Source of the DNA: Dethiobacter sp.
GTDB lineage: Bacteria; Bacillota; Dethiobacteria; Dethiobacterales; Dethiobacteraceae
Reading direction: 5' to 3'
DNA: 64,000 nt
NCBI GenBank assembly: GCA_020725465.1
Contig: DYEY01000003.1
Span: forward strand, 1 to 64,000
Shown here in pieces: positions 1 to 64,000 of the stretch (the first letter of the stretch is position 1; each line of letters starts with the position of its first letter). A model generated the notes under the pieces. It did not search any database. It had not been told where the DNA came from and saw nothing but the letters and a program-made list of their open reading frames with translations. The translations under genes and the position numbers were made by a program.

Positions 1-1
1 C

Positions 2-97
2 TTTGGTGTCTTTGGCTTCCTCGAGTTTGTTCAGCTGTATGCAGCATGTAGTTCCGAAGTGAAGAATCGCTTGAACCCCATCCTTGCCAAAGTATAG
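2..97 (+). CDS. 3' end of an unidentified CDS (partial at window start)
   Basis: Frame 2 is open from the window edge for 31 codons and ends at TAG 95-97. The tail has a hydrophobic and aromatic stretch followed by a basic end (residues ...NRLNPILAKV). No family is recognisable from so short a piece, and chance openness is possible. From 98 to 233 I see no gene; the last 15 bases hold the ribosome site of the next one. Confidence 0.3.
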   Translation, partial: FGVFGFLEFVQLYAACSSEVKNRLNPILAKV

Positions 98-233
98 GTT
101 GAACTCTATCCCCTGTTCAATTCCAAATTACGAATTGAAGTAAAGAAACATTTTTCAGGCAGGAAATATTGTCTCCATATCCAACTAAAATATTTTATAA
201 ATTCAAAGCAGTACTTTCATATGAGGTGAAGCA

Positions 234-1139
234 GTGAACAGGCAGACGAAAGGGTTTCTTTTGGTTCTGGTTTCCGCCGCCGGTTTCGGCTCCATGCCGG
301 TTTTTGCCCGCCTGGCCTACCAGGACGGGGTAAACATGTTCGAGCTGCTGGCAGCACGCTTTTTCGTCGCCGGCCTGGTGTTGACGCTTTACCTGCGCCT
401 TAAGAAAAACAGTAACAGTTACCTGGGCCGCCGCCAGCGCGCTACCGCCGTGATTATGGGCCTGTGCGGGTACGGCCTGGCCACCCTGTGCTTTTTCAGT
501 GCGCTACAGCTGATCCCGGCACCGCTGGCCTCTATCCTGCTTTTTACCTATCCGGCCTTTGTCTGCCTGCTGATGGCGTTTACAGGGACAGAAAAGCTGG
601 ACCGCGGAAAAAACAGCGCTCTGCTCCTGTCGGCAGCCGGCCTGGTGTTGGTCCTTGGCTCTTCACTGACCTCGGCCAATCCGGCCGGTACGCTCCTTGC
701 TTTGCTGGCTGCCTTACTGTTTTCGGTCTATGTGCTGCTGGGAGACCGGCTGCTCCGCAATGCTCCCCTGGCGGCAGCTACTGCCTGGATTTCCTGGTCA
801 GCGGCGGCCGGTTTTGTTTCCTACGGCCTGCTGGCCGGAAAACTGTCCTTTGCTTTTGGTCTGGCCGGCTGGGCCGCTGTGGTTTGTCTTGCCCTGTTTT
901 CCACGGTTATGGCCATTCTTGCCTTTCTGCACGGCGTAATGCTGATCGGAGCTTCCCGGGCCAGTATTATCAGTACTTTGGAGCCTCCCATCACCCTGCT
1001 TTTGTCCGCTGTCTTCCTGAGTGAAACGCTGACACCGCTGCAGCTGGCCGGAGGGGCACTGGTGCTTTCCTCGGCCTTGCTGGTCCACAGGAGCCAGGCA
1101 GGGAACATGCGGGAAGGCCTGCCTTCAGTTTCAGAGTAA
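234..1139 (+). CDS. EamA/DMT-family transporter
   Basis: Predicted inner-membrane drug/metabolite transporter of about 10 hydrophobic helices arranged as two EamA repeats (roughly residues 5-145 and 150-285), the usual length for the family at 301 aa. The Gly-rich first helix (GFGSMPVFARLA) and the LASILLFTYP segment are typical of this superfamily. GTG start at 234 is set by GAGGTG at 223-228. The family exports amino acids, nucleosides or drugs; the substrate cannot be told from sequence. It stands alone, with a gap and a new promoter before the next gene. Confidence 0.85.
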   Translation: MNRQTKGFLLVLVSAAGFGSMPVFARLAYQDGVNMFELLAARFFVAGLVLTLYLRLKKNSNSYLGRRQRATAVIMGLCGYGLATLCFFSALQLIPAPLASILLFTYPAFVCLLMAFTGTEKLDRGKNSALLLSAAGLVLVLGSSLTSANPAGTLLALLAALLFSVYVLLGDRLLRNAPLAAATAWISWSAAAGFVSYGLLAGKLSFAFGLAGWAAVVCLALFSTVMAILAFLHGVMLIGASRASIISTLEPPITLLLSAVFLSETLTPLQLAGGALVLSSALLVHRSQAGNMREGLPSVSE

Positions 1140-1168
1140 CCCAAGTGGTTTTGCCAGACTTTAGCTCA

Positions 1169-1197
1169 TTGAAAAGAGGCGCCAATTTGGCTATAAT
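1169..1197 (+). promoter_or_regulatory. sigma-A type promoter upstream of prenylglyceryl phosphate synthase
   Basis: TTGAAA at 1169-1174, a 17-base spacer, and a perfect TATAAT at 1192-1197, about 33 bases before the ATG at 1231. Confidence 0.7.
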
Positions 1198-1230
1198 GTT
1201 ACTATCTGACAGAGACGGGAAGGTCTTATT

Positions 1231-1965
1231 ATGCAAGTGCAGAGTATTCTGCGGGAGACGATAGCCGTAAGGCCGGCTCACCTTACCCTGGTGGACCCAC
1301 CCAAACAGACACCGGAGCGGGCGGCGGAAATAGTGCAGGCAGCCGACCAACTGGGGACCGATGGCTTTCTGGTGGGTGGCACCACCGGCGTTTCACAGAC
1401 CAACCTGTTGGAAACGGTAGCCGCCATTAAAAGCGTTACGAAAAAACCGGTCATTTTCTTCCCCGGCGAGGGGAAGGCTTTCAGCATGAGTTTTGACGCC
1501 GTCCTCTTCCTTTCCCTCCTGAACTCACGCAACGTGAAATTTGTGATGCGTTCCCAGGCACAAAGCGCCCTCATACTTAAAAAACTCGGGGTGGAAGTCA
1601 TTTCCGTCGGCTATCTGGTGGTGGAGCCCGGTATGAGCGTCGGGGAGGTGGGTGAAGCCGACCTGGTGAGGCGGGACGACTTCTGGTCGGCCGGCAGCTA
1701 TGCTGCAGCCGCCGAAATAATGGGGATGGACTTCTTCTACCTGGAGTGCGGCAGTGGCTCCCCTGTTACTGTGCCCCCCGACATGGTGCGGGCGGTGAAA
1801 AAAGCTGTCGACCTCCCCGTTATCGTGGGCGGTGGCATCAGGACCGCTGCCGTGGCCAAACAGTTGATTTCCGCGGGCGCGGATATTATCGTGACCGGTA
1901 CGGTAATCGAGCGCCACGAGTACAGGCAGCGCCTTTCCGAAATTATCAGGGCGGTGACAGGATGA
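1231..1965 (+). CDS. geranylgeranylglyceryl/heptaprenylglyceryl phosphate synthase family protein (PcrB/GGGPS)
   Basis: TIM-barrel prenyltransferase that makes an ether bond between sn-glycerol-1-phosphate and a polyprenyl diphosphate. Family signatures are visible: HLTLVDPPK near residue 17, GGTTGV near 49, PVIFFPG near 73, YLECGSGSP near 170 and PVIVGGGIR near 197, which build the phosphate and G1P sites. At 244 aa it is of normal length. Archaea use this step for membrane lipids; Bacillus PcrB makes heptaprenylglyceryl phosphate. ATG start has GGGAAGG upstream. The next gene overlaps by 4 bp (ATGA), so the two are translationally coupled. The prenyl chain length used is unknown. Confidence 0.85.
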   Translation: MQVQSILRETIAVRPAHLTLVDPPKQTPERAAEIVQAADQLGTDGFLVGGTTGVSQTNLLETVAAIKSVTKKPVIFFPGEGKAFSMSFDAVLFLSLLNSRNVKFVMRSQAQSALILKKLGVEVISVGYLVVEPGMSVGEVGEADLVRRDDFWSAGSYAAAAEIMGMDFFYLECGSGSPVTVPPDMVRAVKKAVDLPVIVGGGIRTAAVAKQLISAGADIIVTGTVIERHEYRQRLSEIIRAVTG

Positions 1966-2450
1966 CCAGGCGCCTGGTAAAGCACACTTCACCCGGCCCA
2001 AAGAATTCCCTCGCCTACTGGACAAGCTACGTTTCACCAATCCGTGTCTGTTTCAATTTTGCCATCATCTATTTCTGCCGTTTTCTGCCTTCGCTGTGGC
2101 TCAAAAACATCCTGCTGCGGCTCACCGGCATGAAAATCGGCCGTGATGTTTCCGTCGGGCTGATGGCCATGTTCGACGTGTTTTTCCCCCAGCTGATTAC
2201 TGTCCATGACAATTCCATCATCGGCTATAATTCCATCATCCTCGCCCATGAATTCCTGGTGGACGGCTGGAGCACCGGTGAGGTGGAAATCGGGCCCAGC
2301 GCCATGATCGGTGCCAACGCCACCGTCCTGCCCGGCGTTATTATCGGCGAGGGCGCCGTGGTCTCCGCCGCTTCCCTGGTCAATAAAGACGTGGCGCCGC
2401 GTACCGTGGTGGGCGGCGTCCCGGCCAAAACAATAAACGGCTCCTGTTAA
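1962..2450 (+). CDS. acyltransferase with left-handed beta-helix (hexapeptide repeats)
   Basis: 162 aa protein of the hexapeptide-repeat transferase superfamily. The N-terminus (about 1-60) carries a hydrophobic segment, then LTGMKIGRDV and imperfect hexapeptide turns from about residue 55 to 155 (IGPSAMIGANATVLPGVIIGEGAVVSAAS), ending with the usual GVPAK motif. Such enzymes move acetyl or acyl groups to sugars or lipids. The ATG overlaps the stop of the prenylglyceryl phosphate synthase; in B. subtilis the dephosphorylated PcrB product becomes acetylated, so a role on that ether lipid is an attractive inference. A start further upstream in frame would lie inside the preceding gene and is not supported. 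Confidence 0.75.
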   Translation: MTRRLVKHTSPGPKNSLAYWTSYVSPIRVCFNFAIIYFCRFLPSLWLKNILLRLTGMKIGRDVSVGLMAMFDVFFPQLITVHDNSIIGYNSIILAHEFLVDGWSTGEVEIGPSAMIGANATVLPGVIIGEGAVVSAASLVNKDVAPRTVVGGVPAKTINGSC

Positions 2451-2466
2451 TCAACAGGGCCGTTTT
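2435..2466 (+). terminator. intrinsic terminator overlapping the end of the acyltransferase gene
   Basis: Stem AAACGGC(T)CCTGTT 2435-2448, loop AATC, complement 2453-2465, then TTTT. One bulged T. The stop codon lies within the stem. Confidence 0.6.
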
Positions 2467-2468
2467 GT

Positions 2469-2993
2469 TCAGATAAAACCTGTGATAATTCCGGCCAGGG
2501 CCGACAGTAGCAAAATCAGGATGGGATGCAGGCGGGTGGAGGTGAAAAGCAGGAGGGCGCCGGCCGCGATAAGAACAGAAGGTATATCTATAAGGGAGGC
2601 GCGCCCCACGAAGACGGCGGCGCCGGTGATAAGCGCCACCACCGCCGGGCGCAGGCCGGTGAAAGCTGCCTGGACCCAGCGGTTCTCGTAAAAGCGGGCA
2701 AACAGCCCGGCTGCCAGCACCATCAGCACGGCGGAAGGGGTGATCACACCGGCGGTGGCAAACAGGGAACCGAAGAAACCGGCGGTGCGGTAACCGATGT
2801 AAGTGGCCGAGTTGATGGCAATGGGCCCGGGCGTCATTTCCGCCACTGCCAGGATGTCAACGAATTCGGTCAGGGTAAGCCACCGGCGGACTTCAATAAT
2901 TTCTTTCTGGATTAAGGGCAGCATTACGTACCCGCCGCCGATACTGAACAGGCCGATTTTTAGGAAAGCGGCGTAAAGTTGCAGCAGTATCAC
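2469..2993 (-). CDS. chromate transporter, second half of split ChrA
   Basis: 174 aa integral membrane protein of the CHR family. The start holds the family hallmark FLKIGLFSIGGGYVMLPLIQ at about residues 10-30, then AEMTPGPIAINSATYIGYRTAG at about 51-72. Long ChrA proteins are fused duplicates; here, as in Bacillus ywrA/ywrB, the two halves are separate genes. It overlaps its upstream partner by 4 bp (ATGA). Known short-chain pairs export chromate by proton exchange only when both are present; the natural substrate may differ. It ends facing the convergent acyltransferase gene. Confidence 0.85.
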   Translation of the reverse strand: MILLQLYAAFLKIGLFSIGGGYVMLPLIQKEIIEVRRWLTLTEFVDILAVAEMTPGPIAINSATYIGYRTAGFFGSLFATAGVITPSAVLMVLAAGLFARFYENRWVQAAFTGLRPAVVALITGAAVFVGRASLIDIPSVLIAAGALLLFTSTRLHPILILLLSALAGIITGFI

Positions 2994-3586
2994 TGTACGC
3001 CACCCCCTTTTTCTTTCCGGTGCTCCCGCAGGGCCAGTACAATGCCAAGCAGCGCCCCGGCCAGGATGATGAGGATGGGATGCAGGCCAAGTCCCAGCGA
3101 GAGGGACAGGAACAGTGCCGCCAAGGCGAAATTCTGTTTCTTTTTGAAAACAGGCTTGCCTGTTTTGACAACGGCAGCCGCTATCAGCGCCGCTACGGCC
3201 GGCCGTACACCGCTAAAGGCCGTTGCCACAATACGGTTTTCAGTGTAGTGGGCAAAAATTGAGGCGATGACCAGGATAATCAGAAACGAAGGCAGGATAA
3301 CGCCCAGGAGGGAGAAGGCGGCGCCGCTTAACCCGTGCAGCTTGTAGCCGATAAAGACAGCGGAGTTGACTGCCACGGCGCCCGGTGACGACTGGGCCAC
3401 CGCCAGGACGTCCACGAACTCCTCCTCGCCCAGCCACAATTTGTTATCCACCACTTCCTGCTTGATCACCGGCAACATGGCATAACCGCCACCGATGGTA
3501 AAAGCGCCCACCTTAAAAAATGCCAGAAACAGTTCCGCCGGCAGGTATCCCTTGGCTGTCCCGGTTTTTTTTGTGTCCTCTTGCAC
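2990..3586 (-). CDS. chromate transporter, first half of split ChrA
   Basis: CHR-family membrane protein of about 198 aa, with FFKVGAFTIGGGYAMLP-type N-terminal motif and AQSSPGAVAVNSAVFIGYKL around residues 60-80. I place the start at GTG 3584-3586, because GGAGG at 3592-3596 (minus strand) is correctly spaced from it, rather than at the longer GTG at 3601, which lies within the ribosome site. It forms a two-gene operon with the following ChrA half and is divergent from cwlD. Confidence 0.85.
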   Translation of the reverse strand: MQEDTKKTGTAKGYLPAELFLAFFKVGAFTIGGGYAMLPVIKQEVVDNKLWLGEEEFVDVLAVAQSSPGAVAVNSAVFIGYKLHGLSGAAFSLLGVILPSFLIILVIASIFAHYTENRIVATAFSGVRPAVAALIAAAVVKTGKPVFKKKQNFALAALFLSLSLGLGLHPILIILAGALLGIVLALREHRKEKGGGVQ

Positions 3587-3647
3587 CTTGCACCTCCGCA
3601 CATATCCCCCGCTGACCTTTCATACTCATTAACAGGGAGGGTCAGCC

Positions 3648-4367
3648 TTGCGCCTGGTTTTTTTCGGAGCATCCCAAAGAAAAAAAGCTTTTCCGCTGCG
3701 GCTGCTGCTGGCGGTGTTGCTGCTTTTAGCCTTTTCCCGGGAAATAACCACAGTGGCCCGTCCCGTGAGCCGGCCGGGACTGCCCCTGTCCGGCAAAACC
3801 ATTGTGATTGACCCGGGACATGGCGGCTACGACCCCGGCGTGGTTGCCCACGGTGTAATCGAAAAAGACGTGGTCCTGGCCATCTCCCTGAAACTGCGCG
3901 GCTACTTGCAAGGCGCGGGCGCCAGGGTGGTTATGACCCGCGAGACAGACCGCGACCTGCTGGTGCTGCCGGCGGCAGGCCCCAAGAAAAGACAGGACAT
4001 GAGAAACAGGATAATCATAATCAATGCTGCCGCTCCGGACCTGGTGGTCAGCGTACACGCCAATGCCATCTCTTCAACACGCTGGCGCGGCGCCCAGGCC
4101 TTTTACCGTATTGATGACGGTGAGGCCAGGGTTTTGGCTGAAATTATCCAGGAGGAACTGGCACGGGTGCTGAAAAACACCGACCGCCAGGCCAAACCCG
4201 GTAATTTTTTTGTTCTTAACGAGTCGTCCGCCACCGGTGTGCTGGTGGAAACCGGTTTTATTTCCAACCCCGATGAGGCCCGGTTGCTTAACGACGGCAG
4301 GTACCAGGACAGAGTGGCCTGGGCCATCTACCTTGGGCTTTTGCGCTACCTGGGCCGGACACCGTAA
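3648..4367 (+). CDS. cwlD: N-acetylmuramoyl-L-alanine amidase CwlD
   Basis: Amidase_3 family zinc enzyme of 239 aa, close to B. subtilis CwlD (237 aa). Residues 1-35 form a signal anchor (RLLLAVLLLLAF), followed by the catalytic domain: IVIDPGHGGYDPG (zinc His), VIEKD (zinc Glu), SVHANA (second zinc His) and VLVETGFISN (catalytic Glu). CwlD removes the peptide from MurNAc so that muramic delta-lactam forms in spore cortex, pointing to an endospore former. TTG start at 3648 preceded by GGGAGGG. No gerD follows. Confidence 0.85.
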   Translation: MRLVFFGASQRKKAFPLRLLLAVLLLLAFSREITTVARPVSRPGLPLSGKTIVIDPGHGGYDPGVVAHGVIEKDVVLAISLKLRGYLQGAGARVVMTRETDRDLLVLPAAGPKKRQDMRNRIIIINAAAPDLVVSVHANAISSTRWRGAQAFYRIDDGEARVLAEIIQEELARVLKNTDRQAKPGNFFVLNESSATGVLVETGFISNPDEARLLNDGRYQDRVAWAIYLGLLRYLGRTP

Positions 4368-4447
4368 GTTACTATTCTGCCTGCTCACGCCTTTTTCCTG
4401 CGCAGCGCTTTTTCTGCTTCCATAACCACTTGGGGATAATAAAAAAA

Positions 4448-4477
4448 TTGATTTAAAGTCAGATTATGGATTATTAT
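4448..4477 (+). promoter_or_regulatory. possible promoter of the AmmeMemoRadiSam operon
   Basis: TTGATT 4448-4453, 18-base spacer, TATTAT 4472-4477, in a local AT-rich patch 56 bases before the start at 4534. Confidence 0.35.
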
Positions 4478-4533
4478 ATGGTTAGGCCCGGTTGTAAGCA
4501 AAACTAACTGTGCTCCGGGCCGGGGAGGCAACC

Positions 4534-5895
4534 ATGAAAGGTATTGTTTCCGCTGGTTTTTTCCCGCACCCGCCCATTGTGGTACCAGAGGTGGGAGGGA
4601 GAGAGGCCGGTAAGGTGGCGGCTACCGCCGCTGCCATGGACGAGCTGTCCAAACGCCTGAAGGAATCAGGGGCAAAACTGATGGCGGTCATTTCACCCCA
4701 TGGCCCGGCTTTCCGTGACGCAATAGCCATCCTGGGCACCGAGACGCTCTCCGGATCACTGGCCCGCTTCGGTGCACCCCAGGTAAACTTCAGGCTGGAG
4801 AACGACCTGGAAGCGGTCCGGGCCATCGTTTCCACAGCAAAAGCAGCCGGGCTGGAGACGCTTGTCCTTGGTGGGAAAAACGCCAAGAAATACGGCGTCC
4901 GCCCGGAACTGGACCACGGCGCGCTGGTACCCCTGTATTTCCTGGCCCGTGCCGGCGTCAGCCTGCCGCTGGTACACCTTACCTTTTCCTTCTGGCCGCC
5001 GGAGCGGCTGTACGCCTTTGGCATCGCTCTGGCCCGCGCCCTGGACTTACTGGGAAAGCCTGTGGCTATGGTGGCCAGCGGCGACCTTTCGCACCGGGTG
5101 ACCCACGATGCGCCGGGCGGTTACAGCTCGGCCGGCAAAGAATTTGACGACCTGCTGGTCCGGCTGGTGGGAGAACCGGATGTGGATGCCATTCTTAACC
5201 TGGACCCGGAACTGGTGGAGGAGGCGGGTGAGTGCGGCTACCGGTCGCTTCTGATCCTCCTTGGTGCCCTGGACGGCCGTCGTATCCGGCCTGAGGTGCT
5301 CTCTTATGAAGCGCCTTTCGGTGTCGGCTACCTGGTTGCCGATCTCTCTCCCATAGACGTTACGGGCAACAGGCAGGAGGAAGAGGAGAGCGAGCATGTA
5401 AAGCTGGCCCGGCAGGCGCTGGAAGAATTTGTGCGCACCGGCCGGGTTATCGGGGTGCCGGCGGGAACTTCCCTGGCCGGTAAAAAAGCGGGTGTTTTTG
5501 TCTCCCTCAAGTCCGGCGGGAGGCTTAGGGGCTGCATCGGTACCATTGAGCCGGTACAGGAAAACCTGGCCGAAGAAATAATAGAAAACGCCATCTCCGC
5601 CGGGTGTTATGACCCCCGCTTCCGTCCAGTCACGGCTGAAGAGTTGCCGGAACTGGTGTATTCGGTGGACGTACTCTCCGAGCCTGAGGAAGTTTCAGGG
5701 CCGGAGGAGCTGGATCCCGCCCGTTACGGCGTTATTGTACAGAGCGGGCAACGAAGGGGTTTGCTTTTACCCGCCCTGGAAGGGGTAAATACCGCGGCCG
5801 ACCAGTTGGCCATCGCCCTGCAGAAAGCCGGTATCGGCCCGGGGGAGAACTACCGCATCTTCCGCTTTACCGTGGAACGGTACCACCGGAATTAA
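4534..5895 (+). CDS. AmmeMemoRadiSam system B-A fusion (MEMO-like + AMMECR1 domains)
   Basis: 453 aa two-domain protein. Residues about 1-265 match the MEMO/class III extradiol dioxygenase (LigB-like) fold: GFFPHPPIVVPEVG near the start, ISPHGPAF, LDHGALVPLYFL and ASGDLSHR supply the metal-binding His positions. Residues about 285-453 are an AMMECR1 domain (LARQALEEFVRTGR, GVFVSLKSGGRLRGCIGTI, YDPRFRPVTAEELPEL). In many bacteria these are separate AmrB and AmrA proteins beside the radical SAM partner AmrS, which follows here after 24 bp. ATG 4534 is chosen over GTG 4510 because GGGGAGG at 4522-4528 precedes it. The biochemical role of the system is not settled in the literature I know. Confidence 0.85.
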   Translation: MKGIVSAGFFPHPPIVVPEVGGREAGKVAATAAAMDELSKRLKESGAKLMAVISPHGPAFRDAIAILGTETLSGSLARFGAPQVNFRLENDLEAVRAIVSTAKAAGLETLVLGGKNAKKYGVRPELDHGALVPLYFLARAGVSLPLVHLTFSFWPPERLYAFGIALARALDLLGKPVAMVASGDLSHRVTHDAPGGYSSAGKEFDDLLVRLVGEPDVDAILNLDPELVEEAGECGYRSLLILLGALDGRRIRPEVLSYEAPFGVGYLVADLSPIDVTGNRQEEEESEHVKLARQALEEFVRTGRVIGVPAGTSLAGKKAGVFVSLKSGGRLRGCIGTIEPVQENLAEEIIENAISAGCYDPRFRPVTAEELPELVYSVDVLSEPEEVSGPEELDPARYGVIVQSGQRRGLLLPALEGVNTAADQLAIALQKAGIGPGENYRIFRFTVERYHRN

Positions 5896-5919
5896 AGCAC
5901 ATAACGGGAGGCACCTGCT

Positions 5920-6933
5920 TTGCGTGAGGCCCTGTTCTACGAAAAAACAGAAAACGGCGTTCGCTGCCTGCTTTGCCCGCACCACTGCCGCCTGCAGCCG
6001 GGCGAAACGGGCCTCTGCCGCGTGCGCCGGGTGCACGACGGCAAACTTTATACCCTGAACTACGGCTTATGTGCCGCCATGGCCACCGACCCCATGGAAA
6101 AAAAGCCGCTTTACCATTTCCACCCGGGTGCGCTAATCTTCTCCCTGGGTACCGTGGGCTGTAACCTGGACTGCGGCTTTTGCCAGAACTGGCAGTTGGC
6201 CAGGGGAGAGAGAGCGGTAGAAGACATGCGCCTGACTCCACAACAGGTAACCGCCATCGTGGAGACTTCGTACCCCCGGCCGGCAGGGGTTGCCTATACC
6301 TACAGCGAGCCGGGTGTATGGTTTGAGTTTGTGCTGGACACAGCCCGGGAAGTTAAAGATAAAGGCTACGTCAATGTGCTGGTTACCAACGGTTACCTGG
6401 AGCAGGAGCCGCTCCGGGAACTCCTTTCTGTCATCGACGCTTTTAATATTGACGTCAAGTCGTTCACCGAAGCTTATTACCGGCAGCACTGCCGCGGCCG
6501 CCTGGACCCGGTGTTGCGCTATGTGGAGACGGCAGCCAAAGCTGCCCATGTGGAGCTGACTTACCTGGTGGTGCCGGGCCTAAACGACAGTGCAGAAGAG
6601 GTAAAGAGGTTCGCCGGCTGGGTAGCCGGCATCGACCCTGCCATACCGGTCCACCTGACCCGCTACTACCCCCAGCACCGCTTTACCCTGCCGCCCACAC
6701 CACTACCAGTACTGGAAAAACTGCACGCCGCCGCGCGGGAAAAGCTGCACCACGTCTACCTGGGCAACGTTCCGGACAGCGATTACCGGCACACCTACTG
6801 TGTCTCCTGCGGCCGACCCCTGATTTTGCGCAACGGTTACCATGTCCGCTCCCTTCTCCGGGACGGTGCCTGCCGCCACTGCGGCCGGCCAGCCGGATTT
6901 GTACACAAAACCCTGACAGATGGTTCACAATGA
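5920..6933 (+). CDS. amrS: AmmeMemoRadiSam system radical SAM enzyme
   Basis: 337 aa radical SAM protein related to pyruvate-formate-lyase activating enzymes. The cluster motif CNLDCGFC gives C81, C85 and C88. An N-terminal Cys set (C16, C19, C23, C33; CLLCPHHC) and a C-terminal zinc-ribbon-like pair (CVSCGRP, CRHCGRP near 290-325) flank the barrel. YTYSEPGVWFEF and NGYLEQEPL are family motifs. TTG start with GGGAGG 8 bases upstream. It shares an operon with the MEMO-AMMECR1 fusion and a small membrane protein. Confidence 0.85.
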   Translation: MREALFYEKTENGVRCLLCPHHCRLQPGETGLCRVRRVHDGKLYTLNYGLCAAMATDPMEKKPLYHFHPGALIFSLGTVGCNLDCGFCQNWQLARGERAVEDMRLTPQQVTAIVETSYPRPAGVAYTYSEPGVWFEFVLDTAREVKDKGYVNVLVTNGYLEQEPLRELLSVIDAFNIDVKSFTEAYYRQHCRGRLDPVLRYVETAAKAAHVELTYLVVPGLNDSAEEVKRFAGWVAGIDPAIPVHLTRYYPQHRFTLPPTPLPVLEKLHAAAREKLHHVYLGNVPDSDYRHTYCVSCGRPLILRNGYHVRSLLRDGACRHCGRPAGFVHKTLTDGSQ

Positions 6934-6959
6934 CAGCCTGCGCTTAAGAGGTGATTCGC

Positions 6960-7148
6960 ATGGGGTGTCTGCTTTGGACGATATTATTTATTTTTTGCTG
7001 GCCACTGGCCCTGCTTTTTTTGTTGTTATACCCGATCATATGGCTTTTGCTGCTGCCGTTTAAGCTGCTTGGTTTTACCGTGAAATTCATCCTGGAGTTC
7101 GTCTGGGCCGTTGTCACCCTTCCCCTGTGGCTGATAAGGAGAACCTGA
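6960..7148 (+). CDS. small hydrophobic membrane protein, unknown
   Basis: 62 aa protein, almost entirely hydrophobic: two predicted transmembrane spans (about residues 4-26 and 28-58) with basic C-terminal end LIRRT. ATG at 6960 is preceded by GAGGTG at 6948-6953. It lies 26 bp after amrS and is probably cotranscribed. No family recognised. It could be a membrane tether for the AmmeMemoRadiSam proteins, but nothing beyond adjacency supports that. Confidence 0.55.
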   Translation: MGCLLWTILFIFCWPLALLFLLLYPIIWLLLLPFKLLGFTVKFILEFVWAVVTLPLWLIRRT

Positions 7149-7252
7149 AAGCGGGCGACCCGGACCACATCAGGCCCGGGATTCTTTATATCATGTTTTC
7201 CCCTGCCTGCGGCATACTATTTTTTAGAGAAAACAGCAGGGGAGTGTGTGCC

Positions 7253-8599
7253 TTGGAATTTTCCGATGCTTTTGCCGCCATAAACCAATTCCTCCATAAC
7301 CTGGTGGGCGGACCGCTCATAATTATTGCTATCCTCTCCACTGGTTTTTACCTGACCTGGCGCGGGAATTACCTGCAGGTACGGCGGTTTGACCTGGTTC
7401 TGCGGGAAACGGTTCTCAGCATCTTTAAGCCGGACAAAGGGGCCAAGGGTGAAATCAGTCCGTTCCAGGCGCTTACCACCGCCCTGGCTGCCACCATCGG
7501 CACAGGCAACATCGCCGGTGTGGCTACCGCCATTTCCCTCGGCGGACCCGGTGCCATCTTCTGGATGTGGGCTTCGGCCTTTTTCGGCATGATGACCAAG
7601 TACGCCGAAGTGGTGCTGGCTGTCCATTACCGCCAGACCAGGAAAGACAAGACGGTGGTGGGCGGCCCTATGTACTATCTGGAGCACGGGTTAAAGGCCA
7701 GGTTTCTGGCTGTGCTTTTTGCTTTATTTGGCGCGCTGGCCGCCTTTGGCATCGGCAATATGGTGCAGGCTAACTCGGTAGCCGATGCGGTGCGAGAAGC
7801 TTTTGGCATCCCGCCCCTTTTGACCGGACTGGTGTTGGCGGTGGCCACCGCCGCGGTGATACTGGGTGGCATCCGGCGCGTGGCCACCATCACCGCGGGG
7901 CTGGTGCCGGTTATGGCCGCCTTTTACCTTACCGGGGCCCTCCTGATTATCCTGGCCCGCCTGCCGCAGGTTCCTGCCGCTTTTGCTGCCATCATTGGCA
8001 ACGCCTTCACCGGCCGGGCCGCCGTGGGCGGTTTTGCCGGAGCAGGGGTTTTGCAGGCGCTGCGCTTTGGCGTAGCGCGCGGTATTTTCACCAATGAGGC
8101 GGGCCTGGGCAGTGCTTCCATCGCCCATGCCGCTGCCCGTACCGACCACCCGGCGCGGCAGGGCCTGTGGGGTATGTTCGAGGTTTTCTTTGATACCCAC
8201 GTGGTCTGCACCATGACCGCCCTGGTAATCCTGGTCACCGGTGTGTGGATCCGGGGACTGGAAGGGGCGGCTATGACTACCGCCGCCTTCAACCAGGGAC
8301 TGCCAGGCCCCGGCGGGATTATTGTGGCCCTGGGCCTGGTCTTTTTCTCCTTCTCCACCCTGGTGGCCTGGTCTTTTTACGGCGAGAAGTGTTTTGAGTA
8401 CCTGGCGGGCACCCGGTCGGTCATGCTGTACCGCCTGATCTGGATTCCCCTTATCCCCGTCGGCGCTGTTGGCGGCTTGCGTGCTGTCTGGGTGCTGGCC
8501 GACACCCTGAACGGGCTGATGGCCGTACCGAATTTAATCGGCCTTTGGGGGCTGAGCGGGGTGATAATTAAGCTATCCGGGGATTTCTTTAAAGATTGA
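7253..8599 (+). CDS. alanine/glycine:cation symporter (AGCS family)
   Basis: 448 aa polytopic transporter. Family signatures include FQALTTALAATIGTGNIAGV (about 65-85), GGPGAIFWMW, KYAEVVLAVHYR and GLGSASIAHAAA, which form the sodium and substrate sites; about 11 transmembrane spans. Imports alanine or glycine with Na+. TTG 7253 is chosen since AGGGGA at 7238-7243 precedes it; a longer reading from ATG 7127 would overlap the previous gene and adds a non-family N-terminus. Glycine uptake would fit the glycine cleavage operon downstream, although this gene has no visible glycine riboswitch. Confidence 0.85.
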   Translation: MEFSDAFAAINQFLHNLVGGPLIIIAILSTGFYLTWRGNYLQVRRFDLVLRETVLSIFKPDKGAKGEISPFQALTTALAATIGTGNIAGVATAISLGGPGAIFWMWASAFFGMMTKYAEVVLAVHYRQTRKDKTVVGGPMYYLEHGLKARFLAVLFALFGALAAFGIGNMVQANSVADAVREAFGIPPLLTGLVLAVATAAVILGGIRRVATITAGLVPVMAAFYLTGALLIILARLPQVPAAFAAIIGNAFTGRAAVGGFAGAGVLQALRFGVARGIFTNEAGLGSASIAHAAARTDHPARQGLWGMFEVFFDTHVVCTMTALVILVTGVWIRGLEGAAMTTAAFNQGLPGPGGIIVALGLVFFSFSTLVAWSFYGEKCFEYLAGTRSVMLYRLIWIPLIPVGAVGGLRAVWVLADTLNGLMAVPNLIGLWGLSGVIIKLSGDFFKD

Positions 8600-8711
8600 A
8601 GGAACTATCTTAAAAAAACTTCACATTTCGCGTGTCAGAAGGTTTTTCTCCCCTTTTGCCGAACAATTCAGGAGAGGAGACAAGCCTGGGGAGATAGCAG
8701 ATAATGGGGGG

Positions 8712-9536
8712 GTGGCCGTTTTGTCACAGCTTTTCCGGGTATTTGATCAGTTCAACTGGCGGAGCATCCTGGACATCGCAATCATAACCTACGTCTTTTA
8801 CAAAGCCATCATCCTGATCCGCGGGACGCGGGCGGAACAACTTATCAAGGGCCTGGCGGTACTGCTCCTTGCCACCGTAATCAGCGGTCAGCTGGGCCTG
8901 ATGACAATTAACTGGTTGCTCACCAGAACCCTGACTCTGGGCCTGGTAGCCATACCCATTGTGTTTCAGCCGGAGCTTCGCCGTGGCCTGGAGTCACTGG
9001 GACGCGGCAAACTTTTTACCCGGGCCAGTTTCTTCTACGGGGAAAAAGAGCTTGACAACATGCTTAATGAGCTGAACAAGGCCGTCCAGGTACTGGTGAA
9101 AAAGAAAGTAGGAGCGCTCATAGTAATTGAGCGGGAAACCGGCTTAAATGAAATAGCGGAAACCGGCATTGCCATCGACGGCCAGGTTTCAGCGGAGCTC
9201 CTGGTCAATATTTTCCTGCCGCGCAGCCCGCTGCACGACGGGGCTGTCATTATCCGCGGCAACCGGCTGATAGCCGCCGGCTGCTACCTGCCTCTTACCG
9301 AAAACCCCAACCTCAGCAAGGAACTGGGCACCAGGCACCGGGCCGCCCTTGGTGTTTCCGAGCACTCTGACGCCATCGCCCTGGTTGTCTCCGAGGAGAC
9401 CGGGGTAATTTCTCTGACCAACAGCGGGAAACTGACGCGCTACCTGGACGATAAGACGATGAAGCAGATGCTCCTGAAACTTCTCAAACCCCCTACCCCC
9501 ACCATCAGTTTTAAGCCGTGGAGGGCGGGCACATGA
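8712..9536 (+). CDS. cdaA: diadenylate cyclase CdaA
   Basis: Makes c-di-AMP from two ATP. Three N-terminal transmembrane helices (about residues 18-85) precede the DisA_N/DAC domain (about 115-250) with the catalytic DGA at 176-178 and RHR at 208-210. Normal length (274 aa). Translation may begin at GTG 8712 or at TTG 8721, which is better spaced from the GGGGGGG run. It overlaps ybbR by 4 bp and the order cdaA-ybbR-glmM is the conserved Firmicute operon, in which YbbR and GlmM modulate the cyclase at the membrane. Confidence 0.92.
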   Translation: MAVLSQLFRVFDQFNWRSILDIAIITYVFYKAIILIRGTRAEQLIKGLAVLLLATVISGQLGLMTINWLLTRTLTLGLVAIPIVFQPELRRGLESLGRGKLFTRASFFYGEKELDNMLNELNKAVQVLVKKKVGALIVIERETGLNEIAETGIAIDGQVSAELLVNIFLPRSPLHDGAVIIRGNRLIAAGCYLPLTENPNLSKELGTRHRAALGVSEHSDAIALVVSEETGVISLTNSGKLTRYLDDKTMKQMLLKLLKPPTPTISFKPWRAGT

Positions 9537-10462
9537 TCGAGCGGCTCTTAAAAAGCAACAAGGCTGTGCTGGTGCTATCTTTCTTTCTTGCCCTGATGCT
9601 TTGGAGTTATGTTACCCAGGAGGCGCAACGTGCTAATCTCTCGGAAGTTACCCGCACTATCACCAACGTCCCCCTTGCTTACCGCAACCTGGATGAGACG
9701 CTGGAGCTGGTAACTATTCCCAGACAGGTGGACGTGACCCTGCGCGGTCCGAGAGAACGGGTTTATGACCTGCAACCTCACGATATCCAGGTATTCGTTG
9801 ATTTAAAAGGGTTGCTTGAAGGCACTCACCGTCTTTCCCTGCAAGCCCAGGTTCCCCGCGGCATCCGGGTGGAAACCTTTAATCCCCTGCAGGTAACGGT
9901 GGAGCTGGAAGAGGTTATCATGCAGTTTAAACCGGTAACCCTCCTGATTACAGGCGAGCCGGGCGGCGGCCTGGTTGTGGGGGACCCCATCCTGCAGCCC
10001 GACCAGGTGGCGGTCTGGGCGCCACGTTCCGTCCTGCCTGAGGTGGTTCAGGTCAGCGCCGAACTGAACATTGCCGGCGCCACAAGTGAAACAGTCCAGA
10101 TTGTCCGGCTCAGAGCAATTGACTACCTGGGCCGGGAAGTGACCAGGGCAGAGCTCAATCCTGACGAGGTGGAAGCCAGGGTGCCATTGGTGGAACCCCA
10201 GAAAGACGTTCCGGTTGAGGTTTCATTTACCGGTGAGCCGGCCGCGGGCTACCGTGTCACCTCTTACAGAGCCGATCCCTCCGTGATTACCATCTTTGGC
10301 CGCAAGCCTCTCCTGCAGGCGGTGGAAAAGTTGCAGACGGAGCAGGTTAACCTGGAAGGGGCAACGGAAAACATCACAACCGAGGTTACCCTGGTTATCC
10401 CGGAGGGTATCCGCCTTTCCCGCCAAACCATCCAGGTGGAAATAGTAATCGAGCCGCAGTAA
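9533..10462 (+). CDS. ybbR: YbbR-domain protein CdaR, regulator of CdaA
   Basis: 309 aa protein with one N-terminal membrane anchor (about 12-30, VLSFFLALMLWSYV) followed by extracytoplasmic YbbR repeats of about 80 residues (near 40-125, 125-210, 215-300). ATG 9533 overlaps the cdaA stop (ATGA) and follows GGAGGG; an in-frame GTG at 9518 is less likely. In Bacillus and Listeria CdaR binds CdaA and tunes c-di-AMP output. Three repeats are visible; some homologues have four. Confidence 0.85.
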   Translation: MIERLLKSNKAVLVLSFFLALMLWSYVTQEAQRANLSEVTRTITNVPLAYRNLDETLELVTIPRQVDVTLRGPRERVYDLQPHDIQVFVDLKGLLEGTHRLSLQAQVPRGIRVETFNPLQVTVELEEVIMQFKPVTLLITGEPGGGLVVGDPILQPDQVAVWAPRSVLPEVVQVSAELNIAGATSETVQIVRLRAIDYLGREVTRAELNPDEVEARVPLVEPQKDVPVEVSFTGEPAAGYRVTSYRADPSVITIFGRKPLLQAVEKLQTEQVNLEGATENITTEVTLVIPEGIRLSRQTIQVEIVIEPQ

Positions 10463-10517
10463 TGTAATCAAGCAAACAAACGTATTCTATACCAGAGTGT
10501 CTCCGGGAGGGCAAAGC

Positions 10518-11861
10518 ATGGGCAAACTGTTTGGCACAGACGGGATACGCGGCCTGGCCAATATCGAACTGACACCGGAAATGGCCTTCAAAATAGGGCG
10601 TGTCGGCGCCGCTGTCCTTGCCCGCGCCTGTACCTGCAACCCTGCCTTCCTGGTTGCCAGGGACACCCGTATATCCGGCCCCATGCTGGAAGCGGCCCTG
10701 GTAGCCGGCCTTACCTCCGCCGGCGCCGATGTCTCCCTGGCCGGCGTCATCTCTACCCCCGCCGCTGCTTACCTCACCCGCCACTCTCCCTTTAACGGCG
10801 GCGTCATCATCTCCGCCTCCCACAACCCATACCCCGACAACGGTATCAAGTTCATCAGCGGCGACGGCTTCAAACTCCCCGACGATGTGGAAGCGGAAAT
10901 GGAATACCTCTACCACCAGCCACAAGACTCCCTGCCCAGGCCCCGCGAAGACAAGGTGGGCCGTGTCTACACCCTCGCCGACGCCGCCTCCCGTTACGCC
11001 CATTACCTGGTCTCCACTGTCCCCTGCCGTTTTGACGGCTACCGCATCGTCCTGGACTGCGCCAACGGTGCCGCCTGTAACCTGGCTCCCGCCGTTTTCC
11101 GCGCGCTGGGCGCCGAAGTCATCACTCTTTACGACTCGCCCGACGGAACCAACATCAACGACTCCTGCGGTTCCACCCATCCGGATGCAGCCTGCACCAT
11201 GGTCCGGAAATACGGTGCCCACCTTGGTTTTGCCTTCGACGGAGATGCCGACCGGGTGCTGGCCGTTGACGAACACGGGCGGCTGGTGGACGGCGATGCC
11301 ATCATGGCCATCCTGGCACTCGCCATGCGCGAAAAAGGCAACCTGAGCAAAAACACCCTGGTGACCACCGTAATGAGCAACATCGGCCTGGAAAAAGCCG
11401 CCGCCGCCCACAATATCAACCTCATGCGCACCAGAGTAGGTGACCGTTATGTCCTGGAAGAAATGCTTGCAGGCGGCTACAACCTGGGCGGTGAACAGTC
11501 CGGCCACATCATCTTGCTGGACCACAGCACCACCGGTGACGGCCTACTCACCGCCCTGCAGCTGACGGCGACCATGGTGCAGAAGCAAAAGACTCTCTCG
11601 GAGCTTGCCTCGGTTTTCACCCGCTATCCCCAGGTTCTTTTAAACTGCCGGGTCCGTGACAAAGAAGGCCTGAACCGCAACCAAAGGGTTACCGCCGCCA
11701 TCGCGGAAGCTGAAAAAGCCCTGGCTGGCGCCGGCCGCCTGCTGGTCCGTCCCTCCGGCACCGAGCCCCTGGTCCGCATCATGCTGGAGGGGCAAAACGA
11801 GGACCAACTGCATATACTGGCTGAAGGTATCGCCAAAGTGGTGGCAGAGGAGCTGTCTTAG
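10518..11861 (+). CDS. glmM: phosphoglucosamine mutase GlmM
   Basis: 447 aa alpha-D-phosphohexomutase converting glucosamine-6-P to glucosamine-1-P for UDP-GlcNAc. The start GKLFGTDGIRG, the phosphoserine loop ISASHNP (S101), the metal loop FDGDADR (about 238-244), the sugar-binding GGEQSGH and the phosphate loop RPSGTEPLVR are all intact. ATG 10518 follows GGGAGG; the GTG at 10497 is not needed. Its product chain continues from GlmS, encoded next. Confidence 0.95.
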   Translation: MGKLFGTDGIRGLANIELTPEMAFKIGRVGAAVLARACTCNPAFLVARDTRISGPMLEAALVAGLTSAGADVSLAGVISTPAAAYLTRHSPFNGGVIISASHNPYPDNGIKFISGDGFKLPDDVEAEMEYLYHQPQDSLPRPREDKVGRVYTLADAASRYAHYLVSTVPCRFDGYRIVLDCANGAACNLAPAVFRALGAEVITLYDSPDGTNINDSCGSTHPDAACTMVRKYGAHLGFAFDGDADRVLAVDEHGRLVDGDAIMAILALAMREKGNLSKNTLVTTVMSNIGLEKAAAAHNINLMRTRVGDRYVLEEMLAGGYNLGGEQSGHIILLDHSTTGDGLLTALQLTATMVQKQKTLSELASVFTRYPQVLLNCRVRDKEGLNRNQRVTAAIAEAEKALAGAGRLLVRPSGTEPLVRIMLEGQNEDQLHILAEGIAKVVAEELS

Positions 11862-11889
11862 AGAAGGAGGGATGCAGCCTACAACCGCC

Positions 11890-12050
11890 TGACAAGCGCC
11901 TGAACACGCATTGCGTGTTGACGAGGTGGAGGTTTATCGATTTTTTCGGCGGATGCCTCCCGGCCGGCCATGGCCGTAAGGACTTCACAAATCCGGCAAG
12001 CGATTGCCGGGACAAAAGAAGTCACAGTGGCTTATTCGTGTTGTACAAAA
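11890..12050 (+). ncRNA. glmS ribozyme (glucosamine-6-phosphate responsive)
   Basis: The 223-base gap before glmS contains the conserved ribozyme core in order: AGCGCC at 11895-11900 (expected self-cleavage just 5' of G11896), GTTGACGAGG about 11936 region, GAGGTTTATCGA, TTCGGCGGATGCCTCCCGG, then the P3/P4 region with GGACAAAAGAAGTCACAG. Binding of GlcN6P triggers cleavage and loss of glmS mRNA. The 3' boundary is approximate. An ORF reading in frame into glmS from 12004 is an artefact of this RNA. Confidence 0.9.
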
Positions 12051-12084
12051 AACCGGACACACCAAACAGAAAGGGGAATTCAAC

Positions 12085-13905
12085 TTGTGCGGCATAGTTG
12101 GATACATCGGGGGGCAACAAGCCTACCCCATCCTGATAGAGGGCTTAAGAAAACTGGAATACCGCGGTTACGACTCCGCCGGCGTCGCCCTGCTTAACGG
12201 CGGCGGCCTTCAAATTATCAAATCAGCGGGACGCCTCCACGAGCTGGAACAGAAAATTGGTCCCGACTCCCCTGCTGGCCAAATTGGTATCGGCCACACC
12301 CGCTGGGCCACCCATGGCCGTCCCAGCGACAGCAACGCCCATCCCCACAGTGACTGTACCGGTGAATTCGTGGTCATCCACAATGGCATAATCGAAAACT
12401 ACCAGACCCTGCGCCAGCAGCTCCGCGCCGACGGCCACATCTTCCGTTCCGAAACCGATACTGAGGTCCTTGCCCACCTGGTGGAACACCACTACCGCGG
12501 CAACCTCACCGCGGCCCTCCGTAAGGTCATGGCCCAGATCTCCGGTTCCTACGCCATGGTGGTGATGTCTGGCCGCGAACCGTACCGCTTGGTCTGTGCC
12601 CGCAAAGACAGCCCTCTCATCGTGGGCCTCGGTCACGGCGAAAACTTCATCGCCTCCGACATTCCAGCCCTCCTCCGGCACACCCGCGACACCTACATTC
12701 TGGACGACGGCGAGTTGGCCGAAGTAACCAAAGAAACCGTCAACATCGAAACCAGCCGCGGCCCTGTCAAAAAACCGGTCTACCACGTCAGGTGGGACGC
12801 CGTAGCCGCCGAAAAGGAAGGCTACGACCACTTCATGTTAAAAGAAATCCATGAACAGCCCAAAGCCATCCGGGAGACCCTCCGCAGCCGCCTTGGCGAA
12901 GGCAGGGTAACCCTGGAAGAGCTCTGCATCACCCCCGACCAGGCCAAAGGCTTCCGTAAAGTGGTCATGGTAGCCTGCGGCACTGCCTACCATGCGGGCC
13001 TGGTGGGCAAATACGTCTTTGAAAAGCTCCTGCGCCTACCCGTCGAGGTTGACGTCGCCTCCGAGTTCCGCTACCGCAACCCACTCCTTGGCCCCGATAA
13101 CCTGGTTATCGTCATCAGTCAGTCCGGCGAAACCGCTGACACCCTGGCCGCACTTCGCCTGGCCGGGGAACAGGGCTGTACCGTGGTGGCCATCACCAAC
13201 GTGGTAGGCAGCACCGTCTCCCGCGAAGCCCACCAGGTTATCTACACCTGGGCCGGCCCCGAAATAGCCGTTGCCTCCACCAAGGCTTATACCACCCAGC
13301 TCATTGTGCTTTATCTCCTTGCCATTCATCTTGGTACCCTCACCGAAACCATCTCTCCCGACCAGTCTGCTGCCCTCACTTCTGAACTCTTCCGCCTTCC
13401 CGCCAAGGTAGACGCCATCTTAAAGAAAAACGACCAGATCCTTGAATTTGCCCGCACCCTGCAAAAATGGGAGGATGCCTTCTTCATCGGCCGCGGCCTT
13501 GACTACGCCGTTGCCCTGGAAGGCTCCCTCAAGCTCAAAGAAATCTCCTATATCCATGCCGAAGCCTACGCTGCCGGCGAAATGAAACACGGCACCTTGG
13601 CTCTCATCACCTCCCAGATACCTGTTATCGCCCTGGCTACCCAACCCGACCTTCACGAAAAAATGTGGAGCAACATCACCGAAGTAAAGGCCCGCGGCGC
13701 CTACGTCCTGGCCATCACCATGGAAGGGGACGCCCAAACCGCAAAAGAGGCGGACACCGTTTTTGAAATCCCCCACACCCTACCCCAGCTGGCACCGGTA
13801 CTCTCGGTCATCCCGCTCCAGCTGTTGGCCTATCACGCCGCTGTGCTCAGGGGCTGCGACGTGGATAAGCCCAGGAACCTAGCCAAGAGCGTGACGGTGG
13901 AGTAG
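12085..13905 (+). CDS. glmS: glutamine--fructose-6-phosphate aminotransferase GlmS
   Basis: 606 aa, usual length. TTG start at 12085 is fixed by biology: it puts the nucleophile Cys directly after the initiator (MCGIVGYIGG), and AAAGGGGA lies at 12071-12077. The N-terminal class II glutaminase domain (1-220; GHTRWATHG, SDTEV-like and GSYAMVV motifs) is followed by two SIS domains (about 280-410 and 450-590; ISQSGETADT, STKAYTTQ, GRGLDY, HAEAYAAGEMKHG) ending in KPRNLAKSVTVE. First committed enzyme of amino-sugar synthesis, controlled by the ribozyme upstream. Confidence 0.96.
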   Translation: MCGIVGYIGGQQAYPILIEGLRKLEYRGYDSAGVALLNGGGLQIIKSAGRLHELEQKIGPDSPAGQIGIGHTRWATHGRPSDSNAHPHSDCTGEFVVIHNGIIENYQTLRQQLRADGHIFRSETDTEVLAHLVEHHYRGNLTAALRKVMAQISGSYAMVVMSGREPYRLVCARKDSPLIVGLGHGENFIASDIPALLRHTRDTYILDDGELAEVTKETVNIETSRGPVKKPVYHVRWDAVAAEKEGYDHFMLKEIHEQPKAIRETLRSRLGEGRVTLEELCITPDQAKGFRKVVMVACGTAYHAGLVGKYVFEKLLRLPVEVDVASEFRYRNPLLGPDNLVIVISQSGETADTLAALRLAGEQGCTVVAITNVVGSTVSREAHQVIYTWAGPEIAVASTKAYTTQLIVLYLLAIHLGTLTETISPDQSAALTSELFRLPAKVDAILKKNDQILEFARTLQKWEDAFFIGRGLDYAVALEGSLKLKEISYIHAEAYAAGEMKHGTLALITSQIPVIALATQPDLHEKMWSNITEVKARGAYVLAITMEGDAQTAKEADTVFEIPHTLPQLAPVLSVIPLQLLAYHAAVLRGCDVDKPRNLAKSVTVE

Positions 13906-13970
13906 TCAGGTTAAAAACAAAGAGAAGGCAAGGTTAATGTTTGTTAAATATTTAGGTCAGGAGAATAGCC

Positions 13971-14840
13971 ATGCATAAAACAATTCTCTGGCTCGTACCA
14001 CTTATAACTGTTCTGGCACTGATTTCCGCGTTGGCGGGTTTGTTCCTGCCGGGCGGTGAGGGACCTTTCACCTTCACCAGCCTGCGCGGTCATGATGTGG
14101 AAATGTTCGGGCGCGGGCTGTATCAGTACGACACCCTGTTGGTTGGCGCTGCCCTGCGCGGCACCGATGCGGTCACTTTGCTGGTCAGCCTGCCTTTGCT
14201 GGTGTTGTTTTTCCGGAAGGCGCGGCGCGGCAGCCAGAATGCCGCGCTTGCCCTGCTTGGTGTGCTGTTCTACTTTCTCTACAAGGGCGCATCGCTGACC
14301 TTTTCGGCGGCGTTCAATGTACTTTTCCTGGTTTATACCGCCCTGTTTTCGGCGAGTTTGTTTGCCGTCATCATTGCCATGGCAACCTTTGACCTCGCTT
14401 CGCTGGCAAAGCGCGTCCAGCCCGGGTTTCCGCACCGCGGCACGGCGTTTTTCCTGTTTATCGCCGGGTTTGGCACCCTGCTGATCTGGCTTAGCGAAGT
14501 CATCCCGCCTACCCTGGCAGGCAGGGCACCGGAAATCATTGGTACTTACACCACCCTGTTCACACACGGGTTTGACTCAGCGGTCATCACCCCGGCGGCG
14601 GTCATCGCCGGTGTGTGCCTGTTGCAGCGCAACCCGCTCGGCTACCTGCTCGCCGCGCCGATGCTCATTCTGTGCGCACTGATTGGCGCGGTGGTCATTG
14701 GCCAGACCATTGTTCAGACCCAGGTTGGGCTGGTCTTCCCGCCGCAAATATATATTGGCATGATTGGTACCTGGATTGTGATGGGCGCATTTGCCATCGG
14801 GCTGACCGTTTCGTTCTTCCGTAATCTTTCCGCAAACTAA
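13971..14840 (+). CDS. polytopic membrane protein of unknown function
   Basis: 289 aa with about eight hydrophobic spans and no charged catalytic motifs that I recognise. ATG 13971 has AGGAGA upstream. The second span follows a short extracytoplasmic loop containing RGHDVEMFGRGLYQYDTLLVG. Its codons look somewhat different from the operons on either side (many cgc, ttt and ttg), it is monocistronic, and it is followed by its own terminator, so recent acquisition is possible. Function unknown. Confidence 0.75.
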   Translation: MHKTILWLVPLITVLALISALAGLFLPGGEGPFTFTSLRGHDVEMFGRGLYQYDTLLVGAALRGTDAVTLLVSLPLLVLFFRKARRGSQNAALALLGVLFYFLYKGASLTFSAAFNVLFLVYTALFSASLFAVIIAMATFDLASLAKRVQPGFPHRGTAFFLFIAGFGTLLIWLSEVIPPTLAGRAPEIIGTYTTLFTHGFDSAVITPAAVIAGVCLLQRNPLGYLLAAPMLILCALIGAVVIGQTIVQTQVGLVFPPQIYIGMIGTWIVMGAFAIGLTVSFFRNLSAN

Positions 14841-14899
14841 ACAGGAGCATAATATAGAATAGTAACAAAGACCACGAATCTCATTTGTCTAAATTTTAG

Positions 14900-14928
14900 A
14901 AGCCCTCTTGGAAAACGGGCTTTTTTTA
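14900..14928 (+). terminator. intrinsic terminator after the membrane protein gene
   Basis: AAGCCC 14900-14905, loop, GGGCTT 14917-14922, then a run of seven T. Confidence 0.75.
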
Positions 14929-15000
14929 TTGATTTAAACAGAATAACAGAATAATATAACAGTGTTCAATAAATTAAACAGTGTTCAGGGAGTGATGAGA

Positions 15001-15492
15001 ATGCCAACCCTTGTGGTGTATGCCAGCAGGCATGGTTGTACCGAAGCCTGTACCAACTTGCTGGCGGGAAAACTGCCCGGTCCGGTTACGGTGGTGAACC
15101 TGGAAAAAGAAAAAGTCCCGGCGCCTGATGCCTATGATACTGTTCTTATCGGTGGGTCCATCCATATGGGCCAGGTGCAAAAAACAGTTGCCGCTTTTTG
15201 TCGAAACAACCTGGAAACGTTGCTGAGAAAAAAGGTGGGCCTTTTTATCTGCTGCGGGAACCTGGAGGCGGTGGAGCAGCAGATGAAAAGCGCGTATCCG
15301 GAACCGTTGTACAGCCATGCGGCAGCCAGAGAACACTTTGGTTATACTTACAATTTCCGGATGATGAACTTTTGGGAACGCTTTATTATTAAAAAGATTG
15401 CCAAAGTAAATCAGAGCGTGGAAAATTACCTGCCGGAGAATATAGAACGGTTTGTTGCCACCGTTTTGCAGGGAACGACAAACAATGCGTAA
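15001..15492 (+). CDS. flavodoxin-domain protein (HemG/protoporphyrinogen oxidase-like)
   Basis: 163 aa flavodoxin fold. The FMN phosphate loop VVYASRHGCTEA starts at residue 5, VLIGGSIHMGQV lies near 45-56 and GLFICCGN near 81, as in Flavodoxin_5/HemG-type proteins. ATG 15001 is preferred to ATG 14995 because AGGGAG (14987-14992) is well spaced only from the former. It overlaps the FMN-binding gene after it, and a TetR regulator follows, suggesting a three-gene redox set. Electron partner unknown; no haem genes are nearby. Confidence 0.75.
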   Translation: MPTLVVYASRHGCTEACTNLLAGKLPGPVTVVNLEKEKVPAPDAYDTVLIGGSIHMGQVQKTVAAFCRNNLETLLRKKVGLFICCGNLEAVEQQMKSAYPEPLYSHAAAREHFGYTYNFRMMNFWERFIIKKIAKVNQSVENYLPENIERFVATVLQGTTNNA

Positions 15493-15862
15493 AATACTTG
15501 TCAGGATCTTGTTGGTGATGGCGGTAATTATGATTGTCGGCCTGCTGGCTGTGACCCGCGGTATGGGTGAGATTAAAAAAATAGAAATCAACGATGTGGA
15601 TTTGCAGGCCATTGAGGATGGTGTCTACCAGGGCAGCTTTACAGCCGGCCGCTTCGGCAACAAGGTGGAGGTGACGGTACGGCAGGGCCAAATAGCCGAA
15701 ATCGTTCTGCTGGAAGGAAGCCAGACCGACTTGATGAACAATGTTCTTGCCCGGGTAAAAAAGGCCCAGTCATTGCAGATTGACATGGTCTCGGGGGCCA
15801 CTGTCACCACCAAGGCGATCCTGAAAGCCGTAGAAAATGCTTTAACCCAGGCAGACCACTAA
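15485..15862 (+). CDS. membrane-anchored FMN-binding domain protein
   Basis: 125 aa. A single N-terminal transmembrane helix (about 6-25, ILLVMAVIMIVGLLAVT) anchors a small extracytoplasmic FMN_bind domain with the flavin-attachment type motif SGATVTT at about 101-107, the same motif as in RnfG/NqrC, where flavin is bound covalently to Thr by phosphoester. The preceding gene overlaps by 8 bp. Probably receives electrons from or passes them to the flavodoxin-like partner (inference). Confidence 0.75.
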   Translation: MRKILVRILLVMAVIMIVGLLAVTRGMGEIKKIEINDVDLQAIEDGVYQGSFTAGRFGNKVEVTVRQGQIAEIVLLEGSQTDLMNNVLARVKKAQSLQIDMVSGATVTTKAILKAVENALTQADH

Positions 15863-15879
15863 GGAGACGGGAGGAAAAA

Positions 15880-16494
15880 ATGGTCAGCGGTAAACGAAAA
15901 GAAAGAGAAAGGGATGAGCGCCGGAGCCGAATTTTAGAGGCCGCGATTCAGATCATTAATGAAGAGGGGCTGGAAAAGCTCTCGGTCAGAAAGATCGCTG
16001 CAAAAATCGAATACTCTCCTGCCATTGTCTACCACTACTTTCAGAATAAAGATGATCTTGTCGGGCATTTGATCGGGTACAGGTACGCGGGACTGGTCCG
16101 GTCCATGCAGCTGCTGAAAGAAGAAACAGAAAAACCCGAACTTTTACTTGCCAGGCTAACAGAGAATTATATCAACTGGGCCCTGGAGAACGGGGAATTA
16201 TACAAAGCCATGATGCTTAACAGCACCTCCGGTATATTGATGAACACGGCTGTACTGGCGAAGGGGGCGGCGGCAAACCGGCCGGCGCTGAAAATGCTGG
16301 CGGAAACGCTTATGGAGCTGGGGCTGGGGGAAGAACAGGCAGCGGAAATGACAGCACAAATCCTGTGGTCGGCTACTTTCGGCCTGACAATCCGGATGAT
16401 TATTGAAAACACTCCTCCGGAACAGAGGCAGCGACTGATCAGCCGCCACATTAATTTGCAGGCCGGAGCTGTCCGGGCTTTGCAACAGGCATAA
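15880..16494 (+). CDS. TetR/AcrR-family transcriptional regulator
   Basis: 204 aa. Basic N-terminus then a TetR helix-turn-helix at about residues 15-65 (RSRILEAAIQIINEEG, SVRKIAAKIEYSPAIVYHYFQNKDDL), followed by a helical ligand-binding/dimer domain resembling TetR_C WHG-type. ATG follows GGGAGG. It is 17 bp downstream of the FMN-binding gene and probably controls that operon. Ligand unknown. Confidence 0.85.
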   Translation: MVSGKRKERERDERRSRILEAAIQIINEEGLEKLSVRKIAAKIEYSPAIVYHYFQNKDDLVGHLIGYRYAGLVRSMQLLKEETEKPELLLARLTENYINWALENGELYKAMMLNSTSGILMNTAVLAKGAAANRPALKMLAETLMELGLGEEQAAEMTAQILWSATFGLTIRMIIENTPPEQRQRLISRHINLQAGAVRALQQA

Positions 16495-16580
16495 CAAGAC
16501 CCCATTTGCTGCCCCTGAATGTGCGCTCATACTCAAAGAACCCGGCATTATATTAAATCAACACCGGTCAGTAGTTGCAT

Positions 16581-17111
16581 TTATTGGTGCAAGCGCTTTT
16601 CTTTCTTCAGTTTTCTTATTCTGAGCAGGTACAAAGCAAAGAAATAGGTGAATATCAGTCCTACAGCAAGATTTAAAACTGAAACCGCTACCGGTAAACC
16701 CTTGTTAACGAACCGGATCATGTTGGCTGACCCGATTAGAAGGTTAACTGCCGCAAAAACCCCTATCAGCCAACAAATCCTCTTGTAGTGCGCTATTTTC
16801 ATATTATAGTCTGAATATATTTCAAAAGGCCCGTCTGCAGTTTTTTGGCGAAAGTAAACCCAGCGCAAATGCGTGGCCACACACTCTATCCCCGCATCTT
16901 CCAGGAATTTTATATAGGCCCTGCTTTCGGGGTGGGAGGGCATTTTATCCAACAATTCTATACGGTAGGTGTATTCCCCGGGGGCCCCTTCTTCAAACAG
17001 GTAACGTCCAAAGGTAAAATCAATACAGTGGAGGCCAAGGGCAGACATTTTATTGAGCCACCGCTCTTCTTTCTCGTAGTCGAAAAAGAGTTTATATACT
17101 TTCGTTTTCAC
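16581..17111 (-). CDS. DUF2812 membrane protein, partner of PadR regulator
   Basis: About 176 aa. The N-terminal soluble domain (KVYKLFFDYEKEERWLNKMSALGL) is typical of DUF2812, and two transmembrane helices follow at about 118-165 (ICWLIGVFAAVNLLIG; AVSVLNLAVGLIFTYFFALYLL). GTG 17109-17111 is preferred as the start since it is preceded by GGGGGTG and overlaps the end of the PadR gene. PadR-DUF2812 gene pairs are common in Firmicutes; the membrane protein is of unknown function and may be part of an anti-stress or sensor module. Confidence 0.75.
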   Translation of the reverse strand: MKTKVYKLFFDYEKEERWLNKMSALGLHCIDFTFGRYLFEEGAPGEYTYRIELLDKMPSHPESRAYIKFLEDAGIECVATHLRWVYFRQKTADGPFEIYSDYNMKIAHYKRICWLIGVFAAVNLLIGSANMIRFVNKGLPVAVSVLNLAVGLIFTYFFALYLLRIRKLKKEKRLHQ

Positions 17112-17436
17112 TATGGGCACCCCCGATAATTTTTTTACCGTTATCAATCAGTTCTTGCAGGCGGTTAAGTTCAGCAATTACCGCCTGCCTGCCTGTTTGG
17201 GTAATTACATACTCTTTTTTGCGGCTGTCCCTTTCCCGGGAAAGTGGCCTTATCCAGCCCTTATCCAGCAGTGTGCTGATGGCTCCATACAAGGTACCGG
17301 CGCCAAGGTTTACCCGATCATGGCTGATTTGGCGCACAAACTGCATTATGCCGTAGCCGTGCATCGGAGTATGCAGCGCCAGCAGGATATAATACGCCGC
17401 TTCAGTCAGCGCCCCTCTCTCTCCGCTTTCGGTCAT
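17092..17436 (-). CDS. PadR-family transcriptional regulator
   Basis: 114 aa winged-helix protein: LTEAAYYILLALHTPMHGYGIMQFV, LGAGTLYGAISTLLDKGWI and SRKKEYVITQTGRQA are the core PadR motifs. ATG 17434-17436 is chosen with a GGGGGGTT ribosome site; longer readings run through the promoter. Its promoter overlaps a palindrome, consistent with autoregulation. The gene overlaps the DUF2812 gene downstream, forming one operon. Confidence 0.85.
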   Translation of the reverse strand: MTESGERGALTEAAYYILLALHTPMHGYGIMQFVRQISHDRVNLGAGTLYGAISTLLDKGWIRPLSRERDSRKKEYVITQTGRQAVIAELNRLQELIDNGKKIIGGAHSENESI

Positions 17437-17481
17437 TAAGCCAACCCCCCCCTTTATTACGCTGCCCGCTATACCGGCTGA

Positions 17482-17517
17482 CGATATAATTATATCGCTC
17501 GCCGATATACTTGTCAA
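17482..17517 (-). promoter_or_regulatory. consensus promoter overlapped by palindromic operator, padR operon
   Basis: On the minus strand TTGACA (17517-17512), a 17-base spacer and TATAAT (17494-17489) match the sigma-A consensus exactly. CGATATAATTATATCG (17482-17497) is a perfect 16-base palindrome covering the -10, and TATATCG-5-CGATATA (17491-17509) adds a second inverted repeat in the spacer. This is the layout of a repressor-controlled promoter; PadR is the likely ligand. Confidence 0.75.
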
Positions 17518-17660
17518 TCTTGTTTTTATAGCAAAAGTGATTAACTGGCATTGATTATTTTGTTTAGGATATGTTTAATTATGGTCAGTGGGCCTTCCTT
17601 AGTATAATAATTAATTACAGGAATAAGCGGTAATGATGGCCTCGAAACAAGGAGGAATCA

Positions 17661-18458
17661 ATGGTGAGGAAATATCCGTTTTGGAAACCGTTTTTTGTCT
17701 TGTTCCTGTCAGGAATGATCGGAGTATTGTCCCTGGTGTTTATCACCGTGCCTCAGCTTGATAATATCAGGGTAACGCTACCTGATTTGGCGGAGCTGCC
17801 GGTACCCTTACTGGTCATGATCCTGCTGCTGCAGCCTGCTGTGCTGCTGCTGATAGCAAGCGCTATAGGCTGTCTCCTTGCCCCACGGTTAGATCTTGTT
17901 TCGCTTCTCTACGAAAGAGCAGCTTATGGAACACCGGTACTGCCGCGGTTAAAACCGCAACTGAAACTTGCTCTGGTCCTTGGCCTGATATTAGCTGTGG
18001 TTATCATGGCTCTTGACTGGGCTTTTTTGCCTTTTCTGGGGGAAGAAATCAGTGCCATTGAAACCCAGGGGTTTAACCTTCTTGCCCTGTTGGTTATGGG
18101 CATGTTTTACGGTGGTATTACTGAAGAGCTGTTGCTGCGCTGGGGTTTTATGTCCATCCTGGTATGGTTGGGATGGTTGCTGCTGCGACGTTCCGGTGAC
18201 AGCCCCCCCGCCGGATTGGTTTGGGTGGCAATCTTTATCGCGTCCATTGTCTTTGGGATCGGTCATCTGCCGGCAATGGCGGCAATGGTACCGCTTACCG
18301 CAATAATAGCTATCCGGACAATTGTACTTAATTCCATCGCCGGGATTGTTTTTGGCTGGCTGTATTGGCGCCGCAGCCTGGAGGCAGCCATGGTGTCTCA
18401 TGCCTTTGTTCATGTGGGTTTCTTTATTATACGGCTTTTTTCTTTGGCTTTTAACTGA
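17661..18458 (+). CDS. CPBP-family intramembrane metalloprotease homologue
   Basis: 265 aa membrane protein with about seven spans. The Abi/CPBP motifs are present: EELLLRWGF (EExxxR motif, about 155-163), FGIGHLPA (about 198) and HAFVHVGFF near the C-terminus. AGGAGG precedes ATG 17661. Eukaryotic relatives (Rce1) process prenylated proteins; bacterial members are linked to bacteriocin self-immunity or unknown roles. A second CPBP gene follows after 50 bp. Confidence 0.8.
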   Translation: MVRKYPFWKPFFVLFLSGMIGVLSLVFITVPQLDNIRVTLPDLAELPVPLLVMILLLQPAVLLLIASAIGCLLAPRLDLVSLLYERAAYGTPVLPRLKPQLKLALVLGLILAVVIMALDWAFLPFLGEEISAIETQGFNLLALLVMGMFYGGITEELLLRWGFMSILVWLGWLLLRRSGDSPPAGLVWVAIFIASIVFGIGHLPAMAAMVPLTAIIAIRTIVLNSIAGIVFGWLYWRRSLEAAMVSHAFVHVGFFIIRLFSLAFN

Positions 18459-18508
18459 CACTGCAGCGAAGTGTTTTTTTAAGAGAAAAAAAACGAAAGG
18501 AGCCAAAA

Positions 18509-19228
18509 ATGAATAAGGTTTTTAAAAACATCCACTGGGTTTTATTTTTGGCGGTGTTGCTTTTGGGTGTACCCAGACTGGCCGGTGTTGTTGCAGGTCT
18601 TTTAAATTATCAGGCCATTGACCCGGATGGAGCATATGCCTGGCTTTCAGTGCACCATATTGTGCAGGCGCTTATTTTCCTTATCATTATTTTTTTGTTA
18701 AACAGGGTTAAACCGCTGGATTATGGCTTTGGCTGGGGTAATAAGAAAGTCGGCAAAGAATATGTGTTAAGATTCGCACTCTTTTTTGGTATTTATACGG
18801 CGGGCTCTTTTTTTACAGTGATTTTGAGCAGGTCATTTCAGTTTTTCCCCTATCCTCTCACTGCCACCAATATCATCGGGCAGCTGGGGTTCCAGCTCTT
18901 GCTGACTGGCCCATCGGAAGAGCTTATCTTCCGGGCGTTTGCGCTGACGATGCTGGCCCTGTTCATTCAGGGCAGGGTGCTGAAAGGAAAAGTAAGCGCT
19001 GCAAATCTTATCGCGGCAATTATTTTTGGTCTGGCGCACGTTGGTTTTTCTTTCTCGCCATTTGAACTGAGATATAGCCCTGTGCAGGTCTTGTACGCCA
19101 TTGGCCTGGGATTGTTTTACGGTGATTGTTATGAGAAAAGCGGCAGTATGTACTACCCGATGATTATGCACAGTTACACCAATGTTTTAATGGTGGGCGT
19201 TCAGGTTATTGTGTCATTTTTAATATAG
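18509..19228 (+). CDS. second CPBP-family intramembrane metalloprotease homologue
   Basis: 239 aa, about six spans. Motif 1 SEELIFRAF (about 138-146) and motif 2 FGLAHVGF (about 178-185) are conserved, with YPMIMHSYTNVL near the C-terminus as the third. GAAAGGAG precedes ATG 18509. It differs substantially from its upstream neighbour, so this is not a simple recent duplication. Function unknown. Confidence 0.8.
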   Translation: MNKVFKNIHWVLFLAVLLLGVPRLAGVVAGLLNYQAIDPDGAYAWLSVHHIVQALIFLIIIFLLNRVKPLDYGFGWGNKKVGKEYVLRFALFFGIYTAGSFFTVILSRSFQFFPYPLTATNIIGQLGFQLLLTGPSEELIFRAFALTMLALFIQGRVLKGKVSAANLIAAIIFGLAHVGFSFSPFELRYSPVQVLYAIGLGLFYGDCYEKSGSMYYPMIMHSYTNVLMVGVQVIVSFLI

Positions 19229-19256
19229 AGTCCGGGTATACCCCGGAACTTGATAA

Positions 19257-19291
19257 GTTAAACAGCCATCCGGGCCGGATGGCTGTTTAAC
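19257..19291. repeat. 17-bp perfect inverted repeat after the CPBP genes
   Basis: Left arm 19257-19273, single central G 19274, right arm 19275-19291 exactly complementary (arms begin GTTAAACAGCC). No T-run on either side. It probably acts as a transcript-end hairpin for the CPBP operon; a protein-binding site is an alternative. Confidence 0.55.
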
Positions 19292-19395
19292 TGAGGGCCG
19301 AACTCCTTAGAAAAGGCGTGGTAAATATTGATGGCAACATTCCTGTCCGGGAGGTTTTTGCCAAGACATTGGGAGAGGTGGTGTACAGATTACGG

Positions 19396-19424
19396 TTGAC
19401 GTACCTACTTATTTCATTTATACT
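19396..19424 (+). promoter_or_regulatory. promoter of the dodecin gene
   Basis: TTGACG 19396-19401, a 17-base spacer and TATACT 19419-19424, 39 bases before the start codon. Confidence 0.65.
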
Positions 19425-19462
19425 TAAGTTATCAGAAAATTCCAAAAAAAGGAGGTGTGTTC

Positions 19463-19669
19463 ATGGAAAGCGTATACAAGGTAATTGAAATCATCGGGGT
19501 CAGTGACGAGTCATGGGAAGCCGCGGCTAAGACTGCGGTACAAACTGCCTCAAGGACAATTAAAGACCTGCGTGTGGCGGAAGTAAAAGAACTTGACATG
19601 AAACTCGAGGACGAAAAAATCGTTTTCCGGGCAAAACTAAAGGTTTCGTTCAAGTATATCAAAGAGTAG
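19463..19669 (+). CDS. dodecin family flavin-binding protein
   Basis: 68 aa with the dodecin fold: short strand VYKVIEIIGVS, a long helix SWEAAAKTAVQTASRTIKDL and two strands ending KVSFKYIKE. Dodecins form hollow dodecamers that store or buffer riboflavin/FMN, or CoA in some lineages. The Trp in SDESWEAA is at the flavin-stacking position. GGAGG at 19451-19455, 7 bases before ATG 19463, sets the start. Monocistronic, with its own promoter and terminator. Confidence 0.85.
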   Translation: MESVYKVIEIIGVSDESWEAAAKTAVQTASRTIKDLRVAEVKELDMKLEDEKIVFRAKLKVSFKYIKE

Positions 19670-19684
19670 GACATGCCTATACTT

Positions 19685-19718
19685 AGCCATGGGAGCGTAA
19701 TGCTTCCGTGGTTTTTTT
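19685..19718 (+). terminator. intrinsic terminator after dodecin
   Basis: CCATGGGAGC 19687-19696, loop GTAAT, GCTTCCGTGG 19702-19711 (with G-U pairs), then seven T. Confidence 0.75.
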
Positions 19719-19798
19719 ATTATTATTAAATCTGGAATATAATCGGCCCGGTGTTGGGAAAACTATAGCCGCAAATCCATATGAAAGGGGTTTTGATA

Positions 19799-19984
19799 TT
19801 GGCTCAGATTAACCAGCAGGAGTTGGAAAATCTGCGGCACCTGATCGGCTCCCATGACACCGGGGCCAAAAAGCTGGAAGAGTACGCGCAGCAGTGCAAT
19901 GACCCGGAATTCCAGCAGATGTTCCAGCAGTCGGCCAGCAGGGCCAGGCAGACCAAACAAAAATTAATGCAGTTTTTGAACTGA
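19799..19984 (+). CDS. small helical protein, probable spore-coat associated
   Basis: 61 aa, Gln- and helix-rich (AQINQQELENLRHLIGSH at the start, MFQQSASRARQTKQ at the end). TTG 19799 is preferred over ATG 19781, as GAAAGGGG at 19783-19790 is the ribosome site. A TATAAT at 19738-19743 could serve as the -10. It precedes a CotF-type gene by 13 bp, so both are likely coat or ferritin-like helical bundle proteins of sporulation. No firm family call. Confidence 0.65.
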   Translation: MAQINQQELENLRHLIGSHDTGAKKLEEYAQQCNDPEFQQMFQQSASRARQTKQKLMQFLN

Positions 19985-19997
19985 AGGAGGATTAAGT

Positions 19998-20243
19998 ATG
20001 CAGGATAAAGACATGGTGAGCGACGTCCTGTCCCAGGTAAACGCCAGCCTTACCAACTATGCCATGGCCATAGCCCAGGCCGCCAACCCCCAGCTACGGC
20101 AGACCCTGCAGCAAATCCGGGATGCCGATGAGCAGTTCCAGTTCCAGCTGGCCCAAAAGGCCACACAGAAGGGTTTTTACCAGCCGGCCAAGCAGGCAGA
20201 CCAGACATCGATTCAGCAGTACAGGAGCCAGTTGGGCCAGTAA
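19998..20243 (+). CDS. CotF-family spore coat protein
   Basis: 81 aa. DKDMVSDVLSQVNASLTNYAMAI and ANPQLRQTLQQIRD followed by KGFYQPAKQADQ match the small Coat F domain proteins of Clostridia, which build a four-helix ferritin-like unit and are deposited in the coat. AGGAGG 11 bases before ATG. In an operon with the preceding helical protein. Confidence 0.75.
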   Translation: MQDKDMVSDVLSQVNASLTNYAMAIAQAANPQLRQTLQQIRDADEQFQFQLAQKATQKGFYQPAKQADQTSIQQYRSQLGQ

Positions 20244-20266
20244 GCATCAGGAACAAGGTATTACAT

Positions 20267-20302
20267 CAAATGACATGCGGCAATCCTGCCGCATGTCATT
20301 TG
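20267..20302. terminator. strong hairpin after the coat genes (possible terminator)
   Basis: 16-bp perfect stem, 20267-20282 with 20287-20302, loop ATCC. T content after it is low (TTTGG then TTCC), so termination may be Rho-assisted or the hairpin may stabilise the mRNA end. Confidence 0.5.
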
Positions 20303-20397
20303 GTTCCAGATATTGTTTAAGGTAATTTAACTTGCATGGGAAGTTGTTGTCCTATATATTGGGGTCAGATAATGGGTGGGTGAGGGGTGCCGGTGAC

Positions 20398-21188
20398 ATG
20401 CGTCTTAGGTTAATTGTAATATTGGTGATTATTTCGGTTATACTGGCAGGCTGCACCGGCAGGGGCGTCAAAGGGAGAGCGGCGCGAAACTGGATGTTGC
20501 TGAGGAGAGGCAAAACGGCAGTGAAGGCGATGCAATTGCCGCACCCCGGGAGAGTAATGTTATAACCGGGGCGTTGCCGGCTCCCGGTGCCACGGACGCG
20601 CTTCTCTTTGTGGACGGGGACGGCAGGCTGGTACATAAAAACAATAAAGACAACAGTGTCAGTGTGGTTTTGGCGGGCAATTTCTTTATTGAAAGTTTTG
20701 CTGTAAACGAGAAGGAACAACTGGTCGCTGCTGTAGCCCATTTCAAAGATCCGGATGATGCCAGGTTCCTGTTGTACAATGCCGCGACGGGGGAACTGAC
20801 GGTTATCGGTGATCACGCCATTGTGGGCCTGGTTTCCTGGTCGCCCGGCGGGAGATACCTGGTTCTGGACCGGGGGACGTATGTCTGGAGAGGTATTGAA
20901 ATATATGACGTTGCGACCGGAATACCAAGGCCGGTTGAGGTGGGAATCTGGGCCACCTATATCTGGTCGCCGGACGGAAACAGGCTGCTTGATAACCTGT
21001 CCGGGCTTATCAGGGTGGAATCGGAGGCGAAGTATTTCACCTCACCCGGTGCAGGCACCATTGTCTGGGCAGAAGGATTTTTCTTGGAGAAGGCTCCGGC
21101 GGGCACGGTGGTTAAGATAATACTGTCGGAGGTGCTGCGGGACCGCCTGGGGTTAAGCAGCGGAGAAATAACGGTGAAGGTAAAATAA
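20398..21188 (+). pseudogene. frameshifted lipoprotein with beta-propeller-like repeats
   Basis: ATG 20398, with GAGGGG upstream, opens a classic lipoprotein signal (LIVILVIISVILAGC, lipobox LAGC). The frame then drifts into basic, unlikely sequence and stops at 20565. The next frame is open from at least 20433 through 21188 and continues plausibly (linker, then about 200 residues with WSPGGRYLVLDRG and WSPDGNRLL, TolB/WD40-like blade motifs). Joining them needs a one-base shift near 20460-20490. It may be a natural mutation, a sequencing error, or two separately translated parts; no canonical slippery site is seen. Confidence 0.65.
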
Positions 21189-21271
21189 GCGGGCAGGGAA
21201 AAAGGGTAATGGCTGGTTTTTATAGAAATGATTCCCGAAGGGGTTGGAGCGCTTCTTCCGGGATAGTATCT

Positions 21272-21296
21272 GAACCCTGCATTGGCGGGGTTTTTT
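21272..21296 (+). terminator. intrinsic terminator after the lipoprotein gene
   Basis: AACCCTGC, loop ATTG, GCGGGGTT, then TTTT, directly before the thioesterase gene. Confidence 0.7.
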
Positions 21297-21325
21297 GGTT
21301 ACATTAACGAAGGGTAGGGGCAAAA

Positions 21326-21751
21326 ATGAGAGGATTTGATAACACGGATGCGCCTGACAGGGTCAGTGAAATAAAAAAGAAGTATACTGATGATACATTT
21401 CCGTATGGCTTGGGTATCAGGCTTATGGAAGCCGGCCCGGGTTATGCCGGGGTGGAGCTGGTTATTAAAGAGGATATGCTGAACCTGCACGGTACGGCCC
21501 ATGGAGGGGTTATTTTTACCCTGGCGGACACCGCTTTCGGGCTTGCTGCCAATACACGGGGGACCGCGGTTGCCCTGCAGGCAAGTATCAATTATATCAG
21601 AGCGGTAAAGCCCGGTACCAGACTGGTTGCCACGGCGCGGGAAGAATATCTGACCAGGAAAACAGGTATTTATAATATTACCGTCCAGGATGAAGAAGGG
21701 GATACCATCGCCCTTTTCAGGGGGGTAGTTTACCGGAAGGGCGGCAGTTGA
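21326..21751 (+). CDS. PaaI-type hotdog-fold thioesterase
   Basis: 141 aa hotdog protein. MLNLHGTAHGGVIFTLADTAFGLAAN (about 51-76) holds the HGG motif and the helix-end acidic residue (Asp in LADT) typical of PaaI/YdiI aryl- or acyl-CoA thioesterases. ATG follows GAAGGGTAGGGG. It ends 8 bp before the HAD gene, so the two are probably cotranscribed. Substrate not predictable; phenylacetyl-CoA or another CoA ester is likely. Confidence 0.8.
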   Translation: MRGFDNTDAPDRVSEIKKKYTDDTFPYGLGIRLMEAGPGYAGVELVIKEDMLNLHGTAHGGVIFTLADTAFGLAANTRGTAVALQASINYIRAVKPGTRLVATAREEYLTRKTGIYNITVQDEEGDTIALFRGVVYRKGGS

Positions 21752-21759
21752 GGGATACA

Positions 21760-22410
21760 ATGATAAAGCATATTATCTTTGATTTTGACGGTACTATTGC
21801 GGATTCGGGTGAAATCGGCCTGCAGATAATCAACGACCTGGCGGAGAAGTATCACTACAGGCAGTTTACCATGGCTGAAGTGCGGGAAATGAACAAAATA
21901 CCGGTTAAGGAGAGGCTGAAAAAAACCGGGGTGCCCCTGTATAAAATACCACAGATTTCGGTTGAAGCGCTGGTCAGGTACCGGCTGCTCATGCATTCAC
22001 TGCAGGCCTATGCCGGCATCAGGGAAATGATTCACGCCTTGAAGGACGAGGGGCTGTACCTGGCCATAATATCCAGCAATTCGTTGGAAAACATCAAAGA
22101 TTTTCTGCTGAGTAACGATCTGGACCTTTTTGACAGGGTGGTTTCGGCCAGGAATTTCTTTGGCAAGCATTGGTCCATCGCCAGGTACCTGAAAGAGGCT
22201 GGGTTGACCGCGGATGAAGTCATATACGTGGGCGATGAACTGCGGGATATTGAGGCCTGTAAAAAAACAGGTGTGAAGATAATTGCGGTGTCGTGGGGGT
22301 TTGATTGCCGCGAATTGCTGCAAAGCGGCGTCCCGGATTACCTGGCGGATAAGCCGGGTGAGATTGTACCGATTATTAAAAGCATCATCGCCCGTGAGGG
22401 GAAAAGTTAA
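21760..22410 (+). CDS. HAD-superfamily phosphatase (phosphoglycolate phosphatase-like)
   Basis: 216 aa. Motif I DFDGTIADSG at residues 9-18 gives the nucleophile and acid Asp, motif II is IISSNS (Ser near 105), the motif III Lys lies in the region after SARNFFGKH, and motif IV YVGDELRDIE supplies the metal Asp residues. The helical cap after motif I is that of subclass I phosphoglycolate/beta-phosphoglucomutase types. ATG 21760 is chosen with GAGGG before it; the TTG at 21748 overlaps the previous stop. Confidence 0.8.
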   Translation: MIKHIIFDFDGTIADSGEIGLQIINDLAEKYHYRQFTMAEVREMNKIPVKERLKKTGVPLYKIPQISVEALVRYRLLMHSLQAYAGIREMIHALKDEGLYLAIISSNSLENIKDFLLSNDLDLFDRVVSARNFFGKHWSIARYLKEAGLTADEVIYVGDELRDIEACKKTGVKIIAVSWGFDCRELLQSGVPDYLADKPGEIVPIIKSIIAREGKS

Positions 22411-22497
22411 ACAGCTGTGCCGGCATTTTGCACGGGTACTTGCCTGCTGCTGGTAAAAAAGTGCTGCCCTGTGCATATAATAAAACAGCTTTTTTTT
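22411..22497 (+). terminator. possible extended terminator after the HAD gene
   Basis: AGCTGT just after the stop can pair with ACAGCT followed by eight T (ending near 22497), with an inner GCACGGG/CCCTGTGC stem. The loop is long, so this is tentative. From about 22498 to 22597 I see only AT-rich sequence that must hold the riboswitch promoter, without a clear consensus. Confidence 0.35.
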
Positions 22498-22597
22498 CAT
22501 TGCAGGCAATATTTAGCAGGTAAATACGGTATTTTGCAGAATATTAAAAATATATACCAACACCCGGGATATTAAAACTGGATATATGCGGATGAAA

Positions 22598-22795
22598 ATG
22601 GCGGGAGAAGGCCTTTAGGGGCCGCCGAAGGAGCAAGGCAGCGGTTTTAGGCAACCGGTGCGGAAACTCTCAGGTACCAGTACCGCCAGGGGACGCACCT
22701 CTGGAGAGGACCCGCTCCATGGCGGGCGCCGAAGGGGTAATTCCCGGTGAACCGGGAGCAATCTCTCAGGTATAGAGGACAGAGGATAAGCCTTT
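22598..22795 (+). ncRNA. tandem glycine riboswitch (gcvT leader)
   Basis: Two adjacent glycine aptamers. The first (about 22598-22708) has GGGAGA, GCCGCCGAAGGAGCAA and CTCTCAGGTACCAG followed by GGGGAC and CTCTGGAGAG; the second (about 22709-22795) has GCGCCGAAGGGGTAA and TCTCTCAGGTATAGAGGAC. These are the conserved bulge and P3 strings of the class. Its second aptamer runs into a terminator hairpin, so glycine should switch on the eight-gene operon by antitermination, as in B. subtilis gcvT. Confidence 0.93.
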
Positions 22796-22818
22796 CGGCT
22801 TTCCTCTGTTTTATTTTA
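22779..22818 (+). terminator. riboswitch-controlled terminator
   Basis: ACAGAGGA 22779-22786 pairs with TCCTCTGT 22802-22809, with an inner AAGCC/GGCTT stem and TTTTATTTT after. Its left arm lies at the 3' edge of aptamer II, so ligand-bound P1 would compete with it. Confidence 0.8.
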
Positions 22819-22840
22819 TCCGTGAGGAGGCGGTGAAGAA

Positions 22841-23971
22841 ATGACGGCCAGAAAGACACCTTTTTATACCTGGCATCTGGACCTGAAAGGCAAAATGGTG
22901 GATTTCGCCGGATGGGTCCTGCCGGTACAGTATGACGGCATCGTGGAGGAAGTACGGCGGGTCAGGGAGAGCGCCGGCATTTTTGATGTTTCCCACATGG
23001 GCGAAATACTGGTGGAAGGCAAAGGGGCCGCGGGTTTTTTGCAGAAAATGCTCACCAATGATGTGGCGGGGCTTAAAGAAGGGCAGATTAAGTACAGCCC
23101 CGTTTGTTACCCGGACGGCGGCACGGTGGATGACATCCTGGTTTACTGCTTTCACGGTGAAAAGTACCTGCTGGTGGTCAATGCCGTTAACACTGAGAAA
23201 GACTTTGCCTGGTTGGGCAAGCACTGCCCGGATGATGTGACGCTGCGGGACTTGTCGAAGGAGACGGCCCAGATTGCGCTGCAGGGCCCAAACAGCCTGG
23301 AGATCATGCTGGCACTGGCGGAAAAGAGGGTCGCATCTCTGAGGTACTATCATTTCCTGCCGGAAGTAGCGGTTGCCGGCATCAGGTGCCTGGTTTCCCG
23401 CACCGGGTATACCGGGGAGGACGGGTTTGAGATTTACTGTTCCTGGCAGGAAGCGAAGGAAGTCTGGGGAGAGTTATGGAGTGCCGGTCGGGAGAATGGA
23501 CTGGGTCTTGTACCGGCGGGCCTCGGCGCCCGGGATATTTTGCGGCTGGAGGCAGGTATGCCCCTGTACGGGCACGAGCTGTCCGAAAAGATTTCGCCGC
23601 TGTACGCCGGCCTTGGGCGGTATGTGTCCTTTGACAAGAGCATTGATTTTATTGGACGGGAGGCGCTGCTTAAACAAAAGGAGGAAGGGCTGCGGTTTAA
23701 GCTCTGCGGCCTGGTGATGGCGGAGCGGGGTATTGCGCGGGAAGGCTACACGGTGAGGTCAGGGGGGGCGGATATCGGCTGGGTGAGCAGCGGTTCCTGG
23801 TCACCCACGTTAGATGCGGCTGTCGCCCTTGCTTTTCTGTCACCGGGGTATGCAGCGGCAGGGACGCGGGTGGAAGTGGTGATCCGCGGCCGGGAATACG
23901 GTGCGGAGGTAGTAAAATTGCCTTTTTACAGGAGGGAAAAGCAATGGAATGGCAGATACCGGAAGGGTTAA
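22841..23971 (+). CDS. gcvT: glycine cleavage system T protein (aminomethyltransferase)
   Basis: 376 aa, T-protein transferring the aminomethyl carbon from lipoyl-GcvH to tetrahydrofolate with release of ammonia. The start KTPFYTWHLDLKGKMVDFAGWVLPVQYDG, the folate-site Asp in FTNDV-like LTNDVAGL, SRTGYTGEDGFEIYC and ARDILRLEAGMPLYGHEL are all family hallmarks. GAGGAGG precedes ATG. It overlaps gcvH by 28 bp and begins the riboswitch-controlled operon. Confidence 0.95.
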   Translation: MTARKTPFYTWHLDLKGKMVDFAGWVLPVQYDGIVEEVRRVRESAGIFDVSHMGEILVEGKGAAGFLQKMLTNDVAGLKEGQIKYSPVCYPDGGTVDDILVYCFHGEKYLLVVNAVNTEKDFAWLGKHCPDDVTLRDLSKETAQIALQGPNSLEIMLALAEKRVASLRYYHFLPEVAVAGIRCLVSRTGYTGEDGFEIYCSWQEAKEVWGELWSAGRENGLGLVPAGLGARDILRLEAGMPLYGHELSEKISPLYAGLGRYVSFDKSIDFIGREALLKQKEEGLRFKLCGLVMAERGIAREGYTVRSGGADIGWVSSGSWSPTLDAAVALAFLSPGYAAAGTRVEVVIRGREYGAEVVKLPFYRREKQWNGRYRKG

Positions 23972-24354
23972 AGTTTACCCGCAGGCACGAGTGGATACGT
24001 GAGGAAGGAGACAATACCGTCAGGGTCGGTGTTACCGACTATGCCCAGGATAAACTGGGGAGCATTGTTTTTGTAGAGCTGCCGGAAATCGGCAGGAAGC
24101 TAAGGGCCGGGCAGAGTATGGCGGTTATTGAGTCGGTGAAGGCGGTGGCTGATACCTATTCGCCGGTGGACGGAACGGTGGTGGAGGTGAACGAAGCGCT
24201 GCCGGACCAGCCGGAACTGCTGAACCAGGACCCATACGGAGAGGGCTGGATGGTCAGGCTGCAAACAGCGGAGGGCTGTGAAAAGGTGGAACTGCTTGAT
24301 CCCGGTGCTTATGCCGGGTGGATCCGGCAGCAGGAGGAGGAGGGAGAACAGTGA
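23944..24354 (+). CDS. gcvH: glycine cleavage system H protein
   Basis: 136 aa lipoyl carrier. The lipoyl domain is complete and the modified lysine is K66 in ESVKAVADTYSPVDG. The start (IPEGLKFTRRHEWI) is standard. It carries the aminomethyl group between the P and T proteins, and in LipM organisms GcvH is also the entry point of octanoate for lipoate synthesis, which fits the LipM-like gene downstream. AGGAGGG precedes ATG 23944, inside the end of gcvT. Confidence 0.96.
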   Translation: MEWQIPEGLKFTRRHEWIREEGDNTVRVGVTDYAQDKLGSIVFVELPEIGRKLRAGQSMAVIESVKAVADTYSPVDGTVVEVNEALPDQPELLNQDPYGEGWMVRLQTAEGCEKVELLDPGAYAGWIRQQEEEGEQ

Positions 24355-25700
24355 GCGGGCGGCATTATCTTCCACTCACTGACCGGGAAAGGGGGGAGAT
24401 GCTGGCGGCTATCGGCGCCAATTCGGTGGAAGACCTGTTTTCCGATGTTCCGGCTGCTGTCCGCCTGCAGAGAGAAATGTCACTACCTCCTCCCCTTGCC
24501 GAAGGGGAAGTGCTGCAACACTTAAAGAAGCTGGCGGCCAAAAACAGACACAGCGGCGACTGCGTTAGTTTCCTGGGCGGTGGTGTGTACGACCATTTTA
24601 TTCCCAGCGTGGTGAAGCATATCACCGGGAGGAGCGAGTTTTACACCTCTTATACCCCTTACCAGGCGGAAATCAGCCAGGGCGTACTGCAGGCCATTTT
24701 CGAGTACCAGACCATGATTTGTGAACTGACCGGGATGGAGGTGTCCAACGCCTCCCTCTACGACGGCGCTACCGCCCTGGCCGAAGGGGCCATAATGGCC
24801 TGCGGCGCCACCTGCCGCAGCCGGGTGCTGGTGTCCCGTACGGTCAACCCCTGGTACCGCCAGGTTTTGCGGACTTACATGGACAGCCGTGGCCTGGTGC
24901 TGGAGGAACTCCCCATGGCGGAGGGGCAGACCGATTTTGGCAGGTTGGAGGCGGCGCTGGGCGATGATGTGGCGGCCCTGATCCTGCAGCGACCTAATTT
25001 TTTCGGTCTGGTGGAGGATATGGCGGGTGTGGCCGACCTGCTCCACGCCAGGGGAGCGCTTTTAATCATGGGCGTGGATCCCCTTTCCCTACCCCTGCTG
25101 CAGGCGCCGGTCGAGTACGGCGCCGACATCGTGGCGGGTGAGGGGCAGTCTTTGGGTAGCCCGCAATCTTTCGGCGGGCCGCTGCTTGGCTTTTTTGCGG
25201 CCGGACAAAAGCTGATTCGACGTATGCCCGGGCGCATTGTGGGTGAAACGGTGGATAAGGAGGGCAACCGGGGTTTTGTACTGACGCTGCAGGCGCGGGA
25301 ACAGCATATCAGGCGGGAGAGGGCCACCTCCAACATCTGCTCCAACCAGGCGCTGAACGCCCTGGCTGCCGCTGTGTACCTGGCCTGCCTTGGTCCGGGC
25401 GGCCTCACCGAAGTGGCCACCCTTTGCCTGCAGAAGGCCGCTTACGCGCGGGAGCGCATCGCGTCGCTACCGGGGTACGAAGTCCCCTTCCCCGGCGTTT
25501 ACTTCCGGGAGTTTCCCGTCCGCATACCCGGCACGGCAGCGGAGCTTAACCGGGAACTGTTAAAGAACAATGTCCTGGGAGGGCTGGACCTCGCTCCTCA
25601 TTACCCGGAACTGGGCAATGCGGTGTTGCTAAGCGTGACTGAAAAACGGACCAGAGAAGAGATTGACCTGTTGGTCCGGCTGCTGGAGGGGTACAGATGA
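24351..25700 (+). CDS. gcvPA: glycine dehydrogenase (decarboxylating) subunit 1
   Basis: 449 aa N-terminal half of the split P protein. [56 protein letters not shown] and [19 protein letters not shown] are signature blocks. GTG 24351 overlaps the gcvH stop (GTGA) and is preceded by a GGAGGAGG tract; the longer reading from 24318 lies within gcvH. Pairs with GcvPB to decarboxylate glycine onto lipoyl-GcvH. Confidence 0.95.
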
Positions 25701-27157
25701 GAAAAACACAGAAACTGCTTTTTGAGTCGGGGCGGCCGGGCAGGCGCGGGGTTTCCCTGCCTGCCCTGGATGTGTCGGCAAGACCGCTGGAGGAATTGCT
25801 GCCGCAGGCCTTCAGGCGTCAGCTGCCTCTTGGCCTGCCGGAGTTGTCGGAGCCAGAGGTTGTGCGGCATTACACCGCACTGTCCACCCGCAACCACGGG
25901 GTGGATTCCGGGTTTTACCCCCTTGGCTCCTGTACCATGAAATACAACCCCAAGGTCAACGAAGAGGCGGCGGCGCTGCCTGGCTTCGCCTTGGTTCACC
26001 CCTGCCAGGAAGATGAAACCGTACAGGGGATATTGGAGTTGTTGTACGAGGCGGAGCAGTACCTGAAAGAAATTACCGGCATGGACCGGATCACCTTCCA
26101 ACCGGTGGCCGGTGCGCACGGTGAGCTGACCGGGCTCATGATGATCCAGGCTTACCACCGCTGGCACGGCCAGAACAGGGATAAGGTGCTGGTTCCCGAT
26201 TCGGCCCACGGCACCAACCCGGCCACGGCAGCCATGGCTGGCTTTGAGGTAATACAGGTGCCCTCCGACCAGCGGGGGTTGGTGGACCTGGCGGCACTGA
26301 AGGAGGCACTCGGCCCCGACACCGCGGCCCTGATGCTGACCAACCCCAACACCCTGGGCCTGTTTGAAGAAGATATCCTGGAGATCGCCGCGGCGGTCCA
26401 CGCCGCCGGCGGCCTGCTCTACTACGACGGGGCCAACCTCAACGCCGTTATGGGCTACGCCCGGCCCGGTGACATGGGGTTTGACGTGGTCCACCTCAAC
26501 CTGCACAAAACCTTTGCCACCCCGCACGGCGGCGGCGGTCCCGGCAGCGGCACTGTGGGTGTAAAGGAAAAACTGGCGCCTTTTCTGCCTTTGCCCCTGG
26601 TGGAGCGCGGTGAGGCGGGTTTTTACCTGGACCACGACCGGCCGCAGAGTATCGGCAGGGTGCACAGTTTTCACGGCAATTTTGGGGTGGTGGTCAAGGC
26701 TTACACCTACCTGCGCATGATGGGCGCCGATGGCCTGAAACAGGCCAGTGCCGATGCCGTTCTCAACGCCAACTACCTGATGCACCGCCTGAAACCCATC
26801 TTCCACCTGCCCTATGACCGCGTCTGCAAGCATGAATTTGTGCTCTCCGCCCGGGAACAGAAGAAAATGGGCGCCGGCGCCGGCGACATCGCCAAGGCGT
26901 TGCTTGATTTCGGCTTCCACCCACCCACGGTTTATTTCCCGCTGGTGGTGACGGAGGCGCTGATGGTGGAACCCACCGAAACCGAAAGCAGGGAAACCCT
27001 GGACTCTTTCGCGGAGGCTATGGCTGAAATTGCCCGCCTGGTACGGGAAGACCCGGAAAGAGTAAAAGAAGCCCCCCATACCACGGTGGTGGGCCGGCTG
27101 GACGAAGCCAGGGCGGTGCGGCAGCTGCGCGTCCGCTGGAGTAAAGAAGAAGCATGA
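25697..27157 (+). CDS. gcvPB: glycine dehydrogenase (decarboxylating) subunit 2
   Basis: 486 aa PLP-binding half of the split P protein. [18 protein letters not shown] carries the PLP lysine K271; [23 protein letters not shown] and [13 protein letters not shown] are conserved. ATG 25697 overlaps gcvPA by 4 bp. A large ORF on the other strand of this gene is a shadow of GC-rich codon use. Confidence 0.96.
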
Positions 27158-28026
27158 CCGCAAATGCTGCTATTGACGACCTGCTCCGGGAAGCCTGGGA
27201 TGTACGCCGGGCCAATTTTCCGCCCCGGCTGGAGTTTGTCTACCCTGCCGCCACCCTGCCGGTTTCCGTAACCGGCAGGGACTGCTCCCTGAACTGCGCC
27301 CACTGCGGCGGCCATTACTTAAGAACGATGGTTTCCCTGGAGACAGCGCTGGACATAAAGACGGGTACCAAAAAGAGCTACCTTGTGAGCGGCGGCTGTA
27401 ATCCGGAGGGGAGCGTTCCCCTGGCAGGGCATCTGGAGGGGATACGGGAACTGTCACAGCGGGGCCGGCTCAACCTCCACACCGGCCTGGCGGGAGAAAT
27501 GGAGACGGAAACGGTAGCGCTGGCTGACGTTATATCGTTTGATTTCGTGGTGGACGATAAAACCATCCGCGAAGTGTACGGGCTTCCTGCTGGCAGCGGG
27601 AAAAAGTACATCGAATCTTACCGCCGCCTGCGCCGCTATACCCGGGTGGTGCCGCACCTCTGCCTTGGCCTGAGGGGGGGCCGCATACACGGAGAACTGG
27701 AGGCGCTGTCTGCCCTGCAGCGGGAAGGGGCAGAGGCGATAAGCTTTATCGTATTCCGTCCGACGCCGGGTACCGCCTACGCCGACCGGGAACCGCCTCC
27801 CGTTTCGGAGGCGGTAGCGGTCATCGCTGCCGCCCGCCTCATGTTTCCCGCGGCGCCACTGTACCTGGGGTGCCTGCGCCCCGGCGGCACCTACCGCAGC
27901 ATGCTGGACAGCCTGGCGGTCAGGGCCGGGGTAAATAAAATCGTCCAGCCCAGCCCCGCGGCCCGGGACTTGGCGGTGCTGCTCGGCCTGGAAATCATAC
28001 GGACAGAGGAGTGTTGCTCGCTGTGA
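27154..28026 (+). CDS. radical SAM protein, probable LipS1/LipS2-type lipoyl synthase subunit (first)
   Basis: 290 aa radical SAM enzyme with cluster motif CSLNCAHC (C44, C48, C51), SAM-site features [14 protein letters not shown] and NLHTGL, and a C-terminal Cys pair (ECCSL). ATG overlaps gcvPB by 4 bp. Two successive radical SAM genes between gcvP and an octanoyltransferase, with no lipA in the window, match the layout described for the two-protein LipS1/LipS2 lipoyl synthase, in which each partner inserts sulfur into the octanoyl chain. I infer that role from family resemblance and context. A biotin-synthase-like enzyme with another substrate is the main alternative. Confidence 0.7.
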
Positions 28027-29021
28027 TGAGGATATCCGCCGGTACGGCAGCTGTTTTGGGCTTAAAAAAAATCAGGATGGCCGTCATCCCCACCACCGCT
28101 TACCTACTCTGGGGTGACGGCTGCACCAGGCGGTGCGCTTTTTGCCCGCAGGCAGGAGGTAAGAAAAATGGTGCTGATCGCCTGGGCCGGGTTGACTGGC
28201 CGCTTTTTGCCGTATCGGAGCTGGAGGCGGGCTTTAGCCGGTCGGGGGAGGCGGGCCTGCAAAGAATTTGCCTGCAAGGTGTGTGGACCGGCCGGGGCAT
28301 ACCGGAATTGGCGGCGCTGGTGCAGAGGCTGAAAACTGTCTCTGCGCTTCCGGTCTGTGTTTCCGCCTGGATTGATCAAGTGCGGGAGGCGGAGGAACTG
28401 CTGCAGGCCGGGGCCGAGCGGGTCAGCATCGCCCTGGATGCGGCTGCACCGGAGGTTTACGCCGCAATTAAAGGGGGTTCTTTTGAGCGGAGGCTGGAGT
28501 TGCTACTTACCTGCGCCCGCCGCCGGCCGGGGCGCATCGTTACCCACCTGATTTGCGGTCTGGGTGAAACCGAGCGGGAGTTGCTGGCGCTCACAGCCGA
28601 ACTACAAAAAGAGCAGGTGACGGTGGCCCTGTTCGCCTTTACCCCGCTTAAAGGCACGGCGCTCTCCGGGCGCAGGCCGCCTGAACCGGCACAGTACCGC
28701 CGCCTTCAGGCCGCCTGCTACCTGCTGCGCACCGGGCTGGTGCCGTTTTCCCGGTTTGTGTTCAGCCCGGAAGGTCGCCTGCTGTCTCTTGGGCTGTCTT
28801 TGGAGGAACTGCAAGACACCCTCAAAGACGGGGAGGCTTTCCGCACCAGCGGCTGCCCCGGCTGTAACCGCCCCTATTACAACGAACGCCCCGGCGGCTT
28901 TATATACAACTACCCAAGGCCCCTCACCGCCGCGGAGACTAAAGAGGCCATGGCACTGCTGGCGGCGGGCCTGGACGGGAGGGGGGAAGACGGTGTGGGA
29001 AAAATGGCGGCTCATCACTGA
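28023..29021 (+). CDS. radical SAM protein, probable LipS1/LipS2-type lipoyl synthase subunit (second)
   Basis: About 332 aa. The motif CTRRCAFC gives C34, C38 and C41; a C-terminal Cys motif SGCPGCNRPYYNERPGG near 280-296 could bind an auxiliary Fe-S cluster, the sulfur donor in known lipoyl synthases. QRICLQGVW and THLICGLGETE are radical SAM barrel motifs. The start is uncertain: GTG 28023 gives a GTGA overlap with the previous stop and AGAGGAG at 28005-28011 lies upstream, but ATG 28026 is possible. It overlaps the octanoyltransferase gene by 29 bp. Confidence 0.7.
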   Translation: MMRISAGTAAVLGLKKIRMAVIPTTAYLLWGDGCTRRCAFCPQAGGKKNGADRLGRVDWPLFAVSELEAGFSRSGEAGLQRICLQGVWTGRGIPELAALVQRLKTVSALPVCVSAWIDQVREAEELLQAGAERVSIALDAAAPEVYAAIKGGSFERRLELLLTCARRRPGRIVTHLICGLGETERELLALTAELQKEQVTVALFAFTPLKGTALSGRRPPEPAQYRRLQAACYLLRTGLVPFSRFVFSPEGRLLSLGLSLEELQDTLKDGEAFRTSGCPGCNRPYYNERPGGFIYNYPRPLTAAETKEAMALLAAGLDGRGEDGVGKMAAHH

Positions 29022-29760
29022 CCCGGCCCTCCCCGGCGTTGTCAATATGGCCCGGGACCTGGCCATTCTGGAGCAGGTGGCCGCGGGGGAGGCGCCGCCC
29101 ACCCTGCGCTTTTATTCCTGGAGTCCCCCGGCCATATCCCTTGGCCACTTTCAACAGGAGGAAGATATTGTGGACACCGGCGCCTGCCGGCGGCTGGGCA
29201 TTGAGATAGTCAGGCGCCCCACCGGGGGCAGGGCGCTCCTGCACCACCGTGAACTGACCTACAGCGTGGTCCTGCCCGAAACCCACCCTCTGTTGCCAAA
29301 AGGGGTACTGCTGTCCTACCGGCTGCTTAGCACAGCCATAGTCAGCGGCCTGCAGCGTCTCGGCATCAACGCCGAAATGGCACCGGGGGAGAGCAGGGGG
29401 CCGGGCCTGGCTCCGGGTTCCTGCTTTGATACCCCATCCGCTTACGAGGTGCAGGTGGCGGGGAAAAAGGTGGCGGGCAGCGCCCAGCTGCGCCGGGATG
29501 GTGTGCTGCTCCAGCACGGTTCCATTTTGCAGGAACTTTCCCTGGATCTCTACCGGCAGGTTTTGCCCGTCAGAGGCGGCGATGACAGTCATTATATGGA
29601 GAAGCTGGCCGCCCGGGCGGCCGGCCTGGATGACCTGGGCTACCGGTTCAGCCTGGAAGATCTGGCCCTGGCGATCTGCGCAGGCTTTGCCGAAGTTTTT
29701 AATATGGAATTTGCCAATGGAGAGGGGCAAGACAAATGCAGAATTACCAACTGGCCGTGA
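28993..29760 (+). CDS. LipM-like octanoyltransferase / lipoate-protein ligase family
   Basis: 255 aa member of the BPL/LplA/LipB superfamily. APPTLRFYSWSPPAISLGHFQ, RRPTGGRALLHHRELTYSVV, SCFDTPSAYEVQVAGKK and VAGSAQLRRDGVLLQHGSI closely follow Bacillus LipM, including the acyl-accepting cysteine (C144 here). LipM moves octanoate from acyl carrier protein to GcvH. GTG 28993 is chosen because GGGGGGA at 28981-28987 precedes it; an ORF reading from 28756 is out-of-frame shadow of the radical SAM gene. Completes an in-operon route to lipoyl-GcvH. Confidence 0.82.
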   Translation: MWEKWRLITDPALPGVVNMARDLAILEQVAAGEAPPTLRFYSWSPPAISLGHFQQEEDIVDTGACRRLGIEIVRRPTGGRALLHHRELTYSVVLPETHPLLPKGVLLSYRLLSTAIVSGLQRLGINAEMAPGESRGPGLAPGSCFDTPSAYEVQVAGKKVAGSAQLRRDGVLLQHGSILQELSLDLYRQVLPVRGGDDSHYMEKLAARAAGLDDLGYRFSLEDLALAICAGFAEVFNMEFANGEGQDKCRITNWP

Positions 29761-31133
29761 TTGGCGGTGGACCGGGAGGGTACACGGCGGCCCTGCGCGC
29801 CGCCGCCCTTGGGCTGAAGACTGTTCTGATTGAGAAAGAGAAACTGGGGGGGACATGCCTGCACCACGGCTGCATCCCCACCAAGACGCTGTTTCACTGC
29901 GCCGAGCTGTACGGTAAATTAAAAAAGGCGGGGGAGTTCGGCTTCAGTACCGGCCATGTCGGTTTCTCCTATGCCAAAATCCAGGAGCGGAAAGCGTCCG
30001 TGGTGTCAAGCCTGGCCGGCAACCTGTCCAGGCTGCTCAAAAAAGCGGGTGTGGAAGTGGTTGGTGGCACCGCGCGCTTCCTTTCGTCCGACCTGATTGA
30101 GGTGGAGACCGCGGGAGGGGAAAAACGGCGGCTTGGCGCGGGCAAAGTTATTTTGGCACCGGGCGCCAGGGAAATATTTCCCCCGGTTCCCGGCATAGAC
30201 CTGCCGGGGATACTCACTTCCCGCGAAGCCCTGGAATTAAAAGAAATCCCTGCCAGTCTGGCGGTTATCGGCGGCGGGGTTATAGCCCTGGAGCTGGCTT
30301 CGATTTTTGCCTCATTTGGCTGTGACGTCACCATAATTCAGCGCAGCATCCTGCTGCGCCGGGAAGACAGGGAGATGGTGCGCCGCCTCACGCCGTATCT
30401 GCGCAGGCAGGGGATTAAGATAATGACGGAAACCGCGCTGGGGAACATTGCGCTTGCTGAAGACGGGTATATTCTCACTGTAAACACCAAACGCGGTGAC
30501 GAGACACTGCGCTTTGGGGCGGTGCTGGTAGCGGTGGGGCGCGGGCCGGTGACGGACGGCATGGACCTGGAAATGGCCGGCGTAAAGTACAGCGATAAGG
30601 GCATTGCAGTAAACCAATATATGGCAACCAACGTACCCGGCATCTACGCCATCGGTGACGCTGCTACCCCCGGTTATTTCCTGGCCCACACGGCGGCCCA
30701 CCAGGGCATGGTGGCGGCGGAAAACGCCGCCGGCCTGAACTCCGTCTTTCATGATAAGGCTATCCCGGTCTGTATCTTCACCCAGCCGGTAATGGCCCGG
30801 GTGGGCCTGACGGAAGAAGAGGCAAAAGAGCAGGGGTACGACGTACAGGTGGGTAAATTCCCCTTCTCCGCCAACGGCAAGGCTTTTCTCCAGGACGAGG
30901 CCGACGGTATCGTCAAGATAATTGCCGACGGCAAAGACGGTCCGGTCATCGGCGTCCATATCCTGGGCCCACACGCCTCTGACCTGATCCAGGAGGGCAC
31001 CTTGGCCGTGGCCGCCGGTATCAGAGTCCCGGAGCTGATGGACCTGATCCATCCCCACCCCACCTTAAGCGAAGCCTTCTGGGAAGCTACCCTTGCCATC
31101 GGCAAATCCCCCCTCCACCTGGAGCACTGGTAA
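29736..31133 (+). CDS. lpdA: dihydrolipoyl dehydrogenase (L protein)
   Basis: 465 aa flavoprotein disulfide reductase that reoxidises dihydrolipoyl-GcvH with NAD+. FAD site GGGPGG at 10-15, redox pair C41/C46 in GGTCLHHGCIPTKTL, second GxGxxG AVIGGGVIALELA near 175, FAD-binding YAIGDAATPGYFLAH, and catalytic HPHPTLSEAFWEA near the C-terminus. ATG 29736 overlaps the previous gene by 25 bp and has GAGAGGGG upstream. Last gene of the glycine operon. Confidence 0.95.
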   Translation: MQNYQLAVIGGGPGGYTAALRAAALGLKTVLIEKEKLGGTCLHHGCIPTKTLFHCAELYGKLKKAGEFGFSTGHVGFSYAKIQERKASVVSSLAGNLSRLLKKAGVEVVGGTARFLSSDLIEVETAGGEKRRLGAGKVILAPGAREIFPPVPGIDLPGILTSREALELKEIPASLAVIGGGVIALELASIFASFGCDVTIIQRSILLRREDREMVRRLTPYLRRQGIKIMTETALGNIALAEDGYILTVNTKRGDETLRFGAVLVAVGRGPVTDGMDLEMAGVKYSDKGIAVNQYMATNVPGIYAIGDAATPGYFLAHTAAHQGMVAAENAAGLNSVFHDKAIPVCIFTQPVMARVGLTEEEAKEQGYDVQVGKFPFSANGKAFLQDEADGIVKIIADGKDGPVIGVHILGPHASDLIQEGTLAVAAGIRVPELMDLIHPHPTLSEAFWEATLAIGKSPLHLEHW

Positions 31134-31137
31134 GGCA

Positions 31138-31166
31138 GTGTCAGGGGGACGGGGGAACTGACACCC
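31138..31166. repeat. G-rich intergenic repeat, copy 1
   Basis: GTGTCAGGGGGACGGGGG at 31138-31155 followed closely by TGACACCC (31159-31166), so GTGTCA/TGACAC form a terminal inverted repeat. It fills the gap between the convergent lpdA and CoA-transferase genes. An 18-base exact copy in the opposite orientation lies at 40373-40390. Confidence 0.75.
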
Positions 31167-31171
31167 CCCCG

Positions 31172-33088
31172 TCAGGTAACATAAGCCGGCTCGGTGGTTC
31201 TCAGGTTTTTGGTCAATATTATCATCCCGCTGGCCGGTCTCTTTTCAACGGTAAAGCCATGCTGTTTCAGCAGCTCAAGGGTGGGTGTGTTTGAGGTCAT
31301 GACCTCGGCCACCAGCTCCAGCAGCCCCTGTTTCACAGCCAGGTGAATTATTGCTGACAGCAAAGTGCCGCCGATGCCCTGGCGGTGGAAATCATCCCTG
31401 ACAATAAGACCGATTTCCGCTCTCAGCGTTCCGGCAAGGATGCCATACTGGCCGATTCCCACCACCAGCTCCCGGCCCTCTTTTTCGATGATGGCCAGGA
31501 GTTCCATTTCCTCGGTATAGTCTATTACGACAAAGTCTTTCTGCAGGATCTCGTGGGGCATATCTTTGCGGGCCGAAGCAAAGCGCTTGTACCTGGAGGC
31601 GTCGGAGACTGCATAAAAAAATTCTTTAAGCAGCGGTTCGTCGCTCAGCTTAACCGGTCTAAGGAACAGGGTAAGACCGGTTTTGGTGGTACGGTATGTT
31701 TCCAGGTCATAAGGGTATTCGCCTTTTTCTCCGGGCAGGAAGGCCTGGTCGGCATAAATAAGCGAGAGTTTTTTGGCTTCCTCAATCAGCCAGGGGCGGA
31801 ACCGGGGATGGGCGATGGCGATCAGGGCCATCGCCCTTTCCCTGATGTTTTTACCGTGCAGGTAGGCCCGGCCGTATTCGGTCACCACGTAGCCAATATC
31901 GCCCCTGGTCAGGGTCACACCGGCTCCTTCCTTCAAAAACGGGACAATCCGGGAAATTTTACCATCTTCGGTGGTGGATTGCAGGGCAATAACCGCCTTA
32001 CCGCCCGGCGCCAGGGCGGCGCCGCGGATAAAATCGGCTTGGCCGCCGATGCCGCTGTAAAAAAACTTACCGATGGACTCTGAGCTTACCTGGCCGGTGA
32101 GGTCCACTTCCAGGGCGCTGTTAATGGCCACAATATTCTTCTGGCCGGCTATGGTGAGCAGGCTGTTGGTATATTCGATACTGCGCATCTCAATGGCCGG
32201 GTTGTCACGGATATACCGGTAAGTTGCCTCTGTGCCCATGCAAAAGGAGGCTACCGTTTTGCCCCGATCCAGCGTTTTACAACTGTTGTTTATAACACCG
32301 GTTTTCATAAGCTCAATAATTCCGTCGGTCAGAAGTTCGGAATGTACTCCCAGGTTTTTTCTGCCGGCCAGACTGCTCAGGATGGCGTTGGGTATGCTGC
32401 CGTAGCCTACCTGGATGGTATCGCCATCCTCCACGATTTCCGCCACGTACCTGCCCACAGCTTTGGTGACGTCACCCGGTGCGGGATTCTTATACTGCAG
32501 CAGGGGTTCTTCGTATATAATAAAAAAGTCCACGCTTTCGGCAGAGATAAACGTATCGCCATGAACACGGGGCATTTCGGGATTGATCTGGACAATGACC
32601 AGGTTTGCGCTTTCTGCTGCGGCCTTAACTATATCAACACTGATGCCGAGACTCAGGAAACCATGCCTGTCCGGTGTTGAAGTCTGAATCAGGGCCACGT
32701 CGATGGGCACCAGGCCGCGCCGGAAAAGCGAAGGCACCCGGGACAAAAAAACAGGGGTATAGTCAGCCTGCCCCCTGTTGACCACATCCCGGGTGTTATC
32801 TCCGATGAAAAACGAGTTGTGCCTGAAGGTATATTTAAACTTTTCGCTGGTATAGGGAGCAACACCCAGGGTCCACACCTGCAGTACTTCGGCGTCAAAG
32901 AAACAGCCTGGGTTTTTCTCCACGTGGTCTATCAGGGCGCGAACCAGGTACTGCGGTTCGCCGCAGCCGGTACCGATAAAAATACGGTCACCGGCCCTGA
33001 TGTTGCTGAAAATCCTGTCATTCGATACAAATTTCTCCGGGTATGCCTTCTTTAACCTGTCAAGGTACCTCCGCTCATGCTTTCTCAC
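31172..33088 (-). CDS. acetyl-CoA hydrolase/CoA-transferase fused to GNAT acetyltransferase domain
   Basis: 638 aa. Residues about 20-435 are an acetyl-CoA hydrolase/transferase (4-hydroxybutyrate CoA-transferase type): IFIGTGCGEPQYLV, QVGYGSIPNAILSSL, GVHSELLTDG, INSALEVDLTGQVSSES, GIGGQADFIRGA, YVVTEYGRAYLHGKNIRERA. Residues about 475-630 form a GNAT domain with the acetyl-CoA loop RDDFHRQGIGGTLL. GTG 33086-33088 is chosen since GGAGG (33097-33101) is 8 bases away; an in-frame extension to 33199 lacks a ribosome site. Such fusions may couple acyl-CoA level to lysine acetylation. Monocistronic. Confidence 0.85.
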   Translation of the reverse strand: MRKHERRYLDRLKKAYPEKFVSNDRIFSNIRAGDRIFIGTGCGEPQYLVRALIDHVEKNPGCFFDAEVLQVWTLGVAPYTSEKFKYTFRHNSFFIGDNTRDVVNRGQADYTPVFLSRVPSLFRRGLVPIDVALIQTSTPDRHGFLSLGISVDIVKAAAESANLVIVQINPEMPRVHGDTFISAESVDFFIIYEEPLLQYKNPAPGDVTKAVGRYVAEIVEDGDTIQVGYGSIPNAILSSLAGRKNLGVHSELLTDGIIELMKTGVINNSCKTLDRGKTVASFCMGTEATYRYIRDNPAIEMRSIEYTNSLLTIAGQKNIVAINSALEVDLTGQVSSESIGKFFYSGIGGQADFIRGAALAPGGKAVIALQSTTEDGKISRIVPFLKEGAGVTLTRGDIGYVVTEYGRAYLHGKNIRERAMALIAIAHPRFRPWLIEEAKKLSLIYADQAFLPGEKGEYPYDLETYRTTKTGLTLFLRPVKLSDEPLLKEFFYAVSDASRYKRFASARKDMPHEILQKDFVVIDYTEEMELLAIIEKEGRELVVGIGQYGILAGTLRAEIGLIVRDDFHRQGIGGTLLSAIIHLAVKQGLLELVAEVMTSNTPTLELLKQHGFTVEKRPASGMIILTKNLRTTEPAYVT

Positions 33089-33224
33089 GGAATACACCTC
33101 CGGACAAAGGATTTTGGTACAGCCTGTGATTATTGCCATTGTTAATATTCGTTGTGGAGAAAAAGAAACCTGCCAGGCAGCTGAAATATGGCAGGGCATG
33201 ACTCTGATTTCTAAATTGTGCGCT

Positions 33225-34520
33225 TCAGGGAGCGGTAACTTCTGTTGCTGCCTTCTCAGCGTTTACCAGGCCGCTGCCCTGGCTGTTGGCGTCCAGTCCC
33301 AGGTCCCGGGCTGTATCCGCCAATATTAGCTTAACTTCATCCGGGGTCAGGCTTTGATTGAGCTGCAGAAGCTGAGCCACCACTCCGGCACAGAGCGGGG
33401 TTGACATGGAAGTGCCGGAAAGGGAGAGATACCACAGCCCTACCCGGGCCTGTTTGGCTTGTTTGTCAAGGAATGAGCCAGGTGAGCGCAGTGAAACCAC
33501 GTTTACACCGGGGGCCAGCAGATCAGGCTTAACCAGGCCGTCGGGAGTGGGGCCTCTGCTGGAGAAGGGGGCTATGGTATCATCGTCCGCCCCGGATGTG
33601 CCGGCGTCGTCGCTGGCACCCACGGTGATAACCAGTGGAGAGATGCCCGGAGAATTGACGGTACACGGTTCCGGCCCGCCGTTGCCGGCTGCGGTACAAA
33701 CCACCAGCCCCTCCCGCCAGGCTGCCTCTACCGCCTGGCAGACCGGGTCTTCCCGGTGGGAGAGCCTGGCTTCGCTGCCAAGAGACAGGTTAAGGATCCT
33801 GATGCCCAGTCTCCGCCGGTTATCGACGCACCACTGTACTCCGGCAATTACGGTGGAAAGGGAGCCGGTGCCGGTTTTATTCAATACTTTAATTCCCACC
33901 AGGCCGGCTTCGGGAGCCGGGGCACGGTACAGGCCGCCCGATTCTTTCCCGTTGCCGGCGGCGTTGCCGGCGACGTGGGTGCCGTGGCCGTTGTCATCAT
34001 ATGGCTGTTTTCTGTTTTTGATAAAATCTGCAAAGCCCACTATCCGCCCGGCCAGGTCCGGGTGGTTATAAATGCCGGTATCCAGTATGGCCATCACTAC
34101 TCCCCGGCCGGTAAGGCCCCGTTTCCAGAGGGCCGGAGCCCTTACGGTATGGGAGGCGGTGTCCAGCACCGCCCTTACCTCGGCATCATAATAAATCTTC
34201 CTGACCCTGTGGTCGGAGGCCAGCGCTTTCAGCGCAGCGGCGTTGACCCTGGAGGAGAAAGCGTTGATCAGTTTCAGCTCCCGCCTGACCCGGCAGCCGG
34301 CCATTGCCGCCACGGTACCAGGTGAGATTGCTCCGGCCGGTGTTTTCATCTGTACAATAACGGGAATTTTGCGCCAGCGTGTCCTGAAACCTCTGAGTAG
34401 CCGCTGGGTGAAACAGGGCACGTAGCGGACGGGCCGGTACCAGCCAAGGCAGCGCTGACGCAGTGCCGGGTCGAGCTTGTGACCTGTGGAGCGGAGCCAG
34501 CTGACTTCCTGGTAGATCAT
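33225..34520 (-). CDS. S8 family serine peptidase (subtilase)
   Basis: 431 aa. The catalytic triad is intact: Asp147 (AILDTGIYNHPDL), His179 (DNGHGTHVAG) and Ser371 (GTSMSTP), with oxyanion Asn280 (AAGNGGP). An N-terminal region of about 120 residues resembles an inhibitor I9-type propeptide, without an evident signal peptide, as in intracellular AprX-type subtilases. ATG 34518-34520 lies 7 bases after AAAGGGG; that ribosome site is enclosed in an 11-bp inverted repeat. Monocistronic. Confidence 0.88.
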   Translation of the reverse strand: MIYQEVSWLRSTGHKLDPALRQRCLGWYRPVRYVPCFTQRLLRGFRTRWRKIPVIVQMKTPAGAISPGTVAAMAGCRVRRELKLINAFSSRVNAAALKALASDHRVRKIYYDAEVRAVLDTASHTVRAPALWKRGLTGRGVVMAILDTGIYNHPDLAGRIVGFADFIKNRKQPYDDNGHGTHVAGNAAGNGKESGGLYRAPAPEAGLVGIKVLNKTGTGSLSTVIAGVQWCVDNRRRLGIRILNLSLGSEARLSHREDPVCQAVEAAWREGLVVCTAAGNGGPEPCTVNSPGISPLVITVGASDDAGTSGADDDTIAPFSSRGPTPDGLVKPDLLAPGVNVVSLRSPGSFLDKQAKQARVGLWYLSLSGTSMSTPLCAGVVAQLLQLNQSLTPDEVKLILADTARDLGLDANSQGSGLVNAEKAATEVTAP

Positions 34521-34527
34521 GGGCAAA

Positions 34528-34567
34528 CCCCTTTACATTTGGTGGTATATTACCATATGTAAAGGGG
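34528..34567 (-). promoter_or_regulatory. 11-bp inverted repeat enclosing the subtilase ribosome binding site
   Basis: On the minus strand CCCCTTTACAT (34567-34557), 18 bases, then ATGTAAAGGGG (34538-34528), a perfect inverted repeat. The second arm includes the AAAGGGG ribosome site of the subtilase. An mRNA starting upstream could fold and hide it. As DNA it also contains the smaller palindrome TGGTA-TAT-TACCA (34543-34555), so an operator is an alternative. Confidence 0.6.
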
Positions 34568-34583
34568 CTGCGGCCGGTCACTC

Positions 34584-34614
34584 CAAAAAACAGGACGGTT
34601 AAAAAACCGTCCTG
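34584..34614 (-). terminator. intrinsic terminator of the nitronate monooxygenase-like gene
   Basis: CAGGACGGTT/AACCGTCCTG 10-bp perfect stem (34591-34600 with 34605-34614), loop of four A; on the minus strand it is followed by six T. Confidence 0.85.
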
Positions 34615-34634
34615 CCTGGATTTAGGGATTTTAT

Positions 34635-35597
34635 CTAACCGCCAAGAAGCATTTTGCCGGCCTTTTCCAGGACCGGGCGTATTTCGCCCAGGATGCTGTC
34701 AAATAGTTCCTGTACGCTGGTCACCTCTCTCAGCAGGCCGGCGATCTGGCCGCTCATGGGCGAACCCTGCTCAATGTCGCCGTGGAGCAGGGCGCGCTCG
34801 GACCGTCCGCTGCCGATGCGTTCCAGAATTTCAGCGGCGGTCATTCCCTGGTTTTCCCAGGAAAGGATATCGGCGGCCAGGGCGTTTTTTAAGACACGGG
34901 TAGGTCCGAAAGCACGGCCGGTCACCACCGTGGCCGTATCTGTAGCTTGGGCAATGGCTTTTTTCATGTTTTCGTGGGCAGCACACTCCCTGGTCATAAT
35001 AAAGCGGGTGCCCATCTGCACTCCTTCCGCACCAAGCACAAAAGCAGCCACCAGGCCGCGGGCATCGGCGATACCGCCGGCCGCCACCACCGGAATATCC
35101 ACCGCCCGGGTTATCTGGGGGATCAGGACCATGGTGGTCACATCGTCATAGGCATTGTGGCCGCCCGCTTCCCAGCCTTCGGCCACGATGATGTCAACCC
35201 CTGCTTCCTGTGCTTTTTGCCCCAGTTTGACCGAGGGTACCACGTGGCAGACCCGGACGCCGTGTTCTTTTATATAAGACGTGAATTTTTTGGGGTTTCC
35301 GGCCGACGTTGTTATAACATCCACTTTTTCCTCCACAGCCGCTGCCACCAGCTGTTCCGCATTGGGCATTATCAGAGGGATATTGACGGCAAACGGCTTG
35401 TTTGTCAATTCCCTGGTGCGCCTGATATTAGCACGGAGGGTGTCCGGGTCTTTCCTGCCAGTGATGCAGGTGAGCTGTCCCAGGCCCCCTGCATTGGATA
35501 CGGCTGCAGCCAGCTCCGGGGTGCAGATATATACCATGCCTCCCTGTATAATGGGGTATTCAATGCCAAGCACTTCACATACCCTGGTCTTCATCAT
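34635..35597 (-). CDS. nitronate monooxygenase / FabK-like enoyl-ACP reductase family protein
   Basis: 320 aa FMN TIM barrel. GIEYPIIQGGMVYICTPELAAAVSNAGGLG at the start, ITTSAGNPKKF near 93, IIVAEGWEAGGHNAYDD near 130-150, VVAAGGIADARGLVAAFVLGAEGVQMGTRF near 165-195 bind FMN. The family covers nitronate monooxygenases, 2-nitropropane dioxygenases and FabK; sequence alone does not separate them. No fab cluster adjoins it, and propionate-3-nitronate detoxification is possible. AGGAGGT precedes the ATG (a second ATG follows directly). Confidence 0.82.
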   Translation of the reverse strand: MMKTRVCEVLGIEYPIIQGGMVYICTPELAAAVSNAGGLGQLTCITGRKDPDTLRANIRRTRELTNKPFAVNIPLIMPNAEQLVAAAVEEKVDVITTSAGNPKKFTSYIKEHGVRVCHVVPSVKLGQKAQEAGVDIIVAEGWEAGGHNAYDDVTTMVLIPQITRAVDIPVVAAGGIADARGLVAAFVLGAEGVQMGTRFIMTRECAAHENMKKAIAQATDTATVVTGRAFGPTRVLKNALAADILSWENQGMTAAEILERIGSGRSERALLHGDIEQGSPMSGQIAGLLREVTSVQELFDSILGEIRPVLEKAGKMLLGG

Positions 35598-35742
35598 GTT
35601 GTTACCTCCTTTGCGCTACTTGCCATTGTTTTCTGCAAAAAACAATGAAATCCTGCTTATCAGGCTTGCAACCGGCAGTGGTTAGAATTTTTATTGATTA
35701 TGACAATTACTACAGATTAGTAAAATTTTAACAAAAACAGTA

Positions 35743-35771
35743 TAGACAACTGTAAAAGCCGGTGTTATAAT
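35743..35771 (+). promoter_or_regulatory. promoter of the phaEC operon
   Basis: TAGACA 35743-35748, 17-base spacer, TATAAT 35766-35771. It places about 280 bases of untranslated leader before phaE. Confidence 0.6.
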
Positions 35772-36055
35772 TAAAACAAGCATGGTTTATGCCCGTGTCT
35801 TGTTTTAAAGCAACAGATTTATGCTGGAATGAAGCTTAGTTCCCCAAATACAGGTAATACGGAATATACCGACCAAGACCGGAGCACCTCTTCCCCGGCC
35901 AATGCCGGGCCAAGGGGGTGTTTTCATTTTATAGCAGTAAATGGAAATACAATTCCCTCTAAGCAAAATTTTCAGACGAAACCACACCCGGGAAAGAAAA
36001 GGTTGCCAGCGACCAAGAAACCGGTATTTCAAAAATAAACAGGGAGGAAATTATT
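35772..36055 (+). other. long untranslated leader of phaEC with hairpin and T-run
   Basis: The 458-base gap 35598-36055 contains no convincing gene. In the leader CCCGGC (35894-35899) pairs with GCCGGG (35904-35909), extended by outer CACC/GGTG pairing around 35885-35920, and is followed by GTTTTCATTTT, so it can act as a terminator or attenuator. I do not recognise a known riboswitch class in the 110 bases before it. A 69-codon ORF at 35829 lacks a ribosome site. AGGGAGG for phaE lies at 36041-36047. Confidence 0.45.
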
Positions 36056-37186
36056 ATGACCGAACAGTCCAAATCGTTTCTGGAAAGTTGGTGGGAAACC
36101 CAGGAAAAGTTTTTTGGGGTCTGGAAGGAATCCTTTGACTTTCTGCATCCCGGTAAGGTGACCGAGTTGTATGAGAAGCAGGCAGAGCTCCTGAAAGCCG
36201 TTTCCTGGCCGGGCGGTGACCTGGTCCGCTTTTACCGGGACTGGTTTAAGCAATCGACGGAAATCATGCAGGATTTTGTCAGGCAGGCCCCGGGCGGGGT
36301 AGGTACGGAAACTATGGATAAACTGCTTAAGGCGACGGAGATTTATACCAAATTACTGTCTTTCTGGCAGAGCTTTGCCGCCGGCATGCCGGGCAGGGGG
36401 GAACTGCAGGAATGGCGCCAGTTCTCCCGGACCATGCAGGAAAACTACAATAAAGTATTGGATGCCTTTTTTATGATGAATCTTCCCGAACCGGTAAAAG
36501 TGCTGGTGAAAAGCCCGTTTGAAGTGGGCGGATTATATGGGCAGGCGATGGCCAACCTGCTGCAGCCCTGGCTGGATGCTTCACCGGTTTTGCAGGATAA
36601 ATTCCAAAAAGCACTGCAGGGTGACCGGCAGGCTTACCTGGAGTTTACCAAAGCCTGGACAGAAGCTTACCAGGATTCTGCCGGCAAGTTCCTGCGCATG
36701 CCGGCCCTGGGTCTAAGCAAGGACAACATTGAAAAGATCCTGGGCAGCCTGGATTCCTTTAACAAGCTGGTTTCCGCGGTGGCCAACTTCTCCGCTGCCA
36801 TGTACCGGGTCGGTTATGAGGTCATGCAGAAACTGATGCAGAGCATGATCGAACTCTCGCAAAAAGGAGCTGCACCGGAAAGTTTTAAAGATTTCTATAA
36901 AGCCTGGTGGCAGGCCAACGAAGAAGCTTATTTCAACCTTTTCAAAACTGAAAGCTTTGCTAAGATCCTGGGTGAAATGGTGGATGCTTCCGTGACCTTT
37001 AAGAAAAAGTATGACGACCTGCTCATGGATGTTATAGGCGCCTCTTTGCCTGTGGTGACCAACAGGGAGATGGACAGCCTGGCCAAGGCTGTCTATGAGC
37101 TGAAAAAAAATCAGAAGCAACAGGCCAAAAAGATAGAAGAGCTGGCTAAAGCGGTGGAGAGCCTGAAATTGAAGGAGGAGCAGTAA
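36056..37186 (+). CDS. phaE: class III polyhydroxyalkanoate synthase subunit PhaE
   Basis: 376 aa, acidic and strongly helical, with Trp/Phe-rich N-terminus (SFLESWWETQEKFFGVWKESFDF) and a conserved core around 140-250 (FMMNLPEPVKVLVKSPFEVGGLYGQ). The C-terminal 40 residues are a coiled coil (AVYELKKNQKQQAKKIEELAKAVESLKLKE). PhaE has no catalytic residues but activates PhaC in class III synthases. It is 2 bp from phaC. Confidence 0.85.
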   Translation: MTEQSKSFLESWWETQEKFFGVWKESFDFLHPGKVTELYEKQAELLKAVSWPGGDLVRFYRDWFKQSTEIMQDFVRQAPGGVGTETMDKLLKATEIYTKLLSFWQSFAAGMPGRGELQEWRQFSRTMQENYNKVLDAFFMMNLPEPVKVLVKSPFEVGGLYGQAMANLLQPWLDASPVLQDKFQKALQGDRQAYLEFTKAWTEAYQDSAGKFLRMPALGLSKDNIEKILGSLDSFNKLVSAVANFSAAMYRVGYEVMQKLMQSMIELSQKGAAPESFKDFYKAWWQANEEAYFNLFKTESFAKILGEMVDASVTFKKKYDDLLMDVIGASLPVVTNREMDSLAKAVYELKKNQKQQAKKIEELAKAVESLKLKEEQ

Positions 37187-37188
37187 GC

Positions 37189-38316
37189 ATGACTTTACCG
37201 CTGGGATTTAACCTGATGAAAACCCTGGACGAGATGGTGATTGCAAACCGGAAGCTGATGGACGGCCTTAACACAATGCTTTCCATCAGCGATGTCGAAG
37301 TTGCGCTCACTCCCAAAGAACTGGTCTATGGGGAAGACAAAGTCACCCTCTGGCACTACCTGCCCAAGGCGGAAAAAATCAGTGCAGTTCCCACCCTTAT
37401 TGTGTATGCCCTGGTGAACCGCCAGTACATGATGGACCTGCAGCAGGACAAAAGCGTAATCAGCCGCTGGCTGGAGTTGGGGCTGGACGTTTATATAATC
37501 GACTGGGGTTATCCGGACAAGATGGATAAGTACCTGACCCTGGAGGATTATATCGACGGCTACATTGACCATGCGGTTGATGTGATACGGGAAAGAAGCG
37601 GGCAGGATAAGATTAACCTGCTGGGAGTCTGCCAGGGCGGCACCTTCAGCGTCATCTACAGCGCCCTTTACCCGGAGAAAGTAAGGAACCTGGTGACTAT
37701 GGTCACCCCGGTGGACTTTTCCATCGAAGACGGCCTGCTTTTTATCTGGAGCAAGCACATGAACGTGGACAATTTGGTGGATGCATTTGGAGTGGTGCCC
37801 GGCAGCTTCATGAACACCGGTTTCCTGATGTTAAAACCTTTCCAGCTGATGCTGGACAAATACATGGGCTTCCTGGAAAACCTGGACAAACCGGAGGCAG
37901 TGAGGGAATTCCTGCGTATGGAAAAATGGATTTTCGACAGCCCGGCCCAGGCGGGAGAGGCTTTCCGCAAGTTTATCAAGGACCTCTTCCAGGACAACTT
38001 GCTGATCCAGAACAAACTGGAGCTAGGCGGGCGCACGGTTAACCTGAAAAACATAACCATGCCGCTCTTAAACGTTTTTGCCGAACAGGACCACCTGGTG
38101 CCACCGGCCTCCAGCAAGCCGCTGAACGACGCTGTCGCCAGTACCGACAAAGACATGATTTCTTTCCCCGGTGGTCACATCGGCATCTACGTCAGTTCAC
38201 GGTCGCAAAAAGACGTCGCCCCCTCCGTAGCCCGGTGGTTAAACGAGAGAAGCATTGACAGAGATGCCGCACCCCAGCCGCGCAAGGGGCCGGAAAGAAG
38301 GAGTGCCAAAACATAA
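37189..38316 (+). CDS. phaC: class III polyhydroxyalkanoate synthase subunit PhaC
   Basis: 375 aa alpha/beta-hydrolase. The lipase-like box GVCQGG places the acyl-carrying cysteine at C148; the catalytic Asp lies in FAEQDHLVPP (about 303) and His in FPGGHIGIYV (about 330). PTLIVYALVNRQYMMDL and DVYIIDWGYPD are class III features. Polymerises (R)-3-hydroxyacyl-CoA into storage granules with PhaE. The basic C-terminal tail after about 355 is longer than the catalytic fold. No phaA, phaB or phasin adjoins, although an SDR and crotonase occur 8-9 kb away. Confidence 0.92.
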   Translation: MTLPLGFNLMKTLDEMVIANRKLMDGLNTMLSISDVEVALTPKELVYGEDKVTLWHYLPKAEKISAVPTLIVYALVNRQYMMDLQQDKSVISRWLELGLDVYIIDWGYPDKMDKYLTLEDYIDGYIDHAVDVIRERSGQDKINLLGVCQGGTFSVIYSALYPEKVRNLVTMVTPVDFSIEDGLLFIWSKHMNVDNLVDAFGVVPGSFMNTGFLMLKPFQLMLDKYMGFLENLDKPEAVREFLRMEKWIFDSPAQAGEAFRKFIKDLFQDNLLIQNKLELGGRTVNLKNITMPLLNVFAEQDHLVPPASSKPLNDAVASTDKDMISFPGGHIGIYVSSRSQKDVAPSVARWLNERSIDRDAAPQPRKGPERRSAKT

Positions 38317-38320
38317 AAAT

Positions 38321-38355
38321 AAAGGGTGCCCCGCGGGGCACCCTTTATAAGTTTT
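38321..38355. terminator. bidirectional terminator between phaC and methyltransferase
   Basis: AAAGGGTGCCCC 38321-38332, GC, GGGGCACCCTTT 38335-38346: a 12-bp perfect stem with A-rich sequence before and T-rich sequence after, serving the convergent genes on both sides. Confidence 0.88.
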
Positions 38356-38361
38356 TGATTT

Positions 38362-39036
38362 TTACTTTTCCAGGATCAGAAAGATACTTGATTCGTCCAC
38401 TTCCTCTATCCGGTAACTGTATCCTGAGTTCTGCCCCAGCTTCTCCAAAGCATCCTGCGAAAAGGTGGTGGCTGTAAACCCGTCTTTGCACACAATGTTG
38501 CCGTCCCTGGTTTTTTCCATGTCTATTCCACCGAGGAGCCCCTTATCCGCCTGTTCCTGAAACCAAGCCAGCCTGTGCTCCCAGAACTTGTGGCTGTAAC
38601 TGCTGAAATAAGCCCTTCCACCGGGGACGAGAACCTTCATGCCCTGTTCAATAAGGTTTGGCGCGCCTCTCCCCCTGATGGCGGAAAGCCCGTTCTGCAG
38701 GCACAGCACCACGTCAAACTCCGGGTTCAGCTTTAAATCATGGGCATCCATCACCAAAAGGCGGCAGTTGGGAAAACTCTTTAAATACTCCTTGCCAAAT
38801 TCCACGGAATCGGCCGAGATATCCACCCCTACAGCCGACGCAACACAGGGCGCCAGTTCTTTTAATATGCGCCCGTAACCGGCTCCCAGCTCCAGGATTT
38901 TTTCCCGCCCGTGCAGTTGCCGGCGGACAAAATCGATTTCCGCCTCCAGGTACTGCTTAACTCTTGTGATTTCGGTCTGGTAAACCTGGTACAGTTTCAT
39001 GGAGTTAAGTTTTTCGGCATAATAATTTTTTCCCAT
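38362..39036 (-). CDS. class I SAM-dependent methyltransferase
   Basis: 224 aa Rossmann-type methyltransferase. Motif I ILELGAGYGRILKEL at about 47-61 binds SAM, VGVDIS (about 69-74) holds the acidic residue for the ribose, MDAHDL and DVVLCLQNGLSAI follow. GGAGGGGG lies before ATG. No target-recognition domain is apparent; small-molecule methylation is likely. Divergent from the RNA methyltransferase next to it. Confidence 0.8.
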   Translation of the reverse strand: MGKNYYAEKLNSMKLYQVYQTEITRVKQYLEAEIDFVRRQLHGREKILELGAGYGRILKELAPCVASAVGVDISADSVEFGKEYLKSFPNCRLLVMDAHDLKLNPEFDVVLCLQNGLSAIRGRGAPNLIEQGMKVLVPGGRAYFSSYSHKFWEHRLAWFQEQADKGLLGGIDMEKTRDGNIVCKDGFTATTFSQDALEKLGQNSGYSYRIEEVDESSIFLILEK

Positions 39037-39217
39037 TATAAAACCCCCTCCGGCCAGGAACGGTGACCCTGCCCTGATTGTAATTAAAACGTGTCAACAA
39101 AGCATCGGGAAAATAACCGTTTCCGGAAAAATCAGGCAGGGTTGACAAATGCTCTCCTTTGGTTAAACATATCTGTTAGGGAAATATACAAAAAAAGTGC
39201 TTAAATGGAGTTGAATC

Positions 39218-40387
39218 ATGGGCAAAATCGAGTTGATTGCCACCGCTGCCTTCGGCCTGGAAGCGGTGGTGGCCAAAGAACTGAAAAACCTGGGTTACAA
39301 AGACCAGATGCCGGAGAACGGCCGGGTCACTTTTTCCGGCGACGAAGAAGCCGTTTGCCGCACCAACCTGTGGCTGCGTTCCGCCGACCGCGTCCTGGTC
39401 AAAATGGGCGAGTTTGACGCCCTGTCTTTTGAGGAACTGTTTGAGCGTACCAAAGCACTGCCCTGGGACGACTGGCTGCCGGAAAACGCCGAATTTCCAG
39501 TCACAGGCAAATCGGTCAAGTCAAAGCTTTTCAGTGTCCCTGACTGCCAGGCCATCGTGAAGAAGGCGGTGGTGGAAAAAATGAAGCAGAAGTACCGCCG
39601 GCAGTGGTTCGAAGAAAACGGTCCACGCTACCGGATTGAGGTGGGCCTGCTCAAAGACCGGGCTACCATTACCATCGACACCAGCGGTGTTGGCCTGCAC
39701 AAACGGGGTTACCGGGAACTGACCGCGACAGCGCCGCTCCGGGAAACCCTGGCTGCCGGGATGGTGATGCTGAGCAACTGGCCGGCTGACCGGGTCTTGG
39801 CCGACCCATTCTGCGGGTCAGGCACCATCCTGGTGGAAGCGGCCCTGATCGCCCTGAATATCGCACCCGGCCTGCGCCGGCAGTTTGACGCCGGACACTG
39901 GCCTAACATTCCCCAAAAGTACTGGCAGAAAGCCAGGGAAGAAGCACAAAGCCTGGCCGTTAAGGACCGGAAGCTGCGCCTTTTTGGCACCGACAGCGAT
40001 GAAAAAGTGCTGAGCCTGGCCCGCCACCACGCCCGCAAAGCCGGAGTCGAAGATCAAATTCACTTCCAACAGCAGAAATTTGCAAACTTCCGCTCCCGCT
40101 TCCAATACGGCTATATCATCTGCAACCCGCCTTACGGCGAGCGCATGGGAGAAGTAAGTGAAGCTGAGGAAATCTACCGCCAGATGCGGGAGGTTTTTAA
40201 AAAACTGCCCACCTGGACCTTCTGCATAATCACTTCCCACCCGGGTTTTGAAAAAATCTTTGGTCGCCCCGCCGGGAAAAAAAGAAAGCTCTACAACGGC
40301 CGCCTCCAGTGCAATTACTACCAGTACCGCGGCCCCGACCCTCCTGGCACTCCCTTGCGGGCGGGTGTCACACCCCCGTCCCCCTGA
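39218..40387 (+). CDS. THUMP-domain RNA guanine methyltransferase (RlmL N-terminal/TrmN-like)
   Basis: 389 aa. Residues about 1-165 combine a ferredoxin-like and THUMP region (IELIATAAFGLEAVVAKELKNLG; PVTGKSVKSKLFSVPDCQ), and 170-370 form the methyltransferase: HKRGYRELTATAPLRETLAAGM, LADPFCGSGTILVEAALIA (motif I) and the N2-guanine signature NPPYGER (about 305). Probably makes m2G in 23S rRNA or tRNA. The last 17 residues (after QYRG) are encoded by a G-rich intergenic repeat and its stop lies inside the repeat, so the native C-terminus was probably altered. Confidence 0.88.
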   Translation: MGKIELIATAAFGLEAVVAKELKNLGYKDQMPENGRVTFSGDEEAVCRTNLWLRSADRVLVKMGEFDALSFEELFERTKALPWDDWLPENAEFPVTGKSVKSKLFSVPDCQAIVKKAVVEKMKQKYRRQWFEENGPRYRIEVGLLKDRATITIDTSGVGLHKRGYRELTATAPLRETLAAGMVMLSNWPADRVLADPFCGSGTILVEAALIALNIAPGLRRQFDAGHWPNIPQKYWQKAREEAQSLAVKDRKLRLFGTDSDEKVLSLARHHARKAGVEDQIHFQQQKFANFRSRFQYGYIICNPPYGERMGEVSEAEEIYRQMREVFKKLPTWTFCIITSHPGFEKIFGRPAGKKRKLYNGRLQCNYYQYRGPDPPGTPLRAGVTPPSP

Positions 40388-40390
40388 CAC
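40363..40390. repeat. G-rich intergenic repeat, copy 2 (inverted relative to copy 1)
   Basis: 40373-40390 is the exact reverse complement of GTGTCAGGGGGACGGGGG at 31138-31155; GGGTGTCA at 40363-40370 completes the terminal inverted repeat. Like copy 1 it sits between convergent gene ends, here overlapping the methyltransferase stop. Confidence 0.75.
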
Positions 40391-40400
40391 CCCCCGTCTC

Positions 40401-41525
40401 CTAAAAGCGGCCTTTTTCCAGGGCTATTCTCATCATCTGTTCTTTTTTGTTTTTGGGCGGGACGTGGATTTCCCGGCGCTGGCGGAAATAAATTGCTGAT
40501 TTTTGGCAGCTTCGGATACAGGCGCCGCAGCCGATGCAGCGCTTTTCGTCCAGGATGGCTTTTTTGCTTTTGGGGTTGCCGGCTTCTGTTTCCACAACAT
40601 TGAGGGCTTCAATGTGACACTTTTTGGCGCAGCGGCCGCAGCCGGTACAGGCCTCCGTATCTATGGCCACGATAAAGTTGCTGGGATGGACCGACATCCG
40701 GCTGTGGTCCTCTTTCATGCTGCGCAGGACGCCACAGCAGCAGCCGCAGCAGTGGCAGATGTAGGCCGGTCTTTTTTGCACGTTGTCGCCCAGGTGTACC
40801 AGGCCCAGTTCTTCGGTGCGCTCCAACACCCGCAGCAGGTCATCCACTGTGGCCGGGCGGGCGAAGCCGCGCCTGATCAGCCACTCCGAAGCCACGCCAA
40901 GAGAGGTGCACACGTCCTCCACCGGGGCATCGCAGGCTGTACCCAGGTGTGCTTTCTGGTGGCGGCAGTAGCACATGGCCAGGGCACCGCCGCCGGCATC
41001 GCGGATCATCTGCGAAGCTTTTTCATAGTCCAGGACCTCGGTTTCCACTTCCACCGGCATCAGGCTTTCGTAGGCCCAGGTCTGAAACATTTTGGTCTGG
41101 CCGCCGAAGAACTCTTCAGCCACCCCCTGTTCGTGGTGGTACTTTTCAAAAAGCTCCGCCAGTTCCGGCAACGGCAGGGGACCGCCGGTACGCATGAAGG
41201 TATATTCCATGAAGCCGATTACCATAGGTGAAAGCATGTAATAGGTGTTGCCGTCCCGCTGAAAGTCAACCACCAGGCCTTTCCCCGCCATGTCTTCCAG
41301 GTGGCCGAGGAGCTCCTTTTCCGAAAGCCCCGTGGCTGCGATGATCCTGTCCAGCGTGGTGATATGGAAAGGAAACTGACTGCCAATCCTGGCCTCCTCT
41401 TCGGTAAAAATAATCTGGAGTATTTGCAGGAGCGTCTCGGTTAAAGGCGCCCCCACCGGATTTTTATGCAGCCTGTGGGCCAGTGCACGGTAAACTTCTT
41501 CTTTGGCTATCCCCAGGTGACCCAA
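40401..41525 (-). CDS. winged-helix / 4Fe-4S ferredoxin-domain protein
   Basis: 374 aa, multidomain. Residues about 20-115 resemble a winged helix (LDRIIAATGLSEKELLGHLEDMAGKGLVVDF, YYMLSP). The middle holds Cys-rich CYCRHQKAHLGTAC (about 184-197) and CHCCGCCCG (about 257-265). Two 4Fe-4S motifs, CTGCGRCAKKC and CIGCGACIRSC, lie near 292-340. TTG start with GGAGGAG before it. The promoter carries the palindrome also found at marR. Probably a redox sensor or electron carrier; I know no tested function. Confidence 0.75.
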   Translation of the reverse strand: MGHLGIAKEEVYRALAHRLHKNPVGAPLTETLLQILQIIFTEEEARIGSQFPFHITTLDRIIAATGLSEKELLGHLEDMAGKGLVVDFQRDGNTYYMLSPMVIGFMEYTFMRTGGPLPLPELAELFEKYHHEQGVAEEFFGGQTKMFQTWAYESLMPVEVETEVLDYEKASQMIRDAGGGALAMCYCRHQKAHLGTACDAPVEDVCTSLGVASEWLIRRGFARPATVDDLLRVLERTEELGLVHLGDNVQKRPAYICHCCGCCCGVLRSMKEDHSRMSVHPSNFIVAIDTEACTGCGRCAKKCHIEALNVVETEAGNPKSKKAILDEKRCIGCGACIRSCQKSAIYFRQRREIHVPPKNKKEQMMRIALEKGRF

Positions 41526-41558
41526 AATATCTCCTCCCCGGTTATTTTTTAGATATTA

Positions 41559-41601
41559 TTTGTATACAAAAATTTTACTTCATAAAGCATTTTCACGTCA
41601 A
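41559..41601 (-). promoter_or_regulatory. promoter and MarR-type operator of the Fe-S protein gene
   Basis: Minus strand: TTGACG (41601-41596), 18 bases, TAAAAT (41577-41572), then the palindrome TTTGTATACAAA (41570-41559) directly downstream of the -10. Sequence and position match the operator at 43777-43788. Confidence 0.7.
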
Positions 41602-41665
41602 CCAAATATTCTGTTTGCGGAAGCGGCCAGGTAATGTAAAATCTATCTGAGGAGGTGGGACCCGG

Positions 41666-42334
41666 ATGTACGAAACCATCCTTTTTGACCTGGATGGCAC
41701 TCTGACCGACCCGGCAACGGGAATAACCAGGTCAATCCGGTACGCGTTGGCCAGGTTTGGTATCATCGAGGATGACAGTGAGAAATTAAAGAAATTTATC
41801 GGCCCGCCGCTGGTTGCCTCTTTTATCAATTATTACGATTTCAGCACTGAGCAAGCCAGGCAGGCGGTGGAATATTACCGGGTGTACTTCGGTGAAAAGG
41901 GTATATTTGAGAACACGGTTTTCCCTGGCATCACCCGCCTGCTGGATGAACTGCAAAAAGCCTGTAAGCGTCTTTTTGTGGCCACTTCCAAGCCCACCGT
42001 CTACGCCAAAAGGATAACCGACCATTTTGGCCTGACCGGCTATTTCACCGGTGTGGTGGGTAGCAACCTGGACGGCAGCCGGGTGGACAAGGCCGAAATA
42101 ATCAGGTACATCCTGCAGGAATATCCCGGTGTGGGTAAAAGCGGGACAGTGATGGTGGGTGACCGGGAGCATGATATAATCGGCGCCCGTCAAAACGGGA
42201 TTGCCGCCATTGCGGTGGCTTACGGCTATGGTACCGCGGAAGAACTGGTTTCGGCCGGGCCCGACCACCTGGCGGAATCAGTGGCGCGGTTGCAGCAACT
42301 GCTGGTACCGCACCCTTTGGAATGGGGCGAATAG
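41666..42334 (+). CDS. HAD-family phosphatase (phosphoglycolate/pyrophosphatase PpaX-like)
   Basis: 222 aa. Motif I FDLDGTLTDPATGI (residues 6-19), motif II VATSKP near 110, Lys in VYAKRI region, motif IV MVGDREHDIIGAR near 165-178. The cap is the small helical C1 type. GAGGAGGT precedes ATG. Resembles Gph/PpaX; substrate specificity not predictable. Not closely similar to the HAD protein at 21760. Confidence 0.82.
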   Translation: MYETILFDLDGTLTDPATGITRSIRYALARFGIIEDDSEKLKKFIGPPLVASFINYYDFSTEQARQAVEYYRVYFGEKGIFENTVFPGITRLLDELQKACKRLFVATSKPTVYAKRITDHFGLTGYFTGVVGSNLDGSRVDKAEIIRYILQEYPGVGKSGTVMVGDREHDIIGARQNGIAAIAVAYGYGTAEELVSAGPDHLAESVARLQQLLVPHPLEWGE

Positions 42335-42351
42335 TGTGAGAGGATTAGTTA

Positions 42352-42405
42352 TTGACATATGCTCATAATCAGTTGTATAATATAAACATAACGGGCATAT
42401 GCTCA
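42352..42405 (+). promoter_or_regulatory. promoter flanked by direct repeats upstream of the NifX-like operon
   Basis: TTGACA 42352-42357, 18 bases, TATAAT 42376-42381. CATATGCTCA occurs twice, at 42356-42365 (overlapping the -35) and 42396-42405 (start region), exactly 40 bases apart or about four helical turns. This looks like a paired operator; DUF134 encoded in the operon is a candidate binder. Confidence 0.65.
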
Positions 42406-42425
42406 ATATTAAAGGAGGTCTGCAC

Positions 42426-42824
42426 ATGATTATCGCCCTGCCCAGCAGCGACGGCAAAACTATTGAAGGCCATTTTGGCCGTGCCCGCCTTTTTGTGGTT
42501 TTTGAGACTGACAACGGAGCCATAGTAAAAAAAGAAATCCGGCACAAACTTTTCGGGCATCACCACGACGAGGACTGTCACTCCCACAGCGGCAGCGCCG
42601 GCAGCGGGCACCACAGCCACAGTCATGCCGAAGTAATTAGAACTTTGCAGAATGTGGACCTGGTGATAGCCGGCGGTCTGGGCAGAAAAATGTACGAAGA
42701 CCTGCTCTCCGCAGGTATCGTGGTCCTGGTTACCGGGGAGACCGGTTGCGAGGACGCGGTGAACAGTTTTCTGAAAGGGACCCTAACGCAGCGTCCCACC
42801 GGTGTCTGCGGCTGCGGTCACTGA
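42426..42824 (+). CDS. NifX/NifB-associated (dinitrogenase Fe-Mo cofactor type) protein with His-rich insert
   Basis: 132 aa of the MTH1175/NifX-like fold: IALPSSDGKTIEGHFGRARLFVVFE at the start and VDLVIAGGLGRKMYEDLLSAGI near 80-101. Between them is a metal-binding-like insert (HHHDEDCHSHSG, GHHSHSHAE, about 46-70) and the C-terminus ends GVCGCGH. AAAGGAGGT is 5 bases before ATG 42426. Members outside nitrogen fixation bind Fe-S or Mo clusters of unknown use; no nif genes occur here. Followed directly by DUF134 and DUF5320 genes, a recurrent trio in anaerobes. Confidence 0.82.
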   Translation: MIIALPSSDGKTIEGHFGRARLFVVFETDNGAIVKKEIRHKLFGHHHDEDCHSHSGSAGSGHHSHSHAEVIRTLQNVDLVIAGGLGRKMYEDLLSAGIVVLVTGETGCEDAVNSFLKGTLTQRPTGVCGCGH

Positions 42825-42828
42825 TTAT

Positions 42829-43236
42829 ATGCCAAGGCCACCAAAGTGCCGCAGAGTACAGTTTGAACCGCAGTTCACCTATTTCAAGCCTGCCGGTGTT
42901 CCCAAACAAGAACTGGAGGAGCTGGTGCTGTCGGTGGAAGAGATTGAGGCTATCCGCCTTAAAGACAGGGAGGGGCTGGAACAGGAGGAGTGCGCCGGCA
43001 GGATGCAGGTGTCAAGGCCCACTTTCCAGCGGATTCTCGCCGGTGCCCGCAGCAAACTGGCCGAAGCCATCATTGAAGGCAAGGCCATCAAAGTGGAAGG
43101 CGGTAACTACCGCATTGCCGCCGGCCAATTTGTCTGCAGCCGGTGCCGGGGTAGTATTGAGACTGCCTGCCAACGGGGGCGCAGGCGCAGTATGGTGTGT
43201 CCGCAGTGCGAACCCACAGCTCCCGATTCTTGCTGA
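42829..43236 (+). CDS. DUF134 family putative DNA-binding protein
   Basis: 135 aa. MPRPPKCRRVQFEPQFTYFKPAG is the family start, followed by a sigma-region-4-like helix-turn-helix (VLSVEEIEAIRLKDREGLEQEECAGRMQVSRPTFQRIL, about 38-75). The C-terminus has CSRCRG and CPQC pairs that could bind zinc or Fe-S. Start ATG lacks a clear ribosome site and lies 4 bp after the previous stop, so translation is likely coupled. Candidate regulator of its own operon. Confidence 0.82.
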   Translation: MPRPPKCRRVQFEPQFTYFKPAGVPKQELEELVLSVEEIEAIRLKDREGLEQEECAGRMQVSRPTFQRILAGARSKLAEAIIEGKAIKVEGGNYRIAAGQFVCSRCRGSIETACQRGRRRSMVCPQCEPTAPDSC

Positions 43237-43250
43237 AAGGAGGGTTTACC

Positions 43251-43463
43251 ATGCCTGGTTTTGACGGAACCGGGCCGGCGGGCGAAGGCGCAATGACCGG
43301 CTATGGCAGAGGCTTTTGTATCAGGGAACTGAAACCGGGAGACAGCCTCTACTCTGCTTTGCAGCGCCGAGGTCGCAGGTGTGTTCCCGCCGGCATGGCC
43401 CGCGGGTACCGCTGGGGCCAGCAAAGACCTGCCGCACAACCGGATAACTTCCGGGATAAGTGA
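43251..43463 (+). CDS. DUF5320 small Gly/Arg-rich protein
   Basis: 70 aa. PGFDGTGPAGEGAMTGYGRGFC is the DUF5320 signature. AAAGGAGGG precedes ATG 43251. It follows DUF134 by 14 bp. Usually found with NifX-like proteins; function unknown. Confidence 0.75.
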   Translation: MPGFDGTGPAGEGAMTGYGRGFCIRELKPGDSLYSALQRRGRRCVPAGMARGYRWGQQRPAAQPDNFRDK

Positions 43464-43472
43464 CTTTAGAAG

Positions 43473-43667
43473 TTAAAGCAGGCCGTACTTTTTTTCAGCA
43501 GCAAGATCCTGGTCACACTGGTATCAATTCTGTCCAAAGCAATCTCTCCTGACGCCACGGCAGCTGTCAGCGCCTGTAACATAAGCCAGCTGCCTTTCAT
43601 AGGTATGACAGACCAGCACAATGTCCGCCCCCGCCTCCACGGCAGCCAGGGCGGCTTCTTTTATGCC
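43473..43667 (-). pseudogene. decayed 3' fragment of beta-N-acetylhexosaminidase (NagZ, GH3)
   Basis: The 333-base gap 43464-43796 holds no intact gene. On the minus strand from 43667, GIKEAALAAVEAGADIVLVCH reads like the NagZ segment after DDLEMGAI, continues TYERQLAY, then needs a frameshift to ALTAAVASGEIALDRI and DTSVTRILLL, and a second one (a 7-A run where 8 are needed) to reach KYGLL and TAA at 43475-43473. Two frameshifts and no N-terminal half mark a remnant. Confidence 0.7.
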
Positions 43668-43746
43668 AAAAAAAGGCGCAGAAAATGGTCCGGCACCAGG
43701 TAATTTGACGCCAGGGTTGCATTGTCCTTTAAATTTTTTTATAGCG

Positions 43747-43790
43747 TTGACAGAATACGGTCAGCCAGGTAAAATGTTTGTATACAAACA
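43747..43790 (+). promoter_or_regulatory. promoter and palindromic operator of marR
   Basis: TTGACA 43747-43752, 17 bases, TAAAAT 43770-43775, then TGTTTGTATACAAACA (43775-43790), a perfect 16-base palindrome directly after the -10 and 25 bases before the start. This is a typical MarR autorepression layout. Confidence 0.8.
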
Positions 43791-43814
43791 ATTGCTATGC
43801 AAATGAGGTGGATG

Positions 43815-44321
43815 ATGGGGGAAAAGAAAAAAAGCGGTCCGGAAAGGTTTATCTGTTTCAAGCTGAGTAAGGTCATGCGCCGGATCCATCGCTACTACGA
43901 GGTGGCCCTGGCACCCTACGAAATTACCCCGGTCCAGTTCTATGTCTTAAACGCGCTGTTTGAAGCCGACGGCCAGAAGTTTAAGGACCTGGCTGAAAAC
44001 GTCTGCATGGACGGCTCAACCCTCACCGGTATCCTGGACCGGATGGAGCGGGGGGGATTTGTGGAGAGAAGGCCGGACCCCGATGACCGCCGCTCTCTCT
44101 TGATTTTCCTGACGGAAAAAGCCATCAGGCTGGGGCCGGAGATGGTGGAGAGCGCCGCCCGGCTGGACCGGGAAATAAAAGAACGGTTTGCCAGGGAGAA
44201 ATTTGCTGCTTTTATTGGCGTGCTCGACAGCCTTTTTGATGCCGGTGATTATAAAAATCAGGAGGAGAGCCAAGGTGAAAGAGAAGATCAGGGAATTTGT
44301 AACCGGTCTCGGGGTGGATGA
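43815..44321 (+). CDS. MarR-family transcriptional regulator
   Basis: 168 aa. Winged helix: YEITPVQFYVLNALFEADGQKFKDLAENVCMDGSTLTGILDRMERGGFVERRPDPDDRRSLLIFLTEKA (pieces across about 38-105) with the wing DPDDRRS. A cysteine (VCMDGS) lies in the recognition region and could serve redox sensing. Several in-frame ATGs exist; 43815 is best spaced from GAGGTGG. Overlaps the following Fe-S gene by 47 bp. Likely binds the palindrome in its own promoter and at 41559. Confidence 0.85.
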   Translation: MGEKKKSGPERFICFKLSKVMRRIHRYYEVALAPYEITPVQFYVLNALFEADGQKFKDLAENVCMDGSTLTGILDRMERGGFVERRPDPDDRRSLLIFLTEKAIRLGPEMVESAARLDREIKERFAREKFAAFIGVLDSLFDAGDYKNQEESQGEREDQGICNRSRGG

Positions 44322-45036
44322 CGTAGGTTTTGCAGCGGCGAAGGATTACCGCAGCCCGCAGTCGCCCGCCCTTGACAGCATTATGCCCGGGATAAAGTCG
44401 CTGGTGGTGATGGCCTACCGGGAACTGGACAACTGTGAGAGCGAAAATATGCAGATTGCCTTTACCGGTCGCATGGATGTGATGGAATACGCCCGCTCCT
44501 GTAATTACAGGCTGGCCCGGTTTTTAAACAGGGAACTGGGGGCTAAGGCCATGAGCGTTCCACCCTCTTACCCGCTGCACATGAGCGTGGAAACCAAGGG
44601 CATGGTGGGAGACGTCTCCCTGCGCCATGCCGCTGCTGCCGCCGGCCTTGGCGCTTTTGGCCGCAACAACCTGGTACTGCACCCCCGTTTCGGCAGCAAG
44701 GTGGTGTTTACCGCGGTACTGAGTGACCTGGAGCTGGAGAGCGACCCGCCGGCGGGAAAAGTATGCAACCAATGCAATGCCTGCGTGGAGGGCTGCCCGG
44801 CCGGGGCCCTGGCAGAAGAAGGCAAAACCCACCTTTTCCGGTGTATCAGGAACGGCCAGCCTTACGGCATCGGTGGCCATATTGAGTTCTGGAACAGGTT
44901 TGTGGACAGCCCGCCTGAGAAGCAAAAGGAGATGGTTAAGGATGTCCATTTCTGGCGCCTGTACCAGGCCGGCTTTATCGGCTTCCAGTATTTTTGTTTC
45001 AACTGCATGAAATCCTGCCCCGTGGGGCGTGCTTAG
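44275..45036 (+). CDS. 4Fe-4S protein of the epoxyqueuosine reductase-like family
   Basis: 253 aa. GVDDVGFAAAKDY and IPGIKSLVVMAYRE-type motifs (IMPGIKSLVVMAY) precede a reductase-like core, then CNQCNACVEGCPAGAL (about 163-178) and a second, atypical CFNCMKSCPVG at the C-terminus. It resembles QueG-related and anaerobic dehalogenase-type Fe-S proteins but lacks the long C-terminal HEAT region of QueG. GTG 44275 is supported by GGAGGAG at 44261-44267; the in-frame ATG at 44188 lies deep in marR. Part of the marR operon. Confidence 0.75.
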   Translation: MKEKIREFVTGLGVDDVGFAAAKDYRSPQSPALDSIMPGIKSLVVMAYRELDNCESENMQIAFTGRMDVMEYARSCNYRLARFLNRELGAKAMSVPPSYPLHMSVETKGMVGDVSLRHAAAAAGLGAFGRNNLVLHPRFGSKVVFTAVLSDLELESDPPAGKVCNQCNACVEGCPAGALAEEGKTHLFRCIRNGQPYGIGGHIEFWNRFVDSPPEKQKEMVKDVHFWRLYQAGFIGFQYFCFNCMKSCPVGRA

Positions 45037-45045
45037 GAGGCAAAC

Positions 45046-45834
45046 GTGGACACTGATAAGCTGACGGTGGAGGAGCAGGGCCATATCCTCCTGATGGGAC
45101 TGAACAGGCCCGCCAAGCTGAACGCTTTTGACGTATCAATGTACCTGGACCTGGCCCGGGCCTACGGCCGGCTGCACAGCGACCCCGCCCTGCGCTGCGG
45201 CCTGCTGTTCGCCCATGGCAGGCACTTTACGGCAGGCCTGGACCTGGCCGAATGGGCGCCGTATTTTGCGGAAGGCCGGTTTCCAAAGTTACCGGAGGGG
45301 GCTGTTGACCCTTTTGGCATCTACGGGGAACAGGTGGTGGAAAAGCCGGTGGTCATGGCGGTACAGGGGATTTGCTATACCATCGGCCTGGAGATTATGC
45401 TGGCCGCCGATGTGCGCGTGGCCGCCTCCGACACCCGCTTCGGGCAGATTGAGGTGAAACGGGGCATTTTCCCGGCGGGTGGCGCTACCATCCGCCTGCC
45501 TCAGGAAATCGGTTGGGGCAATGCCATGCGTTACCTGCTTACCGCCGATGAAATCAGCGCCGCTGAAGCCTACCGGCTGGGGCTGGTCCAGGAGGTGACA
45601 GAGCCCGGCCTGCAGTTTGACCGGGCGCTTTCCCTGGCCGGGACCATTGCCAGGCAGGCGCCGCTGGGCGTACAGGCCACGCTCCGGTCAGCCAGGCTGG
45701 CTCGCGCCGGAAAGACTTATGAGGCGGTTTCCCGCTTCCTGCCGGAAATGCAAAAGCTTCTCGCCAGCGAGGATGCCAGGGAAGGGTTGCAGTCCTTCCT
45801 GGAGCGAAGGGCGGCGGTGTTTCAGGGCAGGTAG
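45046..45834 (+). CDS. enoyl-CoA hydratase/isomerase (crotonase family)
   Basis: 262 aa. ILLMGLNRPAKLNAFDVSMYLDL at the start, HFTAGLDLAEW (first oxyanion-hole strand, about 64-74), and KPVVMAVQGICYTIGLEIMLAADVRVAA with GVxRGIFPAGG-like VKRGIFPAGGATIRLPQEIG. The classic Glu pair of enoyl hydratases is not obvious (Ile/Phe-Pro-Ala-Gly instead of the usual region), so the exact reaction is open. GTG 45046 with AGGAGG; 9 bp after the Fe-S gene, so probably in the marR operon. Confidence 0.82.
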   Translation: MDTDKLTVEEQGHILLMGLNRPAKLNAFDVSMYLDLARAYGRLHSDPALRCGLLFAHGRHFTAGLDLAEWAPYFAEGRFPKLPEGAVDPFGIYGEQVVEKPVVMAVQGICYTIGLEIMLAADVRVAASDTRFGQIEVKRGIFPAGGATIRLPQEIGWGNAMRYLLTADEISAAEAYRLGLVQEVTEPGLQFDRALSLAGTIARQAPLGVQATLRSARLARAGKTYEAVSRFLPEMQKLLASEDAREGLQSFLERRAAVFQGR

Positions 45835-45851
45835 GTAACTGCCGGCTTTAA

Positions 45852-45884
45852 AACAGCTCCCTGTGTGACAGGGGGCTGCTTTTG
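45852..45884 (+). terminator. terminator of the marR operon
   Basis: CAGCTCCCTGT (45854-45864), loop GTG, ACAGGGGGCTG (45868-45878), then CTTTT. 11-bp stem with one G-U pair. Confidence 0.7.
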
Positions 45885-45975
45885 TCAGGGGAAGTTTTGC
45901 AAAGAGAGAGGAATTTGGTTGCAAGCGGGGAAAATTTAATTTGTTAAACAGGTAATTTGCCAAGGAGGGAATTGG

Positions 45976-46794
45976 ATGGGAGTTCTGGCGGGAAAAACGG
46001 CGGTTATAACAGGTTCAGGCCGGGGTATCGGCAGGGCTGCCGCCCTGCTTTTGGCCGGACAGGGCGCGCAGGTGGTGGTGAGTGACCTGGACGAAGGTCC
46101 GGCAGGGGAGACGGTTGAAGCAATAGTTCAGGCGGGGGGGCGGGCGGTAAGCTATAACGGTGATGTCACGGCGCCGGATTTTGCCTCCAGGCTGATCGGT
46201 ACCGCGCTGGAGGCTTTCGGAGGGCTCCATATCATTGTTAATAATGCCGGGTTTACCTGGGACGGCATGCTGCACAAAATGAGCGATGAGCAGTGGCAGG
46301 CGATCCTGGAGGTGCACGTTACGGCGCCTTTTCGCATATTGCGTGCCGCCGGGCCATATTTTCGGGAAACGGCCAAAAAAGATATGGCTGAGGGCAGGCG
46401 CGTTATGCGCAAGGTGGTGAATGTGATGTCCATCGCCGGCACCATGGGCAATGCCGGACAGGCCAATTACTCCGCCGCCAAAGCGGCGGTGGGTGGCCTG
46501 ACCAAGACGTTGGCCCGGGAGTGGGGACCGTTCAACGTCAACTGCAATGCTGTGGCCTTCGGTTTTGTGGCCACCAGGCTTACCGACGAGAAGGAAAAAG
46601 GGGAGGCCATTTTCGATGGTAAGGTTGCCCTTGGCATTCCCCGGCAGACCAGAGACCTGATGCTGGCCCTGATCCCGCTGGGCCGGGCCGCTTCCGCCGA
46701 AGAGGCGGCGGGAGGCATCTTCTTTCTGGCCTCGCCTTATTCCGATTATGTAACCGGGCATGTCCTGCACGTAGACGGGGGCATCCATATGTAG
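45976..46794 (+). CDS. short-chain dehydrogenase/reductase (3-oxoacyl-ACP reductase FabG-like)
   Basis: 272 aa classical SDR. TGSGRGIGRAAALLL (cofactor loop, 12-26), NNAGFTWDGML (about 90-100), catalytic Ser in MSIAGTMGN, and YSAAK (Tyr/Lys, about 167-171); C-terminal YVTGHVLHVDGGIHM. An insertion around 130-145 (RETAKKDMAEGRRVMRK) makes it longer than housekeeping FabG. VSDLDE after strand 2 favours NAD over NADP. Could act as acetoacetyl-CoA reductase for PHA, though placement near acpS and lack of other pha genes leave this open. AAGGAGGG before ATG. Confidence 0.85.
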   Translation: MGVLAGKTAVITGSGRGIGRAAALLLAGQGAQVVVSDLDEGPAGETVEAIVQAGGRAVSYNGDVTAPDFASRLIGTALEAFGGLHIIVNNAGFTWDGMLHKMSDEQWQAILEVHVTAPFRILRAAGPYFRETAKKDMAEGRRVMRKVVNVMSIAGTMGNAGQANYSAAKAAVGGLTKTLAREWGPFNVNCNAVAFGFVATRLTDEKEKGEAIFDGKVALGIPRQTRDLMLALIPLGRAASAEEAAGGIFFLASPYSDYVTGHVLHVDGGIHM

Positions 46795-46919
46795 TTTGCG
46801 GTTTTATTCTTTTCCCCAATATAGTATAGAATATGGTCAGGGAATCCGTACCGGCCGGGAGAAAGCAAAACAATGGTTAAGATCTTACGGCCGGGGAAAA
46901 ATGAGAGAGGCGACAGATT

Positions 46920-47309
46920 TTGAGAATACGTTCCGGTATCGACCTGGTGGAGATAGAAAGGGTTAAGCGGGTTTTCCGGCGGCGGCCTGAGGCATTCCTG
47001 CGCCGCCTGTTCACGGAAAGGGAAAGGGAGCAGCTGAAACTCAGGGGCTGCAAACCGGAGCACCTGGCGGCCCGGTTTGCAGCCAAGGAGGCGGTGTTAA
47101 AGCTGCTTGGCACAGGGCTTGGACCGGTGGCTTTCAGCGAGGTGGAAGTGTTGTCTCTGCCCTCGGGTGAACCGCAGGTGGTCCTGCACGGCGCCGCCGC
47201 GGCTCTGGCCAAAGACCTGGGTTTTAGGGAAATCGCCTTGTCGCTCAGCCATGACCGCAGGTACGCGGTGGCACAGGCGGTGGCGCTGGCGGAAAAAAAC
47301 AGCCGGTAG
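46920..47309 (+). CDS. acpS: holo-[acyl-carrier-protein] synthase
   Basis: 129 aa phosphopantetheinyl transferase that activates ACP from CoA. GIDLVEIERVKRV (metal Asp) at the start, HLAARFAAKEAVLKLLGTGLG (metal Glu) at about 45-65, SLSHDRRYAVAQAV near the C-terminus. TTG start 46920 with GAGAGAGG before it. Typical neighbour of NAD(P)HX repair genes; here nnr is 2.5 kb on, with an Fe-S operon between. Confidence 0.92.
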   Translation: MRIRSGIDLVEIERVKRVFRRRPEAFLRRLFTEREREQLKLRGCKPEHLAARFAAKEAVLKLLGTGLGPVAFSEVEVLSLPSGEPQVVLHGAAAALAKDLGFREIALSLSHDRRYAVAQAVALAEKNSR

Positions 47310-47322
47310 TGCCGGTTGTCTA

Positions 47323-47351
47323 TTGACGGCGGCCGGTTGGTCTGTTATCTT
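47323..47351 (+). promoter_or_regulatory. promoter of the isc-type operon
   Basis: TTGACG 47323-47328, 17 bases, TATCTT 47346-47351, 44 bases before iscR. Confidence 0.5.
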
Positions 47352-47395
47352 AAAAATAAAGCTGAGTAAATTTATCGGGATTACCGGGGTGTAAC

Positions 47396-47818
47396 ATGAA
47401 ACTTTCAGCCAAAGGCGAATATGGTGTGCGCGCCATGGTGATGCTGGCCCTGTGTTATGACGACGGACCGGTACCCCTGCGTGAAATTGCTGAAAAAGAG
47501 AACATTTCCTACCAGTTCCTGGAGCAGATATTTCTGCCCCTCCGGCGTGCCGGGTTGATTGACAGCGTCCGCGGCCCCAAAGGCGGTTACGCTCTGGCCA
47601 GAGCGCCCGGGGAAATCAAGGTGGGGGATATCATCCGCGCCCTGGAGGGGCCTATCGCCCCGGTTGATTGTGTTTCTGAAGGAAAGAGCGACAGGTGCGG
47701 GCGTACCGAAGCCTGCCTTACCCGCGGTATCTGGGAGAAACTGCGCGACCGCATGTCCCAGTTGCTGGATGAGATTACCCTCGCCGACGTTATCGGCCTG
47801 TCGGCGGATTCAACCTGA
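47396..47818 (+). CDS. iscR: Rrf2-family Fe-S cluster regulator IscR
   Basis: 140 aa winged-helix regulator. LSAKGEYGVRAMVMLAL, LREIAEKENISYQFLEQIFLPLRRAGLI and SVRGPKGGYALAR are the Rrf2 core; three cysteines C92, C101 and C107 are spaced as the IscR cluster ligands. First gene before nifS/nifU, so it likely represses the operon according to Fe-S supply. GGGGTG precedes ATG. Confidence 0.9.
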   Translation: MKLSAKGEYGVRAMVMLALCYDDGPVPLREIAEKENISYQFLEQIFLPLRRAGLIDSVRGPKGGYALARAPGEIKVGDIIRALEGPIAPVDCVSEGKSDRCGRTEACLTRGIWEKLRDRMSQLLDEITLADVIGLSADST

Positions 47819-47833
47819 GAGGAGGTCACTGCA

Positions 47834-49009
47834 TTGAAAAGGGTGTACATGGACCACAGCGCAACTACACCGGTGCGGGCTGAAGTTCTGGAAGCAATGA
47901 TGCCGTTTCTCACTCTGACTTTCGGCAACCCTTCCAGCCTGCACTGGTTTGGGCGGGAGGCCAGGAAGGCGCTTGAAGAAGCCCGTGACAAGGTGGCCCG
48001 GGCCATCGGCGCCGCGCCGCAGGAAATAATCTTTACCTCGGGAGGAACCGAGTCCAACAACCTGGCAATCCGCGGGGTGGCCAGGGCCAGGCGGGAAAAA
48101 GGCAACCACATCATCACTTCCGCCATTGAACACCACGCGGTACTGGATACCTGCCTGGCTCTCAGAGAAGAGGGGTTTGAGGTTACCGTCCTGCCGGTGG
48201 ACGAACACGGCAAAATCTCCCTTGATCAGCTGAAGGCCGCTATCACCGACAAGACTATCCTGATTACGGTAATGATGGCCAACAACGAGGTGGGGACCAT
48301 CCAGCCCATCGCCGAAATCGGCAGGCTGGCGCACGAGCGGGGCGTAACCTTTCACACCGACGCCGTACAGGCCATCGGCAACCTGCCGGTAAAGGTGGAT
48401 GACCTGAACTGTGACCTGCTTTCCATGTCGGCCCACAAGTTCTACGGCCCCAAAGGGGTGGGCGCCCTTTACATCCGCAAAGGCACCAGTATCAAAGTTT
48501 TTAATTTCGGTGGTTCTCAGGAAAGGAAGCTTCGTCCTGGTACCGAAAATGTCCCCGGTATTGCAGGTATGGGTCGGGCCATCGAGCTGGCGGTGGATGG
48601 CATGGAGGAAAAGGTGAAACACGTTACCGGCCTGCGCGACCGCCTGATTGAAGGACTCCTTAAAATCGGTGACGTACGTTTAAACGGGCACCCCACAGAC
48701 AGGCTGCCCAACAACGTCAATGTCTCCATCCGGTACGTGGAGGGAGAGTCCCTGATTTTAAGCCTGGACCTGAAGGGCATCGCGGTGTCCAGCGGTTCCG
48801 CCTGTACTTCCGGCTCCCTGGACCCCTCCCACGTCCTGATGGCCCTGGGACTGGACCACCAGACAGCCCACGGTTCCCTGCGCCTGAGCCTGGGCTACCG
48901 CAATACGCGGGAAGATGTGGATTACGTACTGGAGGTAATGCCGGAAATTGTGGCCAGGCTGCGTGCCATGTCACCGGTTTATGCCTGTAAAACAAAGGAG
49001 GTGGAGTAA
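47834..49009 (+). CDS. nifS: cysteine desulfurase NifS/IscS
   Basis: 391 aa PLP enzyme giving sulfur from cysteine for Fe-S assembly. VYMDHSATTPV start, EHHAV (His101), PLP lysine K202 in SAHKFYGPKG, and the persulfide cysteine C324 in SSGSACTSGSLDPSHVL. The longer loop with SACTSG is the IscS/NifS type. TTG 47834 with GAGGAGGT. Shares one base with nifU. Confidence 0.94.
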   Translation: MKRVYMDHSATTPVRAEVLEAMMPFLTLTFGNPSSLHWFGREARKALEEARDKVARAIGAAPQEIIFTSGGTESNNLAIRGVARARREKGNHIITSAIEHHAVLDTCLALREEGFEVTVLPVDEHGKISLDQLKAAITDKTILITVMMANNEVGTIQPIAEIGRLAHERGVTFHTDAVQAIGNLPVKVDDLNCDLLSMSAHKFYGPKGVGALYIRKGTSIKVFNFGGSQERKLRPGTENVPGIAGMGRAIELAVDGMEEKVKHVTGLRDRLIEGLLKIGDVRLNGHPTDRLPNNVNVSIRYVEGESLILSLDLKGIAVSSGSACTSGSLDPSHVLMALGLDHQTAHGSLRLSLGYRNTREDVDYVLEVMPEIVARLRAMSPVYACKTKEVE

Positions 49010-49410
49010 TGTATACGGAGAAAGTGATGGAGCATTTCACCAACCCGCGCAACGTGGGGGAGATAGAAAATGCCGACGGGGTGGGTGAAGTGGGGAATAT
49101 GAAGTGCGGCGACATCATGCGTATTTACATCAAAGTAAACGACAATGATGTAATTGAGGACATTAAGTTCAGGACCTTCGGCTGCGGTGCTGCCATCGCC
49201 ACCAGCAGCGTTGTCACTGAGATGGTCAAGGGGAAAACGCTGGAGGAAGCGCTGAAAATTACCAACAAACAGGTAGCCGAAGAGCTGGGAGGACTGCCGC
49301 CGGCTAAGATGCACTGTTCTAACCTGGCTGCTGATGCGCTGCACAAGGCTATTGAAGACCTGCACAGCAAGCGTTCCGGCCCAAAAAACAAGGAAAGCGG
49401 GGGACAGTAA
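49009..49410 (+). CDS. nifU: Fe-S cluster scaffold NifU/IscU
   Basis: 133 aa scaffold. Cluster ligands C33 (KCGD), C59 (FGCGAAIA) and C103 (HCSNL) with D35 are present; the C-terminal NifU thioredoxin-like domain is absent, so this is the short IscU-like form. LPPAKMHCSNL corresponds to the LPPVK co-chaperone site. AAAGGAGGT before ATG; overlaps both neighbours by one base. Confidence 0.93.
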   Translation: MYTEKVMEHFTNPRNVGEIENADGVGEVGNMKCGDIMRIYIKVNDNDVIEDIKFRTFGCGAAIATSSVVTEMVKGKTLEEALKITNKQVAEELGGLPPAKMHCSNLAADALHKAIEDLHSKRSGPKNKESGGQ

Positions 49411-49775
49411 TGGCAAATCCGATGGAACTGGCGGAGAAGCTGGGTGAAGCTATACTGGAATCGGAGGAGTACCGGGCTTTCAGCTTGGCCAAAGATAAGA
49501 TGGACAATGACGAAGATGCCCACGGGCTGGTGGATAAGTTCCAGGACCTGCAGCAGGGACTGCGGGAAGCACAGATGATGGGGCGTAAAATTACCCAGGA
49601 ACAGATTGAGGAACTGCGCGCCCACCAGCGCCTGATGGTGGAGCACCCGGCCATTAAATCCTACCTGGAAGCCAAGAAGGGACTGGAAAATCTTATGGCT
49701 GCCGTAAACCAGGTGGTGGGCCAGGTGGTAGGCATCAGCCCGGCCGGCGGCGGCTGTGGCGGGGGTTGCTGTTAA
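49410..49775 (+). CDS. YlbF/YmcA-family (DUF964) protein with Cys-rich tail
   Basis: 121 aa helical protein: ANPMELAEKLGEAILESEEYRAF and KFQDLQQGLREAQMMG are family blocks. In B. subtilis YlbF, YmcA and YaaT form an Fe-S-bearing complex involved in RNA maturation and development. The C-terminus here ends GGGCGGGCC, a metal-binding-like tail also known on YlbF. Being the last gene of an Fe-S assembly operon supports a cluster-binding role. Confidence 0.82.
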   Translation: MANPMELAEKLGEAILESEEYRAFSLAKDKMDNDEDAHGLVDKFQDLQQGLREAQMMGRKITQEQIEELRAHQRLMVEHPAIKSYLEAKKGLENLMAAVNQVVGQVVGISPAGGGCGGGCC

Positions 49776-49797
49776 GGCGCTTTGGCGCCTTTTTCTT
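49773..49797 (+). terminator. terminator of the iscR-nifS-nifU-ylbF operon
   Basis: AGGCGC 49775-49780, loop TTTG, GCGCCT 49785-49790, then TTTTTCTTT. Confidence 0.8.
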
Positions 49798-49825
49798 TGC
49801 CTTCTGCCTTCTGAAGGCTCAGTTG

Positions 49826-49834
49826 TGGTATAAT
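49826..49834 (+). promoter_or_regulatory. extended -10 promoter before nnr
   Basis: TGGTATAAT: perfect -10 at 49829-49834 with upstream TG; no good -35. It is 34 bases before the start codon. Confidence 0.5.
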
Positions 49835-49867
49835 ATACCTGGAGCAAAAGGGCCGGAGGTGAGGGAA

Positions 49868-51406
49868 ATGGATATGGTAACCGCCGCGGAAATGCGAGAA
49901 ATCGACAGGCGTGCCATGGAAGAGTTCGGTATCCCCGGTGTGGTGCTGATGGAAAACGCGGGTCTGTCTGTGGTCCGGGCGGTTCGGCGGGCGGGGGGCA
50001 GGCGGGTGTTAATCCTCTGCGGCCCCGGTAACAACGGCGGCGACGGCCTGGTGGCGGCCCGGCACCTTTACCGGGAAAAAGAGGTGGGCGTATGGCTTGC
50101 GGCGCCACCGGAGTCTTATCGGGGCGACGCGCTGATTAACCTGAATATCCTGGGTAAACTGGGTCACCCGCTGCAGGTGCTCTCCGGCCGGGACGACCTG
50201 CGGCGCCTGGCATCCGACCTGGCCCGGGCCGACCTGGTAGTGGACGCGCTCCTTGGCACCGGCACCGCCCGGGCTGTCACCGGTATGCTGTCCGAAGCCA
50301 TCGGGCTGGTCAACGACTGCGGTGTGCCGGTGCTGGCGGTGGACATCCCCTCCGGTGTCTGTGCCGACAGTGGGCGCATACTGGGTATCGCCGTCCGGGC
50401 CGCCAAAACCGTCACATTTGGCCTGCCCAAACGAGGCCTTTTCCTCTTCCCGGGCGCTGCCTGCGCCGGAGAAACAGAGGTGGCCGATATCGGCCTGCCG
50501 CCGGCTCTTTTGTCCGGGCACGGCCTAAGGCTGCTGACAGCTGAGGAAGTCCGGGTTAAACTGCCAAAGCGGCCTCCCGACGCCCACAAGGGTACTTTCG
50601 GCACGGTGCTGCTGGTGGCCGGTTCGGCCGGCATGGCGGGAGCGGCGGTGCTGGCGGCCCGCGGCGCCCTGCGCGGCGGGGCCGGCCTGGTAACGGTGGC
50701 GGCTCCCTTTAGCGCACAACGGGCAGTGGCAGGGCTGGTCCCCGAAGCAACCACCCTGCCGCTGCCGGAGAACAGCCGGGGCAGCCTGGGAGTGGAAGCT
50801 CTCCCCCTGCTGCGGGAAAGATGGCGCCACAGCAGCGTGCTGGCGGTGGGCCCAGGTTTGACCGCGTCGGCGGAGGTGGCTGAGGTTTTGTCCGGATTGC
50901 TAAAAGAATGCCAGTTGCCGGTGGTGCTGGATGCCGATGCCCTGAACGTGCTGGCGGCTTACCCGCACATTATGTCCGCTCGCGGTGCCCCTGCGGTAAT
51001 CACCCCTCACCCCGGCGAGGCGGGGCGCCTGCTTGGTATACCAGCAAGCGAAATACAGTCGGACAGGGTAGCGGCCGCCCGCCGCCTGGCGGAACGGTTT
51101 AACTGTACCGCCGTACTGAAAGGGGCATACACGCTGATCGCCGCACCGGGCGGGGGTGTTGCCCTCAACCCCACGGGCAACAGCGGCATGGCTACCGGGG
51201 GCAGCGGCGACGTGCTTACCGGTTTGTTGGCTGCGCTCCTGGCTGCGGGCATGGCAGTCACCGCCGCGGCGGAGGCGGCGGCCTGGCTGCACGGCCTGGC
51301 GGGAGATGAAGCGGCCGCTGTTTTGGGTCAGGACGCGCTTACCGCCGGCGACCTGGCGGACTATCTGCCCCGGGCCTGGCAAAAGACCAGGACAACACAT
51401 ATTTAG
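49868..51406 (+). CDS. nnr: bifunctional NAD(P)H-hydrate epimerase / ADP-dependent dehydratase
   Basis: 512 aa repair enzyme. The N-terminal epimerase (about 1-215; MRAIDRRAMEEFGIPGVVLMENAG-like start, CGPGNNGGDG near 55) converts the R form of hydrated NAD(P)H; the C-terminal ribokinase-like dehydratase (about 225-505; HKGTFGTVLLVAGS, ITPHPGEAGRLLG, LNPTGNSGMATGGSGDVLTG) restores NAD(P)H with ADP. ATG 49868 with GGAGGTGAGGG is chosen; a longer frame extends into ylbF. Confidence 0.93.
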   Translation: MDMVTAAEMREIDRRAMEEFGIPGVVLMENAGLSVVRAVRRAGGRRVLILCGPGNNGGDGLVAARHLYREKEVGVWLAAPPESYRGDALINLNILGKLGHPLQVLSGRDDLRRLASDLARADLVVDALLGTGTARAVTGMLSEAIGLVNDCGVPVLAVDIPSGVCADSGRILGIAVRAAKTVTFGLPKRGLFLFPGAACAGETEVADIGLPPALLSGHGLRLLTAEEVRVKLPKRPPDAHKGTFGTVLLVAGSAGMAGAAVLAARGALRGGAGLVTVAAPFSAQRAVAGLVPEATTLPLPENSRGSLGVEALPLLRERWRHSSVLAVGPGLTASAEVAEVLSGLLKECQLPVVLDADALNVLAAYPHIMSARGAPAVITPHPGEAGRLLGIPASEIQSDRVAAARRLAERFNCTAVLKGAYTLIAAPGGGVALNPTGNSGMATGGSGDVLTGLLAALLAAGMAVTAAAEAAAWLHGLAGDEAAAVLGQDALTAGDLADYLPRAWQKTRTTHI

Positions 51407-51422
51407 AGAGGAGCATCATAAA

Positions 51423-51869
51423 ATGTTGGCAAGGGATATAATGAACCGGGAAGTTGTGACGGTGACGAGGGACACCACCATCCAGGAAGTGGCCCGCCTG
51501 CTCACGGAGCACAGGATAAGCGGAGTGCCGGTAGTGGATGAGGAGAGGCGCGTGGTGGGCATTGTCAGCGAGGGAGACCTTATTTACCAGGACAAAAAGC
51601 TGCACAAACCGGCCTTCATCGAAATCCTGGGCGGTATCATCTACCTGGAAAACCCGCAGCGCCTTGGTGACGAGCTGATGAAAATGACCGCTGCCAAAGC
51701 TGGGCAGATTATGACCAGGAAGGTGCATACGGCCAAAGAAGACACGCCGGTGGCGGACATCGCTACCCTGATGGTGGAACACCGTATTAACCGCGTGCCG
51801 GTAGTGGACGGTGCGGGACGCCTGGTGGGGATAGTCAGTCGTCAGGACATCATTAAATCCCTGCTCTAA
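51423..51869 (+). CDS. CBS-domain pair protein
   Basis: 148 aa with two CBS domains: 1-60 (ARDIMNREVVTVTRDTTIQEVARLL, GVPVVDEERRVVGIVSEGDL) and 85-148 (MTRKVHTAKEDTPVADIATLM, RVPVVDGAGRLVGIVSRQDI). Such pairs bind adenosyl ligands (AMP, ATP, c-di-AMP in some). The link between them is about 30 residues. GAGGAG before ATG 51423; 16 bp after nnr, so cotranscribed. Given cdaA in the window, c-di-AMP is a testable ligand. Confidence 0.85.
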   Translation: MLARDIMNREVVTVTRDTTIQEVARLLTEHRISGVPVVDEERRVVGIVSEGDLIYQDKKLHKPAFIEILGGIIYLENPQRLGDELMKMTAAKAGQIMTRKVHTAKEDTPVADIATLMVEHRINRVPVVDGAGRLVGIVSRQDIIKSLL

Positions 51870-51888
51870 GGTAAAGGAGAGAGGTTCC

Positions 51889-52905
51889 TTGGTGCTAAGG
51901 GTACGGCCCCGTCTGGGGGTGCTTCTGGTTCTGCTTTTACTCTCGGGCTGCACTATGACGCAGGATAAGCTGGTTAAAAATGCGGCCAAAAAGGCCGGGG
52001 CGCTGAAAAGTTATTATGCCGAGGCGGAGGCCGTGGTATTCAGCCCCGAAGGAGAGCAGCGCTACTCCGTCAGGCAATGGGTACAGGCCCCCGGTTTCTG
52101 GCGTGTGGAAGTAAAAGCAGACGGCCAGGAGCAGGTATTTCTCTGCGACGGCTCACAGGTTTTTGTTTACCAGCCCGGCGTGGCCGAGTATTACCGCTTC
52201 GATGCCGCAAAGAAAGTTGAGGTGCCGCCCCCCTTCCTTCTTATCGGGTACCTGGAAGACCTGCTGCGGGCGCCCTCGCTTAAACTTGAAGGCAGATATA
52301 AGGAAGCAGGCAGGGATGTCTACATTGTCAGTTTTACCCCGGTCAGGCAGGACGAGAACACAAAAGTCTGTCTGGACAGGAGGGACCTGTTCCCGCTGGT
52401 GGTGGAGACTTTCCGGGAAGATGAAATTTTGTACCGCCTGACTTGCACCAAACTGCAATTAAATCCCAGGCTTGAAGCCAGCCTTTTCATCTTTTTTCCA
52501 CCCGCGGGCGCCGAGGTAACCGCCCACTGCCTCACCGTGCCCATATCCCTGGAGGAGGCCAAAAGCAGCTGGGTGCTCCCGCTTTATGTGCCCCAATACC
52601 TCCCGGAGGGGTCACGCCTGTTTTCAGTTACACTTTCCGAGGAGGACGGTTGCCGGCACCTGATCCAGATTTATGACGGCATAAGCAGCTTCACCCTTAT
52701 TCAGCGGGAAAAAAGCGAAAGCCCGGTGCAGACACCGGGCATGGAGGAAGTGACTGTGGGCGGGTACCGAGGCCTGTTCCGCCGCAATATTTCAGACGGG
52801 CTGAACACGCTTTACTGGTCTGACGGTACCAGCGATTTTGTGCTCACCGGTTTTATTTCCCTGCCCGAAATGCTTAAAGTGGCGGAATCGCTCCGGGCGG
52901 ATTAA
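51889..52905 (+). CDS. lipoprotein with LolA/RseB-like fold and DUF4367-type C-terminus
   Basis: 338 aa. Signal LGVLLVLLLLSGC with lipobox LSGC (Cys near 20). Residues about 30-205 resemble LolA/MucB outer-membrane-lipoprotein sorting folds (YYAEAEAVVFSPEGEQ, FWRVEV, LPLVVETFREDEILYRL); 225-338 resemble DUF4367 (PLYVPQYLPEGSRLFSVTLSEEDG, ILIQREKS-like, TLYWSDGTSDFVLTG). In Firmicutes such proteins sense or carry lipids on the outer face of the membrane. TTG 51889 or GTG 51892 after AGGAGAGAGG. Confidence 0.75.
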   Translation: MVLRVRPRLGVLLVLLLLSGCTMTQDKLVKNAAKKAGALKSYYAEAEAVVFSPEGEQRYSVRQWVQAPGFWRVEVKADGQEQVFLCDGSQVFVYQPGVAEYYRFDAAKKVEVPPPFLLIGYLEDLLRAPSLKLEGRYKEAGRDVYIVSFTPVRQDENTKVCLDRRDLFPLVVETFREDEILYRLTCTKLQLNPRLEASLFIFFPPAGAEVTAHCLTVPISLEEAKSSWVLPLYVPQYLPEGSRLFSVTLSEEDGCRHLIQIYDGISSFTLIQREKSESPVQTPGMEEVTVGGYRGLFRRNISDGLNTLYWSDGTSDFVLTGFISLPEMLKVAESLRAD

Positions 52906-53360
52906 AACTTAACCGTTTTTACCGACTCCAGCACCAGGTTGCCGGATGGCATTTTATAAACAGTGGTGGAGAGCATGGTCTGTCCGCGGCTGTTTTTCGT
53001 TGCGGTACGCAGGACCAGAACTCTGGTTTGGAGCTCTATTTCCACCCCGCCTTCGAATTCCGGAAACTTCTTCAAAAACTCCCGGTAAGTCATTTCCTCC
53101 TCCAGCAGCCTCTTGCTGCCGGCCGGCAGCCTGTCGGCCGGGATATAACCCTTCAGGCGTGTTCTGTCTGTGCCGCCGGTGTCCTTCTTTGGTGCGGCCT
53201 GATGGCCGTTTTTACCCTTTTTGCCGCCGGCCGGGGGTTTACTTTTGCCCGTTTCCGGATGTTTTTCCTTCATATAGCCTTTGTGTCCGATTAAGAACAG
53301 CATGGCCATGACAAAAAGCACCAGTGCCGTTACCCAAAACCATGGAGGCAAAACGATCAT
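52902..53360 (-). CDS. single-span membrane protein, unknown
   Basis: 152 aa. One transmembrane helix (WFWVTALVLFVMAMLFLIG, about 7-25), a Lys/Gly/Pro-rich linker (about 30-65), and a compact C-terminal domain of about 85 residues (YREFLKKFPEFEGGVEIELQ, STTVYKMPSGNLVLESVK). No family recognised. ATG 53360 with GGAGGGAG is preferred. Convergent with the lipoprotein gene, overlapping its stop by 4 bp. Confidence 0.65.
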   Translation of the reverse strand: MIVLPPWFWVTALVLFVMAMLFLIGHKGYMKEKHPETGKSKPPAGGKKGKNGHQAAPKKDTGGTDRTRLKGYIPADRLPAGSKRLLEEEMTYREFLKKFPEFEGGVEIELQTRVLVLRTATKNSRGQTMLSTTVYKMPSGNLVLESVKTVKF

Positions 53361-53460
53361 CTCCCTCCGTAATCTTCCGGTCAATATTCTGTGCCTCCGG
53401 CGCGATTCCTGCACGTTGCTTCAGGAAAAGGAATAGAATGTGGGGAAAGGAGGTGGCAGA

Positions 53461-53655
53461 ATGGGACTTGATGCTTTGCCGCCCTGTCCCACAGGGCTTT
53501 TCCTGGAAATCGCACCGGGTGACACGCTCTTTTCAATCGCCCGCGAGCAGGATACAACAGTGGAGGCCATACTGGCCTTAAACCCCGGCCTTGACCCCCG
53601 CAACCTGCGGGTGGGGCAGGTCATCTGCCTGCCCCTGCCCGGAACCCGGAGGTAA
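53461..53655 (+). CDS. small LysM-domain protein
   Basis: 64 aa, essentially one LysM module: LEIAPGDTLFSIAREQDTTVEAILALNPGLDPRNLRVGQVICLP. It lacks a signal peptide. AAAGGAGGT lies before ATG 53461. Similar mini-LysM proteins occur in spore coats or bind peptidoglycan. Divergent from the membrane protein gene before it. Confidence 0.8.
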   Translation: MGLDALPPCPTGLFLEIAPGDTLFSIAREQDTTVEAILALNPGLDPRNLRVGQVICLPLPGTRR

Positions 53656-53712
53656 ATAAACTGTATAAAAAAGGCCCGCCCCCGGTTTGCGCGCCGTCCC
53701 AGGCTTGCGGCT

Positions 53713-53738
53713 GGCCCCGCTCCGGCGGGGTCTTTTAG
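53713..53738 (+). terminator. intrinsic terminator after the LysM gene
   Basis: CCCCGC, loop TCC, GCGGGG with flanking GG/TC, then TCTTTTAG. Confidence 0.65.
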
Positions 53739-53775
53739 TTTTTAGAAATCAGTGGGCTTGGGAAATATTTTTGTA

Positions 53776-53804
53776 TTGCCGGATGGGGCGGGCGGTGCTA
53801 TAAT
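53776..53804 (+). promoter_or_regulatory. promoter of the ACT-hom-lysC operon
   Basis: TTGCCG 53776-53781, 17 bases, TATAAT 53799-53804 with an upstream TG (extended -10). A small inverted repeat GTAGA-6-TCTAC (53816-53831) lies in the leader just before the ribosome site and might be an operator or hairpin. No T-box or lysine riboswitch is visible. Confidence 0.65.
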
Positions 53805-53852
53805 GTTTACTATATGTAGATGTATGTCTACTGCAGATGGACAGGAGGTAGC

Positions 53853-54311
53853 ATGGACCGGCAGGAGAAATATTACCTGGTGCTGGAAAGTGTTTTGCCG
53901 GAGGCGTTGCGGAAAACGGCCCGGGCCAAGGAGATGCTGAAAAAAGGCGAGGTTGCCACGGTGAACGAAGCGGTGGCGGCGGTGGGTATCAGCCGTGCCG
54001 CTTTTTACAAGTACCGGGACTTTATTTTCCCCTTCCGCGAGGCCAGCCGTGGTAAGATTGTAACTGTTGCGCTGATTTTGGAGCATAAGCCGGGGGTGCT
54101 CTCAGAAGTTTTAAAAGCCATTGCCGCCGCCAGGGGGAGTATCCTCACCATCAACCAGGGTCTGCCGCTGCAGGGGGTGGCCAACGCCTCCATATCCTTC
54201 GAGACGGCCCAGCTGGTGGGGGAAGTGGACGAGCTGCTGGCCGGGATAGCCGTGCTGCCCGGAGTTAACAAGCTGGAGATAATCGGACAAACCGACGGGG
54301 GAGTGAAGTGA
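53853..54311 (+). CDS. ACT-domain protein (PheB/UPF0735 family)
   Basis: 152 aa. The N-terminal half has a helix-turn-helix-like region (ATVNEAVAAVGISRAAFYKYRDFIFPF, about 44-70), then a C-terminal ACT domain (VTVALILEHKPGVLSEVLKAIAAARGSILTINQ, about 77-148). Usual neighbour of hom; proposed amino-acid-sensing regulator. AGGAGGT at 53844-53850 sets ATG 53853. Overlaps hom by 4 bp. Confidence 0.85.
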   Translation: MDRQEKYYLVLESVLPEALRKTARAKEMLKKGEVATVNEAVAAVGISRAAFYKYRDFIFPFREASRGKIVTVALILEHKPGVLSEVLKAIAAARGSILTINQGLPLQGVANASISFETAQLVGEVDELLAGIAVLPGVNKLEIIGQTDGGVK

Positions 54312-55615
54312 CAGTGGACAGAGAAGTAATAAAAGTGGGAATGCTGGGGCTCGGGACGGTGGGTTCCGGAGTGCTGAAGGTGCTGGAACAGAACAGGGGA
54401 GACATTGCCGGCAAACTGGGGACCAGCCTGGAAATGGTGCGCATTGCGGTGCGGGACGTAGAGAAGAAACGGGATCCATCGGTTGACAGGGCACTTTTGA
54501 CTGATAACCCGGACCATGTAACCGATGACCCGGATATTGATATCGTGGTGGAAGTGATGGGCGGGGTGGAGGCGGCGCGCCGATCGGTTGCCAGGGCGCT
54601 GGTAAACGGTAAGTACGTGGTAACCGCCAACAAGGACCTGATGGCGCAGCACGGGGTGGAGCTGTTGCGGGTGGCGGGGATGAACGGAAAAAACATCCTG
54701 TATGAAGCCAGTGTGGGCGGCGGCATTCCGCTGATCCGGCCGCTGAAACGCTGCCTGGCCGCCAACCGCATCCTGAGCCTTATGGGGATTATCAACGGCA
54801 CCACCAATTATATTTTAACCAAGATGTCCCGGGACGGCCGGGAGTTCGGCGAGGCTCTGGCCGAGGCGCAGGAGCTTGGCTTTGCCGAAGCTGACCCCTC
54901 CTCCGACCTGGAGGGCAGGGACGCTGCCTATAAGCTGTGTATCCTGGCGTCGCTGGCCTTCTCCAGCCGGGTGGATATGGCGGATATTCATACCGAGGGG
55001 ATAAGCGAGGTAAAGCTGCGCGACATCCGCTATGCCGCGGAGCTGGGTTATGCCGTCAAACTGCTGGCCCTGGCCGAGGAAACGGAAAAGGGGCTGAAGC
55101 TGAGGGTGAACCCGGCCCTGATACCGCTCAGCCACCCGCTGGCGGCGGTCAGCAACGAGTTCAACGGCATTTTCATTACCGGGGACGCGGTGGGCGAGGT
55201 GATGTTCTACGGCCGCGGCGCCGGGTCCCTGCCCACTGCCAGCGCGGTTTGCGCCGATATAATGGAAGCGGCCCGCAACATAAAGCACGAGGTTGAGAAC
55301 GGGATTGTGGAGGCTACTTTCGGTCAAAAGCCGGTGATTCCGTTTTTGGAACAGGAGTCCCGCTTCTACCTGCGCCTGAAGGCTAAGGACCAGCCCGGGG
55401 TGTTTGCCCAGCTGGCCACCGCTTTCGGCAATGCCAGGGTCAGCCTCGATATGATTATCCAGAAAAGGAGTGACGCCGAGACAGCGGAAATTGTGCTGGT
55501 CACACACAACGTGGCTGAAGGCGATTTTGCCAAAGCCATGGCGGAAATCAGGGCCATGCCCACGATTAAGACTATCAACAGCATTCTGCGAGTGGTGGAG
55601 AACCAGGGGGGGTAA
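54308..55615 (+). CDS. hom: homoserine dehydrogenase
   Basis: 435 aa. NAD(P) loop GMLGLGTVGSGVLKVL near the start, TANKDLMAQHG (about 100), YEASVGGGIPLI, INGTTNYILTKM, and the catalytic Lys/Asp region LEGRDAAYKLCILASLAF; C-terminal ACT domain (about 355-432, LKAKDQPGVFAQLATAFG) for threonine feedback. GTG 54308 overlaps the ACT gene stop. Acts with LysC; thrC and thrB do not follow, and asd is not seen in the window. Confidence 0.94.
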   Translation: MTVDREVIKVGMLGLGTVGSGVLKVLEQNRGDIAGKLGTSLEMVRIAVRDVEKKRDPSVDRALLTDNPDHVTDDPDIDIVVEVMGGVEAARRSVARALVNGKYVVTANKDLMAQHGVELLRVAGMNGKNILYEASVGGGIPLIRPLKRCLAANRILSLMGIINGTTNYILTKMSRDGREFGEALAEAQELGFAEADPSSDLEGRDAAYKLCILASLAFSSRVDMADIHTEGISEVKLRDIRYAAELGYAVKLLALAEETEKGLKLRVNPALIPLSHPLAAVSNEFNGIFITGDAVGEVMFYGRGAGSLPTASAVCADIMEAARNIKHEVENGIVEATFGQKPVIPFLEQESRFYLRLKAKDQPGVFAQLATAFGNARVSLDMIIQKRSDAETAEIVLVTHNVAEGDFAKAMAEIRAMPTIKTINSILRVVENQGG

Positions 55616-55620
55616 AAGCT

Positions 55621-56844
55621 ATGGCATTAATTGTGCAAAAATACGGGGGCACTTCAGTGGGAAGTGTGGAGCGTATCTTTAATGTGGCCCGCCGGGTGGC
55701 CGGATGTGCCCGGTCGGGTAATGCGGTGGCGGTGGTGGTGTCAGCCATGGGAGATACCACTGATGACCTGTTGGCACTGGCCCGCTCCGTTTCGGAGAAG
55801 CCGCCGGAGAGGGAAACTGCAATGTTGCTGACCACCGGTGAGCAGGTTTCTGCTGCCTTGCTGGCCATGGCCCTGGATAAACTGGGCTGCCCGGCCTGCT
55901 CCTTTACCGGGCCGCAGGCCGGAATACTGACCGACGGCGTTCCCCTGGATGCCCGCATCCGCGCCTTTAACCCGGTTAAGGTCAGGCAGGCGCTGGAGGA
56001 GGGCAAGGTGGCGGTGGTAGCCGGTTTCCAGGGCGCTGATCCAGACGGGCTGCTGAACACGCTTGGCCGCGGCGGTTCCGATACCACGGCGGTGGCCCTG
56101 GCGGCGGCGCTGGGCGCCGACCTTTGCGAAATCTACACCGACGTGGACGGCGTCTACACCGTGGACCCGCGTCTGGTCCCGGCCGCCGGCAAGATGGACT
56201 TTATCAGCTATGACGAGATGCTGGAGATGGCCAGCCTCGGCGCCAAGGTACTTCACCCCAGGGCGGTGGACTGCGGCAGGGCGCATGGGGTGGTCATCCA
56301 CGTCCGCTCCAGTTTTAACGAAGAGACAGGAACTCTGGTTAAGGAGGATACAGCTTTGGAAACAGGAACTGTAGTACGGGGGATTGCCTGTGACACCGAC
56401 CAGGCCAAGATCGCCATCATCGGCGTGCCGGACAGGCCGGGTATCGCCGCCAGAATTTTTTCTGCCATCGGCCAAAGAGGCATCAATGTGGACCTTATCG
56501 TGCAAAGTATCCGCCGCAACGGGGAAAACGACATTCTTTTTACCGTCAGAGCTGATGACGTTGATAAGACGCTGGCGGTTGTGAAACCGGTGGCCGATGA
56601 GGTGGGAGCCCGGGATGTCTGTGTCCACAGGGGTGTGGCCAAAGTGAGCGTCATTGGCGCCGGCATGATGCACCACAGCGGTGTGGCCGCCTCCATGTTC
56701 GAGGCGCTGGCCAGCGAAGGCATCAACATAGAAATTATTTCCACCTCCGAAATCAGGATTTCCTGCCTGATAGATGAAACCCGCGTGCAGGATGCCGCCC
56801 GCGCCATTCACAGGAAGTTCGGCCTGGGCAATGACAGGCAGTAG
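55621..56844 (+). CDS. lysC: aspartate kinase
   Basis: 407 aa monofunctional aspartokinase of the alpha/beta type. VQKYGGTSVGSVERI start, FQGADPDGLLNTLGRGGSDTTAVALAAAL (about 138-165), YTDVDGVYTVDPRLV, MASLGAKVLHPRAVD; two ACT domains at about 265-335 and 345-405 for lysine/threonine feedback. An internal start for a beta subunit may exist near 56239-56300, not tested. 5 bp after hom. Confidence 0.94.
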   Translation: MALIVQKYGGTSVGSVERIFNVARRVAGCARSGNAVAVVVSAMGDTTDDLLALARSVSEKPPERETAMLLTTGEQVSAALLAMALDKLGCPACSFTGPQAGILTDGVPLDARIRAFNPVKVRQALEEGKVAVVAGFQGADPDGLLNTLGRGGSDTTAVALAAALGADLCEIYTDVDGVYTVDPRLVPAAGKMDFISYDEMLEMASLGAKVLHPRAVDCGRAHGVVIHVRSSFNEETGTLVKEDTALETGTVVRGIACDTDQAKIAIIGVPDRPGIAARIFSAIGQRGINVDLIVQSIRRNGENDILFTVRADDVDKTLAVVKPVADEVGARDVCVHRGVAKVSVIGAGMMHHSGVAASMFEALASEGINIEIISTSEIRISCLIDETRVQDAARAIHRKFGLGNDRQ

Positions 56845-56929
56845 TGCCAAATAATTGCTGCAAAACAGGCACCACCGGCGGCAGGAATAATCATCTGTAC
56901 CGTGGAATAGAATAGTTATTGTAAAGAAG

Positions 56930-58132
56930 GTGGTGCGGGATTTGGGCGGCTACCCGCTGCGCCCGACATGGGCAGAGGTAGACCTGGATGCGATTGCCCA
57001 CAATGTGCGGGAATTTCGCCGGATTATTCCAGCCGGCACGCGGCTGATGGCGGTTGTCAAGGCCGATGGCTACGGCCACGGAGCTGTGGCGGTGGCCCGC
57101 CGGGCTGTGGAGGCCGGCGCTTCATTTTTGGGAGCCGCCCTGGTGGAAGAAGCGCTGGAGCTGCGGCAGGCCGGCCTTACCTGCCCTGTCCTGGTCCTCG
57201 GCTTTACAGCGGGGGAATACGGGCCGCTTCTTTGCCAGCACGGCATCATGCCCACCGTTTTCACCTTGCCTGAGGCGGAAGCCTTTGCCGCCGCCGCCAG
57301 GAAACAAAACTGCACTCTTCCGGTTCATGTTAAAGTCGACACCGGCATGAGCAGGTCCGGCTATTTTCCCTGTGAAAGTGCCGATGACTTTATCCTCGCT
57401 GTAGCTTCTCTTCCCGGCCTGGAGCTGGCCGGCCTCTACACCCATTTTGCCGCCGCCGACCATGCTGACCCTGGGTACACCCACCGGCAGCTGGAACGGT
57501 TTTTAGCCCTGGTGAAGCGACTGGAGGCCCGCGGCCTGCACATACCGGTAAAACACGCTGCCAACAGCGCCGCCGCCCTGCTTCTGCCGCAGACCTGCCT
57601 GGACATGATAAGGATAGGCATCAGCCTGTACGGGCTGTACCCGTCGGAGACGGCCCGCGCCTCCGCCGCCCTGCGGCCGGCCATGTCCCTCAAAACACGG
57701 GTGGTCTACTTAAAGCGGGTGCCGGCCGGCACCAGCGTGTCCTATGGCTGCACCTATACCACGGATAAACCAAGCCTGCTTGGCACCCTGCCCGTGGGAT
57801 ACGGCGACGGTTATCCCCGCCTTCTTTCCAACCGGGGCTGGGTATTGGTACGGGGCCGACGGGTTCCGGTGGTGGGCCGGGTGTCAATGGACCAGCTGGT
57901 GGTGGACCTGACCGGTGTGCCGGAGGTGTGTGCGGGCGATGAGGCGGTTCTTTTCGGGCGTCAGGCCGATGGCGAAATAACAGTGGAAGAAGTGGCCAGC
58001 TGGCTGTCCACCATTAATTACGAAGTGGTCACGGCAATCAGTGCCCGTGTGCCCAGAGTTTACCTGCAAGATGGAAAAATCAGCGCGGTGAGAAATATTA
58101 CCGGACTGCGCGGAGAATTGCTTTTTAATTAA
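56930..58132 (+). CDS. alr: alanine racemase
   Basis: 400 aa PLP enzyme making D-alanine for peptidoglycan. RPTWAEVDLDAIAHNVREFRR, PLP lysine K44 in VVKADGYGHG, HVKVDTGMSRSGY, and the second catalytic Tyr in GTSVSYGCTYTT (about 270). The start is uncertain: GTG 56930 and 56933 touch the ribosome site AAGAAGG (56924-56930), so TTG 56942, which gives GGYPLRPTWAE, may be the true one. Followed by mazEF as in Bacillus. Confidence 0.93.
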   Translation: MVRDLGGYPLRPTWAEVDLDAIAHNVREFRRIIPAGTRLMAVVKADGYGHGAVAVARRAVEAGASFLGAALVEEALELRQAGLTCPVLVLGFTAGEYGPLLCQHGIMPTVFTLPEAEAFAAAARKQNCTLPVHVKVDTGMSRSGYFPCESADDFILAVASLPGLELAGLYTHFAAADHADPGYTHRQLERFLALVKRLEARGLHIPVKHAANSAAALLLPQTCLDMIRIGISLYGLYPSETARASAALRPAMSLKTRVVYLKRVPAGTSVSYGCTYTTDKPSLLGTLPVGYGDGYPRLLSNRGWVLVRGRRVPVVGRVSMDQLVVDLTGVPEVCAGDEAVLFGRQADGEITVEEVASWLSTINYEVVTAISARVPRVYLQDGKISAVRNITGLRGELLFN

Positions 58133-58150
58133 CCCGGGGGGTGTTTCACA

Positions 58151-58423
58151 GTGGCGGAAACCAAGAGGATAATGATTTCCCTGCCCCACAACCTGCTGGA
58201 AGAAGTGGATGGAATTGTGGCTTCTGAAAACAGGACACGTTCCGATTTTATCCGGGAGGCCATGCGCCTGTACCTGCAGGAGAGGGAGAAAAGGCAAATC
58301 AGGGAAAGAATGCAGGTGGGCTATATGGAGATGGCCCGGCTTAACCTGCGCCTGGCCAACGAGGCGCTGGCGGCCGAGAATGAGGCCAACAGGATAGCGG
58401 AATTGCTGGTGGGCGGAAAGTGA
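58151..58423 (+). CDS. ndoAI: ribbon-helix-helix antitoxin (MazE/EndoAI type)
   Basis: 90 aa. N-terminal RHH DNA-binding motif ([40 protein letters not shown]) and a charged helical C-terminus that would wrap the toxin. GTG 58151 with GGGGGG upstream. Overlaps the toxin gene by 4 bp. Expected to neutralise EndoA and repress the pair. Confidence 0.88.
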
Positions 58424-58779
58424 GTATCGTGGATGTAAGGCGGGGGTACATCTTTTTTGCTGATTTAAGCCCTGTGGTTGGCTCGGAGCAGGGTGGTGTC
58501 AGGCCTGTTCTTATTATCCAGAATGATGTGGGGAATAAATACAGTCCCACGGTTATTGTTGCCGCTATCACCTCCCATATCGAAAAGGCCAAGCTCCCTA
58601 CTCACGTGGAGGTGGAAGCGAAGGAATACGGACTTGAGAAAGACTCTGTGATTCTCCTTGAGCAAATAAGAACTATTGACAAGCAACGCCTGCTGGAAAA
58701 AGTCACGGAACTGGATGAGCGTATAATGCTGAAAGTAAACCAGGCTGTGAAAATATCGCTGGGCCTGATTGATTTTTAG
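58420..58779 (+). CDS. ndoA: MazF/EndoA mRNA interferase toxin
   Basis: 119 aa, close to Bacillus EndoA (116 aa). [49 protein letters not shown] holds the conserved Arg and Thr/Ser of the ribonuclease site; [15 protein letters not shown] follows. Expected to cut mRNA at U^ACAU-type sites, like other Firmicute EndoA enzymes. Immediately after its antitoxin and downstream of alr. Confidence 0.92.
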
Positions 58780-58825
58780 TTGCTCCCAGCTATGATTTTT
58801 GCCGCATCCCGCGGCTGAACAAAAA

Positions 58826-58856
58826 AACGAGACTTCGCGGAAGTGTTTTTTTGTTT
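58826..58856 (+). terminator. terminator of alr-mazEF
   Basis: ACTTC (58832-58836), GCG, GAAGT (58840-58844), extended by flanking A and T tracts (CAAAAAAACGAG before, GTTTTTTTGTTTTTG after). A second small GCCGC/GCGGC hairpin lies at 58801-58815. Confidence 0.7.
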
Positions 58857-58874
58857 TTGGGGGAGGTTGTCCCG

Positions 58875-59585
58875 TTGCCGCCTCGCATCGGTATTACCTG
58901 TAACCTGGCGGGTTATGAAAACAAACTGTCGGTGGCTTACGTGCGCGCGGTTTCACTGGCCGGCGCCACTCCGTACCTTTTGCCTGTGACCGTTTCCCCG
59001 CCCCAGTGGGAGGAGATGCTTGCCAACATTGACGGGCTGATCTTAAGCGGCGGCGGAGATCCCGACGCCAGGCATTTCGGGGAAGAGGCCGCTCCTGCCC
59101 AGGGACAGGTTCAGCCCTGGCGTGACCGAATGGAGCTGTTCCTGGCCAGGATGGCCCTGCGGCAGGACCTGCCGGTGCTTGGTATCTGCCGCGGCGCCCA
59201 GGTTCTGAATATCGCTGCCGGCGGGACACTTTGGCAGGATCTGGCCGGCGTGTCCCGGGTGCAGCACGACCAGAAAGCGCCGCGCAACTACCCGATACAC
59301 CGGGTGCGCATCGAACGTTTTTCCCTGCTGTTCCGCATCACCGGGCGCGAGACAGTTCGGGTCAACAGCTTCCACCACCAGGCCATCAAACGTCCCGGCA
59401 CAGGGCTTTTGGTGACCGCCCGCTCCACCGACGGCGTGGCTGAGGCGGTGGAATGCTCCGGACATCGTTTTGCCCTTGGCGTACAGTGGCACCCGGAATG
59501 GCTCACCCCGGGTTACAGTCATGCCGCCAGGCTTTTTGCCGCCTTCTGCAAAGCTGCTGAAAAAAAAGCGAAATCAGCCCGGTAA
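58875..59585 (+). CDS. class I glutamine amidotransferase-like gamma-glutamyl hydrolase (peptidase C26)
   Basis: 236 aa. RIGITCNLAGYENKLSVAYVRAV start, IDGLILSGGGDPDARHF, nucleophile Cys in VLGICRGAQVLNIAAGGTLWQDL (about 105), FHHQAI, and catalytic HPEW with Glu in GVQWHPEW (about 208). Related to PuuD, which hydrolyses gamma-glutamyl-GABA; no puu genes are nearby. TTG 58875 is chosen because GGGGGAGG at 58859-58866 precedes it. Confidence 0.85.
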   Translation: MPPRIGITCNLAGYENKLSVAYVRAVSLAGATPYLLPVTVSPPQWEEMLANIDGLILSGGGDPDARHFGEEAAPAQGQVQPWRDRMELFLARMALRQDLPVLGICRGAQVLNIAAGGTLWQDLAGVSRVQHDQKAPRNYPIHRVRIERFSLLFRITGRETVRVNSFHHQAIKRPGTGLLVTARSTDGVAEAVECSGHRFALGVQWHPEWLTPGYSHAARLFAAFCKAAEKKAKSAR

Positions 59586-59591
59586 CAGTAC

Positions 59592-59621
59592 TTGCACAGC
59601 CCGCTGGCATTGTGGTATCAT
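59592..59621 (+). promoter_or_regulatory. promoter of serA
   Basis: TTGCAC 59592-59597, 18 bases, TATCAT 59616-59621 with TGG just upstream (extended -10). Confidence 0.55.
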
Positions 59622-59640
59622 ATAAACGTTCCATCTGCTT

Positions 59641-59664
59641 GTCCTGTACAGACAGGGCTTTTTT
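59641..59664 (+). terminator. small hairpin with T-run in the serA leader
   Basis: CCTGT 59643-59647, loop ACAG, ACAGG 59652-59656, then GCTTTTTT. It lies downstream of the serA promoter, so if functional it attenuates serA; the stem is only 5 bp. Confidence 0.45.
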
Positions 59665-59730
59665 GTACTTCCGGACTGACAGCCGCGGGCCCAAACAGGC
59701 CGGCAACCTGTGCCACAAGGAGGATTATTG

Positions 59731-61311
59731 ATGAAAATACTTGTCAGCGACCAGATTTCCGAACTGGGAGTGGCCAAGCTCCGGGAGAAGGCTGTTGTTG
59801 ATGTTTGCACCGACCTCACGCCGGACCAGCTGGTAGCCAGGATTCCGGAATACGACGCCCTGGTGGTTCGCAGTTCCACCAAGGTTACCCGCCAGGTGTT
59901 GGAAGCGGGCGTTAACCTGAAAGTTGTGGGCAGAGCAGGCGTGGGGGTGGACAATATAGACGTGGAGGCGGCCACCCAGCGCGGTATCATTGTTATCAAC
60001 GCCCCGGAGGGCAACACCATCTCCGCCGCCGAGCATACCATTGCCATGATGACGGCACTGGCACGCAACATCCCGGCTGCTTCCCAGTCGATGCGTTGCC
60101 ACGAATGGAAGCGTTCCAAGTTTATGGGCGTGGAGCTGTTTAAGAAAACACTGGGCCTGATCGGTCTGGGGCGCATCGGCAGCGAGGTGGTCAAGCGGGC
60201 CAAGGCCATGGGTATGGATATCCTGGCCTATGACCCCTACATTTCGGCCGAGCGGGCGGAGAAGCTGGGAGTAACGCTGACCACCACCGAGGAAATCTAC
60301 AGAAAAGCCGACTTTATAACCATGCACACCCCGCTTACCAAGGCCACTTACCATATGATTGGCGAGAAGGAACTGGCCATGATGAAGGACGGAGTGCGCA
60401 TCATTAACTGCGCCCGCGGCGGGCTTATCGACGAAGCGGCCCTGTATGCCGCCCTGAAATCCGGCAAAGTGGCCGGCGCCGCCCTGGATGTCTTTGAGCA
60501 GGAGCCGGTGGTGGACAACCCTCTCTGCGAACTGGAAAATGTCATCTTAACGCCGCACCTGGGCGCCTCCACCGAGGAGGCACAGGTCAACGTGGCGGTA
60601 CAGGTGGCGGAACAGGTGATAAACGCGCTGACGGGTGAGCCGTTGCTCAGCGCTGTTAACGTCCCCGTCATCCCGCCTGAGACCCTGGCTGATGTCAAAC
60701 CTTTTATACCGCTGATGCGGGTGCTGGGTTCTTTTTACACCCAGGTGTTCAACGGTCAGGTGGAGGCGGTGGAAATCCTCTACAGCGGTGAGATAGCAGA
60801 TTACCCGGTAGCACCCCTGACCAACTCGTTTTTAATCGGCCTGCTTTCGGTGATCCTGCACGAAAACATCAACTATGTCAACGCTCCGGTCATCGCCAGG
60901 CAGCGCGGCATCAGGGTGCGCGAAGTGGCCAGCCGCACCGTGGAGAACTTTACCAACCTGATTACCGTCAACGTCAAAACAAGCGAGGGCATCCGGACCA
61001 TCGCCGGCACCCTCTTTAACAAAAACGATGTACGCATTGTCCAGATCGGCAAATACCGCATCGAAGTGGTGCCGTCCAATTACATGCTTGTCACCACTTA
61101 CATCGATATGCCGGGCGTCATCGGTCGCTTCGGCACCACGCTTGGCAACAACAATATCAATATCGCCGGTATGCAGGTGGGCAGGCAGTCCATCGGCGGT
61201 GAAGCGGTAATGGTGCTGCAGGTGGACAGCCCCGTTCCCGAACACGTGCTGGAACAGCTGCAGGTGGGCGCCATTCTCACCACCCGTTTTGTCAGGTTAG
61301 ACCAGCTTTAA
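59731..61311 (+). CDS. serA: D-3-phosphoglycerate dehydrogenase
   Basis: 526 aa long-form enzyme, first step of serine synthesis. Residues 1-310 are the catalytic/NAD unit: VGRAGVGVDNID, LGLIGLGRIGSEV (NAD loop, about 140-152), NCARGGLIDEAAL (catalytic Arg), DVFEQEP (Glu), LTPHLGASTEEAQ (His). About 315-445 is the allosteric-substrate-binding domain and 450-526 an ACT domain (DMPGVIGRFGTTLGNNNINIAGMQVGR) for serine feedback. ATG 59731 with AAGGAGGA; serine feeds glycine, linking to the gcv operon. No serC beside it. Confidence 0.95.
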   Translation: MKILVSDQISELGVAKLREKAVVDVCTDLTPDQLVARIPEYDALVVRSSTKVTRQVLEAGVNLKVVGRAGVGVDNIDVEAATQRGIIVINAPEGNTISAAEHTIAMMTALARNIPAASQSMRCHEWKRSKFMGVELFKKTLGLIGLGRIGSEVVKRAKAMGMDILAYDPYISAERAEKLGVTLTTTEEIYRKADFITMHTPLTKATYHMIGEKELAMMKDGVRIINCARGGLIDEAALYAALKSGKVAGAALDVFEQEPVVDNPLCELENVILTPHLGASTEEAQVNVAVQVAEQVINALTGEPLLSAVNVPVIPPETLADVKPFIPLMRVLGSFYTQVFNGQVEAVEILYSGEIADYPVAPLTNSFLIGLLSVILHENINYVNAPVIARQRGIRVREVASRTVENFTNLITVNVKTSEGIRTIAGTLFNKNDVRIVQIGKYRIEVVPSNYMLVTTYIDMPGVIGRFGTTLGNNNINIAGMQVGRQSIGGEAVMVLQVDSPVPEHVLEQLQVGAILTTRFVRLDQL

Positions 61312-61736
61312 AATATTTCCTGGTTCACCCAACGGATTTTCTCCCCGTTATGTTCACAGAAAACAAAATGGATCACCCGGCGGGGAAAATACCTTTTGGT
61401 CATGGCGAAGACGTGGTAGCTGTTGCTGCGGGTCCTGCCGATCACCTTACAGGTTAGGTAGCGGAAAAGTCCCGCGGTGGCACGGAAATTAAGTGCTATC
61501 ACATACAGTTCATCTCCGGCGGCGGAAACCTGGGCCTGGATTTGAAAACGGTGTAGTGCGCTCTGCAGAGCCTGCAGGTCCTGGAAAAGAAGAAACTGGG
61601 CGCTGGGCTGGCTGTAGGGGTTAGACCAGCTGTCGCTTTGGCCCAGGGTCCTGAGGGTGAGAGGGATGTACTGGAGGATTGGGTACTGCAAAAACTTGCC
61701 GGCGTTTTTTATAAATTCCACCATGGACCGGAACAA
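61308..61736 (-). CDS. hypothetical protein, unknown
   Basis: 142 aa, no signal or membrane span, mixed alpha/beta by eye; SQPSAQFLLFQDLQALQSALHRFQIQ and SSYHVFAMTKRYFPRRVIHFVFCEHNGEKIRW-like stretches (SNSYHVFAMTKRYF) are the most distinctive. TTG start with GGAGGTG at minus-strand spacing 7. It overlaps the serA stop by 4 bp, convergently. Function not recognised. Confidence 0.6.
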   Translation of the reverse strand: MFRSMVEFIKNAGKFLQYPILQYIPLTLRTLGQSDSWSNPYSQPSAQFLLFQDLQALQSALHRFQIQAQVSAAGDELYVIALNFRATAGLFRYLTCKVIGRTRSNSYHVFAMTKRYFPRRVIHFVFCEHNGEKIRWVNQEIF

Positions 61737-61776
61737 GGGTGTTCACCTCCAAAATATGTAGAGAGGACGCGGTAAT

Positions 61777-61986
61777 ATGCCTATCTATGAATTTCGCTGC
61801 CCGGATTGCGGCCACAAAAATGAAAAGCTCTGCCGCCTCGGCGAAACCGGTGAAGGGCTGGCTTGCCCTGCCTGCAGCAAAGTGGGCCTAAAGAAACTCT
61901 TTTCCCTCATCCAGCGTACCGGCCGGGACGGCGATGGCAGCGGCTGTGGTTCCTGCACCAGCAGCAGCTGCAGCTCATGCCACTGA
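61777..61986 (+). CDS. FmdB-family zinc-ribbon protein
   Basis: 69 aa. PIYEFRCPDCGHKNEKLC and CPACSKVGLKKLFS form the FmdB regulatory-protein zinc ribbon (two CxxC pairs), then a Gly/Ser/Cys-rich tail (CGSCTSSSCSSCH). GAGAGGA precedes ATG. Common small protein of anaerobes; 11 bp before the FAH-family gene, so cotranscribed. Confidence 0.85.
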   Translation: MPIYEFRCPDCGHKNEKLCRLGETGEGLACPACSKVGLKKLFSLIQRTGRDGDGSGCGSCTSSSCSSCH

Positions 61987-61997
61987 GGTAGGCGGAA

Positions 61998-62756
61998 ATG
62001 ATGCGCTGGCTCAGGTTCAGGCAGGGGGAAAATGAATATACGGCATATCTTGACGGCGAATTTGCCCGGGCGGTCACCGGAGACATTTATTCCGGCCGCT
62101 GGCACGACACCGGGAGGACGTTTCACCTGGCTGAAGTGGAGTTTCTTACCCCCTGCCGGCCGGGAAAAATAATCTGCGTCGGCCTCAATTACCGGGATCA
62201 TGCCGCCGAGTTTAAGATGGAGGTGCCGGCGCAGCCCGTTTTGTTTTTAAAGCCGCCCTCATCTCTTCTGCCGCACGGCGGAGCCATTGTTTATCCCGAC
62301 GGTGTGCGCCGCCTGGACTACGAAGCCGAGCTGGCTGTGGTTATCGGTAAAAAAGCGCGGCATGTAAGCGGTGAACAGGCGCGGGAGGTGGTGTTCGGCT
62401 ACACCTGCGCCAATGACATAACCGCCAGGGACCTGCAAAAAATCGACCAGCAGTGGACAAGAGCCAAGTCGTTTGACACTTTCTGCCCGCTTGGCCCCTG
62501 GATAGCCACGGGGCTTGACGACAGTGACCTCCCGGTATCGCTTCTTTTGAACGGAGAGATCAGGCAGTCCTCGCGTACCGCGCAATTGGCTTTTGACGTG
62601 CCCTTCCTGGTGTCTTTTATATCCTCTGTCATGACCCTCGAGCCTGGCGATGTAATTCTCACCGGCACTCCTTCCGGTGTGGGACCGCTCCAAAAAGGTG
62701 ACACGGTCACTGTCAGCATCGGTGGCATCGGTGAACTGAGCAACACCGTAATTTGA
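61998..62756 (+). CDS. fumarylacetoacetate hydrolase (FAH) family protein
   Basis: 252 aa. N-terminal small domain, then the FAH catalytic region: IICVGLNYRDHAAEFKME (His-Glu), PVLFLKPPSSLLPHGGAI, LDYEAELAVVIGKKAR (metal Glu), GYTCANDITARDLQ (metal Asp), RAKSFDTFCPLGPWI, LTGTPSGVG. Related enzymes are acylpyruvases, 2-hydroxyhepta-2,4-diene-dioate isomerases or oxaloacetate tautomerases. Substrate not fixed; a metabolite-repair role (oxaloacetate tautomer or decarboxylase) is plausible. Confidence 0.87.
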   Translation: MMRWLRFRQGENEYTAYLDGEFARAVTGDIYSGRWHDTGRTFHLAEVEFLTPCRPGKIICVGLNYRDHAAEFKMEVPAQPVLFLKPPSSLLPHGGAIVYPDGVRRLDYEAELAVVIGKKARHVSGEQAREVVFGYTCANDITARDLQKIDQQWTRAKSFDTFCPLGPWIATGLDDSDLPVSLLLNGEIRQSSRTAQLAFDVPFLVSFISSVMTLEPGDVILTGTPSGVGPLQKGDTVTVSIGGIGELSNTVI

Positions 62757-62823
62757 CAAAAACAACCCTTTTTGCACAATACAGTATATGAGGAGCCCTG
62801 CCATGTGTGCGGGCGCCGGCCGG

Positions 62824-62859
62824 AAAAAAACCGCCTGACAACGCAGGCGGTTTTTTTTT
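62824..62859. terminator. bidirectional intrinsic terminator
   Basis: AAAAAAACCGCCTG, loop ACAACG, CAGGCGG then nine T; symmetric A and T tracts permit either direction. Confidence 0.88.
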
Positions 62860-62898
62860 GACCTTGAGGGAAAAATAGGACATAAGGAAACGGGAAGG

Positions 62899-63534
62899 GT
62901 GAGCTTCTTGTTTGTCACCAATATAGGCATGCTGGCGCTGATAGCTGTTACCGCCCTGATTTACCTTGGGTTCCTGCACCGCGTACTGGACCGGATGCGA
63001 CTGACCAAGGTTCAGGCCCTGGTTATCCTGATTGCTATGCTGGCGGCGGGTTTCCTTCCCAACATTCCCCTCTTTGGTGGCCTTTCCGTCAACATCGGCG
63101 GCGCCCTGATCCCGGCGGGGGTGGCGGTTTACCTGATCATTACCGCTGACGAAGCTGCGGAAAAACGCCGGGCTTTTCTGACTGCCGGCGTGGTGGCGTT
63201 GCTGGCCTACTTTAGCGAAAAGATACTACCCCTGCACGGCGACTTTGGTTTTGACCTCGACCCCCTGTTCGTTCCGGCCGTGGTTGCCGCCGTCACCGCT
63301 TACCTGCTGGGGCGCTCCCGCCGTGCCGCCTTTATCGGCGGCATCTTCGGCGTACTGCTCACCGACATACTGGCCTTTAGCGAGAACATTTTTCTCTACC
63401 AGATGCATGTGCCCATTGTTCTTGGTTCCACCGGCGTCTTCGGTGCCGCCGTCATCGGCGGCATGGGGGCGGTACTGCTGGCTGAGCTGCTGGGAGAAAC
63501 ACTGGAAAGACTCCGGGGAGGGCCGCGCCGGTGA
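62899..63534 (+). CDS. DUF1614 membrane protein
   Basis: 211 aa with about seven hydrophobic spans. Blocks such as NIPLFGGLSVNIGGALIPAGVAVYLI, GFDLDPLFVPAVVAAVTAYLLG and AFIGGIFGVLLTDI match DUF1614, a family often beside spoIIP in Firmicutes and also seen in archaea. GTG 62899 with GGGAAGGG upstream. Overlaps spoIIP by 4 bp, suggesting a sporulation role (inference). Confidence 0.8.
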   Translation: MSFLFVTNIGMLALIAVTALIYLGFLHRVLDRMRLTKVQALVILIAMLAAGFLPNIPLFGGLSVNIGGALIPAGVAVYLIITADEAAEKRRAFLTAGVVALLAYFSEKILPLHGDFGFDLDPLFVPAVVAAVTAYLLGRSRRAAFIGGIFGVLLTDILAFSENIFLYQMHVPIVLGSTGVFGAAVIGGMGAVLLAELLGETLERLRGGPRR

Positions 63535-64000
63535 AGAAATCATATATCAACAGCCTGCTGTTTTTGTTAATTATCCTGTCCCTGCTGGCCACCGTCAGGT
63601 GGCAGCAAACCACTGTTTCTCCGGAAAGGTTTACTGGCGAGTCGGATGAAATCACCCGGGAAGATATCCTGGCTGAACGGTACTGGCGCATGGTGGACGA
63701 AAAGGGCAGGGAAATAATGATCACCGGTCGCCGTATCCATGTGGGCGACGAATATATTACCTCGGATAACAGGCTCTACCGTGTTTACCGGGTCAGGGGC
63801 AGGACGGCCTACGCCCGCCTGATACGTGTAGTGGGGGCTCTGTACCAAGTGGAAAGATCCCTTTTTATCCTGAAACTGCCCAGGTCCCTTCCTGCCCAGG
63901 CGGAAGAAGAGGGAGATGACTTGGAACCGGAAGAAGCGCCAAAGTGGCTGATCGGAATTTACCACACCCATAACGCCGAATCCTACGTCCCTACCGACGG
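63531..64000 (+). CDS. spoIIP: stage II sporulation protein P (partial, cut at window end)
   Basis: First 156 codons only. GTG 63531 overlaps the DUF1614 stop. One N-terminal membrane span (SLLFLLIILSLLATV, about 8-22), an extracytoplasmic linker, and the start of the catalytic domain with IYHTHNAESYVPTD (HTHNxES motif), the zinc-binding signature of SpoIIP. SpoIIP is the amidase/endopeptidase that thins septal peptidoglycan with SpoIID and SpoIIM during engulfment. Confidence 0.85.
   Translation, partial: MKKSYINSLLFLLIILSLLATVRWQQTTVSPERFTGESDEITREDILAERYWRMVDEKGREIMITGRRIHVGDEYITSDNRLYRVYRVRGRTAYARLIRVVGALYQVERSLFILKLPRSLPAQAEEEGDDLEPEEAPKWLIGIYHTHNAESYVPTD

Follow-up and report, generated by a model that had tools for sequence, protein, structure and literature searches.

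A predicted MarR operator shared by the marR operon and a nearby Fe-S protein gene points to a small, conserved regulon in Dethiobacter sp.

The first 64,000 nucleotides of contig DYEY01000003.1 of Dethiobacter sp. (assembly GCA_020725465.1, forward strand), hereafter the window, carry a gene for a MarR-family repressor followed by genes for a QueG-like [4Fe-4S] protein and a crotonase, the operon content claimed in the original prediction for this DNA. A gene on the opposite strand, fes, encodes a winged-helix and Fe-S protein. The relevant features are:

40401 to 41525, minus strand: fes (374 aa, TTG start), winged-helix, Cys-rich and two [4Fe-4S] ferredoxin-type parts
41555 to 41574, minus strand: predicted MarR operator of fes, AATTTTTGTATACAAATAAT, core 41559-41570
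41572 to 41601, minus strand: sigma-A promoter of fes, TTGACG-18-TAAAAT, 10/12 matches
43747 to 43775, plus strand: sigma-A promoter of marR, TTGACA-17-TAAAAT, 11/12 matches
43773 to 43792, plus strand: primary predicted MarR operator of marR, AATGTTTGTATACAAACAAT, core 43777-43788
43788 to 43807, plus strand: second, degenerate operator unit at marR, ACAATTGCTATGCAAATGAG, 15 bp downstream, 13/20 to the consensus
43815 to 44321, plus strand: marR, MarR-family repressor (PF01047, 59 bits, cutoff 24.6)
44275 to 45036, plus strand: QueG-like [4Fe-4S] protein (253 aa), overlapping the end of marR
45046 to 45834, plus strand: crotonase/enoyl-CoA hydratase family protein, PRK06563 subfamily (NF005126, 369.5 bits, cutoff 261)

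The winged-helix domain of MarR scores above its Pfam cutoff, and translation most likely starts at ATG 43815, after GAGGTGG; this start is favored because the first in-frame start, 43797, falls within the second operator unit. The crotonase likewise belongs to its subfamily by the NF005126 model. The QueG-like protein has the same core and [4Fe-4S] part as QueG and the reductive dehalogenases (57.9 bits to 5d08), but it is much shorter than QueG (253 vs 437 aa) and stays far under the curated cutoffs of both families (61.6 bits to QueG TIGR00276, cutoff 200; 46.3 bits to reductive dehalogenase TIGR02486, cutoff 160). In the AlphaFold2 model of Fes (pLDDT 74), a winged-helix-like part (residues ~28-107) and a Cys-rich middle precede a ferredoxin-like C-terminal 2[4Fe-4S] domain (280-353). 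Structure searches with this model returned no full-length fold match (Foldseek best E 0.0098, VIA Z < 8), only weak matches for the winged-helix-like and ferredoxin parts alone, the Cys-rich middle being barely covered.

The original prediction described the two Fe-S genes as distant; they are indeed separate genes, but only 2.2 kb apart. The fes-marR interval holds genes for a HAD phosphatase, a NifX/NifB-type domain protein, a DUF134 protein and a DUF5320 protein. The last three form a cluster (42399-43463) behind a perfect sigma-A promoter of their own (TTGACA-18-TATAAT, 42352-42381), in which the NifX/NifB-type Nitro_FeMo-Co domain protein has a His-rich insert. Between the DUF5320 gene and marR, on the minus strand (43465-43680), lies a frameshifted, degenerate remnant of a GH3/NagZ-like beta-N-acetylhexosaminidase (two successive pieces match PF00933 with E 0.026 and 0.099), which marks a past rearrangement beside marR.

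As originally proposed, the palindrome TTTGTATACAAA occurs just downstream of the -10 in two promoters, at 41559-41570 and 43777-43788, and the marR copy lies inside a perfect 16-bp palindrome, TGTTTGTATACAAACA (43775-43790). Both copies are immediately 3' of a good sigma-A -10, where a repressor covering the transcription start would be expected to bind, and the two promoters do have near-identical -35 and -10 elements. A scan of the entire assembly (2,913,134 bases) found two exact copies of the 12-mer and no third, against 0.09-0.20 expected from Markov models of order 1-3 trained on the window, and the reversed control pattern gave 0 matches in the same scan; the concern that the palindrome might be frequent at random across the genome is thus allayed. 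Genome-wide, one-mismatch sites showed no excess (10 vs 12 in the control), and among TTTGTATACAAA-like sites the excess is limited to the exact pair. One-mismatch sites elsewhere in the genome are mostly intragenic, and that at 6898 lies within a radical-SAM-like coding sequence. Searches of the genome for additional regulon members gave no excess over the reversed control, either with an 18-mer or with a degenerate 20-mer (9 vs 11 at three mismatches or fewer), and the next best 20-mer sites, with two mismatches, are both intragenic. In published work, the exact 12-mer turned up only in unrelated contexts.

The same-family genomes G002 and G011 encode MarR orthologs of 55-57% identity, and each contains the exact 12-mer a single time genome-wide, immediately behind the -10 of the marR promoter. 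Ten close MarR orthologs (51-67% identity), the G002 and G011 proteins among them, came from a scan of public genomes. In the class of Desulfoscipio geothermicus (Desulfotomaculia-type), 113 genomes were surveyed and yielded 11 orthologs scoring at least 224 bits, well separated from the remainder (at most 141 bits). Of 15 close orthologs, counting that of the window, 13 carry a site with at most six mismatches to the 20-bp family consensus ATTATTTGTATACAAATAAT over the marR start site; the remaining two have one weak site (seven mismatches) and none, respectively. The window sites differ from this consensus by two (fes) and three (marR) positions, against ~8.5-8.8 mismatches for the best matches in 250-bp shuffles. 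The site upstream of marR is weak at locus L093, and no site was found upstream of marR in G042. The more distant MarR homologs of the surveyed class (at most 141 bits) showed no operator apart from weak matches. Related palindromes are found with distant MarR homologs (~40%) of Bacillus and Brevibacillus, including a perfect 36-bp palindrome in Brevibacillus panacihumi. Very long perfect palindromes related to the MarR operator, of 36 bp (L101, ~5893-5928) and 30 bp (L102, ~5900-5930), lie upstream of pairs of MarR and MFS transporter genes in Brevibacillus and Robertmurraya. Judged from these comparisons, the palindrome at 43773-43792 in the marR promoter is a lineage-conserved predicted MarR operator of the approximate form ATTATTTGTATACAAATAAT.

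Among the 113 genomes of the surveyed class, marR is followed by fes in 11/11 orthologs, with other DNA between them in G042. A second operator with at most five mismatches is present in the marR-fes gap of seven loci, to which the fes site of the window can be added, and one further locus has a weaker one (six mismatches); it is absent at three marR-fes loci (G068, G069 and G071) and at L097. No operator precedes the fes orthologs of nine genomes that lack this MarR, the best sites there (7-10 mismatches) being at the null level. In G002, which encodes both MarR and a fes ortholog, no convincing fes operator was found (best six mismatches, p ~0.055), and fes is therefore not a universal target. 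Since marR-fes linkage is conserved and most gaps hold a second operator, the window layout, with fes apart from marR under its own operator, probably arose by rearrangement of this conserved pair. At locus L130 (5900-7324), a truncated marR (69 aa) keeps its operator and precedes an intact fes; a complete marR-fes locus is present elsewhere in the same genome (that of L092, G043).

The QueG-like gene follows marR in the window and in G002. Its G011 counterpart lies away from marR and is preceded by tandem operators at -111 and -96, and in three genomes without this MarR the gene has no operator. A short QueG-like remnant in G042 (L162, 3069-3423) lies directly before fes and some distance after marR, linking all three genes. 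In Bacillus changyiensis, a crotonase 52% identical to that of the window follows MarR, with a related operator. Close orthologs of the crotonase were found in this Bacillus genome only, among 18 relatives searched, and the crotonase is therefore not a core target. A FabK/nitronate-monooxygenase-like gene follows marR in G011. Taken at the level of sequence, a regulon composed of marR, the QueG-like gene, the crotonase gene and fes is supported.

The shared MarR regulon put forward originally is thereby strengthened: the operator follows the marR ortholog, marR and fes are linked in every ortholog of the surveyed class, most of these loci have a second operator before fes, the unlinked QueG-like gene of G011 carries the operator, and none was found where this MarR is absent. 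We infer, with a probability of about 0.92, that both palindromes are operators of the MarR at 43815-44321, which would repress the marR operon and fes. A MarR dimer would sit on ATTATTTGTATACAAATAAT-like DNA just after the -10, over the transcription start, and would thereby block its own marR-queG-like-crotonase operon by autorepression and, in trans, the fes promoter 2.2 kb away. Once MarR is released, the two Fe-S proteins and the crotonase would be made together.

The original prediction placed a palindrome at each promoter and did not mention that further, overlapping units follow it. When loci are aligned on the primary site, the 20 bp that begin 15 bp further downstream have on average 12.9/20 matches, against 8.3 in shuffled flanks (z 12.9; z 12.5 in a first version of the statistic with two sites out of register), and a third unit at +30 reaches z 5.3; these scores treat related genomes as independent and so overstate their independence, although three unrelated promoters show the array. 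Indeed, downstream units recur at the marR, fes and queG-like promoters across relatives. In the window, the +15 unit has 13/20 matches at marR and 11/20 at fes, the latter nearer to background for AT-rich DNA. Palindromes overlapping at this spacing share half sites, so that neighboring dimers would lie on nearly opposite faces, suggesting that two or three dimers, the additional ones probably on the downstream units, could load on alternate faces of the DNA helix. This geometry would match that of the Mycobacterium tuberculosis MarR protein Rv2887, two dimers of which occupy 15 bp each on nearly opposite faces (PMC5526998). The Rv2887 site is GC-rich, its targets differ, and no natural three-unit array is known from the account consulted.

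Regarding the signal that releases MarR, oxidation, alkylation or sulfane sulfur acting at Cys14 (counted from Met43815) would be the most likely, at about even odds, as in the one-Cys sensors OhrR, MgrA and AbfR. All 11 aligned close orthologs share this N-terminal Cys in helix 1, and its column matches the N-terminal Cys of AbfR. The best PDB profile matches to MarR include AbfR, MgrA, OhrR and SarZ; since the PDB names are generic, the entry that we take to be AbfR was recognized from its code. The one-Cys group is defined by two Tyr contacting the Cys, at Cys+14 and Cys+25. The window MarR and all its close orthologs have the first, but Cys+25 is an invariant Pro where OhrR-type sensors have Tyr, so that MarR can be likened to OhrR, MgrA and AbfR rather than placed in their group. 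Like them, it would be a small autoregulated regulator, but in these anaerobes it would control Fe-S proteins and a crotonase instead of peroxidases or virulence genes. The Fe-S cargo of the regulon is consistent with redox sensing; nevertheless, no ohr-like peroxidase gene occurs in the regulon, and the Bacillus-type homologs mostly lack a Cys at that column, yet keep a related operator. A Cys of this kind lets MgrA and OhrR sense both reactive oxygen species and sulfane sulfur (PMC11211675).

Because of the crotonase, the main alternative signal is an acyl-CoA, or else an aromatic ligand, which would occupy the cleft of the MarR dimer, as happens in CouR, and serve as substrate for the crotonase and the Fe-S reductases; we consider this possible, at clearly worse than even odds. 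The precedent is CouR of Rhodococcus, a MarR repressor responsive to p-coumaroyl-CoA, whose box is repeated at several promoters of a small regulon including that of its own gene (PMC4737184), much as is predicted here. In contrast, the CouR box (cATTGA-5-TCAATg) lies over the -35, instead of just after the -10 as TTTGTATACAAA does in its 15-bp arrays, and the sequence match of CouR to the window MarR is weaker (50 bits). The shared operon of MarR and crotonase in the window and in Bacillus changyiensis argues for this ligand, as does the FabK/nitronate-monooxygenase-like gene of G011; against it, the crotonase has its only close ortholog in that Bacillus genome, the core targets being the Fe-S proteins. 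The redox or aromatic/CoA-linked signal of the original prediction thus has support from the invariant Cys, the Fe-S cargo and a crotonase linkage found also in Bacillus.

It is very unlikely that another dimeric regulator, such as a GntR/FadR-type protein or Fes itself, binds the palindrome and that marR is simply one of its targets. GntR/FadR-type proteins also favor GTATAC-centred palindromes, a near-match centred on GTATAC (C36:30368) is found where another regulator gene of this genome begins, which we read as GntR-type from its N-terminal sequence, and the N-terminal part of Fes is winged-helix-like. Nevertheless, the site tracks marR rather than fes: G011 has marR and the site without a close fes (best 26%), which disfavors Fes as the binding protein, and the site is missing from the nine genomes that have fes but not this MarR. 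Finally, two unrelated AT-rich palindromes lying near promoters by chance, a reading that the AT-richness of promoters and the control-level number of one-mismatch matches might recommend, can be dismissed as extremely improbable, since two exact copies compare with 0.1-0.2 expected, both are in promoters and their conservation across genera refutes it.

With both palindromes read as operators of MarR, our results describe what is very probably a real, conserved and small MarR regulon, an ordinary kind of local switch with an unusually regular operator array and uncharacterized Fe-S targets. The further idea that the 15-bp array, MarR and Fes make up a module dedicated to redox or electrophile response in strictly anaerobic Bacillota, with Fes perhaps feeding back on the switch, is speculative and rather unlikely. 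Literature searches for this regulon found no published description, and the literature searched describes nothing for this MarR subfamily of anaerobic Bacillota, for which a concrete operator and regulon can now be proposed. A single signal would link an uncharacterized, widely conserved Fe-S/winged-helix protein with a QueG-like protein, and the 15-bp array may offer a clean test case for cooperative loading of MarR proteins on DNA.
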